Notes under the pieces: model-generated | Databases searched by the model: none | Told to the model about the DNA's origin: nothing | Seen by the model: the letters and a program-made list of their open reading frames with translations, nothing else | Shown: piece by piece, positions 1 through 64,000 of the stretch | Layout of the letters: each line of letters opens with the position of its first letter | How positions within the stretch are numbered: the stretch's first letter is position 1 | Program-made: the position numbers and the translations under genes | Assembly: GCA_963402885.1 (NCBI GenBank) | Contig: OY727102.1 | Coordinates: forward strand, 1-64,000 | Length of the DNA stretch: 64,000 bases | Source: Antedon bifida | Taxonomy: Eukaryota > Echinodermata > Crinoidea > Comatulida > Antedonidae | Direction of reading: 5' to 3'

Positions 1-1526
1 CCTAAACCTAACCCCTAAACCCTAAACCCTAAACCCCTAACCCTAACCCTAAACCCTAACCCCTAACCCCTAACCCCCTAAACCCCTAAACCCTAACCCT
101 AACCCCTAACCCTAACCCCTAAACCCTAACCCTAACCCTAACCCTAAACCCCTAACCCTAAACCCTAACCCCTAAACCCCTAAACCCTAAACCCTAACCC
201 TAACCCTAACCCTAACCCTAACCCTAACCCTAACCCTAACCCTAACCCTAACCCTAACCCTAACCCTAACCCTAACCCTAACCCTAACCCTAACCCTAAC
301 CCTAACCCTAACCCTAACCCTAACCCTAACCCTAACCCTAACCCTAACCCTAACCCTAACCCTAACCCTAACCCTAACCCTAACCCTAACCCTAACCCTA
401 ACCCTAACCCTAACCCTAACCCTAACCCTAACCCTAACCCTAACCCTAACCCTAACCCTAACCCTAACCCTAACCCTAACCCTAACCCTAACCCTAACCC
501 TAACCCTAACCCTAACCCTAACCCTAACCCTAACCCTAACCCTAACCCTAACCCTAACCCTAACCCTAACCCTAACCCTAACCCTAACCCTAACCCTAAC
601 CCTAACCCTAACCCTAACCCTAACCCTAACCCTAACCCTAACCCTAACCCTAACCCTAACCCTAACCCTAACCCTAACCCTAACCCTAACCCTAACCCTA
701 ACCCTAACCCTAACCCTAACCCTAACCCTAACCCTAACCCTAACCCTAACCCTAACCCTAACCCTAACCCTAACCCTAACCCTAACCCTAACCCTAACCC
801 TAACCCTAACCCTAACCCTAACCCTAACCCTAACCCTAACCCTAACCCTAACCCTAACCCTAACCCTAACCCTAACCCTAACCCTAACCCTAACCCTAAC
901 CCTAACCCTAACCCTAACCCTAACCCTAACCCTAACCCTAACCCTAACCCTAACCCTAACCCTAACCCTAACCCTAACCCTAACCCTAACCCTAACCCTA
1001 ACCCTAACCCTAACCCTAACCCTAACCCTAACCCTAACCCTAACCCTAACCCTAACCCTAACCCTAACCCTAACCCTAACCCTAACCCTAACCCTAACCC
1101 TAACCCTAACCCTAACCCTAACCCTAACCCTAACCCTAACCCTAACCCTAACCCTAACCCTAACCCTAACCCTAACCCTAACCCTAACCCTAACCCTAAC
1201 CCTAACCCTAACCCTAACCCTAACCCTAACCCTAACCCTAACCCTAACCCTAACCCTAACCCTAACCCTAACCCTAACCCTAACCCTAACCCTAACCCTA
1301 ACCCTAACCCTAACCCTAACCCTAACCCTAACCCTAACCCTAACCCTAACCCTAACCCTAACCCTAACCCTAACCCTAACCCTAACCCTAACCCTAACCC
1401 TAACCCTAACCCTAACCCTAACCCTAACCCTAACCCTAACCCTAACCCTAACCCTAACCCTAACCCTAACCCTAACCCTAACCCTAACCCTAACCCTAAC
1501 CCTAACCCTAACCCTAACCCTAACCC
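1..1526. repeat. Telomere, CCCTAA (TTAGGG) array
   Basis: Perfect hexamer CCCTAA repeats run from about 190 to 1526, in the orientation expected for the left end of a chromosome (G-rich strand running 3' toward base 1). The first 190 bases are irregular, mixing CCCTAA, CCCTAAA and CCCCTAA. TTAGGG is the usual metazoan telomere repeat. Confidence 0.97.
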
Positions 1527-2330
1527 TATACCCCTATACCTAACCCTATACCCCTATACCCCTATACCCCTATACCCCTATACCCCTATACCCCTATACC
1601 CCTATACCCCTATACCCCTATACCCCTATACCCCTATACCCCTATACCCCTATACCCCTATACCCCTATACCCCTATACCCCTATACCCCTATACCCCTA
1701 TACCCCTATACCCCTATACCCCTATACCCCTATACCCCTATACCCCTATACCCCTATACCCCTATACCCCTATACCCCTATACCCCTATACCCCTATACC
1801 CCTATACCCCTATACCCCTATACCCCTATACCCCTATACCCCTATACCCCTATACCCCTATACCCCTATACCCCTATACCCCTATACCCCTATACCCCTA
1901 TACCCCTATACCCCTATACCCCTATACCCCTATACCCCTATACCCCTATACCCCTATACCCCTATACCCCTATACCCCTATACCCCTATACCCCTATACC
2001 CCTATACCCCTATACCCCTATACCCCTATACCCCTATACCCCTATACCCCTATACCCCTTTACCCCTATACCCCTTTACCCCTATACCCCTTTACCCCTT
2101 TACCCCTTTACCCCTATACCCCTATACCCCTATACCCCTATACCCCTTTACCCTTTACCCTTTACCCTTTACCCTTTACCCTTTACCCTTTACCCTTTAC
2201 CCTTAACCCTTAACCCTTTACCCTTAACCCTTAACCCTTTACCCTTAACCCTTTACCCTTAACCCTTTACCCTTTACCCTTTACCCTTTACCCTTTACCC
2301 TTTACCCTTTACCCTTTACCCTTTACCCCT
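1527..2330. repeat. Proximal telomere-variant blocks (CCCCTATA, CCCTTTA, CCCTTAA)
   Basis: The hexamer array changes abruptly to an octamer CCCCTATA repeated about 65 times (to about 2050). It then passes through mixed CCCCTTTA/CCCCTATA to a heptamer CCCTTTA with interspersed CCCTTAA, ending at about 2330. Each block is homogeneous, so each probably arose by local amplification of a mutated telomeric unit. Confidence 0.9.
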
Positions 2331-3177
2331 TCTCTGCGTATACCCGGTAAACAAACGTCGTTGAAATACGTATACCCGGTAATACCGGGTATGGGCAAAA
2401 CAATTATTTAATCGTATTTGCCTATAATATATAGCACCCTCTATATTCTTTCGATGAACTTGAATATTTTTGCAAGTCATTAAAAAAATTTTCCAGCAAA
2501 AAAAACGGCCCTCTATAGTTGTATTATCGTCTTGAAAATAATGCGCCCTCTATAGTTAATTAATTAATTAATTATATATAGTATAGTATATATAATAGTA
2601 TTTCTATCTTGGAAAGTTGTTTTGAGTAGCGTAATGGCGGCAATTTTGAAAGTAACAAAAATTTACCAGCCCCAATAGGTCAACATCGTGTTTATCACAA
2701 CACCCCAAAAAAAAATTCTGAAACAATAGTTAGATTTGTACTATAGTGAATTTTTGGAAACTGTCATTATTTTCACGATTTTGCCCCAAAACTTTGATTT
2801 GTGCATAATTTTTATAAAACAATCACAATAATTCAATTTTTTTTTATATTTTTATTTGTTATACGTATCTTCATCAATATCCAGTTGGAAAAACGTATTC
2901 CATAAGAATTCTTATAAAAAATATAGTTTTTATCATTGATTCGATAAAAAACAAGAAATCCAAAATACCTGTAATGACGTCACATGACGTCATCAATATG
3001 CAAATTACTTTTTTTTTTATACCTAACTGTAGACTAACCCTTTGCCCATCACACACCACAAAAATAATTACACAATTATCTCAATTAGTATTTTTTTGCA
3101 ATTTATTAAAATATCATATGTTTTTCTTAAATATATATTACGCACAGAGGTAGGAATAATGCTCCGCAGTGAAAGGG
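2331..3177. other. AT-rich unique spacer between telomere-like blocks
   Basis: I see no gene here. It contains an imperfect palindromic stretch at 2337-2396 (TACCCGGTA-type motifs) and runs of ATTA and TATA. Short open frames have no recognisable domain. Confidence 0.6.
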
Positions 3178-3318
3178 TTAACCCTTTACCCTTAACCCTT
3201 TACCCTTAACCCTTTACCCTTAACCCTTTACCCTTAACCCTTTACCCTTTACCCTTTACCCTTTACCCTTTACCCTTTACCCTTTACCCTTTACCCTTTA
3301 CCCTTAACCCTTAACCCT
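3178..3318. repeat. Interstitial telomere-variant block (CCCTTAA/CCCTTTA)
   Basis: About 140 bp of the same CCCTTAA/CCCTTTA heptamers found at 2150-2330, separated from them by about 850 bp of non-repeat DNA. The orientation is the same, consistent with an insertion or duplication inside a former variant telomere. Confidence 0.9.
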
Positions 3319-4880
3319 GGCAAATGGTCAATAGTAGGTCAAGGGTGATCGATTCATACCAAAATATTTAGAAAAAATTAAGCAGGTCAAGTGTTATAAC
3401 GTTCATAAAGCCAGTTACTTATTTGCCGTAGAGGGCGTAGATGCAAAAAAGTTCGCGGAATGGTAGAGTAGGTCAAGGGTCATCGATCTATACCAAAATA
3501 TTTTGAAAAAATTAAGTAGGTCAAGTGTTATAACATTCGTAAAGCCAGTTACTTATTCGCAGCAGGGGCGTAGACGCAAAAAAGTTCGCGGAACTAGGGT
3601 GGCAAATGGTAAAGTAGGTCAAGGGTGATCGATTCATACCAAAATATTTTGAAAACATTAAGCAGGTCAAGTGTTATAACGTTTGTAAAAGCCAGTTACT
3701 TATTCGCCGTAGAGGGCGTAGACGCAAAAAAGTTTGCGGAACTGGGGTGGCAAATGGTAAAGTAGGTCAAGGGTGATCGATTCATACCAAAATATTTTGA
3801 AAACATTAAGTAGGTCAAGTGTTATAACGTTTGTAAAAGCCAGTTACTTATTCGCCGTAGAGAGCGTAGATGCCAAAAAGTTCGCGGAACTGGGGTGGAA
3901 AATGGTAAAGTAGGTCAAGGGTGATCGATCCATACCAACAAATTTTGAAAAAATTAAGTAGGTCATGTGTTATAACGTTTGTAAATCCAGTTACTTATTC
4001 GCCGTAGAGGGCGTAGACGCAAAAAAGTTCGCGGAACTGGGGTGGCAAATGGTAGAGTAGGTCAAGGGTGATCGATTCATACCAAAATATTTAGAAAAAA
4101 TTAAGCAGGTCAAGTGTTATATCGTTCATAAAGCCAGTTACTTATTCACCGTAGAAGGCGTAGATGCAAAAAAGTTCGCGGAATGGTAGAGTAGGTCAAG
4201 GGTCATCGATCTATACCAAAATATTTTGAAAAAATTAAGTAGGTCAAGTGTTATAACATTCGTAAAGCCAGTTACTTATTCGCAGCAGGGGCGTAGACGC
4301 AAAAAAGTTCGCGGAACTAGGGTGGCAAATGGTAAAGTAGGTCAAGGGTGATCGATTCATACCAAAATATTTTGAAAACATTAAGTAGGTCAAGTGTTAT
4401 AACATTCGTAAAGCCAGTTACTTATTCGCAGCAGGGGCGTAGACGCAAAAAAGTTCGCGGAACTAGGGTGGCAAATGGTAAAGTAGGTCAAGGGTGATCG
4501 ATTCATACCAAAATATTTTGAAAACATTAAGTAGGTCAAGTGTTATAACGTTTGTAAAAGCCAGTTACTTATTCGCCGTAGAGAGCGTAGATGCCAAAAA
4601 GTTCGCGGAACTGGGGTGGAAAATGGTAAAGTAGGTCAAGGGTGATCGATCCATACCAACAAATTTTGAAAAAATTAAGTAGGTCATGTGTTATAACGTT
4701 CATAAAGCCAGTTACTTATTCACCGTAGAGGGCGTAGATGCAAAAAAAAATTCGCGGAACTAGGGTGGAAAATGGTAGAGTAGGTCAAGGGTCATCGATC
4801 TATAGCAAAATATTTTGAAAATATGAAGTAGGTCAAGTGTTATAACGTTCATAAAAGCTAGTTACTTATTCGCCGTAGAG
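3319..4880. repeat. 147-bp subtelomeric satellite, about 11 units
   Basis: Tandem units are recognised by GTAGGTCAAGGGTGATCGAT at about 3334, 3468, 3614, 3762, 3910 and 4057 and onward, spaced mostly 146-148 bp with one 134-bp unit. Units share the segments GCCAGTTACTTATTC and GTTCGCGGAACT. A longer block (about 3319-3660) reappears almost unchanged near 4042-4380, indicating a higher-order duplication. The last unit decays near 4880. Confidence 0.9.
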
Positions 4881-5081
4881 GGCGTAAATGCATAAAATGT
4901 TATTGAACTTTGACCGGAAGAAGTAGAGGAGGTCAAGGCTAACATGTTGATGGAATAACAACTCAATAAGACAGTTATTACGTATTAAAATCTGTTTTTA
5001 AAAAATATTTGTGACTGTCCCTTTAATTGAATTTGAATAAGGAACTAGGAACTAGTAACCAACTTCAGACTTCCCATGTAT

Positions 5082-5480
5082 TTCAGAGCGAAGATCTCTT
5101 TTTGTATGGTTATATCCAATGTCGTCAGTGGTTCGAGACCTACAGATGAAAAAACACAGGACACTTAACCTTTTCTTTTATTTACTGAAAGCTATGTTTA
5201 TCGGGTAAATATTAACTTCTACTTTCAACGAGCCTAGTAGCTCAGAGGGAAGACCCATGTCTTTCGGTATGGTGACCCACTGTCGTCAGTGGTTCGAGTA
5301 CGAAGTACCAACACGGACCAGAAACACGGGATGGAAATAGAGTTATCACTGACGGAGTGACAATCGGCGAGTGATAAAAACAAGGGATGGAAACGGAGTA
5401 GGGCTTGGCACTAACGAATGTGAAAAATGGAAAGAATCGGCGAGTGATACCACACGCGGTAGTAAGGACAAGTTAGAAAG
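5082..5480 (+). mobile_element. tRNA-derived SINE-like sequence with partial second copy
   Basis: A tRNA-like head at about 5229-5300 has an A-box-like TAGCTCAGAGGG and a B-box-like GGTTCGAGTAC, followed by a non-tRNA body. A more decayed head lies at 5085-5150 and shares TGTCGTCAGTGGTTCGAG. These are RNA polymerase III promoter elements typical of tRNA-derived SINEs. The acceptor stem does not close, so this is not a tRNA gene. Confidence 0.6.
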
Positions 5481-5559
5481 GCCCAGAAAGTAGGGCCACT
5501 CACGGATGTGACACGAAGACGGAATCTGTGAGAGTATGTGAGATAAGGGAGTTATATAA

Positions 5560-7235
5560 TTGTATTAATATGTGTACAGGAAATATTATATTTAACTTTG
5601 CAGATGATACCAATGACCTTAGCAATCTTATTATATATATTTGATGTGGGGTTTCCAGCTTAAATTTTCGTTTATAACAATAAAATAAAAGAAAGTAATA
5701 TTTTCCAATCTTTGTAGGTTTGTACCAATAATTTTTATGGGAAAATGTTGTCTCGGTATTACAATTCTTGTTGTTGCTAGGCCTAAGATATTTTCTATGT
5801 TAATGTTTTGATGTTTTTGTGATTTGTGATATCTGTGTTTGAATAATAGAAAGTGGTATCATCAGCGTAGGAAAATACTAACATTACATATTATATCATT
5901 TACATATAGTAGGAATAGTGGGCATAAAATTGACCCATGTGGTACCCCACATTTGATTTCTGATAGAATTGATTGATTATTATTTATGCATACATATTGT
6001 TCTACCTTTCAATTAATTTGTGAACCATTCAAGACAAGTACCTCTAATAATGTAATGATGAATATTTTTTATCAAAATGTCATGATTCACATTTACGTCA
6101 AAAGCTTTTGATAGATTCATAAAAACACCGGCAAGAATTGTATTGGATTCGAAGGATAAGAGACGTATATCTTTAATTAGTTCAAGCGCGGCATGCGTGG
6201 TTGGTGTTTAGCACGAAACCCATATTGGTTGGGTTTAACATTTTAAATTTGGTTAGATATTCATAGACTCTATTAAGCATTTACTTTTCAAAGATTTTTT
6301 TAAAATACGGGTAAAACTGATATCGGACGCTAATTTGTAATTTCATCAATTTTTCCTTTTTTTAGACAGGAATAATTTGCAATTGTATGTAGCCCTAGTT
6401 GTTGAGCTACATTGTAAATGTAATGTTGTGTTTCAATGATAATGTCAATATCAATATTATTTGATTACGCATGTGCATCATGGTATTCTATATAAAACAA
6501 AAGTAAAAGAATATTATAAGCCATGCAGAATAACATGGTTGGTTATAATTTTAAATGAAGGGCCTAGAACCCATGTTGGACAAAATTAAGACTTTTGAAT
6601 GATGAAAATTAAACACTGTTCATAAAATTGTACTTAAATTACTCATCGTATTTGAACGCCAACTTTAAACAAGTTTGCGATCAATATAATCACAGTACAC
6701 GTCAAAGTGGTGTAAAATTTATCCCACCAATAACGTCAAAAACTATCGACTGTACGTTTTATGCCTCAGCCATACGCGAATGGAATAAAATTCCTTGCGT
6801 TATAAAAAAAAATACACGAAGTTATCGCTGCCTTCACAAAACTAGTTTAAGACCACTTATCGTCGCATAGAAAACTGGATGAATTTAATTCTTTTTTTAA
6901 GCTTTAGTGTAATTAGTATTAGTTTATTTCAGGACCGCAACGGAAATAAACCTGTGTAATTGGTTTTTTCAAAATCAATTTTAATACTTTTACATTTTTA
7001 TGACTCTTTTTTAACGCATATTTTATTGTTATTTTACCCTTACTTTTCTGTTTTACCTTTATCATTATTTAGATGTAATTTTTATAATTTTTAGTGCTTT
7101 ATTCTTTTAACACTTCTTCCGGATTTACTTTTTTTATTCTGTTTTAGCAATTTTATACTTTTTAAATATTTTGAATTGTGTATATATAATGTATTGTATT
7201 TGAAATTTGTGATTTTGACGAAATAAATGAATGAA
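5560..7235. mobile_element. Decayed non-LTR retrotransposon (LINE) fragments in opposite orientations
   Basis: The minus strand of about 5640-6330 translates, with stops, into reverse-transcriptase pieces: AFDVNVNHDIL, GVPHGSIL-like and YADDTTFYY (catalytic YADD near 5860). On the plus strand, 6628-6870 encodes an 80-residue stretch like the C-terminal tail of CR1/RTE/Jockey-type polymerases (TRQSGVKFIPP, then a W-N-P segment). A further plus-strand FADDTNDL lies near 5603. The fragments end near 7235 in an AATAAATGAATGAATC tail. An inverted 5' part followed by a sense 3' part fits a 5'-inversion insertion. It is not functional. Confidence 0.65.
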
Positions 7236-8205
7236 TCGGGGGTGATTTGTTCTTCATTCATTTATTTATTATACCATGGTATGTGGGATAGTCTTTGCTT
7301 AACATTGGTGGTAAGTCTAGTAATGCTCTGTGTAGTTCAGTATCCTCATTTTCATGTATTACTGTATACGTCCGTCTTTATAAGTAAAATAATATCGTCA
7401 GTGTGTATTTTATCTACGTGCACATCGTTAGCGTTTTGGTATTTGATGGCTTTACCCATATTGTAAAAATACTGGAAATTGGGCTCCGTGGTAGATATCT
7501 GTATTTGCTTGGCATTCGATCCATGACCTATATAGTCCCAGATTTTCTACCCTTTTCCTTTCTTTTTACTTGATTTGTCTGCCATAACGCTATCGTGCTT
7601 GCTTGTGTATTTGCATATAAATGAATAGTGGTACGATTTCTATAGGCAGAAGAAAATATATATTATGTGTTGCCTAGCACAACAACGCTTCGCTCTGATT
7701 GGCCGATTTAAAGGCCGAAGAGACGCGGTATTATTGTCCTAACCCTAACCCTAGGTATAGTCCTTATGGTGTACAAGCTTTGTCTATCCGTGGGCCTAGG
7801 TGTAGAAGGTCTTAATCACTTAAATCTAGTAATTTTCTGTAATAAAAAAAAGTGTTACTTTCCTTTATTTGAGTTCCTTGTTCATTACTAGTAAATCCAT
7901 ATCCCAATAAAAGTCCAAAAGGTGTAAAATAACATAAATAAACGGGAGCTGATTTTGTCCACTATTAACTGCTATCATACATCCAACATATTGAACTTGA
8001 AGGGCTACTTCATTTTTAAAATTGAAAAAAATGGATTTGCACACAGTCATCGCATCGGACATCGTGCAATGTGTTTTGCACACAGTATGTACCATAACAA
8101 ATGAAACTAGATTTAATTCATCACTATGACGAATTATAGGTTATATGCATTGATTTAAATAAAAATAAAGGCCACCAAGCCATACACTTGAATAAAAGTT
8201 GAGGA
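7236..8205. other. Gene-poor DNA with a short interstitial telomere
   Basis: No coding region is supported. Three CCCTAA units sit at about 7738-7755, probably a relic of break repair or old telomere. Short open frames lack any known motif. Confidence 0.55.
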
Positions 8206-8700
8206 AATAATCGTGTAGTAACCACATTGGTGCAGATAGATTATTACATACCACCACAATGAATCAATGAATACTTTGTTACTATGATGACATCACCAAA
8301 TAATCGTGTAGTAACCACTTTGGTGCAGATAGATTATTACATACCACCACAATGAAACAATGAATACTTGTTTACTATGATGACATCACCAAATAATCGT
8401 GTAGTAACCACATATAGTACAGGGATTTTTTCAAAAATGGCCAAAATATCGACTTTTTAAAATTCACTTATTATGCAATAATATTGCCATATATGCACAT
8501 ATAATGCATTACCAACATCTTATAGAGTCATAGTAACCAGTTATATAAAAAAATAAAAGGGTTGAAATTTTGTCATTTTTCGAAAATTTCCCTGTACTGG
8601 GATTTTTTCAAAAATGGCCAAAATATTGACTTTTTAAAATTCTATTTTTATGCAATAATATGCGCATATATTGCATTATCCTCATCAAAATATTTTGAAT
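8206..8700. repeat. 93-bp direct repeat, then a second repeat pair
   Basis: A 93-bp unit beginning AATAATCGTGTAGTAACCAC starts at 8206, 8299 and 8392 (partial). A second pair sharing GATTTTTTCAAAAATGGCC follows at about 8424 and 8600. Confidence 0.8.
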
Positions 8701-9133
8701 TAACATGAACAGAAAGTTTTCGAAAAAAGGAGTCTTACTTAACAATATTTTCTAGCATTATTATAAACAAAAGTACAATTAGAGTAAAGGGTAATAATAA
8801 TGATGATACAATTGAAAGCATCAGTTATTGCATAACATTACGATCTAAGGATAAGTTGTGTAGAAATGTTTTTTTTAAACATTAGTGGTAGTATTTCTGG
8901 TCCTCTTTTAACTAAATGTTTTATTACAATAAATGTAAATAGGCCTATGTATATTTCGAACAATTTGATACATTTAAATTTACAATTTAAGTTTCTACGC
9001 CCAGTTCTTACGGAGATATGAAGATGTCCTGGTATGTAGGTCAAAGATTAGAAATTGAATTTCTCATCAATTTTGACTAAAATGCCCCATTAAACTGAAT
9101 ATTAATGCATGTCTTCTGAACATTTTGAGACTT

Positions 9134-9320
9134 ACTGTGACCAGTGGTAATACCTAGTTGTGACCAGTGGTAATATTACCTAGTTGTGACCAGTGGTAAT
9201 ATTACCTAGTTGTGACCAGTGGTAATATTACCTAGTTGTGACCAGTGGTAATATTACCTAGTTGTGACCAGTGGTAATATTACCTAGTTGTGACCAGTGG
9301 TAATATTACCTAGTTGTGGC
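9134..9320. repeat. 26-bp minisatellite, 7 units
   Basis: The unit contains TGTGACCAGTGGTAATATTA. Seven copies of GACCAGTGG are spaced 23 bp once and 26 bp thereafter. Confidence 0.9.
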
Positions 9321-11308
9321 AAATGGTCGCTAAAATTTAAAAATCTCTTGGTGTTTGGTCTTCCTAATATTTTACCTAACCTTTCACCACATTTTCAAAA
9401 TGTTTAACCAAGCCAAAAATGATTGTTTGACCACCCTTAACTAATTTCTGAAGTCACATTCTCTGGAACTCAAATTATATATGAAAGTTGACTAGCTACT
9501 AGAGTAATTATTAATATTGTATTATGTCATGTTTGTTTATATGTCATTAATATTATCTAAATGATTGTTTATGAAATAAAAATAAAATTGAACAAATTTA
9601 AGTTGGGATCTCAAATAGATATTTTTAATCTAATGAGAAAATACTTAATACTTATACATTTAATACATGTTAGTCTGTGGTAAAAAGTACAATAACTCAA
9701 CTACACTCAGCATTTTTAATATTTCTGTAAAATTGAAAGAAACAAAATATAATTATACAAAATATTGTAATATTGTCAATTAGTTTTAAGATTTATAATC
9801 TGTCTGCAGATAAAGAACAAATTAATAAAAAAAAAACACACACTTTACTCACTTATAAAATGCAGTAAGAAGGTATAGGACTATGTTAAACTTATTATGA
9901 ACATATCTAGAAATGTATGAACATTATCAAACATTTAATGATACGTTTTGGTATAAATTACAAGTCATTAGACAAAGCTATCGGTATAGTATAGTAGTAT
10001 TTTAGCTAACTGCCTTCATTTTAGTGTCTTTTTACAAAAACATATTTAAATTAAAAGTAGCTGAAAATTCCTTCTATTAATACAATTCTACATATTATTA
10101 TTATTATTATTATTATTATATTAAAATATTACTATTACTGTATTGTTTGTGTGTGAAGTAAATATATATTCATATACATAATAGTAGGTTTGCTGTCATG
10201 GATCACCAGTGTGTAATACATATTACATTTTGATCGTGTAAAAATAAAAGTCATCACAGTCAGTAATTGTGTAACAAATAAGCTTGCCAGCTATTAGTTT
10301 GATAAACAATGATTTACTTTCATGTGAGAGTCACATGACAGAGTCACATGACAGCAAACATAATAATCAAGTAGTAACAATTCAATAAAAAAGAAACAAA
10401 TATTAAAAACTACTTGTGAAAATATAGCAAACATCAAAAATAGTTTACAAGTGAATAGTAATATGTTTGGGAATTATTTGAATAATATAATTGTTACTTG
10501 CTCTACTAAACCTATTAATGCAAATATACAAATCACCACTTGCAACTCCTTGTAAATCTCTGTGTAGTTGAAACACATCATAGATATAACGACAGGCAAT
10601 TATGCTGTACAGATATGGTATGGTAGTTTGTTCATCTCAATTTTAGTATTTTCAAAACGTTGTATGTTAACATTAAATATCCAAAATGCCTCAAAAGCAA
10701 TCAAATTTGAACAAATGTTGATAATCATTTGTTAATGTGAACTGGATGAAGAAACTAATGTTGGACTAATGATGTTAAGATTTCAAATATTGTAGTAAAA
10801 AAAAAAACCTGTTTGTACATGAACTTGCTATTCCCAATGTGATTGACATAGCAATAGTATACCAACAATTCCAATACACTATTCTGTAAATTAACCAACC
10901 AATTTATTATATTTATTTAGTATTGTCTTTTAAATAATAATAAAAAAGGTTGGCTAATAGTACAATTTTGGTTTGAACAGTGGCAATATTTTAACATTAA
11001 GCCATGCGAGCGATAACTAGATTTTACTTATTACTCCCTATATAAACTTATATGTACATGTCTGTAGCGTTCTGTTTACATGATTTGGGCAATAATATCC
11101 ATCCTACCAGGTTTATCATTAATAAGTCTTCAAATTGTTGATGGATCTGTACATACAAGTGTCTTGCGCAGGTCTGGTCGGCTAAATAGTGCGATGAGTC
11201 TGCTTCATATCTATAATCTCTCAATGACATTGCTCTATTGTAATGCCTTAATGTTTTACAGTCATCAAATAAATGTCACATAGACTAATAAATTATGTCA
11301 TAAATCAG
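9321..11308. other. AT-rich DNA downstream of RAB10 (probable 3' UTR and flank)
   Basis: No ORF with a recognisable domain was found. The stretch follows the RAB10 stop codon on the minus strand, so its right-hand part is likely 3' UTR. The polyadenylation site cannot be fixed from sequence alone. An ATT microsatellite lies at about 10096-10120. Confidence 0.45.
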
Positions 11309-14020
11309 TTAACAGCATTTACTCTTTTCTTTATTTCTGTCTTGAGAAGGATCCACATAGTTTGTTGCTTGCGTGTTATTAGACACAGGATACTGTAAAA
11401 ATATAAACAATTCTCACTGTTAAATCTAATTAAAATAGTACAGTACCTGTATGTAACTATAAAGTTACTGGAAAACAATACTGTGGGTATCAGTGGCTGG
11501 ATCTCAATGTAGAAGATTTTCTGCTGTTTTAACATTGTTTGAATTTGAATAAAAACCAATAATGATTTATCAAAGTACACTACCATAGTACACTACTGAC
11601 ATTGTAGTTATAACCGTATGTCTATACTAGAGACACTGTAGTACTGAAATAGTCATCTTAGTACGGTACCAACACTGTAGTTATAACCGTATGTCTATAC
11701 TAGAAACACTGTAGTACTGAAATAGTCATCTTAGTACGGTACCAGCACTGTAGTTATAACCGTATGTCAATACTAGAAACACTGTAGTACTGAAATAGTC
11801 ATCTTAGTACGGTACCAGCACTGTAGTTATAACCGTATGTCTATACTAGAAACACTGTAGTACTGAAATAGTCATCTTAGTACGGTACCAGCACTGTAGT
11901 TATAACCGTATGTCAATACTAGAGACACTGTAGTACTGAAATAGTCATCTTAGTACGGTACCAACACTGTAGTTATAACCGTATGTCAATACTAGAGACA
12001 CTGTAGTACTGAAATAGTCATCTTAGTACGGTACCAGCACTGTACAGTACAATTTCCAGGTTCAAAGTACTAGAAATGAAAAACAGTAGAAAGAGCAGAT
12101 TTTAAAATACTAAATTCTTAATCTTACCTTTTTAAGAATATCTTCTGCCAGTGTCATAAAAGCTGGTTCTACATTAATATTCGTCTTTGCACTTGTCTCC
12201 ATAAACTTGATACCATTCTCTCGTGCAATCTACAACATTATTAACAATAATTACTGTAGTTAACACAGTACACTACTGACACTGTAGTTAACACAGTACA
12301 CTACTGACACTGTAGTTAACACAGTACACTACTGACACTGTAGTTAACACAGTACACTACTGACACTGTAGCTAACACAGTACACTACTGACACTGTAGT
12401 TAACACAGTACACTACTGACACTGTAGTTAACACAGTACACTACTGACACTGTAGTTAACACAGTACACTACTGACACTGTAGCTAACACAGTACACTAC
12501 TGACACTGTAGTTAACACAGTACACTACTGACACTGTAGTTAACACAGTACACTACTGTCACTGTAGTTAACACAGTACACTACTGACACTGTAGCTAAC
12601 ACAGTACACTACTGACACTGTAGTTAACACAGTACACTACTGACACTGTAGTTAACACAGTACACTACTGACACTGTAGCTAACACAGTACACTACTGAC
12701 ACTGTAGTTAACACAGTACACTACTGACACTGTAGTTAACACAGTACACTACTGACACTGTAGTTAACACAGTACACTACTGACACTGTAGTTAACACAG
12801 TACACTACTGACACTGTAGTTAACACAGTACACTACTGACACTGTAGTTAACACAGTACACTACTGACACTGTAGTGAGAGTACAGCACTGACACTGTAG
12901 TGAGAGTACGGCACTGACACTGTAGTTAACACAGTACACTACTGACACTGTAGTGAGAGTACAGCACTGACACTGTAGTGAGAGTACAGCACTGACACTG
13001 TAGTGAGAGTACAGCACTGACACTGTAGTGAGAGTACAGCACTGACACTGTAGTGAGAGTACAGCACTGACACTGTAGTGAGAGTACAGCACTGACACTG
13101 TAGTGAGAGTACAGCACTGACACTGTCATAGTAAGTCAATAGCAATTTTTATCGCTGTCCTATATATTGTACAGGCGACATCCACACAAGATGTTATAAA
13201 CAAATGCTCACAACAACCCAACAACCACTTGATTGGCCTAAAAAGTAGAGATAATGAAGCAATTATAAGAGTAGAGTATATTACTTACAGATTGTCCTCT
13301 TTCAGTGCTCACCATTCGTTTGTCATTCATATCACATTTATTACCAAGTAACATCTTTTCCACATCTTCATTTGCATGCTATTTACAATTGAAAACAAAA
13401 TCTGAATTAAACACTAAAATGTTAAATGTAATACACAGAAAATTGACACAGTTTACAATGTAATATTCTTCAAAAGATAATAAATAAATATTAGGAAATG
13501 CTTTTATTAAAAGAATAACAATATTAATAATCAAACATTATATAGCGCCAATTCCAAAAGGATTATCAAGTGTGCATTGTATCCTGAAATCTGCTAAATA
13601 AATAAATTTCAGTGGGTGAAAGTTTTACAAAATGTGGGAGTTTGTTCCAAAGAAAGGATGCAACAAAAGAGGAGAATCGTAAGTCTTAGTCCAGAAACAG
13701 GGAACACATTTTAGATACCAATGATTTGTTAGAGGAGAAGGCGACGATATGGAACAAGAAGTTGGGTGATATAAGATGGACGGAAAAAAATGTATTTGAG
13801 AAGCTAGTGATGAGACATACTTCCTGGATGTTCCTTAACCATTTTGCAATGTTATCAAATGTTTTCTCTTGTGTAATATCATAAACCAGCATAATTCCCA
13901 TTGCACCTCTGTAATAGGAGGTAGTGATTGTGTGGAATCGCTCTTGGCCTGCTGTGTCCCATATTTGTAGCTTAATCTTCTTCCCATTCAACTCAACTGT
14001 CTTGATTTTAAAGTCTATAC
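11309..14020 (-). CDS. RAB10: RAB10 common exons (shared C-terminal 158 residues)
   Basis: These four exons are the only ones in the locus that encode G3 to the C-terminus. 14020-13821 (200 nt) starts in phase 1 with the end of switch I (G-IDFKIKTV), then WDTAGQERF and the switch II region. 13378-13289 (90 nt) carries NKCDMNDKR. 12229-12128 (102 nt) carries [12 protein letters not shown]. 11392-11309 (84 nt) carries the divergent hypervariable tail ending in KSKCC and a TAA stop. Lengths add exactly to 67+30+34+27 codons once a single G from a first exon is added. Any of the six upstream exons supplies that G. Confidence 0.93.
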
Positions 14021-17000
14021 CTGTTAAGATAAAAATGTATTATAGTTGTTAGCATTCTTTCTACTATCTTTTTTGACAGCGACCCCGATTCTAAATCATG
14101 AATTCTTCTTTCATAAAATGGATACGCAAGTTAGTACGACAGAAATAGCAGGGTCATACTGTATCAACACACAGTTGATTATGTTTCAGACCTAATCTCC
14201 AACAATGGGTGTCCAGAAATACAATCCTAATTAAACTAAAATTAAATACCCAATATTTAGAATGTTCGAAAAGCCAGAAATTGCACTCTTATAATTCTAC
14301 CAATGTAAAAATAATTTAAAAGTTTGCTGCACTTTTTACAAAACTTTAGAGAGGTAGAAATATGGATCTTTTCTATTTCTATTTATTTGGTGTTTGTTGC
14401 CAAACATCAGAACCATGGAACCAGTTGAAGACGATCAGGTGGGAAATTATCAGGCCCAACAATTTTGTAGATTTCCCACTTGCAGTTATCAAACTATGCG
14501 CATACCATATTGAGAATTTGCTCATAAAAAATAACAAGATAAACAAGAAATATACATCTCTAATCCTTGTATTCAATAAAGATAATTGTGAGTAAAGACG
14601 TTTAGCCATTCCCACGAGCATCAAAACACAAAGACTATTGGGTCCAAGGAATAAGACAATGGGACCCAACACAGAAGGTGATTCGGCCCATGAAATAAGT
14701 GCTTGTGGAACGTATGAGTTTAGAATCTAGAAATGAGGTTCTTACCAACAGTAGGTACACGTGATTCACACACATCATTCTCTCCATTCAAAAATTTAGC
14801 TACCAAACTAGATTTTCCAATAAAACTGTCACCAACAATGATAATTTTAAACATGTAATCAAATGGTTTAGATAAGCCATTCCATTTTGCATTCAAATCC
14901 ATGTTGTCTACAGTTTTAGTAAGTTTTCAAGTACACTTGAATTTACTACGAAGTAAATACAATTAATTTGGTACTAAATTCCAAACAATCCTTTAGATCT
15001 AATATTTCCAACTGAAATGTGGTTGTAACACAGGTGAAAAGGTGGTGTTATTTGGTCCTTTGATATAATCAAAGCCCTTTGACCCTGTTGCCCTTTGGTC
15101 AGTAGAATTAAAGTCTGTTGATCCAGTTGGTATAATCAAAGTTCTTTGGTCCTGTTAATATAATCCAATGCAATGTTGTTGGTCCTCTTTGGTTTGTTCT
15201 TTGATCTTATTCTCTTCTATAATTCTTATTGGTATATCTTCTTTGGAATTCTTCTACAGTAATTACTGTACATCCACTTATTGTGATTATTTCAGCTCCA
15301 GAATGTATTTAATATGTCCTGATGCCTTGAACTAGTATTTAAGAGATGAATCAAACCTGGGTACTGATTTTCAAATGTGTAACTGCTGAAACATGTGTGG
15401 TATCTGCCTTTTTGTTCTATTGATGACATAATACAGTGTACATTGTGACTAAAAGAAAAGGTGTTCTATGACCCTGTTAACCAAACACAGCTATAATAGA
15501 TAACAATAGATAACAATAGAAACCTTCACAATACCAGACCAAAGTAGCCTCTCAGTGGCAACATATTGAATTAACAATTAACTGCTCTCAAGAATTTGTT
15601 TTGTTCAATTTAACTACAAAAATAAATATATTGTAAAGGTAAATTATATTTTCATCATTTACTCAGCTCCCTTTTTAAAAGTGGAGGCTTCCATTTCGTC
15701 ACACCCCAAAACAAATATCTTATCTTGATAAATATAGACAGAAGATAAGTAGTTAAAATGCATGTACTTTGAGCACTGCAACAATAATCATGCTTTGCTT
15801 TCAAAGTGTAGGACATTAACCACCGGACGGACGGAGAAAATAACCACCAGAACATTAACCACCCATAGTGGACACTACCATTGTTAAAGTGGGGTAATGC
15901 ATGTACTTTGAGCACTGCAACAATAATCATGCTTTGTTTTCCAAAGTGTATGACATTAACCACCGGACGGACGGAGACAATAACCACCAGAACATTAACC
16001 ACCCATAGTGGACACTACCATTGTTAAAGTGGGGTAATGCATGTACTTTGAGCACTGCAACAATAATCATGCTTTGTTTTCCAAAGTATAGGACATTAAC
16101 CACCGGACGGACGGAGACAATAACCACCAGAACATTAACCACCCATAGTGGACACTACCATTGTTAAAGTGGGGTAATGCATGTACTTTGAGCACTGCAA
16201 CAATAATCATGCTTTGCTTTCAAAGTGTAGGACATTAACCACCGGACGGACAGAGACAATAAACACCAGAACATTAACCACCCATAGTGGACACTACCAT
16301 TGTTAAAGTGGGGTAATGCATGTACTTTGAGCACTGCAACAATAATTGTCGTGAGGTAATTTCCCGATTGATCGTATTCAAACCGGTACTGGGTTTGGTC
16401 TACTAGCGTTCCTGCTCCCAACCAGTACATCCATTCATAGAAGCCTTAATGAAGTAAGCCTACCTGGTGGTGGCCATAGAACGGTCCAGAGATAACGACT
16501 ATACTTTGGCTTTAGTCGATAGAAGATTGAAAAAATGGTTAGAGATAGAGTATACGATGTTTGATTATGTGTAGATGTGTGATTTGTTCTTTTATTCAAA
16601 TGATGTTCTGCATAAGAAACGGAGATAGTAGTTGGGTATAATGATTTTTTATATCAATTAATTAAATTATCATAGATTGTATATTATGCGTTAGGCCTAA
16701 ATATTTTTTAATACATTTTTGATATATTATTATTATTATTATATTAATAAAAAGATATTTGTTAGTATAAATTTTAAAAATAAAGAAGAAAAGCTTTTCT
16801 TCTTTATATCTATATTTTTTAAATTTATACTAACAAATATATCAAAAATGTATTAAAAAATATTTAGGCCTAAATTACGATCAATCGGGAAATTACCTCA
16901 ATTACCTACAAAACGTCACAAATTGTAGGGAAGGTGTCTTTAACCACCCATAGTGGACACTACCATTGTTAAAGTGGGCGGGGAAGACAATGATGGGCTC

Positions 17001-20000
17001 TAGGATGGTTTTTTCCTTAAACACCTCAATCATTTTGAAATTCCACTTTTATGATTCTGTGTACAGTAGATGTATGTTTATTATTTTGTGTTTTAGTAGA
17101 ACTGACAATAGGAAATAATTCTTTTCACAACATGCCTATATTAGTATCGGGCAAGTTTGCCAAGTCCAGTTTGCGCATAAACAATGAAAATCCGGGTAGC
17201 TAATGTCCGACTTTCAAGTTACATTTAAATCATTTATTGAACAACATCTATTTAACATTTCATAATGGAGTGATCATGGTCTGCTCTCAACACTGTACAA
17301 ACTTGTATTATAATAAAGCTATAACCCAAAGTTCAAGTTGATTGAATTGTCAGCCCAGCCATTGATGTTTATTTATACAGTATTACTGTGACTTTTACAA
17401 ACAACAATATCAAGAAGTTATAATAAATCAAAGACTAACAATGACATAACTACTGTACTACCAGGAAACTGAGTACTTACCTATAGTTGTTAAGTTTGTA
17501 AACTCGTAATCATCATAGATATACTTAAACATGATAGACGTTTTGCCAACAGTTGAGTCTCCAAGTAACATCAATTTAATGATAGATTCCCTCATGTTAG
17601 AGGCTTAGCCTCTGGCCAGCTTACCTCAAACTATAATGCCATGGTCATGTTTATCTTTGTACTCGGTTAAAACCAGTTTTCATTGCTTCCAGTTTTACTA
17701 TTATACCAAACACCAGCCAGCTAATCAATGTTGGGATGGTATATTATAAAAAACCATTCAACTATAACTCTTTTGACAACCACTGGTTTTTGTGATACAA
17801 TTGTTTGATGATTTCACTAGGTATATACTACTACTACAATGTGAGAAGAGGAAGCATTCCACAATAATAGTTTGAGGTAAAGCAAACAGTGGCATATCAA
17901 ATCAGGCGATATCAAATCTCAAAATCTACACAATTCTTGATAGTGTTTAGTACTGTATACTGAAACAGACTACAGGCTTATTTCTTTTTATTTTAAGAAT
18001 AATGATTTTGTTTGTACAGTATATTATGCATTTCCTTTATTACTTTACTTGACATCCTATATTATTGCTACTTTTAAATACATGGTACATGACCCTTCCT
18101 GCCTGCTATTATGTTACAATATTATGACCTTGTCCGTAGTGTAAACATGACTATGATTGGTTGTCTAATACTACATATCCCAATAACAAGTTATTTATTG
18201 TACTTAAATTAGGTTTAATTCTCAGATAGGCTGACAATAATAAACATACATTATTAATTTAATATTTATTTTAATTTTATTTTAATTGTTTGTCTGTTAC
18301 ATTGTCATGTCGAATTGTATTGTTAACTGAGGGTCCCCAATGATTATCTTTGGGCGCTGCTGGATGGACCATCTTCTTGTTAACTGAGGGTCCCCAATGA
18401 TTATCTTTGGGCGCTGCTGGATGGACCATCTTCTTGTTAACTGAGGGTCCCCAATGATTATCTTTGGGTGCTGCTGGATGGACCATCTTCTTGTTAACTG
18501 AGGGTCCCCAATGATTATCTTTGGGCGCTGCTGGATGGACCATCTTCTTGTTAACTGAGGGTCCCCAATGATTATCTTTGGGCGCTGCTGGATGGACCAT
18601 CTTCTTGTTAACTGAAGGTCCCCAATGATTATCTTTGGGCGCTGCTGGATGGACCATCTTCTTGTTAACTGACGGTCCCCAATGATTATCTTTGGGCGCT
18701 GCTGGATGGACCATCTTCTTGTTAACTGAGGGTCCCCAATGATTATCTTTGGGTGCTGCTGGATGGACCATCTTCTTGTTAACTGAGGGTCCCCAATGAT
18801 TATCTTTGGGCGATGCTGGATGGACCATCTTCTTGTTAACTGAGGGTCCCCAATGATTATCTTTGGGCGATGCTGGATGGACCATCTTCTTGTTAACTGA
18901 GGGTCCCCAATGATTATCTTTGGGCGCTGCTGGATGGACCATCTTCTTGTTAACTGAGGGTCCCCAATGATTATCTTTGGGCGCTGCTGGATGGACCATC
19001 TTCTTGTTAACTGAGGGTCCCCAATGATTATCTTTGGGTGCTGCTGGATGGACCATCTTCTTGTTAACTGAGGGTCCCCAATGATTATCTTTGGGCGCTG
19101 CTGGATGGACCATCTTCTTGTTAACTGAGGGTCCCCAATGATTATCTTTGGGCTCTGCTGGATGGACCATCTTCTTGTTGAAATAAAGAAATAAAATAAG
19201 AGATAATGTTCCATATTTGTCTCTTAGAACGACTAAATGAAAAATGTTAACATTACATGTCTGTCGCTTTATAATACTGTACTTTCACTTCTGGATTCAC
19301 ACCCTCTCACTTTAGTTTTTCATGTTCAAAATAAGGTGTGCTTTATTTGAATTCAACTGTACGTAAACCCCATTTTAGAACAATCAACCAAATGAACAAT
19401 ATTTACAATGATCCATGGGTAATACTACACCAAACCACTACATCTGATTCTCACATTTAATAAATAGATTATTTTGCGTACTGTAAAATGATTAGGGCAA
19501 CCAAAAACTACATTTTGATTCTCAGGTTTAATAGATTATTTAATGTACTGTACTGTAAAATTATCCATGTAATAGAGTAACCTGCTACATTTTGTTTCCA
19601 AGGTTTAAAGCAATGAGTTTCATCAGTGTTAGCCATGTACTACAGTAATACTAGGCTAACTCTCTAGATTTTAGTCTACTAACTGTAGTACACTTGACGG
19701 TCAATTAAACATTTTCAAAATGATCAAAATTATCAATTACATTACACAATAAATTATCTTACCTATCTGAATTTCAATACCAGAAGGTCGGAAAATATCC
19801 CGGCTAAATCGATCAAGAATACAAGATTTACCAACACTTGAATCGCCAATAATTATTAATTTTAAGAGTTTGTCGTAAGGTCTACAATTTTGACCCCACT
19901 CACGGCTAAGTTGGAAAGTCAAGCTTCCCTTCTGTCTATTATCATACATACTGAAATTTACTTGTTTACAGTATTTCAATATTTGTCTCCATTGTTGGAA

Positions 20001-23000
20001 TTGTATCATCCATCAGTGTATAAACAAACTGGAATCCAAAATTATTGTTCATGTTTTTTAAATGAATAGTGCACACAAAAAAGAGTTCCAAATTGTAACA
20101 AATCCACAACACAGGGCACACTGCTTCCTAAAATAATATCACATGAAATTGAAGATTTCTACCACTTCAAACAACATGACCTGTTGTAGCCATCGTCGTC
20201 GCTGCCGATAGAAGGCACTACATTCATTTTTGGTATCAAATGACAAAGCTCCACAGCAGGATACTGTTTCTTAAAGTGAACAGATTGTGTTATCAGTAGG
20301 AACACCACTAAACTTGATGATATACAGGAAATAAGTACTTTTGAAGATCCTGATTATATTTTGCTAGAAGGAAACAACTACATGTGTCATACATAGTACA
20401 TTGCTTAAAAATAACTTGCAGATAATAATAATCAAACCATTATGTTGACATTGGATGTTTATGAGTAATTAATTATGTAATTTAAATTCTGCAATCCACT
20501 TTGAAGCTGCTGTGTACTGTATTTTCTTGTTGGTAAAGGCTGACACACTAGACACCACCACAAACATAAATTGACACACAGTGTCAAATTATAAATGTCA
20601 ATAAAGTAGGCGAACACATTTATTTTTTAGTTTGCTACTTCATTTTTTTCCAAATAATAAATTAAAAACAATTGAGACTAGGGACACACAGCAATACTCT
20701 CTGTATATAATCATTATACTTTTTTGTTGAACAACACAAAGCAGGAAGTACGTTGTCTTAAAATAAAGCCAAATATTTAATAATATTTGAAATTAAAATG
20801 TAATGTAAAGCACAGACTCTAAAATCTCAAATGTCCACGTTTGAATCACATTAAATAGTCTTTAATAGTGGCCAGCATGAGACAAATATTGAATAATAAA
20901 AAGTCTTATTTAGAATTGTGTATTCTCTGCATCCTCCCTTTAATATTCAGTAAATTCTTAAAAACTTATGAATCCATAAATGCACAAATTGTGTTACTTA
21001 CCGATTGTAGTAAATGGGTTTATACAATGTCTATCAAAAAATCTCATTATTAAGCTAGATTTTCCAACAATTGAGTCTCCAATCATAAGCAAACTTAAAA
21101 TCATTTTTATTTTAAGATTTCCACTGATACTGATAGTATCTATTCTAAGCTGTATAGTATTCTAGTGTAGACTAATTGAAAATCCCCATAAACAAAGCTG
21201 TTTTGGTTTTGAAAGTAAAACTAACAATGAAAGTTATCTTGGCCAATAAAGCAACTAAATCATGTTTCATACTAAACTTCATTACTACAGTATGAATGTA
21301 ATTATTGACCTTTGACATTTATTATTTAATGTAGGACATGTTGGCCAGGTATTTTGTTAGGCTATTACAGTAGTATGACCAGGTTTAGTTGGCCTAACAC
21401 AGTTTAGTAGGCCTGTATTCTGGTCAAGCACATAATTTACTGTAGGACATGTTGGCCAGGTATTTTGTTAGGCTATTACAGTAGTATGACCAGGTCTAGT
21501 TGGCCTTTTGGCTATAATTATTTATAAGGCGCCAAGAACGACCAGAGCGTCGTACAGTACATCAAATAATTGGCCAAGGTCTAGTTGGCCGAACACATAG
21601 GCCTATAGCTAGCCAAGAATACATAAAATTCAACTATAGAGCACACCATTTTATTTCATAAAATACTGTAGAATCTGAAAGTTAATTTTCTAAATAGTAC
21701 TCCAGTGCAAACACCCAATTAAGACTGGTTGAGTCATATGACAATGACATTGATTAATACGTACATGTAAACTTGTTCTAAATGGCTCTCTTCTAAAACC
21801 AGGGAGTTGTTAATGTTAACTAATGTTAATTGTACAGCAAATTCTGATATTGTATTCATGTAAAAAAAAAACAGATTTAAGTTGTATGGAAACATTAGTG
21901 TGATTGTTACCAGGGTAACGGCATCATAATTGATGAGACCATGCACAGTTGTCTATTGACTTCAGTAAATATAGTTTATTTAATATAGTTTTATATTTTT
22001 ACAAAAAGTGTATTGAAAATTGATATAATATTTTGTAATAATATACATACATACCAATTGTAGCCACAAAATCAAAGCTAAACTCATTCTCAGTAAATCG
22101 ACGTACTAAGCTGGATTTCCCAATAGTTGAATCTCCTACCATTAAAAATCTAAATAAATGATCATAATCTTTACGGTTCTTGTCCTTCTCCACCATTTTA
22201 CAAGCATCAAAAGTCAATATGACAAAGCTACAGTACTATTATTAAACTGTTGTCAAATTCTTTCCCATAAGGAAGTCATTGTTTTAACATTCTGCAAAGC
22301 AACTCCACAAAATATGATCATAACTTTAAAACTTCCGATTGTTAAAGTTTCTTCCGCACCAACAAATTCTATCAGGTTCTGCACTCAACATGGGAATAAG
22401 ACCCTGACCTTATTTACCTCATCCTGTTAACCTATGACCTTAAGTACCAATTGCTAGAATAAAAAAGCTGAGACTGAAGTTATATTAATAATGACACAGC
22501 AGACAATAGTGTATCTACCAAAACTGAAACTTATAAACAGGAAATGAACAAAATGATAAGCAAGTATTATTTAAAATCACAAACAGGAATTCTCCAAGTG
22601 TAAGGTCAACATGGATTCATCTGTGGTGATTGTGCATTACTGTATTTCCTTTCATTATTCAGGTAAAATACGATTTACAAAAAAAGAGTACAAAAAAAAG
22701 GGGAATCTAATTTCAATGGAAAATGACTAGGCCAACTTGTGTCATTTAATTGATGACCAGTGACATATTTTAAACCGTATCATCCTACACAGTATTAAAT
22801 GCTTCTATAGCAGTCCTTCCTACACAAATTTAAATGAAATATAAAACACATTCTGAATTATTGATGATATTAATAATGTATTGGAATATAAACATTGGGA
22901 ATTGGAAACTACTACCTGTTAATATATATATATATATTGAAAGCAATTGTTACTTATATAATTACACACATAGGCACAACTTGAGTAAGAACTACAATAC

Positions 23001-25152
23001 ATTTAGAACTTTGGTCTAAAGCAAAGAGTTATCAAGAACACAAATTAGAGGGCGCCAAACACCAAATATCACTAAACATATATAAATTCAGAGAACCTGG
23101 AACTACCTACCCTAACCTACTTTTATTCACTTTGCCAGATACAGTCTGGTAACACAACAGACTTTTACATAGAATAACAATACCACTTTCAAATGGAACT
23201 CTGTAGTGATTCTTCGGAGGCACCTCTGAGAAACCCCAGGGATGGTGACCATTCATATCAACAAGAAACTGATGGATGAGAAATGAAAAGGTTTACAGAC
23301 ACATTACCCACAATTTATTGGATATACAGTTTCTTTACAATACTCATCAATCAAACTTCTTATGGAATATGTTTTTTTTACACTGGATAATAAAGAAGAT
23401 AAGTGAAAACATTAATCAAGGATCATAAAATCATAACATTTTGTTTACAGTATTTCAAAATAATGATCTAAAATTGATAGCTATAAACTATAGAAGGGGT
23501 GTATGTCAGTTTAACAACATTTGTTTATACCACCTAGTACCAGGTCGAGGAGTAAGAGTGTTAAAACTGCCAATTATACTGATCTATAGTTTTAATTTAA
23601 TCTAGATTATACAACCTACAGATTCCTGTTCATATGATTCAGTTCATTTATATGCCCGTCTATCATTAAAGACTTGGAATCGACCACATTGTGATTGGCC
23701 TCCACTGTTCATCAGATTCAGTTCATTTATTGTCCCATCTACCATTTTAGACTTGCCGTCGACCACATTGTGATTGGCCTCCACTGTTCATCAGATTCAG
23801 TTCATTTATTGTCCCATCTACCATTTTAGACTTGGTGTCGACCACATTGTGATTGGCCTCTACTGTTCATCAGATTCAGTTCATTTATTGTCCCATCTAC
23901 CATTTTAGACTTGGAATCAACCACATTGTGATTGGCCTCTACTGTTCATCAGATTCAGTTCATTTATGTGTCCAATCTACAGTACCAATGTAAATGTAAA
24001 ATCCAAAGTCTCACTTTGGTCCCAGAAAACGGATTTTAGGCCGCAAAATAAAGGTTTTTTGCTGAACGCTGCTCTAAAGAATACTACTACATGTACAATA
24101 TAGTTTAATAAATAACATAGCTCAATGTTATATAAATCAAAAATTAAAATAAAAGTGTATAGCATGGTATAAACGTAGATCTCCAGTTACACATCAGCAG
24201 TGAAGTCAACTGATTGATACTGTTCAATGACAGCCATATGTCTTCAGAAAAAACCGGCTACAAAAAAACTGAAAGTAACTATAGTAGCATCTCAGCAGCA
24301 TTGCCAGTATTTATTTTTGCATGTTTTTGTATGTTGATTTGATTCCATTTGCAATAAACGAATAAGAATTACTTACTTGTATACATTTTAATTTAATTTT
24401 TCACTGTACTCTGCTACTGTATGATGAGTTAATACGCTACCATAATATGGTAATAGTTTAATTTGAAGTATTTAAAATCTAGATAGATTCGTACTTGTTT
24501 CACAAAATTTTTTTATTTACAAATGTTAAGGATACCTAACGATACCATAACGTAAACACTGTATCTAAAAACAATGGCAATGGCCTGTCAACACAGGAGG
24601 TGGACTGTCTAGTAGTAGTACTATCTAGCCTAGGGCCTAGCCTTAGGTGAACCCTCTTAGTTAGGTCGGCCCTAGCTAGGCCTCTAGGCTAGGCCTAACT
24701 ACGCCTAGCCTAGGTCTATCTATTTTTAGGCTAGCCTAAAAAATAATTATTATTTTAAAAATTAAAAACACTTTGTAGCCTATGCTATTGTTGATTGTTT
24801 TACCAATTCAAATGATTTTGTAGTGGCAAATGCCAAAGAGTTCTTATTTTGTTCGTATACAGTATATGATTGCCAGTCGGAAAACGTTCAGGTAAGGGCG
24901 TGATCGCCTCGCTATACGACGTACTTTATGTCTTTTCCACCCTTTTTTCACCATACCTCTCCGCTTATGTAGGCTAGCCTTCTTACTATTAAAACTGGGC
25001 CTAGAAAAAGTGATAGGAACCTTACCTATAGTTGATATAAACGTTGTGTTAAAGGTGTCGTCCGAAAACCTGAACAATATACACGTTTTTCCTACACCAG
25101 AATCTCCAATAAGTAGAAGTTTAAACAACAAATCATAGGTTTTCTTTGCCAT
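11309..25152 (-). CDS. RAB10: RAB10 small GTPase, canonical isoform (exon F plus four common exons)
   Basis: Exons in transcript order: 25152-25026 (F), 14020-13821, 13378-13289, 12229-12128, 11392-11309. They join in frame into 200 aa, the length of vertebrate RAB10. Visible elements: N-terminus [19 protein letters not shown]-loop GDSGVGKT, switch I ending FISTIG, G3 WDTAGQ, the switch II stretch TITTSYY (site of LRRK2 phosphorylation in mammals), G4 NKCD, G5 ETSAK, and C-terminal KSKCC for double geranylgeranylation. RAB10 directs exocytic and endosomal membrane traffic. The first intron is about 11 kb and contains five further P-loop exons (A to E) that can replace exon F. All introns have GT/AG ends. 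The introns are unusually rich in minisatellites. Confidence 0.93.
11599..12044. repeat. 73-bp minisatellite, 6 units, in the last RAB10 intron
   Basis: Units share TAACCGTATGTCTATACTAG and CATCTTAGTACGGTACCA, with G/A and T/A variants that differ between units. The array lies between the last two coding exons. Confidence 0.9.
12254..13127. repeat. 28-bp then 25-bp minisatellite in a RAB10 intron
   Basis: About 22 copies of a 28-bp unit (TGTAGTTAACACAGTACACT then ACTGACAC) pass at about 12868 into about 10 copies of a related 25-bp unit (TGTAGTGAGAGTACAGCACT then GACAC). One 28-bp unit sits inside the 25-bp block. The array fills most of the intron 12230-13288. Confidence 0.92.
14021..14745. 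other. Intron between RAB10 exon A and the common exons
   Basis: No coding signal is recognised. Open frames on both strands at 14362-14672 lack motifs. Confidence 0.5.
14746..14902 (-). CDS. RAB10: RAB10 alternative first exon A
   Basis: Starts at an ATG preceded by an in-frame TGA. It encodes 52 residues plus one base, ending CCTACTGTTG followed by gtaag, the same phase-1 donor as canonical exon F. P-loop is GDSFIGKS, preceded by [11 protein letters not shown], which aligns with [11 protein letters not shown] of RAB10. The switch I loop is two residues longer than in F and ends in PTVG, keeping the G2 threonine. The N-terminus has a 10-residue extension ([10 protein letters not shown]). 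The predicted isoform is 210 aa. It is nearest to the common exons. Expression is inferred, not seen. Confidence 0.82.
15761..16345. repeat. 140-bp tandem repeat, just over 4 units, in a RAB10 intron
   Basis: Units begin CATGTACTTTGAGCACTGCA at 15761, 15900, 16040, 16180 and 16319 (partial). They contain ACCACCGGACGGACGGAG and CCATAGTGGACACTACCATT. A further fragment of the unit reappears at about 16941-16976, beyond an inserted element. Confidence 0.92.
16353..16899. mobile_element. Foldback/MITE-like element with 24-bp terminal inverted repeats
   Basis: A perfect 24-bp inverted repeat joins 16353-16376 and 16876-16899 (contains TTTCCCGATTGATCG). Inside it a larger AT-rich inverted repeat spans 16693-16871, its arms meeting near AAGAAAAGCTTTTCTT. 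There is no transposase ORF. The element interrupts the last unit of the 140-bp tandem array. Confidence 0.7.
17481..17595 (-). CDS. RAB10: RAB10 alternative first exon B
   Basis: The ATG at 17595 follows an in-frame TAA twelve bases upstream. The exon encodes 38 residues and stops at ACTATAG followed by gtaagt, phase 1. P-loop is GDSTVGKT and switch I ends FTNLTTIG, the same length as canonical. The N-terminus is short ([11 protein letters not shown]), lacking the KTYD segment before strand beta-1. Joined to the common body it gives 196 aa. The exon is under 120 nt and falls below usual ORF length cut-offs. Confidence 0.8.
18318..19180 (-). repeat. 57-bp minisatellite, 15 units, open in frame (19-residue peptide repeat)
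   Basis: It lies in the intron between RAB10 exons B and C. On the minus strand each unit reads [19 protein letters not shown], making a 297-codon open frame (18277-19170). A second frame is also open. Because 57 is divisible by three and the unit lacks stops, openness alone is not evidence of coding. No known domain is present, so I list it as a repeat. Confidence 0.85.
19763..20009 (-). CDS. RAB10: RAB10 alternative first exon C (extended N-terminus, altered switch I)
   Basis: The first ATG after an in-frame TGA is at 20009, giving 82 residues plus one base before a phase-1 gtaaga donor. About 38 extra residues precede the conserved [12 protein letters not shown] segment; an internal ATG (MYDNRQ) would shorten this. 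P-loop is GDSSVGKS. Switch I ends GIEIQIG, one residue longer than in F, with glutamine where RAB proteins carry the Mg2+-coordinating G2 threonine. The predicted isoform is 240 aa. The missing threonine predicts altered GTP binding or an always-off form, if translated. Confidence 0.75.
21002..21104 (-). CDS. RAB10: RAB10 alternative first exon D (shortest)
   Basis: The ATG at 21104 is the first after an in-frame TAG. The exon encodes 34 residues plus one base and ends ACAATCG followed by gtaagt, phase 1. P-loop is GDSIVGKS. Switch I ends NPFTTIG and is one residue shorter than canonical. The N-terminus is only MILSLLM before the P-loop, so strand beta-1 starts at the initiator methionine. 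Joined to the common exons it makes 192 aa. Confidence 0.75.
21331..21500. repeat. Direct duplication, offset 111 bp
   Basis: A segment beginning GTAGGACATGTTGGCCAGGT occurs at 21331 and 21442, inside the intron between RAB10 exons D and E. Confidence 0.8.
22055..22196 (-). CDS. RAB10: RAB10 alternative first exon E
   Basis: The ATG at 22196 (AAAATGG context) begins [20 protein letters not shown], aligning with [15 protein letters not shown] of exon F. An open frame reaches slightly upstream but contains no other ATG. P-loop is GDSTIGKS. The interval from P-loop to TIG is exactly the canonical length, ending DFVATIG. The donor is gtatgt in phase 1. The predicted isoform is 205 aa. Of the five alternatives this looks most like an intact conventional RAB N-terminus. 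Confidence 0.82.
22197..25025. repeat. Intron between RAB10 exons E and F, with a 79-bp minisatellite at about 23636-23965
   Basis: About four to five units sharing GATTCAGTTCATTTATTGTC and ACCACATTGTGATTGGCC recur every 79 bp. The rest of this 2.8-kb intron shows no further P-loop exon or other coding signal that I can recognise. Confidence 0.8.
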
Positions 25153-25636
25153 TGCATACAATTTACAATTACTTTTTCGATACGACGATGATCCTATTTT
25201 GCTAAAATGGCAGAACACACACACCTATCAAAATATTACCATCTAGGCCTATATAGGCTTAAATTAAAATATTAACTTTTAGAATAATTATAATTATGTT
25301 AAAAATTCAAATTATAACACGATAATTTATTTTACTGTAAAGCGTTTATACATTAATTAAATTTATTAATAAGAGGTATTTTTAAAGTATTTTTTAAAAG
25401 ACTTATCATAGCCGGTCAGAACTTTAATACCATATCGGTACCATATTAAATTATGGTCGACAACGTTTCAACCACAGGACGTCTGTACGAAAGTCTAATT
25501 TGTGATGCAATCTAACTACTGTATAAGCTCTTTTTTGGACATAAAACTCAACTCTTTTTCAAATTTAATTTGAAATATGAACCGATTAGCAGTCTAAGAG
25601 TCTTCAATACCTCAGTCCAACGTACCATAATTGAGG

Positions 25637-26048
25637 GGGGGGGGGGGGGGGGGGGACATACATGTCTCCAAGTGCGAGCCAGCGAGGCATGGAATGCATG
25701 CAATTCAACCACGGTAATTCAACAGAATAAAATTATAAAATATACACACACAAAACAAATAACAAAAAAACACATAAAACAACAAAAAATATCATTTGGT
25801 CGAGTGACGACATAGCTGACTACTGAGACAATTGTCCGTCACTGTCGCCCTCCTCATTGTGACACTCCATACAAGAAAACAAAGAAAAAAGAATTAAGTA
25901 CACATGGGCATAACAATTTTTATATGTTCAATGGACACAATGGAACAGTGAGTTGTGGCCACTGATCCAAACCCATGACATTCACGTTATCAACTCGACA
26001 CTCACTCGACAGAGCTTGAAGTGCATGCCTCTCTGGCTCGCACTTTGA
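25637..26048. mobile_element. Possible MITE: imperfect terminal inverted repeat beside a poly-G run
   Basis: AAGTGCGAGCCAGCGAGGCATG at about 25669 is matched in inverted orientation at about 26022-26043 with one or two differences. A run of about 22 G residues lies just to the left at about 25637. There is no ORF. The assignment is weak. Confidence 0.35.
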
Positions 26049-26263
26049 CAACAAAGTGCACTTGGCTGAGCTAAGAACATTTTAAAAATAGAGCTGCATG
26101 TCCTCATAAATTGCACTATAAAAAATTGAAAATGTCTGGCCTACGTCTAAACAAGTGGACTCTTTGGACAAGTGTCGCTTTTTTGGGAGTGCGTCCTCAC
26201 CCCACATACTCTCCGGATAAAGGGAGAAACATCCAGAGTGCCTTTGTATAATATATAATAATT

Positions 26264-26660
26264 ATACGACCATACTGCGTTGAACACCGGTTATTGTCAG
26301 ATCACCGAAGTTAAGCAACGTTGGGCCCGGTTGCGTTCTGGATGGGAGACCGTCTAGAAATAGCGGCAGATGCTGTATGTACTGGAGAGTGATGGTGTAA
26401 TGGTAATATCGGACTAGCATGTGATAGGCATGGGTTTGAGGTTATCTGTACTATACTAATTGCATCCTTAGGCAAGATGCTTTACTCTCATTGCCTCGTC
26501 CTTGGTTCCGTGTACTTAACAGTGCATGTTAAAGAACTTGGTACACTATTCAAAAAGAGTAGGGGATCGTCTCCCGGTGTGCTGATCTGGTAGGCGCTGC
26601 ACTGCTGGCTGCTGTGGGTCCGTGGAGGGCCTGATCCGAATTTCCTCAGTTTCCAGTTAA
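26264..26660 (+). mobile_element. Chimeric 5S rRNA/tRNA SINE of the Deu type
   Basis: 26264-26380 is a clear 5S rRNA relative: it keeps GGATGGGAGACCG, AAGTTAAGCAACGTTGGGC (the internal control region) and paired ends, but with many substitutions. A tRNA-like head follows at about 26390-26455 (TGGTGTAATGG, GGGTTTGAGGTT). The tail (GGCAAGATGCTTTACTCTCA, ATGTTAAAGAACTTGGTACA) resembles the Deu domain of deuterostome SINEs. It lies between RAB10 and the LOXHD1-like gene and is not a functional 5S gene. Confidence 0.75.
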
Positions 26661-27731
26661 GCTTGAGGACAAATATAAATACCGTTACCTTTAATAACTT
26701 GAACTCTAAAAGAAATGTGACAAAACTGTTTTGTTTTAATGTTTTACATGGAATTCCACCTCTTTCCGGGTTGTTTCATAACCCCAAGAAAGGGAGAATC
26801 CATATATCCATCCAATTAACACTTATAGACTTTGATCTAACATAATGAAAAAAAAAGTGTTACTAAAGGAGAACCATTGTTCCCATAAGGTGTTACTTCT
26901 TCTCGTTGTTTCATGGGAAAGTGTCCTCTATGAAGGAGGTTTAATTTATTTTGTTTCCGGTTATTTAACATTTAGTTTGATCGATTAACAATGCTGGTTA
27001 TTTACATCAACATACCATAATAAATAAATACTATTATATTTGTGAGAAAATAAGAACATGTTGCTACTGTACATTAAATTACTATTATGTCTAGGTTCTC
27101 TACTACTATTCAGTGATGACAGCTAAAGACTATAGATAAATCCACAAACTATATAGTATCAACTGATAACAAATGCAGGAAGGCGAAAATAGAACATGTA
27201 TGACATCTGAGTCGTCTAGTCTTGTGAAACAAGACGATATAGACTATTCTCATAGCCTCATTCTCCGGACGAAGTGTTGCGGCGTTCCCCATGTACATGC
27301 GTGAAACTTGGTAGGTCATACATACTAGAACATGTGTGTTCTGGTTGGATACTGACGAAGGACCACATGGGTATATGCGCCAGAGGGTGCGTGTTGATTA
27401 TGGTTTCAATGTTTGAGATTAAAAACTGACTACAAACCAGTTTCTTTGGTAACATATAGTACACAGCAAGTTAAAGACTACTGTACACATTGTATTATAA
27501 TGATTTGTTCAATACCGGGGTTTTACTTGTCAAATGGTTATGTACAACGGACTATACAAATTGTTACTAAACAATCCTACAACTATAATAGTACTATAAA
27601 ACGATTAAAATAGACAAAATGTGAGAAACACTCTTTGAAGCATTAGATCGTTAGTTGCCTTACGCACATTTTTTGGATTAAGCTAGGGCAACTGATTCTG
27701 CAAGTTCAGCACTGTTGTCTTTTATGATCTA
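26661..27731. other. Intergenic region / 3' flank of the LOXHD1-like gene
   Basis: I see no gene. Part of it is expected to be 3' UTR of the minus-strand gene whose stop lies at 27732-27734. Short open frames have no domains. Confidence 0.5.
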
Positions 27732-28615
27732 TTAATTATCATTATTTCCATTATCCTTTTCATCCTTGCCATCATCATCACCATTTTTGGCATCGTCATC
27801 ACCATTTTTGTCATCATCACCATTTTTGCCATCATCATCATTATCACTATTTTTGCCATCCTCATCATCATCATCTTTGTTTTCATCATCGTTCTTTTTG
27901 TCATCCTTATTATCATTCTCTGTGCTTCCATCATCTTCCTTTTCGTCATCATTTTGATCATCTTTGTCACTTTTCTTATCAGCATCCTCAGCACTTTCTT
28001 CATCATCTTCTTGAACAGCTTCAATGGTTAAGAGCTGTTCTGCTTTATCTCCATCATTTGCTGTAAGCCACCTGAGAGATATTGAAGATGGTTAGACATT
28101 GCACTTTTAGTAGTGTAAATGAAAAATATTAGCATTAATAAAGGATTAATTATTATTATTATTATTATAATTATTATTAATACAATTCCAAATACGTACT
28201 TGTTACACTGAAACACATATTCCTTTGTGGAATCATTAGTAATCTTGACATTTGATAAGAACCATGCTTTTCCATCGTGACCTACGACACACTTAGTAAG
28301 ATCACCAACAGAGACTGCTTCTATAATAAATGTGTCTGTCTGTTGGAACAATTAACCATTTATTACTGTTTATGTAAAATGATGATTTGTTATTATTATT
28401 ATTATTTTCTTCTTTAATTTTGGGACAAATATTTTGATGAATGAAAAGGTATAATCTTACTTGGCCTTTCTGAAATTTAGATTGATCTTCCAGATTGTTC
28501 AAGAAATATCTTTTTCCTGTATCTCCTTTGTCTCCATAAATGGTAATGTAGGCATTTTGTGTTGTATCACTTTCTTCTTCATTACCCGTTTTGACTTCTA
28601 TTTTGTACTCAATAA
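27732..28615 (-). CDS. LOXHD1-like: LOXHD1-like: PLAT 16 and acidic C-terminal tail
   Basis: Exons 28615-28461, 28339-28200 and the terminal 28071-27732. PLAT 16 shows EYKIEVKTGN, IYGDKGDTGKRY, FIIEAVSVGDLTKCVVGHDG. The last exon completes CNKW and then encodes about 110 residues dominated by D, N, K and E, in loose GDDD-GKN repeats, ending NGNNDN and a TAA. The tail corresponds at DNA level to a CATCAT-type low-complexity run. Confidence 0.87.
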
Positions 28616-31600
28616 CTAAATCAAAAAGGTTGACAGTAATATTATCCATACATAGTAGCAATGTATAATAACACGTGTTGACAGCTCATGTAGGTAAGGT
28701 TTGCTTGGGTAGCTTAGGCTAATAATTCATTTATTTACTTTGACCAAAATTAAGAATGTCAAGAATATTTCCCAGATCATTCAAGTATATTTGGATTTAT
28801 ATTTTCTTTCTCTTCAGTCATAATTGCATGAATGTATTCCATCTAACTTTGACCATGGAGATAATTCCTGCATATTTTGACTTGTACAGTCCAACTTTGA
28901 CCATTGAGATAATTCCTGCATCTTACCTTGAGGTTCTTCAAACTCTGGCCAAATTGAGATACTTCCTGCATCTTTTGACTTACCTCGAGGTTCTTCAAGC
29001 TCTGGCCAAATTGCAGGAATCTCTAGAATGTTTCCGGAATTCCCACCAACCCATTTATTCAACATTGCCCTAAATTCTTCATTAGTGTCTTGATCTTTCA
29101 TTTTAATCTACAAATGTAATAAAATCCTATTATGCACAATATAAACGGAAAATAGTCAAATTCTGCCAACACTAGATCATCTGAGTTCAGGCTTTATTAT
29201 GGAACAAACAAATCATAGATGTTATCACTTTCAATATTCTTTAAACATTTATAGCTTTTATACATCATTCTACTAAACACTTACCTTTTCTACAAACCAT
29301 GATTTGGAAGATTCTTCATCAAGTTGCAATCGTAACTTCCAAATACGGCCAATATTATTTAACAAAACCTAAAATAATGTTTAAAAAAATTGCATTATCA
29401 ATTCAAAGGCAATTTTAAGAAATCACAAGCCAACAAGCAAAAATAACATTTATCATGGGATATTCTTTTTTTTTCTTGTACAGTATTGTAACGAAAATCC
29501 GTTCTCGGGTTCGTTCCCTTTGGGGAAGGGTCTGCGGTACCACGGTACACTCGAATGAAACAAACAAATCAATTACAACTGGTGGAGTTACCTCCTTTAT
29601 TCTTCTATGATTCCAAATTATTTGTAACAACCGATTATAATAATTAATAATTAAATTAGTTCTGCTATTACGCCGGACTTGAAACAACAGCGTAACCACC
29701 AGTAATGACGTAACCTCAAATAGTAGCGTAACCACCAACAAATGGTGTAACCTCCACAGCAACGTAACCACCAACAATGGTGTAACCTCCACAGCAACGT
29801 AACCACCAACAATGGTGTAACCTCCACAGCAACGTAACCACCAACAATGGTGTAACCTCCACAGCAACGTAACCACCAACAATGGTGTAACCTCCACAGC
29901 AACGTAACCACCAACAATGGTGTAACCTCCACAGCAACGTAACCACCAACAAGGGTGTAACCTCCACAGCAACGTAACCACCAACAATGGTGTAACCTCC
30001 ACAGCAACGTAACCACCAACAAGGGTGTAACCTCCACAGCAACGTAACCACCAACAATGGTGTAACCTCCACAGCAACGTAACCACCGACAATGGTGTAA
30101 CCTCCACAGCAACGTAACCACCAACAATGGTGTAACCTCCACAGCAGGTAACCACGTACCGGCTAACAGGGTAACCACCAGTAGTCTTAACCACTGGCTA
30201 AAAGGTGTACCCACCAGCAACGCAGTTTCACAACCACAGGGTGTACCACGGGCTAACTGTATCTCAAGCAGTAACACAACCAGTAGGTGCAACCTCCGGC
30301 TCAGCTATCTCAAATAGTGATACAACCAGTACAGTAGGCGCAACCTCCGGCTCACTATGTCTCAAATAGTGATACAACCAGTACAGTAGGCGCAACCTCC
30401 GGCTCACTATGTCTCCAACAGCAGCACAAGCGGTAGGCTGTACCCTCCGGCTAACTTACCTGCTGTGTCTTAACTCTCCTTTTATTATTCAGCTCTAATT
30501 TTCTCTTTCTTTTCTCTAATCTTCTCTACACTTTGTTTTCCAATTTCTCTAATGTCCCTACTTTTTTAACACGTCTTCTCCCTGCTTCTCCGCTTTTCCA
30601 GCTCCAATATCTCCCTCCTTTTTAACGCAGCTCGAGGTAACCCTCCATTGCCTTCCTTCTCCAATCCCTCTCTGCCCTTTTTCTCACGTCCGTTCTCTGC
30701 TACTCTTCCTGCCTAACTCTGCCTCCATCTGCCGCCCTCTATCTTTTCCTTCTACCCCAAAATCATTACATTACCCCCTCCCTAAAATGATCGGTCCCCG
30801 ATAATGATCCAAAACGAACAACAACAACAACAAAAAACAAAACAAAAGAAAAGTCCGAAGTTTTAAGAATTCCTCAACTTCAACACATAGGTTCTGGTTG
30901 TAATCTTCTCCCTTTTTGGCTTTCCATCGGCCCTGTATTCGACCACTCTCACTTCCTCACGGACCTCCTTCACCTTCTCTGCTAAGAGCTTTTCCAGGTC
31001 GACCATCTTGGATTGTTCCTTCGTGTGAGTGCTCTCCTCCGCAACACGACCAATCCCACCGCTGCCACCAATGTAACGAAAATCCGTTCTCGGGTTCGTT
31101 CCCTTTGGGGAAGGGTCTGCGGTACCACGGTACACTCGAATGAAACAAACAAATCAATTACAACTGGTGGAGTTACCTCCTTTATTCTTCTATGATTCCA
31201 AATTATTTGTAACAACCGATTATAATAATTAATAATTAAATTAGTTCTGCTATTACGCCGGACTTGAAACAACAGCGTAACCACCAGTAATGACGTAACC
31301 TCAAATAGTAGCGTAACCACCAACAAATGGTGTAACCTCCACAGCAACGTAACCACCAACAATGGTGTAACCTCCACAGCAACGTAACCACCAACAATGG
31401 TGTAACCTCCACAGCAACGTAACCACCAACAATGGTGTAACCTCCACAGCAACGTAACCACCAACAATGGTGTAACCTCCACAGCAACGTAACCACCAAC
31501 AAGGGTGTAACCTCCACAGCAACGTAACCACCAACAATGGTGTAACCTCCACAGCAACGTAACCACCAACAAGGGTGTAACCTCCACAGCAACGTAACCA

Positions 31601-34600
31601 CCAACAATGGTGTAACCTCCACAGCAACGTAACCACCGACAATGGTGTAACCTCCACAGCAACGTAACCACCAACAATGGTGTAACCTCCACAGCAGGTA
31701 ACCACGTACCGGCTAACAGGGTAACCACCAGTAGTCTTAACCACTGGCTAAAAGGTGTACCCACCAGCAACGCAGTTTCACAACCACAGGGTGTACCACG
31801 GGCTAACTGTATCTCAAGCAGTAACACAACCAGTAGGTGCAACCTCCGGCTCAGCTATCTCAAATAGTGATACAACCAGTACAGTAGGCGCAACCTCCGG
31901 CTCACTATGTCTCAAATAGTGATACAACCAGTACAGTAGGCGCAACCTCCGGCTCACTATGTCTCCAACAGCAGCACAAGCGGTAGGCTGTACCCTCCGG
32001 CTAACTTACCTGCTGTGTCTTAACTCTCCTTTTATTATTCAGCTCTAATTTTCTCTTTCTTTTCTCTAATCTTCTCTACACTTTGTTTTCCAATTTCTCT
32101 AATGTCCCTACTTTTTTAACACGTCTTCTCCCTGCTTCTCCGCTTTTCCAGCTCCAATATCTCCCTCCTTTTTAACGCAGCTCGAGGTAACCCTCCATTG
32201 CCTTCCTTCTCCAATCCCTCTCTGCCCTTTTTCTCACGTCCGTTCTCTGCTACTCTTCCTGCCTAACTCTGCCTCCATCTGCCGCCCTCTATCTTTTCCT
32301 TCTACCCCAAAATCATTACAGTATCTTCAAATTTAAAATATTTTTCCTTTTGGAAATATTGTAATGATTTTGGGGGAGAAAAGATAGAGGGCGGCAGATG
32401 AGCAGGGAGTTGAAAAGGAGGAGAAGCAGAGAGCAGACGTATAAATAATAGTAGAGATTTAAAGAGATTGAAAAAACAAAGTGTCAAAGAGAAAACTAAA
32501 GTGGAGTAATAAAAAGAGAGAATTATAGAAACAGTAAGTAGTAAGTGTAATTTATCTCGTGATTTCTTGTTACAAAAAGAGTGAGAAAGTTACAGGTTAG
32601 CCCGAGGCTACGCTCGCTGTTTTGTATTGGAGGTTACACCCTTGTTGGTGGTTACGTTGCTGTAGAGGTTACACCATTGTTGGTGGTTACATTGCTGTGG
32701 AGGTTACACCATTGTTGGTGGTTACGTTGCTGTGGAGGTTACACCCTTGTTGGTGGTTACGTTGCTGTGGAGGTTACACCATTGTTGGTGGTTACGTTGC
32801 TGTGGAGGTTACACCCTTGTTGGTGGTTACGTTGCTGTGGAGGTTACACCATTGTTGGTGGTTACGTTGCTGTGGAGGTTACACCATTGTTGGTGGTTAC
32901 GTTGCTGTGGAGGTTACACCCTTGTTGGTGGTTACGTTGCTGTGGAGGTTACACCATTGTTGGTGGTTACGTTGCTGTGGAGGTTACACCATTGTTGGTG
33001 GTTACGTTGCTGTGGAGGTTACACCATTGTTGGTGGTTACGCTGCTGTGGAGGTTACACCATTGTTGGTGGTTACGTAGCTGTGGAGGTTACACCATTGT
33101 TGGTGGTTACGTTGCTGTGGAGGTTACACCATTGTTGGTGGTTACGTTGCTGTGGAGGTTACACCATTGTTGGTGGTTACGTTGCTGTGGAGGTTACACC
33201 ATTGTTGGTGGTTACGTTGCTGTGGAGGTTACACCAATTGTTGGTGGTTACGCTACTATTTGAGGATACGTCATTACTGGTGGTTACGCTGTTGTTTCAA
33301 GTCCGGCGTAATAGCAGAACTAATTTAATTATTAATTATTATAATTGGTTGTTACAAATAATTTGGAATCATAGAAGAATAAAGGAGGTCACTCCACAAG
33401 TTGTAATTGATTTGTTTGTTTCATTCGAGTGTACCGTGGTACCGCAGACCCTTCCCCAAAGGGAACGAACCCGAGAACGGATTTTCGTTACATTGGTGGC
33501 AGCGGTGGGATTGGTCGTGTTGCGGAAGGAATTACTCACACGATGGAACAATTACAAGAGTCATTAGATGCTATCCAGAGGGAGATAAACCGACTGGAGA
33601 ACGAGGTGACGGACATGGACCCGGCGCAGCCGTTAAGCTCCAGTATTGGACACGGCTCCCCGCCCCAGAGGAGTACTGGTGGTAGCGGACGTGCACCTTT
33701 AGAGAGAGATAGTTCGGAACAGAGGGCGGAGGAAACCGATAGTCTGGAGATATTAGGGTCCCCTGTTGGACAGTCAACAGGAAAGAGAAGGTCGCAGCCG
33801 ACCGAAGTTGACACCTTTACTCCACCATGGCCGTTGACCCGGGAACCAAGGATAAGCGGAGCAGAAGCGATGCAGAAGAGGTTTGGAAAGAACCTCCGAT
33901 GCCAGAGACCAGTCATACATCCCGATAGGTTTGAAGGAAAGGCGCCTTGGAGGGATTATCTCCAACACTTTCGGGCCTGCGTGGAGGCGAACGGATGGAC
34001 GGAGGAACAAGCTGGAGCATTCCTCAAAGCCAGCCTAAAAGGACCAGCCTTGAAGGTATTGGCTGTGGCCCCAGAGCGGGAGTTAACCTACGTAGAACTG
34101 ATAGCGGCCTTGGAACACAGATTTGGTCCAGAAAAGAAAACAGAAAACTTCCTAATGGAACTGAGACTCAGGAGACAGAAACCCAACGAGACATTACAAG
34201 AGCTTGGGCAGGCCATCCGAGAGTTATCCTACCTGGCATACCCGGAATTTCCAGAAGCAGGAGTAGAACGGTTGGCAAAAGGACACTTTAGCGACGCCGT
34301 GGGGAGAGCAGAGATTAGAGAAGGAATCTTCAAAGCGTCTCCGGCCACGCTGGATGATGCCCTCAGAGCAGCGCTATCCACGGACAGTTTCCTCAAGCTG
34401 GAGGAGCAACGGAACCCACGAGCACCCCCGAAATACCTACGGCCAATCACAAACGAACCTCGACAAAGGCAGGACGATTTTGAAGAAAAAATGGGGAGAT
34501 GGATGGCCCAGGTAGAGGCACGCATGCTACCCCGCTCGACAGAACAGCAGACAACGAGGAGGAGGGATAAACCATGGGAAACAAGAGAAGAAAGACAGGA

Positions 34601-37600
34601 GAGATTGCGTAAGACTGTCTGTTATAATTGCCAACAGAAGGGCCATCTCGCCAGACAGTGCCGAAATAGAGCGACGGACTCGGGAAACGAAGAGCAGCCG
34701 ACTCAAGGGGTCGAGAGGAGGCTGGAAGAGATCGAAGGCCCAGTGAACCAAAGAGAAAGAGGAGCTACTCCTCCACCCAAACCACAAACCACACCTCCAC
34801 CCAGACAGTAAACCAACTTAAAAAAACAGAATACTCCAAATACCACCCTAGCGAAGGCCTATACGTAGGAGCCACTGTCAACGGGACGAGAACAACACTA
34901 CTGGTCGATACTGGAGCGTCGGATACAGTCCTATCATCCCGATTGTACTACGAAATACCGACGGAACGCCGACCGGAGCTCAGACGGGATTCTCGAGAAT
35001 GCCAACAAGCGGACGGCAGTCGTTTAAACACTATAGGACGTACCTGGGTAGGATTACAAGTTGGCCACACTTTTAGGGTGACGGAAGTGGTGTTCGCAGA
35101 TTTAAAAGTTTTGGGAGTACTGGGGATGAATTATCTCCTAGGCACAGGAGCGGCACTAGACCTTGGTAGGCTACAAATGAAGGTGGGTGGAGAGGTGATC
35201 GAACTGCTGGGATCTGATGAGACACGGTTCTCGCCTAACATAATCGTACGGGACACTTCTGTTATCCTGCCAGGGCACGAACACATAATTCTGGGAATGA
35301 TCCAGTCACAACCTACCGACACGGAGACAGGCCTGATAGAGCCGGATCGTGAAGGAGAACTAGCCGGACAAGGACTCATCATGGCCAGAACGCTAGTGAA
35401 TGCAAAGCAACAGGCGCTACCACTACGAATCTTTAATCCAGGTGGTGAAAAGAGGGTACTACGCGCTGGGACTAAAGTCGGAAAGCTGTATCCGGTATCT
35501 GCAGACCAGGTCGAAGCTAATGCCCTTCATCCGGAGGACCCTGAGCCTAGCCAGCGACTTTTCCCAGAACACCTGGTGGACCTCTTAAGCCGAAGCGTAA
35601 CCGATTTAGAGCCGCAATACCACAGGCAGGTGGCGTCTTTACTAACTAGGTTCCAAGACGTCTTCTCGGAAGGAGATTCGGACCTGGGAAGGACGAATAA
35701 AGTAAAACACCACATTGACGTTGGAACTTCTCGGCCCGTCAAGGAACAGCCAAGACGCCAGGCGGCAGAAGCCAGCAAGGAGATAGAACGTCAGGTCGAG
35801 GACTTATTAGGGAGAGGACTCATCGAACCTTCGGACAGCCCGTGGGCGTCAAACGTCGTATTGGTCACTAAGAAAGACGGCACCAAGCGGTTCTGTGTGG
35901 ACTACCGGCGGCTGAATTCGGTTACGATCAAGGACGCTTACCCAATCCCTAGAATCAATGACTCCTTAGATGCGCTTTCGGGTGCCAAATGGTTCTCAAC
36001 ACTGGACTTGGCTTCAGGATATTGGCAAGTGGAGTTAGATGACGATGCTAAGGATAAGTCCACGTTCACCGTGCGAGGCGGCTTATATCGTTGGAAGGTA
36101 ATGCCATTTGGACTCTGCAATGCCCCTTCTACGTTCGAGCGGCTCATGGAACGGGTGCTGTCCGGTTTGCAGTGGAAGGTACTTCTTGTGTATTTGGATG
36201 ACGTGATTGTTTATGGAAAGACGGTGGAAGAAGAGATCGACCGCCTGGAGGAAGTGTTTTGCCGCTTACGAACGGCCGGATTAAAATTAAAGCCCAAGAA
36301 GTGCACCTTATTTAAACAGGAGGTCTCGTACCTCGGACACCGAGTCTCCCATACCGGGGTGATGACCGATCCTGAGAAGATAGAGTCTGTAAAGGAATGG
36401 CCAACGCCAACCACCGTCCGGGACGTTCGTAGCTTCTTAGGATTGGCGTCCTATTATAGGAGGTTCATAAATGGATTCGCATCCATAGCCGCCCCACTGC
36501 ACAAATTGACAGAGAAGTCCAGACGATTTTCCTGGGACCCGGAGTGTGAACAGGCCTTTCAAGAGTTAAAGGACCGATTAGTACAGGCACCAATTCTCGC
36601 TTACCCTCGCCCCGAGGGACGTTTCGTTCTCGACACCGACGCGAGTGACGTTGGCATCGGCGCTGTATTGTCCCAGGAACAGGACGGAGAAGAACACGTA
36701 ATATGTTACGCGAGTCGGACTCTAAGTAAGACGGAGAGAAACTATTGCGCTACACGCCGAGAATTGCTGGCCGTAGTGACTTACCTCAAACACTTCCGAC
36801 AGTACCTGTATGGACAATCAATCACAGTACGCACGGACCACGCCTCCCTGCGTTGGTTGACGAGTTTCAAAGAACCCGAAGGACAGCTTGCCCGGTGGCT
36901 CCAAGTGTTAGGAGAATATAATTTTAAGATCGTCCACCGTCCCGGATTAAAACATGGCAATGCAGACGGGCTGTCCAGAAAACCGTGTGTGCAGTGCGGA
37001 ATTGACGAGACGATGGCGAGGAAGAAAGAGCTGGCCTGGAAGGCAGTAGAAGTGGAGATGGAAGAAGCAAGGGAACGGTCCTCGTTACGGCTGGTCCAAT
37101 TTCAGCCGACGTGGAAGAACGCAGACATCCGACAGTCCCAGATGACAGATGATGCCATTCGATGGGTCATGGGATTCCTAGAGAGAGGGGAGCCCCGACC
37201 AAAGTTCGAAGAGATCGCCGGGTTGCAAACTGATTATAAGAGTTACTGGCAGAACTGGAACCTGTTGGAAGTAAGAGATGAGGTGTTATATCGCCGGTGG
37301 GAATCCGACGATGGCAAAGAGATAACCTGGCGACTGGTGCTTCCTGAAGCAATGAGGTCTACGGTTCTCGAAGAGCTCCATGGAGGAAGGACTGGTGGAC
37401 ACTTGGGAGTGGCTAAAACTACCGGAAGGTTGGTCCAACGTTATTTCTGGCCAAAAATGGGTGCCTGGGTCCGGAGTTGGATACGTAAATGCGACGGTTG
37501 TGCTCGGCGGAAGACACAACCAAGAAAGAAGGCCCCCCTCCAGCAACAACCCGTAGGAAACCCTATGGAAAGGGTTGCTATGGACATATTAGGCCCACTG

Positions 37601-40600
37601 CCCGAGACCGACAGAGGTAACAAATACATTCTAGTCGTAGGTGACTATTTTTCTAAATGGATAGAAGCATACCCTATCCCCAACGAGAGGGCGGAAACCG
37701 TTGCGAGATGTTTCGTGGACAATTTTGTTTTGCGATTCGGAGTTCCTCGACAGCTCCACACCGATCAGGGGAGGAACTTCGAGTCTGACCTAATCAAGGA
37801 GTTGTGCAAGATATTGGGAATAGACAAGACTCGGACGACGCCCTATAATCCCAAATCAGACGGGATGATCGAGAGGTTCAACCGCACTTTGGTCAACATG
37901 GTGGCGATCATGATAGAACCCCACTGTAACCAAAAAGACTGGGATGTTCACGTGCCGTATGCCACGTTTGCATATCGATCCACTCCGCATGCCTCGACGG
38001 GAGAGACACCAAACATGATGGTCCTTGGGAGAGAGGTTGCCCTTCCTGTTGATTTGACAATGCCAATAATGGAGACAGAAGACAGAGAAATGAAGACCGA
38101 CTACGCAGAGCAGTTGAGGGCAAGGCTTCGGGCGGCCCACGGGAGAGCCAGAGAAACGCTTAAGAGTAGTGCCCGCCGTCAGAAGGCGACTTATGACCAG
38201 AAAGCCCGGAAGCAGGATCTCGAGATAGGGAAATATGTATGGCTATATAATTCGGCGAAAACTGTAGGGAAATCGCCGAAACTTCAATGTAAGTGGCATG
38301 GGCCATACCTAATTATAACGAAACTATCTGAGGTGGTGTACCGCATCCAAGAGGGACCGAGGAAGAAACCAAAGGTCGTGCATGTGGACCGACTGAAACC
38401 TTATGAGGGTGAGGAGATCGCCCGCTGGGACATCCCCCCCGGAGACGAGAGTCCGTTGGCTCGGGTGGCGCAGGAAGCCTTTGCCGAAGGTAACGAGACG
38501 CCAACAGTCCCGGAAGAAGTAGACGGAGAACTCCAACGTCCCGAAACGCCTGAACAAGGCCCGTTGCTTACTATCCCAGAGGAGCCCGGCGATCGGGGCA
38601 ATACGCCTGTACCTCAACAAACCCCCCCAGAGGGAAGGTATCCCAGGAGACGTGTAAGGCGGAGGCCGGCACGTTACGAACAATAACCAGCTATGTTCTC
38701 TTGCCGTTTGTTTTTGGTGATTATTTTGGATTATTATCGGGGACCGATCATTTTAGGAGGGGGGTGATGTAATGATTTTGGGGGAGAAAAGATAGAGGGC
38801 GGCAGATGAGCAGGGAGTTGAAAAGGAGGAGAAGCAGAGAGCAGACGTATAAATAATAGTAGAGATTTAAAGAGATTGAAAAAACAAAGTGTCAAAGAGA
38901 AAACTAAAGTGGAGTAATAAAAAGAGAGAATTATAGAAACAGTAAGTAGTAAGTGTAATTTATCTCGTGATTTCTTGTTACAAAAAGAGTGAGAAAGTTA
39001 CAGGTTAGCCCGAGGCTACGCTCGCTGTTTTGTATTGGAGGTTACACCCTTGTTGGTGGTTACGTTGCTGTAGAGGTTACACCATTGTTGGTGGTTACAT
39101 TGCTGTGGAGGTTACACCATTGTTGGTGGTTACGTTGCTGTGGAGGTTACACCCTTGTTGGTGGTTACGTTGCTGTGGAGGTTACACCATTGTTGGTGGT
39201 TACGTTGCTGTGGAGGTTACACCCTTGTTGGTGGTTACGTTGCTGTGGAGGTTACACCATTGTTGGTGGTTACGTTGCTGTGGAGGTTACACCATTGTTG
39301 GTGGTTACGTTGCTGTGGAGGTTACACCCTTGTTGGTGGTTACGTTGCTGTGGAGGTTACACCATTGTTGGTGGTTACGTTGCTGTGGAGGTTACACCAT
39401 TGTTGGTGGTTACGTTGCTGTGGAGGTTACACCATTGTTGGTGGTTACGCTGCTGTGGAGGTTACACCATTGTTGGTGGTTACGTAGCTGTGGAGGTTAC
39501 ACCATTGTTGGTGGTTACGTTGCTGTGGAGGTTACACCATTGTTGGTGGTTACGTTGCTGTGGAGGTTACACCATTGTTGGTGGTTACGTTGCTGTGGAG
39601 GTTACACCATTGTTGGTGGTTACGTTGCTGTGGAGGTTACACCAATTGTTGGTGGTTACGCTACTATTTGAGGATACGTCATTACTGGTGGTTACGCTGT
39701 TGTTTCAAGTCCGGCGTAATAGCAGAACTAATTTAATTATTAATTATTATAATTGGTTGTTACAAATAATTTGGAATCATAGAAGAATAAAGGAGGTCAC
39801 TCCACAAGTTGTAATTGATTTGTTTGTTTCATTCGAGTGTACCGTGGTACCGCAGACCCTTCCCCAAAGGGAACGAACCCGAGAACGGATTTTCCTACTA
39901 CAACTACAGTATGAGCAATAAATCAAAGGATGCTTGTATTGACTTTGGCCAATGTCATTATAACAACTGACATTAAAAAGAATAATTTGGAGAATGCTTG
40001 AATGACGCTTAAAATTACAAGACTAAATTTACAACTGAAGAAGGAAATAATAAGTATTTGGTTAAAACCTCAAATGACCAACTGAAATTGAATTTAAAAT
40101 CAAATTTGTAAATCCAAAATATATATTCTCTATAATAATGGAAAGCAATATAATAGAGTGTTGTTTATTTTTTGGTTGTTACTGATGATCATTATTATTT
40201 TATTTTCATATGTATTTTAAGTAAATTAAAATCACAAATTACAAATTTAGGTTAAAATAATTTTAGTTGTTATTGTTTTTTTATGTATATATCACATTCA
40301 CATATGATTACGATGATGAATCATTTTTCTTATTGTTTTAACATACAAATGAACACTATAATACAATACATACATCAAATTCATCTGTTGTTCCTGGTTG
40401 GAATTTGGTTTGTCTGTCTTGACCTAACACTTCTGCTTCAGAACATGACTCAGTACCAACTACAGTCAAAGTCATTTTACCAATTTCTTTTAATTCAGAA
40501 CTCTCTCCAGTAGTTACAATTAACTTCCAGTTACCATCTACAAAATAATGTTAATTTGACAGCTAAAATGACATTATGAACTATGTTTTGATATCTTTTT

Positions 40601-43600
40601 TTGAAAGATTTTCAATTCTATATGTTAGTGTCATATGTATAGTTACATACTATATATATAGCCCTTCCCTTGATATATTATGTTTTATTTATGTTTATAA
40701 CTTATTTGTGGGTAAATATTAAAAAAAAAACCTGAAAGATATAGATCTTACTTGTTTGTGGCTTGGCTTCAACAATCTCTGTATCTACAAAGAGACTGGA
40801 TTGGACTTGATAATCTTCCAGATAAATGGTTGAATTGTCTTCAGGTAATTCAGAGCTCCCTATCCATCTATTATAATAATTAAATTAAAAGTCAGTTAAG
40901 TATACATTGCTATAATGTTTTCTCAAAATCTTAAGGTAATGATGATTGGTGGTAGATATTTCACCATTTCTATGAGTGAACAATAAACTATCCAAAACAA
41001 AATGGAATAAGCAATGGTCATTTATTGCTGTGTTGATCATGTAAATGAACAATCAATCAATAAAAATGTATACAATTAATGGTTTAAAAAAATTAGAAAT
41101 ATATATATATATAGAATATTATAAAAAACTTGCACTGATGAAGGGCTAGTGTTGCCCGAAAGCTCTGCTAACTTTTCTAGCTGTTTTACTTTATAGTTTT
41201 GATTTAGCTTCATTGAGATCCAGCCACTGATACCCACAGCATTGTCATTTTTTCAGTAATTTGCCTTTGGATTTATATATAGAATATAAATAATCAATCA
41301 GTCATGATAAATTTAAATTAGTAATTCTTTAAAATAATAAATACATACTTGTTGCATTTAAAAATCATTTCCTCATTTGAATATTGACCTTCTTTCACAA
41401 TTAGTTTCTCTAGTTGCCACGGCTTTCCTGAACCTTTTTCAATCAATACATGCTTTATTTTTCCAACTGTCACTGCCTCAAACAGAAACGAATCATTCTG
41501 CAAAATGGGTTTTCCACAAAGAGAGAAAAAAATAAAAAACACTACAAATAAAATTACGTTCTAGATTAAAATGATATTTTAGAGACACACTCTTTACCTT
41601 ATCTGGTTTATCAAATTGATCTCCTCCATCAATAGTTGTCAAAAGTTGTCTTGATCCAGTGTCTCCATTTGAACCAAATATAGTGACAAACACATTAGAA
41701 TCTGTTGCAGATTGTTCATCATACCCTGTGTGAAAAGTTAATTTATATTCCACCAATGGTAAAGGATTATTATTCTTTATCAAAGCTGGTAATTCATTGA
41801 TGACATCACTTTTTCCCTCTGTTTTTGAAAACCATTTGTTGAACTCAAATATGTGCTTTTTATCAGAGCCCTCATCCAAAATCACAACCTAAATTCAGAA
41901 GCAAGAAAAAACCAACAAATGCTGCTAGTTATGTGTCAATCACTAAAAATGTCTTAGTAAAAATCCAGTTTACAGTGAATTAAGTTTTTGATGATATTAG
42001 GAATAAACTTGAATAGTACCCTGTTAAGATGCCATGACACTGTTTGATTCACTGTTTGTTCACCAGATTCATCTAAATCTACGACTGCTACTCGTATTTT
42101 AACCAAATCACCAAACCATGTGCCCGGGTTCACCTATAAAAATATATGAAAATGATTGAAATAAACAACGAAAGAACTACAGTAAATCCATATGTACTGT
42201 ACTGGTGCTTTAATTAACCTTAAATTCTGCTGTTTTTCCTCGTTGATAATTGTCATTATTGCCATTTTCAAGAAGCATTGTGTTTGATTTTCCATTTTGG
42301 CCATACACAATCAATTGAACCTCCTTATCCATTCCACAATCATTAATGTCACTTGTTGTTACAAAGCATTTCCAGTTTTCTAAGAAAAATTATGAAGGTA
42401 GTTTGAGTTATTTTATTGTACACAGATTTGTATTTCACCAGAAGAAAGGCATGATTTGATAAAGACAATATTGTAGTTGTTTGATATTATGCAATGACCA
42501 CAGAAATGTAAACAATATTATGCACAATAACACCAACAACAACATTTTTATTTTCTGACTTTTGACAACCTAATACAAATTATGCAATCACACACAAAAC
42601 AATCTGCACACATTGTTTTGAAATACCTTGAGCAAAAAATGGCTTGATAGGTTCAATGAGTTCATTTTCACTATCATTATCAGCGTCTTGTTGATCTTCT
42701 CCAATCCAACTTGAACAATCAAATCTTATAACTTTATTCTCATCTTCTTGTTTGATTATTACTTGTTCCAGAAGCCATGGGTCATTGTGTTCATTCTCTA
42801 CTTTGATTGTATGTATTTTACCAACTGATATCGCCTCTATTTCAAAGTTATCAACCTAGTAAAAGATTGTAATGATATTTTCTATTTATTTTTTTTTAAA
42901 TGCACTATTGAAGATATATGTATTCGTGTGTAAACTGGAGATCTATAAAAGTGCTACATGGCCATTTGCTGAAATTGAAAATACAGATATCCTAATAATT
43001 TCCAGTTATATTGTAGATATTTTTCTAACCTGATCTTTTTTGAACATTTCAAAATTGTTTGAATCCATTAGTAGTCGTCGACCAGTGTCACCATTACTTC
43101 CCATTATTGTCAGATATATTTGAGTTGCTTCTGTTCCAGCATTTTCTTTGTCACCAGTGTGGCATTGTACCTTGTATATTAAAACTAAAGTGGAAAACAA
43201 ATAGTTTGTTAAAATGCTGAAATAGAGTTTAAATTACAAACTGCAGACTGGACGTGTTATTGTGTTACTCGCTGTTTGGTATGTACATATTAATTCAAAT
43301 ACCTGGTTTTACAATAGTGTCTCCTCTTACAACTGCAGCCTCTTTGCTCATTTTTATTCGTGAATCAAAGTTAAATTTCAAATTTTCATCTGTCTGCTCA
43401 TTAACCATTTTTATCTGTAAATGTACAAAAGTTATTATTTAATTCTACTATCTGAGATTAATGCAAATACAAATGTAAGCTAATAAAACCAATGAATGTG
43501 TATGTTTGCACTTACCCACTCAACATAAAGTTTTGGGTCGATTGGAGACTGATTCACTTCAACTCTAACTTTACTAATAGTTCCAATGTTACCAACATTT

Positions 43601-46600
43601 ATCTAAAATATAAATTAAATAACATATAACATTATATTCAGAAAATAACAGACAGCTTTGGAGTATTCAAAGTACAGTGTTAGAATAATAAAAGGGCTCT
43701 TTCAATGTAAAACTAAACTCATGTGTGTGCCAGGAAGTGCATAGATATTTGTTGATGTATGTGAAATGATGTAACAAAAAGATGACAACGTTACATCAAT
43801 TTGTCTCTCAGACTGCAAATAGGTACATAGGTACTACATGAAGTAAAATAGACAAATAACTTGTTTCTAAGAAAGGAATTGAATGTACAGTTAGCTGTAT
43901 CTTATGACTATAAAATAGATAGACGGATTCATGCAATTTCTTCTAGATTTAAAACAAATAATATGCAGCAGGCACTGTTTTATAGAGAATATTCTAGTTA
44001 AGTCTTCCTCTCAAAAAAAAAAAATTGTATGTCAGAAATCAGTTGAAATATAACTCTTTGTAATTTTTTTGCAAATAAACCTAAAAAAGACATATTTGAC
44101 AGTATCACAGTCAGTTCTCAATAAGTTGTTATTACCATAAAATTATCCTCAGTACCAGGATCAAACAACTTCTTGTCCTTTTCCTCTCCTTTTAGCAAGG
44201 CATGGCAGGAATACTGCCCTCTGTTGTCATACACAATGAGAGTTACGGGAGATGACATATCATCCGATGACTTCATGTTAGTTCTTACTGAAACTTTCCA
44301 ATTTCCTTTACTTGTTGAATTGTCATTGCATTCCACTTCTCCTAATAACATAATCTCCCGTTCCAATTTTCCATCTTCAACACCATCATCAAACCATCTA
44401 GTTTAGATTAAATGTGTATATCAGCATTATAATCATACAAAGTATTCTCTCTTAACAACCATCCTTATCTTTCTTATCCAATTTATAACATTTTTAAGCA
44501 TCCACTTTAGGATACTTACCTCTGGCAAGGAAAAACAAATTGTGTTTGAGAATGAATATCTTCCTTGATGGTGATTTCTTCCACAAACCAACCTGCACCA
44601 TAACCATTTGCATTGTGACCCAGAAGCAACCTGTTTGGTCTCATCAAGTCCACTGCTTCAATTGAAAACATATTCACCTATGAAGAAAAGCAAAACCTTT
44701 TACTATTGCTGTACAATATTTAAGGTGACCCTTATCCCAAGCTTGATCTTGAAAATAAGAGTTAACGTTTACCTGATTTTTGTAAAAATTTTGTTTCCCT
44801 GGAGATGATGGTATGTGTAACCTGTTTAGTTGTCGTTTACCACTGTCACCTTTCTCCCCATTGATAACTATAAAGGGAGATGCATCAGTCCAAGATGCTG
44901 CTCGATTACCAGTTTTAATAGCAACTATGTACTTCTTAACTATGAGAAAAAAAACAGAAATACATACTGTAGTAAATAATCATGTTTAGTAAATAACAAC
45001 TTATTGTCAAAAGGCTGTTATTAAAGTCGGGTTTTGTTTAAAATATTCACTAACCTAATGGGATTGTTGCATCTGGTCTGATGGCAGCCATCTCTAAACA
45101 GGTATCACAAATAACATCCATATTGTCTTCTTTGTTTTCTTTAGCAGGATCATCCTTTATATCGTTAACTGAAGATTGATCTTTGTTTTCAATTTCTTTT
45201 GTTTCCTCATCTAATGTTCCTTTTTCTTCCTTGTTGAGAGTATGGATATTCTCATCTTCTTTCAACCAGCGATTAGCAAAGAAGTGAAATTCTTGATGTG
45301 TATCTTTATCTTTCATTTTTATCTGCAAAAATGGCAGTTATAGTAATATATTTATACTGCAATAAGAACACTCTTGTGAAGCTAAAGCCATTTTAAAGTC
45401 ATGAAAATATACAGAATATATGAAAATATAATACTCAATTTTTATTTTTGTTACATATATTTTGAACAAACCTTTTCAATAAACCAATCAGGGTCATGTT
45501 CACTATTATCATGAACAATTCGAATTTTGTAAAGACTTCCAATTTCACCAACATCAATCTGAAATAACAGAATAAAAAACAACAAATCAATTAATATTCC
45601 AATTCAGATGCCATGACCAAAGTTTAATTGACTTTAATGTGTTATCCTTGTGGGGTACTTTATCCTTCAATCGTCATAAGCATAGCCTGTCAATTAATCT
45701 TACAATCACTCGTCTTAAGGATAGCCACAGCATTTTATAACCAACTAATATAGCTTAACACAAATTTGTAATTTTAATTTATAGAAATATTTACCTCAAA
45801 TTGTTTTACAGACCCTGGTGGAAATCTGGAAGCCTTTTTACAATCTGTACTTGTTTGTTGCACATCTGCTTTGTTCTCTTCTCCATCATTCTCAAATTTA
45901 TCATCATTCTTGTTCTCGCCTTCTTCTTTATTCTGGTTTTCATCATCTTCTTCATTCCTGGTCTCATCGTCTTTTTCTTCATTCTTTTTCTCATCATCAT
46001 TTTTATCTTCTTCATTCTTGTTCTCATCATAATTTTTATCTTCTTCATTCTTGTTCTCATCATTTTTATCTTCTTCAGTCTTGTTCTCATCATCTTTTTC
46101 ATCTTCAGTCTTGCTGTTGTTATCATCTTCCTTGATCTCTTCATTATCTGTGTCTTTATCATCTTCATTTGTATGTTCTTCAGTCAAAGGTAATATACAA
46201 CTAGAGCCTTCTCTACCATAAACCTGTATAGTTACGTTTGCATCTGTACCCATATTATCTTCCCTACCTGTTGTTACCCACACTAACCACTTGCCTGTAG
46301 AATTTGACTCGCCGTCATCGGCTGGTTTTTCTTCATCGCCTTCAATAATTTCTACAAATTGTTCACCTACAAAACAATCTCAATATTTTATTTTTTTGTT
46401 TAGAAAAATAACATTTTTTAAAGTTTATAATGTTTGCTTATTCTCTGTGCCTGGTTATATTTTGCCATGTAGCAATTTCTATATAAAATGTTTCTGTGAG
46501 GTCAGAGTCCTGGCAACATAGATGACATAACAACTCTATTAATTTCAATTACTAAGAGGAGATGATAGAATGCCTGAATCTGGCAAGAGGTGGAAGATTA

Positions 46601-49600
46601 TGAATTGTCACCAAAATAATAAATAAGTATAAAAAACGCTAGTGATGGTCCAACAAAAGGGATGGAGTTGAACTTCAACATGAATATTTTCACTAGCTCA
46701 CATAATTATGTTTATACCTTCGACTTTTAGTTCTTTCTCAAAAATAGCATTGCCAGTGGTTGGGTTCAATCCAAGCCAATCATGACAAGGAAACCGGGTT
46801 TCTGTCAAGGAAATCTTATTTTCACGAACTGTTGCATAATCTAGCAGCCATGCTTCTTGATCCACATCAGTTTGGAAATAGAAGACCATTTTCTCAAGTT
46901 TTCCCAAAGAAACTGAATTGATCAAAAATGTATCCTCCTTTGAAAGTAATAATTTTTATAAATGATTAAAAGGACATATAATGGCAAATATAGAAACATC
47001 AATATAGATAAAAAGAACATATTTTAAAAGGAATTAATTGTTACAGACCGTGAATAAAGTGAACACAATATACCTGGCCATACATAAATGGCGTTTCCTT
47101 ATTTGATTTCACAAGTGTTCTTTTGCCAGTGTTTCCAAACTCTCCATACATGATAACACTAACATTTCCATCTGTGTCCGCATCTTCCTCTTTGTTTGTT
47201 ATTGTTCGTAATTCATACATAAAAACTGCAATGTACAACATATTATAATGAATAACTACATTTTGAGAGAATTAGACTGGTTACAGTATACATAGTATAA
47301 ATTGGAGATTCTGAATAATTCTTTCTACAACACTGAGTAGGGTTATAAACAGTTCAATACAAATACTTGTTTGCTCACCTTGTGGTGGTTCAACATCAGG
47401 CAAAAGAACTGGCATTTCTAACACATCAAAACCTTGCTTATCATAAGTCAACCAAGAATCAAATCGAAATGTATAAGCATCTTTGCTTAGTTCATCTTCA
47501 ATTATAATCTTTAGTAGAAAGAACACATTTATTAAGCAAATTCTAAAAAAAACAACTAAATAATAATTATTGGATTCAACATCATCATCTCATTATTACT
47601 ACTAGATTATGTAGCGAGACAATACATTGAACTTATTGACTTTCACCAGAATCATGAAGCCAATATTTATACCTTGCTTTTTGCTTGTCTAAATTCGCTT
47701 ACTCCAATCATTGTCAGCAGTTTATAAGCCTCCTTACTTTTAAAACTATCTAATGTATGTCTATTATGTTTCAATGGAATTCCCTGATTGTGAAACAATA
47801 AACAATCCACTATTCAAATGATTGTTGTTAATACTGTGAATAATAAATCTAAAGATTTACTTTTAATTCTAGAAAGTAACAAACTTTACATGTATACTGT
47901 AGATGTATTTTGATACTATAAACTTGATATAACTTGGTAACTATTTACCTCATTTACATGCCAATTTGGGTTATCTCCTGAATTGTCATGTGTTAATCGA
48001 ACTTTCTGAACTTCACCAATATCACCAGCATCTACCTAAAATTGCAATTTATATTAAATACACATTATACAGGCTATCTTCAATTTTGTTTTAGATTTGC
48101 AAGGGCCTTGTTTTTATATCTGCCAAAAGAACATCATGCATCATGAAATAAGAGTTAATATGGTATTATAAAATAGTAAATTGATAGTAATTCCAGACCT
48201 GACTTACCTTTACAGAAGCATGTCCATTTGGTACAAATTCATCAATATCTAAATGAAGTGGATCAGAATCACCTTTGACACCACAGATAGTCAAATAAAC
48301 TTTAGCACTTGTGCCTGCATCAGCATATTCACTTGTCCTTACAGTTACCTTCCATGTTCCTTCTGTTTTTAAAGAAATGGAAAATATATGATTTTTTCCA
48401 TTCAATCAAATATATCAAATGTGCAATGTAAATGAATGTGTGGTCTGTAAACCTTTGATGCAACTAATAATTATTTAACTGTTACATTGAGTAGTAAAAA
48501 TAAGAACATTTACTTGAATCTGGCTTATCCTCCTTCAACTCTTCTTTGAAAACTGGTCGTACACCTTTAAAATCATTGATGGTATATTATTAACATTTGA
48601 ATCAAATCAAAACATGAGATTTTTCACCATTATCCTATTGTAGCTTCTATTTCATTTTAGATCAACAATCAAAATTAAAGTTACGCACCAAATAATTTAA
48701 AATTCATTTCTGTTTTTCTCTCTCCTACATGGTCATCAAGCCATTCATTACATTGGAAATAATATTCTTCCTTTGCATCAGTACTTTTTTTTATTTCAAA
48801 ATGTTCAATAAACATTCCCGCACCTTAAAAACGAAACAATATATTAAAGAGGTATAAATACAACAAATATAATGACTTTAAAGCATAATATTGCTGACAC
48901 AACTAAATTCTAATAAATAAAAATGTTTTTTATATTAATAATTTAATGATTTTACCATAGCCTATAGCATCATGTGATACTTTAACCCTCTTAATCTCTC
49001 CTAAATCGACTGCTTCAACTTTAAATGTATTTCTTTGGCTCTTCATAAACTTTGATGTTGGTTTCTCCAATGCATTATATAGTAATCTTCTACCAGTGTC
49101 CCCACGTTCACCATGAAGAGTAATCCAAACATTAGCATCTGTATAACATGCTAAATGATCTCCAACATCCAATTTTACTAGATAAACGTTTACTGGTAAC
49201 ACATCTTGATTTTCCCGTATTGCAGGCAATTCACGAACGATATCAAAATCATCTTGATAACGAGACAACCAACGATCAAAGTGGAATATTAATGTTTCTT
49301 CAGTGTGTTTGTCCACCATAGAAATATCATGAACATGCCAACCTTCCCAACACCTTTCTTCTTCCATACCAATGCGTATTTTATAAATTTCAACAATGTC
49401 ACCAACATTTACCTAATGAATATATAAATGTCACATAACCCAATTTTAACTATTTTACTTTAAAACAAATATAATCTATAAAGAAATAACATACTTCTGT
49501 TATAACTATCTGCATCGTCTTACTTAACCCATGATAGAATTTGTTCAATACATTGTTCTATATTTGTATGCATTAACCAATATTGTTCCTGTATAGGAGT

Positions 49601-52600
49601 TACTAAGAAATGAAGTATTTGGAAACTATGTATTTTGGTCTGAATAGAAATGTAACATACTTGGATATGCTTAATCAAGGTAAGGTACATTTTAAAAAAA
49701 ATATCAGAAAAGTTTACCTCAAACTCATCAGTTGCTCCTGCCTCAAAAGAGTTATGCTCTGTTTCCTCAGTTAGTAGGATTTGTTTTGACTTGTTATCTT
49801 TTCCATAAACAACCAGATGAATCAATCCATTACCAACTGGTTTAGAATCTTTGGAAGTATTGACAACAACTTTCCATTCACCATCTAAAAAGTATAAATA
49901 TCAACAATATTGCTCTACCACCTCAAACAACTTTGTAATTAAAAATAAATAAAAACATATAAATATATATTTTTACTTATCCATTACATTTTTACATACA
50001 GTAATGCTATAAATTTCATAGTATTCAATTAAAAACAATTTTTTTAAATACAAATATTTTCACTCACGTGTCTCTGGTTTGTCAGATTCTGAAAAAAGGT
50101 ATTTTAAAAGAGTCACAAATATATACGATGTTCAATTATGTATTTATGAAATCAAAACTCTAGACATCTAACAACATGCAATTGGACTTTTATAATGTGT
50201 CGAAGAGTGGTAGTCACCTAACATGAGGAGGTACCTCCAGAATAACACTTTTATCTACATAATGAATGTACTCTAACACTCTTTGCCGGGAGGGCAGACA
50301 ATACATCTTTAGTAATTTTAATAATTACCAGTATGAAACTACTTGTTGACAGATATTATTTAAAGGTATCCTTACTTGTTTTGTCCTTCAATTTAACTTG
50401 CTCACTAAGTACATCCTTGTCTAAAGACCAAATTTGAATATCATATTCTTTCCCTGGCTCAAGTTCACCATATTCTGCCTTAAACACATCTGATGCTACA
50501 ACCTTTTCTATTGGTTTAGCCTCTTTATTATCTGCCATTACACATACCACTTTAAAGCCTGTATAATTTCCATTTGGCTTTTTCCAGGTTACTACAATTG
50601 TATTTAGAGTAGTTTCTGTTTTTGCTTCAATTACTGCCATAGGCTCTGCAATTGAAATTCATTATGAGTAAATCAATTCCATTGGCTTTACATGTAAAAC
50701 ATGATGACAGCTTAATAATACAAGCAGTATATAAAGAAAATTTAAAAAAGACTATTGAAATATTATCAAATAACCAAACAAAAACAGTGATAACAAAAGC
50801 TTAACTTATTCAGATCACAATAATGGTACATACATCAGCAATGACCTATTGTGACATTTAAAAAGGTACGACAGGATTACATACTTTAGAACATTTTTAA
50901 CATTGTATAAAACATGAGAACAAGCAGTATGAATGAATGTGAACCATATATATACAAAAGATAAATCCAACATTGAAGCCAAACTCCATGAAAATCAACA
51001 AAGCTAAAAAATGAATTGGAATATTAAACAAATACTGTAGAGAGTTTATGTCACTCACTTTCAAGAGACATTACTTTGTTAGTTAAAACAACTGGTTCAC
51101 TTTGGACATCTTCAACCAATGTAAAAATATTAGTTGTGTATTCTTGCTCAAACTGAAGTTCTGAGAACTTTATCATGGTCTTGTCTGGATCTAGTATTCT
51201 GATTTCAGAGTCATCAGATCCAGAAGAAGTTAGGTTTACTTGATAATTTGTAAATTTGCCATCAGGTGGTTTCCATGACAATATCAATGAATTGCTCACT
51301 TGCTGTACTTTAGCATTCTGGACAACGTCAGGTTCTATATTTAAGCGAAGCAAACATGCATGTAACAAAATAAGCAACATCCACAACATGACATCCCAGA
51401 TAACTTCAGTAAGAAGTGCAAAGGCAAGGAAATGTTAATGTACGTATTGAATTCATGCCTGGTTTCATTATAACAAGGAAGATACAATTGGAGGCATGGC
51501 TTCATTATAATACAATTATTCCTATAGGAACAAATATACACTGAAAGTACCCGGTTACTCAACAGCTCAATATGTTTAATAGTCAAATGCAACTGAATTT
51601 CTTGAATGCATTGATATGTTCTTTATAATTGAATTGTACAAGCTGTGACCTGAGATGTATGTTATATCCGTTTGTTATTTTATACTCTTATTAGTTCACA
51701 AATGAGACAACAAATTTAATATAAAAAAAAACAACAAAATGTACATCACTGACAAAACAAACAAATAAAATGAACATAGAAGCAAATAATACTTTTCACA
51801 AGACAGCAAAAATTTAAATAAAAATAAAAAGTAAAAGAAAAAGCAAATGAAAAAAAAATATTATAAGCAAACATATTTGAACAAAAAAAAAACAAGTTAA
51901 AATGATACAGAAAGTATGTTTTTTGTACTAAATATCCATGCAATGAAACTTACTTGTTCGCTGTTTAAGGTTAATACTTTTGCTTTCTTGTTCACCAGCT
52001 ATTGTAAATATATCAATTATGTAATGACATCCTCCTTCTAAGTTACTTATCTTTGCTCTAGTTGTTTTCTCATCAACATATACGGTAATTGGTTGTTTCT
52101 CATTTAATCCAACAGAAGCTATACTACCCCGTCTACTGCCACCTTTTGAATCAAGCTTGTTTTTAGATTTCTCATCAGTTTTTGATCTGTCTCCAGTTCT
52201 ACTCTTTGATCTGTCTCCAGTTCTACTCTTTGATCTATCTCCAGTTCTACTCTTCGATCTGTCACCAGTTCTACTCTTTGATCTGTCTCCAGTTCTACTT
52301 TTCGATCGGTCACCTGCATCACTTTTTCTTCGGTCACCTGCATCACTTTTTCTACGGTCTTCTTTTGTTCGTTCACCCGCTTTACTATTCCTTCGTTTGT
52401 CCGAAGAAGATATTTCAGTATTACTCCGTTCATATTTTACACCAGTTGGTTGTTTTTTAGTCAGGTCGCTGTTGGATCTATTTGAAGGTTTTGGACCAGA
52501 AATAAGTGGTAAGCAAATAACTTTGTAACCAGTAAGTTCCCCTGAAGGTCGATCCCAATTTACAGTAATTGATTTGGCTGTCGCCTCTGATGCAGCATTT

Positions 52601-55600
52601 AATACTTCATGAGGTTCTACAAAAATAGAAATATAAGACAAAATATAACAAATCAGACAAGTTAATGATACAAACGATATTTTAAAATAGCAATGCATCA
52701 ATCTATGGGATTGATTTATTTATTCTTATTTTATACTAATTAGTATTATAACACACCTGACTGTCATTTGGAATTAGCCCTACCTAACGAAAAAGTGATA
52801 TGTTCTCACCATCCAACTCATAAGTATTCAATATTTGTATACTAGTGTATTGTTTTTTTAACGTTGTACAGTTTCATAACAGTTAGGTTTCATGGGATAT
52901 GATTTCAACAAAACAAAAATAATCATACTTGTATGTTTGATAACTTGAACTGGTTCACTTTCCACATCTCCATTTGTAGTAAATATTGCAATAGTATATT
53001 CCCGACCTGGTGCTAAATTATTGAATGATGTTTTAACTTCATCTGCATCTTTGATAATTACTTCGTTTTGTTCAGCATCACCAGGAGTTATTGTCAGACG
53101 ATAGCCCTCACAATTCTGCTCTGGTTTTTTCCAGCCAACAACAATGGTTCTCCTGGTACTATCCGTTTTAGGATCTCGAACCTGGTCTGACATTGACTCT
53201 AATAAATGAATTATTAAAAATAACTTTTGTTTCTTTATACATATAGTATATAGGCAACAGCCTACCAGTAGATAAATCTATAATTAGAAGATATAATTTC
53301 ATCTATATCATCAATTAATTAATTCAGACCTCTTTTTTTAAACTATCAAATATTTATATTATAAAAATTAACTATTTCAACCACAAACTTACTTGTACGT
53401 GCATCTAATTTGACAATATCACTTTTTTTAAAGTCAAATACAGTTACAATATCAATCTCATAGACTTTTCCAGGTGATAATCCAGTAAATGTAGCCTCAG
53501 TGCAAGCCGGGGTGCTTATAGTTTGTTCAGGATCATCTCCATCAGGTGGCTTCAACTTTAACTGATAACCATTCATGTTTCCATCTGGTTGCTTCCAAGA
53601 TACCTCAATAGAATGAGTTGTTGCTACAGACACAGCATCAAGTACAGGCAACAAAACAACATCTGGAATTTCTGTTATAAATAAAACGGATTCTTAAATA
53701 GAAGCATAAAACAGTAAAATCATAGAAGACAACCAGTAAAGATAACAATTACACTGATCTGTCTGTGTTTTACACACATTGTATACACACCTATTAACAG
53801 ATCCATACCAAAGTCTCTGTTTTACACACATTGTATACACACCTATTAACAGATCCATACCAAAGTCAACAAAACACAAAGTAAGGCAGAATTAAATACT
53901 CACTGGTAGTTTCTCTAAGAACTAATTTGTCGCTCTCAATATCATCACATAACACCATAATCTCTACACGGTACTTCTTGCCTGGTGTTAAACCTTGGAA
54001 TTCAACTGATCTTTTTGTAACATCTAACTTAAGTGTAGAATTCTTTGAATCTGCAGGAGTTAACTTTACTTTATATCCAGTCCAATTTCCTTCATCTGGC
54101 GCATCCCAAGTAACAGATATTGAGCGAAATGATGCTTTAATTTCACCACCGATGGCAGGATTTGGTTCTATTGCAAGATAGTAGATACATAGTTCTTTTT
54201 AAACCAATCTATTTTTTAAATTTCATTTATTCCACTTTTGGACAATCTGTTGATTGTTAAAAACTGTATATAATATACTACTATTAAGAAAAAAAAAACG
54301 AATTTGCCATGTTAAGAAATGTAATAGTGTGAATTAGCAACATAAGAATAAAAACTCAGATTATTTTCTTTTAAGTATTTGAGATTCAACAACTAGAATG
54401 TTTATTGTGGCTATGGCCCTGTCACCAAGTCTCTACTTCTACAATTTATTTCTAGAATTATTCTTATTTAGAATATAATTTATAATGAATTGACTTACTA
54501 GTAGTAGCATTTATTGTAACAGTATCTCCTTTTAAATCCTCATTGAGTGATATTATATCAAAGCTGTATTCATAACCAGGATTTAGTCCTGTAAATTCTG
54601 CTTGAGTCAAACTTGGATTTCTAATGTCAATAATCGGCTTGTCAATCTTGGCTGGCATACATTTTACACAGTAACCAGTCACGTCACCAGCAGGTTTCCT
54701 CCATTTAACAATTGCAGTTGTTGTCCCTACTTCTACTTCTTCTTGAGAAATTGGTTTAGGATCTATTTAATTTAATTTAATTCACACTTTAAATATTGTT
54801 GAAGAAAAACATAATACAAAATAAAGTAAAATATTAGTTAGTTAACCACATTGGGGCATGAGCCACTTTGATGCAGTGATGAAGAACTATAAAGATGTTG
54901 ACAATTTATTAAATACTAAAGTAAGTATTTTATAAAAAAGAGTATTGTAAAAACAAAATAGTGTACACAATGCTATAATCATTATACAACAGCAGACTAT
55001 AGATAACAACACTAACAAATCTTGAAGACTTGTCTATTATGTACAAACTTACTTGTTGCAGGTTTGCCTGGAAATAGTTCTCGACTTATTTTCTTATCAC
55101 CTTTTCCCACATCAAACCATCTGAAATGATGAAGTTACTAATTTAGAACTAAAAAGTAAGTAAATCAAATGAGTGACATCAGAATGAATAACCTTCTCAA
55201 TCAATCAAGTATCAAATGGCAGTTAGTGACATCAGAATGAATAACCTTCTCAATCAATCAAGTATCAAATGGCAGTTAGTGACATCAGAATGAATAACCT
55301 TCTAAATCAATCAAGTATTGATGGACATTTTTGACCTTTTTTTTATAATTGTGTTTTGTAAAGAGAAAATTTTGGTGGGGTAGTTTTTCTCTTTGCTGAT
55401 AATATGTAACTAACTCTAACAATGTGAATAGAAAGCCTACATTACTTACTTCCTGCAAGGAAAATAAACCTCATTTTTTGCAGTTTTAGATTCCTTAATG
55501 ATAACCTTATCAACAAACCAGCCTACATCTGGAGATTTTCCATCATGTAATAGAACAGCTTTTGATATCTTTCCAAGCCAAACTGCCTCAATTTCAAATA

Positions 55601-58600
55601 CATCCATCTGACCAGATCTGAAAATGTCTTCATTATTCTTGGATTTGTAAAGATGCCTTTTACCAGTATCACCGTATTTGCCATGAATATTCAAGAATAC
55701 ATTTGCATTAGTTTCCGCCTCTTCATTGCTGCCTGTCCACACCATGACGTAATACTTAGTAACTGTAATATTAAACAACCAAATAAGTATGAACCAGTTT
55801 TATTAACATATAATTAAATGCTTCAATAATTTTTTGGATTGAATATCTCAAAATTAAGAATAACTTATACATAGATGACACAAATTGGCTTATATTGTTC
55901 ATACTTGGAAGTGGTTTGTTTGGAGGAATAACTACGGGAAGTTCTCTCCATGTGTCCAGGTCATCATGTTCCTTTGATAACCAACGGTCAAACTCAAAGT
56001 TTAGCTTTGTGCCTGCAAGTAAATTAACCATCTCCACTGTCTTTAAATACCAACTATCCTCTGACTTCCAGTTTTCATATCCAATGCGAATCTTGTAAGG
56101 ATTTCCACAATCACATAAATTGACCTAAAATAACAGATATATGTGATTAAACATTTAAATTATATAGGTATAAACAAGATCAGTAACGAGAATTGTAGCT
56201 AATAATTAAGTTACTGAAATCAGGATAGTAGGAGCTTAATTATTTTGATTAATTGATCATTCATATATAAGATCATACTTACTCTAAAATCTTGTGTTGT
56301 TCCTGGTTGAAAACCACGGCCATGATCTGGAAGCAACGTACACTCATCCATACCTTTATCCCCATACACATGAAGAGTGACCTTTGAACTCCGGCCTGAA
56401 TCTGCATTACTTCCAGTCGTTACAAAGATTTGCCAATCAGTCGCTAAAAAGCAAAATAGTACACATTGATACTAAAAACAGCTTCACCAAATGTACAGGA
56501 TATCTTTTGAATATCATTAATGAATCAAACATAACAATGTAAAAGATGACTGCAATATTAATTCATTGAAAGCTGCAGAGCAATCAAATCAGCACCTAAC
56601 TAAAATTCCTTCATGAGAGACTTAGTCCTTCAATGAAAGTAAGCATGCTAGTATTTTTTGTATTTTAATCAATTTTAATTAATCTGTAATAAACTGATAC
56701 ATTAATAATAATAATAACTTTATTCATCTTTCCACACTTTCAATAGATAAAAATAACAAATATAAATAAATAAAGATGAAAGGTTCCACAGAAACCTGCA
56801 AGGGCTTGTAAAAATGTGGAAACCATAAGATTATAATATAGGTATAAAATTACAGAACAAATAAGTTACACACTAAGTAAAATAGATAAAATTAGAGGTA
56901 ATTAGGCTTGTAGATAACCAACCTTTAATTGATTTAATTTCTGTCAGTTCTAATTCTCTTTCAATTGCATTGTCATCTTGTCCTTCATCAAGCCATCTGA
57001 ACAATTTGGAAACAATTTACCATTAATACATTTTGTGCAAATATATTCTATTTTAGATGTTGAGCTTTATCTTTAAAAAGCACACTTTTATTTATATTAC
57101 CAGGTGGTTTAACAATTTGTTTTGTGCTTGTTAATTTATACACACGTTTGAGCTCACCTGTTGCATGCAAATATGTATTCTGTTTTAGAATCTGAGCTTT
57201 CTCTTATAACAACTTTATGCAAATACCATCCTGCACCAGCACCTTTCCCATCATGCCCAACAATAACTTTTGTAGGTTTCATTACAGTCACTGCTTGTAG
57301 CTCAAACACATCAATCTACAAAACAACAATACCATAGTCCATTTTTTGCAGAATAAGATTGTTTATGCAAAATGTTAAAAAATTTAAAATTGATTTGACA
57401 GGAATATGAATATTGTACATATGCACAACAGATTTTAGGCATAATGATGTTATGAACACAATTACACAAATTTCAAATCCTACAGACAATATATGATAGA
57501 AGTGTACATCCTTTATTTTTTGTTATACATACTTGTCCTTCTTGGAATTTCTCTTCCATGTTTGAATGATGTAAAAGTCTATTTCCAATATCGCCCTTCT
57601 CTCCAACTATGTTAAGATATACATTGGAATCTGTATCACTGCCAGGTTCAACACCGGTGTGCACTTCAACAACATATTTATGAACTAAGTCAAAAAGTAA
57701 AAAAACAGTCAAAACATAAGAATGAAACAATGTATACTGTCCCTGTCTATTATTTTTTACACATTGTCCTCATCAAATACACAAAACATAAAATCTATGA
57801 TTTAATATCAAACTTGTTTGTTACCTTGTAATGGCTTTTTTCCTGGTCTAACTGCTGGTAATTCTCGCCATAAATCACCATCTGCTTCCAGTATGGAGAA
57901 AATATGATTCTTGAATTTGAAGAACAAATGTTCATTTGTTTTCATGTTTTTCAATTTTACTTGAGAAAGTTGCCAGGTTGCATTCTTATTTTTCGATTTA
58001 AGTCCTATTCTGATTTTATATACTTCACCAATATCTAATAAGTTCACCTGTAAAACAAAAAACAATATTGTAAAGATGTAACTGTTCCGTGCAAATGCTC
58101 AATAAATATAATGTCTCTTTCTGTAAATTATTTAAAATGTAATTAATGATCAAAATACATTTAAATTGAGAAAGATTAATTGATTCAAATAAAAATTCCT
58201 TTCCTTACCTTGAATTCATCTTCTTTGTCAACTTGAAACAATTCACCTCCACTGCCCAATTCAAATGGTTTAGAAATGCCTTTGTCGCCATATACAGTCA
58301 ATGCCACCATTTCATTGGTAGCAATTTTCCCAGTTTTTACATATACCTTCCAATCTCCATCTGTTAAAATATATATTATATATATCCAAGTTAAAATATC
58401 AGACCATTAGGATAAAATGCTTGATACCAAAGTAGAGTATAAATAGATGTGTGCGTGTGTGAATTACTTTTAATTCACTTGGAAGCATTGCAATTGATCA
58501 ATCAATTCGAATAATTACAATTTATGATTATTTTACTCTAGTTTTCCAGAACACATGAAATAAAATTAGCACTAATATCATTCTGGTGATAGTTACGTTT

Positions 58601-61600
58601 AAAAAAAAAGTCAATAAAATGACTAAAATCATCACTCTCAAGTTGTTTCAAAGCCGCCAATCGAAATGTAACAACTACAAGCAACACACTTGATAGACTG
58701 GGAACAATTAGAAAATGAAACCAAAATTACCTTCAAATTCTTCTACGGGTGTTGCAGGATGAGGTGTAGGCGTCCTTTTCGCACCTATTAAAATATCATC
58801 ATTACTATTGTTAAAGTTTAGTCCTCTTTCCAAGAGTTCTTTTTTCAAATCAAATATTACTGATACTGATTGTAATTATGCAATTTATTTCTAAGTCTAT
58901 AAAGCAAAACAATAGCCTGTTTAAGCAAATAAAACAAAAGAATGTTTTTAATTAAAAAGAAACAAGTCCTACTGCACAATTAATAATAAAAGACATGAAA
59001 AAAGTTTACATCAACATAATCATGTTTATTATTAAGCTAGGCTTAAGTACAGCAGCAGCAGTATTAGCAGAACATCTTGGGTTTAATACCTATAACATAA
59101 ATCTATTTAATCTAAATAATACCTTTCACTCATCCTATGCTAAAATATGCAGGCTAAGCTTACATTGTATTGCTGATGTGGTTGATTTCGTCTATTCTAT
59201 TTTGTATAAGTTATATAGATGTTTGATCCATGTTGTTTTATCTTTGTTTAAACAAAACCAAAACAATCAATTATTAGCAGACATTCATAGCTGACAACCT
59301 ATCATTTACATCCTTTCATAAGTAAGTATATATTGTAGTGTATTGCAAAGCAAAGCTGCTGACAACTCAACACATTGAAGAACAATAATACTTGGTCATA
59401 ACCTGCAGCTAAATCTTCCTCTTCCACCAATGGAGTTAGTTCTTTTTTTCGTTTAAGTATTACTGGAATCATTACCCTTACTGGTGGGGGCGGTGGAGGA
59501 GTTGGAATTCTCTGTGCAATTTGAGGAGTTGGTGTTTCTTCCTCCACTGGTGTTGGTGTTCTTTCTTTCAATGGTGTTGAGGGCTTTGGTGTTTCTTCCT
59601 TCACTGGGGTTGGTGTTCTTTCTTTCAATGGTGTTGAGGGCTTTGGTGTTTCTTCCTTCACTGGGGTTGGTGTTCTTTCTTTCAATGGTGTTGAGGGCTT
59701 TGGTGTTTCTTCCTTCACTGGGGTTGGTGTTCTTTCTTTCAATGGTGTAGAAGGTGTTGGTGTTTCTTCCTTCACTGGTGTAAGTGTTCTTTCTTTCAAA
59801 GGTGTAGGAGGTTTTGGTGTTTCTTCTTTCACTGGTGTTGGTGATCTTTCTTTCAAAGGTGTATGAGTAGGTTCAGGGGTTGGTGTTTTTTCTTTCTCTA
59901 GTGGATTACTCTCATCAATAAGATAAACAGGAGTCAACATTTCTTCTTTGGCTGGTATAGGTGTAGTGTTCTTTTCAACTGGTGGTGAAGGTTTTTTTTC
60001 TTCTTTTACTGGTGTTAATGTTCTTTCCATTTGAAGCAGTTCAATTTCCTGTTCTTCAATTTCTGGAAATGTAGGTATACTAGGGGAAGGAGTGGAACTA
60101 CCTGGAAGTGCCGGTTCTGCTGGTGTCACAGAGGTTAATATAGAGTCTAGTGTTGCTTTATGAATATATAAAAAAATAAATAATACAGAAACGAGTAAAT
60201 TAAATGAAGAAATTATTATAAAAGTGTTAAAATTAAATGACAATATTAAAGGGATTTACTGTGCTGTGAACATTATGTGACATAGATCACTATTATAAAA
60301 TATTTAGTTTTATCTTTATGTAAATAATCATTATTACATTTACACTTCACTGCTGTTGTTAAAATGTAATCATACAAACAATCTAATAATGAACTATTTT
60401 AATTTTATTCGTCATAATTTCATCATTTTGGTTTAAAGTAAAACAGCCAGAAATAAATTGCAGAGCTTTCAGGCAACACTAGCCCTTCCTCAGTGCAAGT
60501 GAGAGTACTTGAAGAAGATTGAGACAGACATTGGATGGAATGAAATAAATATAATTACTATATATTTCCTCATCTTTATAATTAATTAATTTTCAGTATA
60601 TCACTCAGCTGGGCAGTAGAATTTATTCTGTGCCTGTTAATATTAATATCATCTTTTTTGTTTCTTTTTCAAACAATTTCAAAGCTTTATTGATGTATTA
60701 CGTATTATTGTGAATAAATTAATTGGTCAGTTTTGACCAATTTATAATAATTACAGCAATGCATCCAACCAGTACCAGTCAAGACATGTATATGGCTCTA
60801 GAACTTAAAGACCTTTTCCAGTAAGAGTAGGATTTCACTGTTCTTTCTAGATATCTGGCTTTGATATACAAGAGTGGTAATAGGTAAATGTAAACACTGC
60901 TAAACCACTTAACAACAAAGTATTAAAATTAGAAAGTATATAAACCATAAATTAGAGATAAGTTCCAATAAAGCACTTACGTTTTGTTATTGGTGTCTCA
61001 TCCTCTAAAATACACTTTGGTTTTCCAACTAGACCATTGAAAGAAATAAAATATTAATATTTAATGTCAGTACAAATAAAGTTCATTTTATAATTACTTT
61101 ATTTACAAATTGAAAATAATAAAATACTATGTTGATATAAAGTTTGCGGTACACCATGTGTATTAGTTCTGAAAAGAACTGTTGAGTTTCTCGACGTTTC
61201 GATCAATATACTTTGATCGTCCTCAGGAGTGAGGACGATCAAATTATATTATGTTTCTCCTGAGGACGATCAAAGTATATTGATCGAAACGTCGAGAAAC
61301 TCAACAGTTCTTTTCAGAACTAATACACGTGGTGTACCGCAAACTTTATATCAACATTCGATTTCGCCATGCAAACCTTCAAACAATAAAATACTAATAA
61401 TGTGTGATTGTATAAGAAATAAACATTCCTACACTTTCAAAGTATTACTTGTGTGTACATTTGATAGCATCACTACTTATCAGTTAAGTACAGTAAGTAA
61501 CTGTGAGTAATACTTACATTGTATAACTTCTGCATACAGTCATACATTAGATTTATGTACAGTAAGTAACTGTGAGTAATACTTACATTGTACAACTTCT

Positions 61601-64000
61601 GCATACAGTCATACATTAGATTCAAGTACAGTAAGTAACTGTGAGTAATACTTACATTGTACAACTTCTGCATACAGTCATACATTAGATTCATGTACAG
61701 TAAGTAACTGTGAGTAATACTTACATTGTACAACTTCTGCATACAGTCATACATTAGATTCAAGTACAGTAAGTAACTGTGAGTAATACTTACATTGTAC
61801 AACTTCTGCATACAGTCATACATTAGATTCAAGTACAGTAAGTAACTGTGAGTAATACTTACATTGTACAACTTCTGCATACAGTCATACATTAGATTCA
61901 TGTACAGTAAGTAACTGTGAGTAATACTTACATTGTATAACTTCTGCATACAGTCATACATTAGATTTATGTACAGTAAGTAACTGAATAATACTTACAT
62001 TGTATAACGTCTGCATACAGTCATACATTAGATTCAAGTACAGTAAGTAACTGTGAGTAATACTTACATTGTACAACTTCTGCATACAGTCATACATTAG
62101 ATTCAAGTACAGTAAGTAACTGTGAGTAATACTTACATTGTATAACTTCTGCATACAGTCGTACATTAGATTCACCCGTATCAACAGTTGGCTTTGTAAC
62201 ACCATCTGGCAAAAACCCCACACACTGACCTTTAGCATCCACTGATGTTAAAGTTACAAATCCTTTGTCTTTGTATTTTGTTACAACAAAATGACAACAG
62301 TCATCTCCACTGCCCTGTTGATTTAAACCAAACTTAGTTATGATAGCAAGTCTATAGTACTTACAGATGTACTGTATTATCATCCAAAAATATAATATCT
62401 TTAATTGAACCTACTATGATGTTTTTCAACTAGAAATTTGTATAATGTTATATGTAGAGAGTTTTCAATGAAAATGAAACGAAAACCTACGTTTGGACTA
62501 ATTAGTATTAATGTGGCAAGAAAGTCTTTGAGGATAATGAGCGAAAGACATACACAGCATTTTGTTGATAATGATGGATAAAAAGTATAACAATTTTATT
62601 TTTTAAAAAGGCTAACCTGCGCATTGCAGTATCCATTCTTTACTTGGAGAAAATGTTTTGGCCACTGGATACTTTCAAACATACGGACACCTCCAGCGTT
62701 CACTTTGTGTACCCTCCAGTAAGCATCTTCACTTTTTTCTCCAGTTGCAATACATTCACCATTATTATCAATACTGAGCACTTGGGTTCTGGATGTATAA
62801 AATAACACAATTCCATCTTCACGAAAAGCACCCTAAGAACAAAAAACATATCACGTTTTAATATATATACTGTATTTATACCTTTTGACCTGACGAGTGT
62901 GTTAGCTTTGCTAGCATACGAAACAAATTTGTAGTCAATAAAGTACCATGAAGTAACCAAGTTTTATTTTTATTTGTGATACATATCTAGCTCTACCAAT
63001 GTAGACCAGAAGATCTAGTTATCTCTTACTCGTATATACCGTATATATATATATATATATTACATTAATTATTTGTATAATAATTACCTTGACATAACAA
63101 TGCAATTTTCTTGATGGTCCAATAGAAGGCCCTCTAGAGTCTCCAGGTTTTCCCGATTGAAGAAATGTAGCAATTTGACTAGATCCTTTTGCAGTGGCCT
63201 CTAAAATAACAGTCTTGTCTTCTTGAATACGTATTTTAAACTCACAGTTTATTCTTCCTTTACCCTGAAGAAAATGATGGCAGTTATGTAGTATTTATCC
63301 GTTTAAGTAATTATGTATCTCAAATTTAATAGTGATAATGTCATAATACTTACATGGCCACTAATCCTGTTAGTTTCGATGCACAGATAATGCTCTGGAA
63401 AAGCAACACTTTTGAAAGTGTAGATATTGTTTCGCACTTTTTCAGCTTCAAAGTAAGCTACAAAAATGTTAACAAAAGTGGTAAAAAAATCTTGAAATAT
63501 TCCATTTGTGGGGAATACCATTATTCACATTTTTATGAACTTTCTCTCTTTTAACTGAAAGCCATGGAACCTTCCCTTCTCTATTTTAATGTGGTTAACT
63601 GTAACAACATGTGTGAATGAATGCACTGCTTACATAGCATTGATGAACTTGTCTCTTTTAACTGAAAACCATGGAACCTTCCCTTCTCTATTTTAACTGA
63701 AAGCCATGGAACCTTCCTTTCTCTATTTTAATGTGGTTAACTGTAACAACATGTGTGAATGAATACCATTATTCACATTTTGATAAACTTACATAGCATT
63801 TATTTGTTCAATGTACAATGTTAGAAATTTGTATAGACATTATCAAATTTATTATCATACATCTCAATATTAAATATATTCAACAGTAATGTAATGTAAA
63901 TATCACTGAAACCAAAACACAAAAACTTACTTGATTCGTCTTTGTCATTAATGTCTCCAGATGCTTCCACTGATCCATCAGCTTTTAATTTGACTGCTTT
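27732..64000 (-). CDS. LOXHD1-like: LOXHD1-like giant PLAT/FN3 protein, 5'-truncated by the window edge
   Basis: Fifty-six exons from 64000 down to 27732 link with matching phases and GT/AG sites; their 11,028 nt give 3,675 residues plus a TAA stop, without frameshift. Domain order (window residue numbers): beta-trefoil-like 1-248; Pro/Thr/Lys/Glu linker 249-533; PLAT 1-4 about 534-1017; FN3 1-7 about 1041-1802; PLAT 5-16 about 1810-3562; acidic tail to 3675. PLATs alternate between a type starting G-x-W-K-V and a type with YxVxVxTG and GDTGxR, forming eight pairs joined by ELPAV-like linkers. LOXHD1 (15 PLATs in mammals) is needed in mechanosensory hair cells. The FN3 block and trefoil are not part of mammalian LOXHD1 as I know it, so orthology is uncertain. 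Confidence 0.88.
28984..40867 (-). CDS. LOXHD1-like: LOXHD1-like: connector and PLAT 15, split by the retrotransposon-bearing intron
   Basis: Exons 40867-40752 (connector), 40537-40374, then 29368-29285 and 29107-28984 after an 11-kb intron. The phase is 0 on both sides of the intron and the PLAT fold continues across it (GNWKLIVTTGE ... DEFD / VLLNNIGRIWKLRLQL), so splicing must remove both LTR elements. The last exon ends PAIWPELEEPR. Just inside the next intron (about 28925-28980) lies a second, imperfect copy of that exon end plus a donor. Confidence 0.84.
29487..32320 (-). mobile_element. Non-autonomous LTR retrotransposon (minus strand), gag/pol missing
   Basis: On the minus strand the 5' LTR is 32320-31072 (1,249 bp) and the 3' LTR 30770-29487 (1,284 bp); they differ by one 35-bp minisatellite unit. 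Both run TGTAATG to CGTTACA. Only 301 bp lie between: a tRNA-Leu-type primer site, a small ORF and a purine tract (complement of about 30771-30785). GTAT flanks both ends (29483-29486 and 32321-32324), a 4-bp target duplication. The LTR ends and primer region match the Ty3/gypsy element alongside, but U3 differs, so this is a diverged internal-deletion relative mobilised in trans. Confidence 0.88.
30863..31006 (-). CDS. 47-residue ORF of the non-autonomous element, unknown function
   Basis: Starts MVDLEKLLAEKVKEVREEV and ends YVLKLRNS. It is charged and probably helical at the N-terminus. It occupies nearly all the internal region. It follows the same leader as the autonomous gag (RVAEE-STHT versus RVAEG-ITHT) and then diverges. 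It may be a relic of the gag start or a retained small protein; I recognise no domain. Confidence 0.45.
   Translation of the reverse strand: MVDLEKLLAEKVKEVREEVRVVEYRADGKPKREKITTRTYVLKLRNS
32360..33492 (+). repeat. 5' LTR with internal 35-bp minisatellite
   Basis: About 17 to 18 copies of a 35-bp unit (GTTGCTGTGGAGGTTACACC then ATTGTTGGTGGTTAC) fill 32627-33245. Because 35 is not a multiple of three, the array is open in all three frames and yields spurious ORFs. The 3' LTR (38768-39894) carries the same array. Confidence 0.93.
33543..34811 (+). CDS. gag: Ty3/gypsy Gag
   Basis: The ATG at 33543 (MEQLQESLDAIQRE) is the first after the primer site and gives 422 aa; the open frame also extends back into the LTR. 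A capsid-like region (DYLQHFRACVEANGW, LYLA-like helices) is followed by a CCHC zinc knuckle, CYNCQQKGHLARQC, at 34620-34661. The protein packages element RNA into virus-like particles. The stop at 34809-34811 overlaps the pol frame by more than 120 nt. Confidence 0.92.
   Translation: MEQLQESLDAIQREINRLENEVTDMDPAQPLSSSIGHGSPPQRSTGGSGRAPLERDSSEQRAEETDSLEILGSPVGQSTGKRRSQPTEVDTFTPPWPLTREPRISGAEAMQKRFGKNLRCQRPVIHPDRFEGKAPWRDYLQHFRACVEANGWTEEQAGAFLKASLKGPALKVLAVAPERELTYVELIAALEHRFGPEKKTENFLMELRLRRQKPNETLQELGQAIRELSYLAYPEFPEAGVERLAKGHFSDAVGRAEIREGIFKASPATLDDALRAALSTDSFLKLEEQRNPRAPPKYLRPITNEPRQRQDDFEEKMGRWMAQVEARMLPRSTEQQTTRRRDKPWETREERQERLRKTVCYNCQQKGHLARQCRNRATDSGNEEQPTQGVERRLEEIEGPVNQRERGATPPPKPQTTPPPRQ
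34682..34724 (+). promoter_or_regulatory. Programmed -1 ribosomal frameshift signal between gag and pol
   Basis: GGGAAAC at 34682-34688 is in the exact register for slippage (G GGA AAC in the gag frame). Six bases later a predicted stem-loop begins: CAGCC (34695-34699) pairs with GGCTG (34720-34724), and CGAC (34699-34702) with GTCG (34710-34713). The -1 frame is open from here to the pol stop. Confidence 0.75.
34688..38686 (+). CDS. pol: Ty3/gypsy Pol (protease, RT, RNase H, integrase)
   Basis: Read in -1 frame from the slippery site it gives about 1,332 residues without a stop. Protease: LLVDTGAS near 34899-34922. Reverse transcriptase: FCVDYRRLN, DLASGYWQ, FGLCNAPSTF and catalytic VYLDDV at about 36188-36205. 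RNase H: DTDASD near 36630, then RTDHASL. Integrase: an HHCC zinc region (H-x-H, CDGCARRK) near 37378-37515, then catalytic Asp in MDILG, Asp in HTDQGRNF and Glu in MIERFN, and a GPY/F-type C-terminal module (WHGPYLI near 38296). There is no chromodomain. All catalytic residues are present, so the protein looks active. Confidence 0.95.
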   Translation, partial: RRAADSRGREEAGRDRRPSEPKRKRSYSSTQTTNHTSTQTVNQLKKTEYSKYHPSEGLYVGATVNGTRTTLLVDTGASDTVLSSRLYYEIPTERRPELRRDSRECQQADGSRLNTIGRTWVGLQVGHTFRVTEVVFADLKVLGVLGMNYLLGTGAALDLGRLQMKVGGEVIELLGSDETRFSPNIIVRDTSVILPGHEHIILGMIQSQPTDTETGLIEPDREGELAGQGLIMARTLVNAKQQALPLRIFNPGGEKRVLRAGTKVGKLYPVSADQVEANALHPEDPEPSQRLFPEHLVDLLSRSVTDLEPQYHRQVASLLTRFQDVFSEGDSDLGRTNKVKHHIDVGTSRPVKEQPRRQAAEASKEIERQVEDLLGRGLIEPSDSPWASNVVLVTKKDGTKRFCVDYRRLNSVTIKDAYPIPRINDSLDALSGAKWFSTLDLASGYWQVELDDDAKDKSTFTVRGGLYRWKVMPFGLCNAPSTFERLMERVLSGLQWKVLLVYLDDVIVYGKTVEEEIDRLEEVFCRLRTAGLKLKPKKCTLFKQEVSYLGHRVSHTGVMTDPEKIESVKEWPTPTTVRDVRSFLGLASYYRRFINGFASIAAPLHKLTEKSRRFSWDPECEQAFQELKDRLVQAPILAYPRPEGRFVLDTDASDVGIGAVLSQEQDGEEHVICYASRTLSKTERNYCATRRELLAVVTYLKHFRQYLYGQSITVRTDHASLRWLTSFKEPEGQLARWLQVLGEYNFKIVHRPGLKHGNADGLSRKPCVQCGIDETMARKKELAWKAVEVEMEEARERSSLRLVQFQPTWKNADIRQSQMTDDAIRWVMGFLERGEPRPKFEEIAGLQTDYKSYWQNWNLLEVRDEVLYRRWESDDGKEITWRLVLPEAMRSTVLEELHGGRTGGHLGVAKTTGRLVQRYFWPKMGAWVRSWIRKCDGCARRKTQPRKKAPLQQQPVGNPMERVAMDILGPLPETDRGNKYILVVGDYFSKWIEAYPIPNERAETVARCFVDNFVLRFGVPRQLHTDQGRNFESDLIKELCKILGIDKTRTTPYNPKSDGMIERFNRTLVNMVAIMIEPHCNQKDWDVHVPYATFAYRSTPHASTGETPNMMVLGREVALPVDLTMPIMETEDREMKTDYAEQLRARLRAAHGRARETLKSSARRQKATYDQKARKQDLEIGKYVWLYNSAKTVGKSPKLQCKWHGPYLIITKLSEVVYRIQEGPRKKPKVVHVDRLKPYEGEEIARWDIPPGDESPLARVAQEAFAEGNETPTVPEEVDGELQRPETPEQGPLLTIPEEPGDRGNTPVPQQTPPEGRYPRRRVRRRPARYEQ
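39895..40373. other. Intron DNA right of the Ty3/gypsy element
   Basis: AT-rich, without gene features. It does not begin with a copy of the bases left of the 5' LTR, so the expected target duplication is missing. Confidence 0.5.
41131..41270 (+). mobile_element. Dispersed repeat with hammerhead-like core (possible Penelope-like remnant)
   Basis: CTGATGA (41135-41141), a GGGC/GCCC hairpin (41143-41157) and GAAA (41158-41161) have the order of a hammerhead ribozyme core, with one extra A. A relative lies on the minus strand at about 60445-60500 (CTGAGGAAGGGCTAGTG). The 3' part (GAGATCCAGCCACTGATACC) recurs at about 11480-11510 in the opposite strand. Confidence 0.5.
41349..42379 (-). CDS. LOXHD1-like: LOXHD1-like: PLAT 13 and PLAT 14
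   Basis: Exons 42379-42219, 42133-42020, 41888-41598 and 41497-41349. PLAT 13: NWKCFVTTSD, VYGQNGKSNT, VKIRVAVVDLDE (the strand exon is longer than its sisters, 114 instead of 87 nt). Exon 41888-41598 joins the end of PLAT 13 (FEFNKWFSKT, INELPALI) to the start of PLAT 14 (YKLTFHTGYDEQSATDSNVF, GSNGDTGSRQLL) without the usual intron. PLAT 14 closes with FLFEAVTVGKIKHV. Confidence 0.85.
42627..44397 (-). CDS. LOXHD1-like: LOXHD1-like: PLAT 11 and PLAT 12
   Basis: Exons 44397-44136, 43602-43516 and 43414-43303 make PLAT 11. The first fuses the connector WFDDGVEDGK with GNWKVSVRTN, an intron loss compared with other pairs. Exons 43184-43030 and 42855-42627 make PLAT 12 (YKVQCHTGDK, IMGSNGDTGRRLL, FEIEAISVGKIHTIKVENE). 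PLAT 12 ends in an acidic connector (DQQDADNDSENE). Confidence 0.85.
44520..44939 (-). CDS. LOXHD1-like: LOXHD1-like: PLAT 10
   Basis: Exons 44939-44773 and 44677-44520. The domain shows KYIVAIKTGN, FIVINGEKGDSGKRQL, then VNMFSIEAVDLMRPNRLLLG and AGWFVEEITI. It pairs with PLAT 9 upstream. The usual intron pattern (2-0 then 0-2) is kept. Confidence 0.85.
45055..46366 (-). CDS. LOXHD1-like: LOXHD1-like: PLAT 9 with long acidic insert
   Basis: Exons 46366-45795 (572 nt), 45558-45472 and 45322-45055. The first starts GKWLVWVTTGREDNMGTDANVTIQVYG, then after LPLTEEH carries about 115 residues made mainly of E, D, N and K (units such as NKNEEDKNDDE) before returning to SVKQFE. The next exon is a standard PLAT strand block (IDVGEIGSLYKIRIVHDN). 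The last includes a second acidic stretch (KEENEDN-like) and ends CLEMAAIRPDA. The insert sits in a surface loop and is probably disordered or Ca2+-buffering; that is inference. Confidence 0.83.
46718..48564 (-). CDS. LOXHD1-like: LOXHD1-like: PLAT 7 and PLAT 8
   Basis: Exons 48564-48514 (connector), 48362-48208, 48035-47949, 47783-47673 and 47508-47379 (PLAT 7), then 47225-47074 and 46937-46718 (PLAT 8). PLAT 7 shows GTWKVTVRTS, VDAGDIGEVQKVRLTHDN and FRFDSWLTYD. The 111-nt exon 47783-47673 (phase 0-0) adds 37 residues inside the PLAT core, where all sister domains run straight on, so it may be an alternative exon. PLAT 8 (MYELRTITNK, GEFGNTGKRTL) is more diverged than its sisters. Confidence 0.78.
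48689..50088 (-). CDS. LOXHD1-like: LOXHD1-like: 21-nt microexon, PLAT 5 and PLAT 6
   Basis: Exon 50088-50068 is only 21 nt (phase 1-1, K-SDKPET). Exons 49884-49718 and the large 49412-48956 encode PLAT 5 (GEWKVVVNTS, VNVGDIVEIYKIRIG, FDRWLSRY, VRELPAIREN). The large exon runs on without an intron into PLAT 6 (VNVYLVKLDVG, CYTDANVWITLHGERGDTG), which is completed by 48823-48689. Three introns present in other PLAT pairs are therefore absent here. Confidence 0.84.
50376..51334 (-). CDS. LOXHD1-like: LOXHD1-like: fibronectin type III domains 6 and 7
   Basis: Exons 51334-51059 and 50645-50376, both phase 1-1. FN3-6 shows LILSWKPPDG, TNYQVNL and FEQEYTTNIFT; FN3-7 shows IVVTWKKPNG, TGFKVVC and LEPGKEYDIQIW. 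They follow the same W/GY/PG-Y plan as domains 1-4, so recent tandem duplication followed by divergence is likely. Confidence 0.86.
51954..52616 (-). CDS. LOXHD1-like: LOXHD1-like: FN3 domain 5 with RS-like repeat insert
   Basis: One 663-nt phase 1-1 exon. The start (ITVNWDRPSGELTGYKVICL) and end (ITVYVDEKTT, LEGGCHYIIDIFT) are a normal FN3, but about 130 residues are inserted after strand C. The insert is hydrophilic and contains at least five copies of the octapeptide GDRSKSRT after GDRRKSDA units, then basic Lys/Ser-rich sequence. It is likely a disordered, phosphorylatable loop. The repeat is also a DNA-level minisatellite (24-bp units), so length may vary between individuals. Confidence 0.85.
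52929..54762 (-). CDS. LOXHD1-like: LOXHD1-like: fibronectin type III domains 1-4
   Basis: Four single-exon FN3 domains: 54762-54499, 54167-53904, 53671-53393 and 53198-52929. Every one starts and ends in phase 1 and has a W in strand B (VKWRKP, VTWDAP, VSWKQP, VGWKKP), a GY in strand C (TGYCV, TGYKV, NGYQL, EGYRL) and a L-x-P-G-x-x-Y turn (LNPGYEY, LTPGKKY, LSPGKVY, LAPGREY). Symmetric 1-1 exons are the classic exon-shuffling unit for FN3. Confidence 0.88.
53764..53870. repeat. 54-bp direct duplication in an FN3 intron
   Basis: TGTTTTACACACATTGTATA followed by CACACCTATTAACAGATCC occurs twice in tandem. Confidence 0.85.
55053..56443 (-). CDS. LOXHD1-like: LOXHD1-like: PLAT 3 and PLAT 4
   Basis: Exons 56443-56283 and 56124-55905 give PLAT 3 (TDWQIFVTTG, VYGDKGMDECTLL, KIRIGYENW), ending WRELPVVIPP. 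Exon 55762-55450 (313 nt) encodes the whole of PLAT 4 without the intron that splits other second-type PLATs (YYVMVWTGSNEEAETNANVF). Exon 55120-55053 is a connector into the fibronectin block. A three-copy 53-bp direct repeat sits in the following intron at about 55172-55320. Confidence 0.85.
56923..58360 (-). CDS. LOXHD1-like: LOXHD1-like: PLAT 1 and PLAT 2
   Basis: Exons 58360-58209 and 58047-57825 form PLAT 1 (DGDWKVYVKTG, then VNLLDIGEVYKIRIG and a WQLSQVKL strand), ending in the linker LWRELPAVRPG. Exons 57684-57533 and 57315-57158 form PLAT 2 (HKYVVEVHTG, SDTDSNVYLNIVGEKGD, GHDGKGAGAGWYL). Exon 56996-56923 is the interdomain connector WLDEGQDD. PLAT/LH2 domains are beta-sandwiches that bind lipid or protein partners at membranes. 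Confidence 0.85.
58731..61028 (-). CDS. LOXHD1-like: LOXHD1-like: proline/threonine-rich linker exons
   Basis: Exons 61028-60981 (48 nt), 60155-59403 (753 nt) and 58784-58731 (54 nt), all phase 1 to phase 1. The large exon carries a 19-residue repeat (PTPVKEETPKPSTPLKERT) in about seven copies, some degenerate, with Pro-rich flanks (PTPPPPPPV). It looks like an extended, disordered spacer between the trefoil region and the first PLAT. Its donor is GCAG/gttatg, weaker than the others, but the phase fits the next exon. Confidence 0.8.
61129..61357. repeat. Near-perfect palindrome, 101-bp arms, 27-bp spacer
   Basis: The left arm 61129-61229 is the reverse complement of 61257-61357 with about one mismatch. 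Each arm contains CTGAGGACGATCAAAG, a hairpin GATCAA/TTGATC, and GAAACGTCGAG. This is a hammerhead-like layout (CUGANGA, stem, GAAA) as found at the ends of some Penelope-like elements, but with one extra base before the hairpin. It lies in an intron of the LOXHD1-like gene. Confidence 0.85.
61490..62136 (-). repeat. 69-bp array duplicating an exon end and splice donor, about 9 units
   Basis: Each unit repeats the last 34 or so bases of the 62314-62137 exon (CTGTATGCAGAAGTTATACA then AT) followed by a gtaagtatt donor and an intron piece with CTCACAGTTACTTACTGTAC. The real exon reads CGA where the intronic copies read TGA. The period is a multiple of three, so the array is open in another frame. 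Confidence 0.88.
62137..64000 (-). CDS. LOXHD1-like: LOXHD1-like: beta-trefoil-like exons
   Basis: Exons 64000-63931 (partial), 63457-63354, 63264-63088, 62832-62617 and 62314-62137. The translation shows two repeats of an IL-1/FGF/fascin-like pattern: a D-G-S-V or N-G-E-C-I strand, then YTFKSVAFPEHYLCIE or VRMFESIQWPKHFLQVKN, then a long beta-rich stretch ending GPSRKLHCYV or GKGQ-like turns. I infer two tandem beta-trefoils. No enzymatic motif is visible. The last exon's donor lies directly beside the 69-bp repeat array, which copies its 3' end. The upstream part of the protein is outside the window. Confidence 0.7.
63540..63795. repeat. Duplicated intronic segments
   Basis: Blocks containing CCATGGAACCTTCC with TCTCTATTTTAA recur three times, and TGTAACAACATGTGTGAATG twice, in the intron following the first partial exon of the LOXHD1-like gene. 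Confidence 0.75.

Follow-up and report, generated by a model that had tools for sequence, protein, structure and literature searches.

The window, a 64-kb stretch of Antedon bifida DNA (contig OY727102.1, positions 1 to 64,000), carries a single Rab10 gene, which lies on the minus strand and reads toward the telomere. The common part of the gene consists of four minus-strand exons: exon 2 (13821-14020) with G-IDFKIKTV and switch II, including the threonine at Rab10 position 73, exon 3 (13289-13378) with the guanine-recognition motif NKCDM, exon 4 (12128-12229) with ETSAK, and exon 5 (11309-11392) with the C-terminal tail, ending in KCC and a stop codon. Joining first exon F (25026-25152) to 14020-13821, 13378-13289, 12229-12128 and 11392-11309 gave a Rab10 protein of 200 amino acids. 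The best matches of isoform F among solved structures were Rab-10, at 339 and 331 bits, followed by Rab-8A at 307 bits, and over its full length this isoform, the only one compared, was nearer to Rab10 than to Rab8.

Five further first exons, E, D, C, B and A, sit between exon F and exon 2, all on the minus strand. Exon F is the canonical Rab10 first exon, with ISTI in switch I and the donor GTAAGG. Exon E (22055-22196) encodes GDSTIGKS, keeps switch I and ends with the donor GTATGT. Exon D (21002-21104; GDSIVGKS, donor GTAAGT) has no RabSF1 Tyr-Asp, exon C (19763-20009) encodes GDSSVGKS and ends with GTAAGA, exon B (17481-17595) encodes GDSTVGKT, reads TTIG in switch I and ends with GTAAGT, and exon A (14746-14902) encodes GDSFIGKS and ends with GTAAGA. 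Each of the six is open in one frame, has a length of 1 mod 3 and ends in a phase-1 donor, and in-frame stops lie 2 to 25 codons upstream of the ATGs. The start of exon C is ambiguous, with a stop 2 codons upstream and two in-frame ATGs before the P-loop. The sequence-only reading had described six minus-strand exons with an ATG, GDSxxGK(S/T), a phase-1 donor and an open frame each, and all of these were found again at the coordinates given there. It had also assigned a switch I to every exon; the stretch is present in all six, but exon C reads IQIG in place of STIG, so that the switch-I threonine is replaced by glutamine. The distance between GK and the exon end also varies: A has two additional residues there and C one, and D is shorter by one residue.

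The locus thus has a variable-first-exon layout: several first exons with their own ATG, that of C being uncertain, and the same phase precede one constant set. The predicted isoform lengths in the window are 240, 210, 205, 200, 196 and 192 amino acids for C, A, E, F, B and D, respectively. The P-loop is present in all six isoforms, G3 to G5 and the CC end are common to them, and the full protein of isoform A matched Pfam Ras with an E value of 5.8e-63.

In six frames of the window, the pattern GDS..GK[ST] occurred six times, always at exons A to F, and not once in 60 dinucleotide shuffles, and a chance origin of the P-loop matches was rejected on this comparison. A looser P-loop pattern also gave six matches, whereas the shuffles averaged 0.25 and never gave more than 2. 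The window was further searched by tblastn with ten first-exon queries from two crinoids, two starfish, a brittle star and an urchin. Nine of the ten queries matched all six places, and Anneissia X2 matched five, missing B. No seventh first exon was found in the window with these queries, the three further matches being 13 to 17 residues long with E values of 0.15 to 0.50; a search there for further first exons like those of Anneissia X2 and X5 gave no first-exon match beyond the six places.

The whole assembly (315.6 Mb, 27 contigs) was searched with the four tail exons, and the best 150 of 169 candidates were scored, a depth at which a weak copy could be missed. Within this scope the tail exons matched the present locus at 79 to 94% identity, no other place gave more than 71%, and the next-best-scoring exon-2 match was 57% identical; no second Rab10 tail was found at any other place. 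This agrees with the single set of G3 to G5 and C-terminal exons claimed from the letters. No tail match with E <= 0.001 lay between the first exons, and no second close copy of exon E appeared in the genome search.

Ten other GTPase loci, identified from plus-strand first-exon matches, were scanned over about 11 to 15 kb upstream of each, a scan in which diverged P-loops could be missed. Each of the ten had one pattern-matched P-loop exon, and extra P-loop first exons as a general habit of this genome were not borne out. At C1:6695000-6725000 there is a tandem cluster of three genes, Rab8-like by their motifs as judged by eye. Of these, the first gene has two P-loop first exons with phase-1 donors, a canonical-looking one (6698883) and an additional one upstream of it (6697243), and the other two have one P-loop first exon each. 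A close relative of Rab10 may thus have a small version of the same design.

As for the surroundings of the gene, the window is the end of the contig. Positions 1-1553 are telomere-like (CCTAAC)n, about 100 copies of CCCTATAC follow up to 2330, and the end of Rab10 is about 9 kb away. Minisatellites lie in the Rab10 introns at 12253-13104 (28 bp x 31), 11603-12044 (73 bp x 6) and 18320-19179 (57 bp x 15), the last of which keeps a 335-codon open frame. An LTR-type retroelement, probably of the Ty3 type, occupies 32563-39918, with zinc-knuckle and protease-RT-RNaseH-integrase frames, and has a 35-bp tandem array on either side, the two arrays being alike and 6408 bases apart. On the minus strand at 28031-55799, PLAT domains were found in four tested open frames and a fibronectin III domain in one; the region probably holds at least one PLAT-repeat gene, and the retroelement is located among these frames.

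Protein databases were searched with the first exons and with the common tail. Exon E found the Rab-10-like isoform X4 of Anneissia japonica (P0001) at the top, with 93% identity over 56 residues, and its next matches, at up to 64 bits, were Rab35 proteins and unnamed sequences. A joined query of A, B, part of C and D found isoforms X2 (P0121; exon A identical), X5 (P0125; exon B identical) and X6 (P0124; exon D with two residues different) of A. mediterranea, as well as Anneissia X3 (P0122), in which exon A was 74% identical. None of the 26 matches of this joined query contained exon C, and B and D were not matched by any Anneissia protein among them. The common-tail query found A. mediterranea X4 (P0145), which has the residues of exon F, and Anneissia X2, X5 and X6, the last of which (P0147) also has the residues of exon F. 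A further Anneissia japonica model of 127 amino acids on another contig (P0123), Rab-8B-like, carries an A-type first exon in which GKS of the P-loop has become GKL, has a truncated tail and is probably a decayed duplicate.

Five of the six exons are therefore joined directly to the common tail in models of two crinoid species: A, B, D and F in A. mediterranea and A, E and F in Anneissia japonica. The models are predictions, and each fits one variable exon plus the constant part; alternative models of such an annotation pipeline usually rest on RNA reads. The tail in the window is identical to that of A. mediterranea, and the window isoform lengths fit A. mediterranea X2, X4, X5 and X6 (210, 200, 196 and 192 amino acids, respectively). 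Judged from length numbering only, A. mediterranea X1 and X3, which were themselves not among the matches, would be C and E. Among the isoforms seen, the tails were identical within each species (four of four in A. mediterranea, five of five in Anneissia, and two of two each in Amphiura, Asterias and Acanthaster). The prediction that all products of the locus have switch II, the membrane tail and guanine recognition in common accordingly holds for the models seen, and the alternative isoforms already exist as public database entries.

To place the layout among other taxa, the best 120 of 633 tail matches were surveyed in a database clustered at 90%, which can hide isoforms. By source name 19 of the 120 were echinoderm. 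A first exon with a non-canonical P-loop sequence context is present in 12 of them: A. mediterranea X2, X5 and X6, Anneissia X2 to X5, Amphiura X2, Asterias X1, Acanthaster X2 and X5, and Strongylocentrotus X1. Such a first exon was found in six of the nine listed echinoderm species and four of five classes. Extra P-loop starts on a Rab10 tail are thus present in starfish, brittle star and sea urchin models, three classes beside the crinoids, a spread that the sequence-only reading had not noted. Among the matches listed, Strongylocentrotus had one isoform only, and Patiria, Diadema and the sea cucumber Apostichopus had the canonical form only, with the clustering at 90% able to hide others.

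A P-loop preceded exon 2 in 110 of the 120 listed matches. Sixteen of these scored 21 or less of 38 against the canonical first exon, of which 11 were echinoderm, with the divergent exon joined directly to exon 2, and the other five were vertebrate models with the canonical exon plus an inserted stretch. The next scores belonged to a flatworm protein named Rab-3 (25), Acanthaster X5 (27, mildly diverged), one unnamed protein (27) and three plant RABE proteins (28). The remaining ten were fragments, a Ciona savignyi entry that did not match the exon-2 pattern, and six vertebrate models of Rab10 or Rab-like proteins in which the first exon lacks a P-loop altogether. Predicted alternative Rab10 starts therefore exist in vertebrates too, and those listed have no P-loop. 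The Rab10s of hemichordates (both), amphioxus and Hydra that were read had no non-canonical P-loop start, being canonical or nearly so.

Selection on the first exons, which the sequence-only reading had argued from the kept reading frame, P-loop and splice phase of these diverged exons, found further support. Exon F is identical between the window and Anneissia, which belongs to another crinoid family, exon E differs there at 4 of 48 residues, and exon A differs at about a quarter. The ungapped 23-codon core of three non-overlapping exon pairs was compared (69 codons), and codon positions 1, 2 and 3 were identical in 33, 56 and 30 of the 69 codons, respectively. Drift would favour no single codon position. 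Position 2 was more alike than position 3 (Fisher p 8e-6, and 9e-5 without the eight motif codons), in exons picked by protein likeness, a choice that alone raises agreement at position 2. Selection on the protein is indicated both by the codon-position bias and, more strongly, by the fact that A and E are conserved in a second crinoid family. Because B and D had no Anneissia match, parts of the array appear to turn over faster.

A tree of the first exons was built from about 40 columns with long branches; it is weak and cannot order the exons. The closest partner of crinoid A in the tree was Anneissia X3 (100/100), and this pair was weakly joined by crinoid E (82/85), and Amphiura X2, Acanthaster X2 and Strongylocentrotus X1 were grouped (92/93) apart from crinoid A. 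Exon C grouped with Anneissia X5 without real support (53/0). Two additional switch-I residues, located between GK and the end of the exon, are common to crinoid A, Amphiura X2, Acanthaster X2 and Strongylocentrotus X1, and forcing the latter three together with crinoid A cost 1.6 log-likelihood units, which is no rejection (p 0.25). The best tree speaks against one A-type across classes, a grouping that the likelihood comparison neither rejects nor shows. A derivation of exon E from Rab35 was considered, as most of the named next matches of E are Rab35 proteins, and tandem gene duplication with loss of the tails is a possible origin of the array.

The residues that change with the first exon were compared by eye in Rab10 numbering. 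At position 19, which corresponds to Ras Gly13, exons A to F encode F, T, S, I, T and G, respectively. The Mg2+-binding threonine 41 is kept in A, B, D, E and F and is Gln in C. E and F retain the aromatic residue of position 34, B has Tyr there, and in A and D none stands at the expected place; in C it is Phe if the extra residue of this exon falls after position 34. All isoforms have the same switch II, with threonine 73, the site of LRRK phosphorylation, as well as the same guanine-recognition part and CC tail. In RabSF1, residues Tyr6, Asp7, Leu9 and Lys11 touch Mical-cL, according to the part of PMC5026484 available. By eye, C has all four of these residues, E has three (Lys11 is Arg), A keeps Asp and Lys (with Tyr to Phe and Leu to Met), B keeps Lys only and D has none. 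The isoforms are likely, from these residues, to differ in exchange and effector choice. Not all six need be working GTPases, however: C, without the Mg2+-binding threonine, and D, without RabSF1, may not be. Of the six products expected from one locus, five (A, B, D, E and F) stand on the tail in database models, which supports the sequence-only reading, and none with C was among the matches. AlphaFold models were made for isoforms A and D, from an alignment of 33 rows and with no canonical Rab10 control. Confidence was low over the alternative first exons, with block means of 41 to 60 for residues 1-40 of D and 44 to 58 for residues 1-50 of A, and both models were set aside for fold comparison as too uncertain over exon 1.

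The best explanation of these observations is that alternative first exons form an array and are each joined to the same Rab10 tail, a reading to which we assign a probability of roughly 85%, a figure that excludes the promoter step. Each first exon encodes beta-1, the P-loop and helix 1, together with the greater part of switch I. A transcript starting at one of them would contain its donor and seemingly no upstream acceptor; this first donor would join the exon-2 acceptor at 14020, and the downstream first exons would be removed with the intron. Since the first exons have donors but no obvious acceptors, they would be chosen by where transcription starts, with each first exon transcribed and a promoter presumably lying before each, and the in-frame stops upstream of the ATGs fit a separate promoter per exon. 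One gene would then give a family of Rab10 proteins with common switch II, guanine recognition and double-cysteine tail, whose members would have different nucleotide pockets, RabSF1/SF2 segments and switch I sequences, and so probably different exchange rates and effector choice. The choice step could instead be made by splicing, with the six as mutually exclusive internal exons behind a shared non-coding 5' exon, which is compatible with the rest of the explanation. Exons B and E do have acceptor-like sites upstream, at distances of 238 and 257 bp, respectively, and sDscam clusters combine promoter choice with splicing, as stated in the part of PMC4835542 available; yet six stretches of 600 bp upstream of the exons held two acceptor-like sites against 3.75 expected from the local background, by a criterion that only one of the four true acceptors of this gene meets and that is thus insensitive, and each exon has its own ATG with a stop in frame close before it. 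We regard choice by splicing as unlikely, though it keeps some weight.

Exons A to E could also be decaying, unused left-overs of tandem whole-gene Rab10 duplicates that lost their tails and stayed open by chance. Tandem duplication is seen in the same genome in the three Rab8-like-looking genes, the truncated Rab-8B-like model of Anneissia has an A-type first exon that lost its P-loop serine, and exon C lost the switch-I threonine. Against such decay, frame, P-loop and donor are kept in all six exons, codon position 2 is more alike than position 3, exon E is nearly unchanged in another crinoid family, models splice five of the six to the tail, and no trace of a tail was found between the exons at the threshold given above; this explanation is very improbable. 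Even less credit is due to an assembly or annotation artefact, in which exons of other Rab genes were misplaced at this locus. The locus is subtelomeric and rich in tandem repeats, but the A. mediterranea models come from another assembly, the Anneissia models carry A and E on their own Rab10 tail, and three assemblies agree for exon A. A broader form of the array reading, which we hold tentatively and at somewhat less than even odds, is that echinoderms made Rab10 modular early in their history: a protocadherin-like first-exon array, in which promoter choice swaps the nucleotide-pocket and effector half, would give cell-type-specific forms with different exchange kinetics and the same membrane tail and switch-II threonine. 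Different kinetics are suggested because bulky residues stand at the Ras-Gly13 place, A and D have no base-stacking aromatic, and C has no Mg2+ threonine.

If the array works as proposed, one gene seems to supply alternative switch halves with the membrane address and switch II fixed, in effect a domain swap carried out by nature. With it one could ask to what extent the exchange rate and effector choice of a Rab depend on the P-loop, helix 1 and switch I by themselves, and the array offers an echinoderm molecular trait to date and to follow by cell type. Rab counts at one protein per gene can miss such isoforms. The sequence-only reading had held that no Rab gene with such an array was described. 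In the open-licence literature on Rab exons and on echinoderm or crinoid Rab10, at the level of titles and abstract starts, no description of a Rab10 or Rab variable first-exon array was found, but the isoforms themselves were already in databases. The words "splice" and "isoform" are absent from the main text of the Rab evolution survey PMC3425129, and PMC9741552 contains no occurrence of RAB6A or GTPase.

Whole-gene duplication is known as the main route by which small GTPases diversify, and the closest likenesses to the present layout lie in other gene families. In the clustered protocadherin and UGT1A genes, alternative first exons with their own start codons are spliced to one constant set, and Rab10 resembles them in having several such first exons before one constant exon set. 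The variable exon of these genes encodes an ectodomain or substrate domain, whereas that of Rab10 encodes part of the GTPase fold, split inside switch I. The chelicerate sDscam genes, as described in the part of PMC4835542 available, have tandem 5' cassettes, generally with a stop codon just upstream of each ATG, followed by constant 3' exons. According to the same part of that paper, the cassettes generally comprise two or four exons for Ig domains, with at least 40 copies in one gene, promoter activity was demonstrated for two sDscam beta 6 cassettes, and downstream cassettes can also be joined (PMC4835542). Rab10 shares with them, so far as this source describes them, the tandem 5' variable units, the upstream stop near the ATG and the constant 3' exons; in contrast to the multi-exon Ig-domain cassettes, its units are single exons of a cytosolic switch. 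The G-protein alpha genes, in the part of PMC5896119 available, have duplicated exons mostly as internal pairs, plus the GNAS XL alternative first exon. They are alike in that a regulatory GTPase is varied through exons duplicated locally or through a first exon lying upstream, and unlike in that this part of PMC5896119 mentions no array of P-loop first exons for them. Compared with the Rab8/Rab10 family, as far as the available parts of PMC3425129 and PMC5026484 describe it, exon F and the tail form an ordinary Rab10, and the five extra N-terminal parts in one gene set this locus apart.
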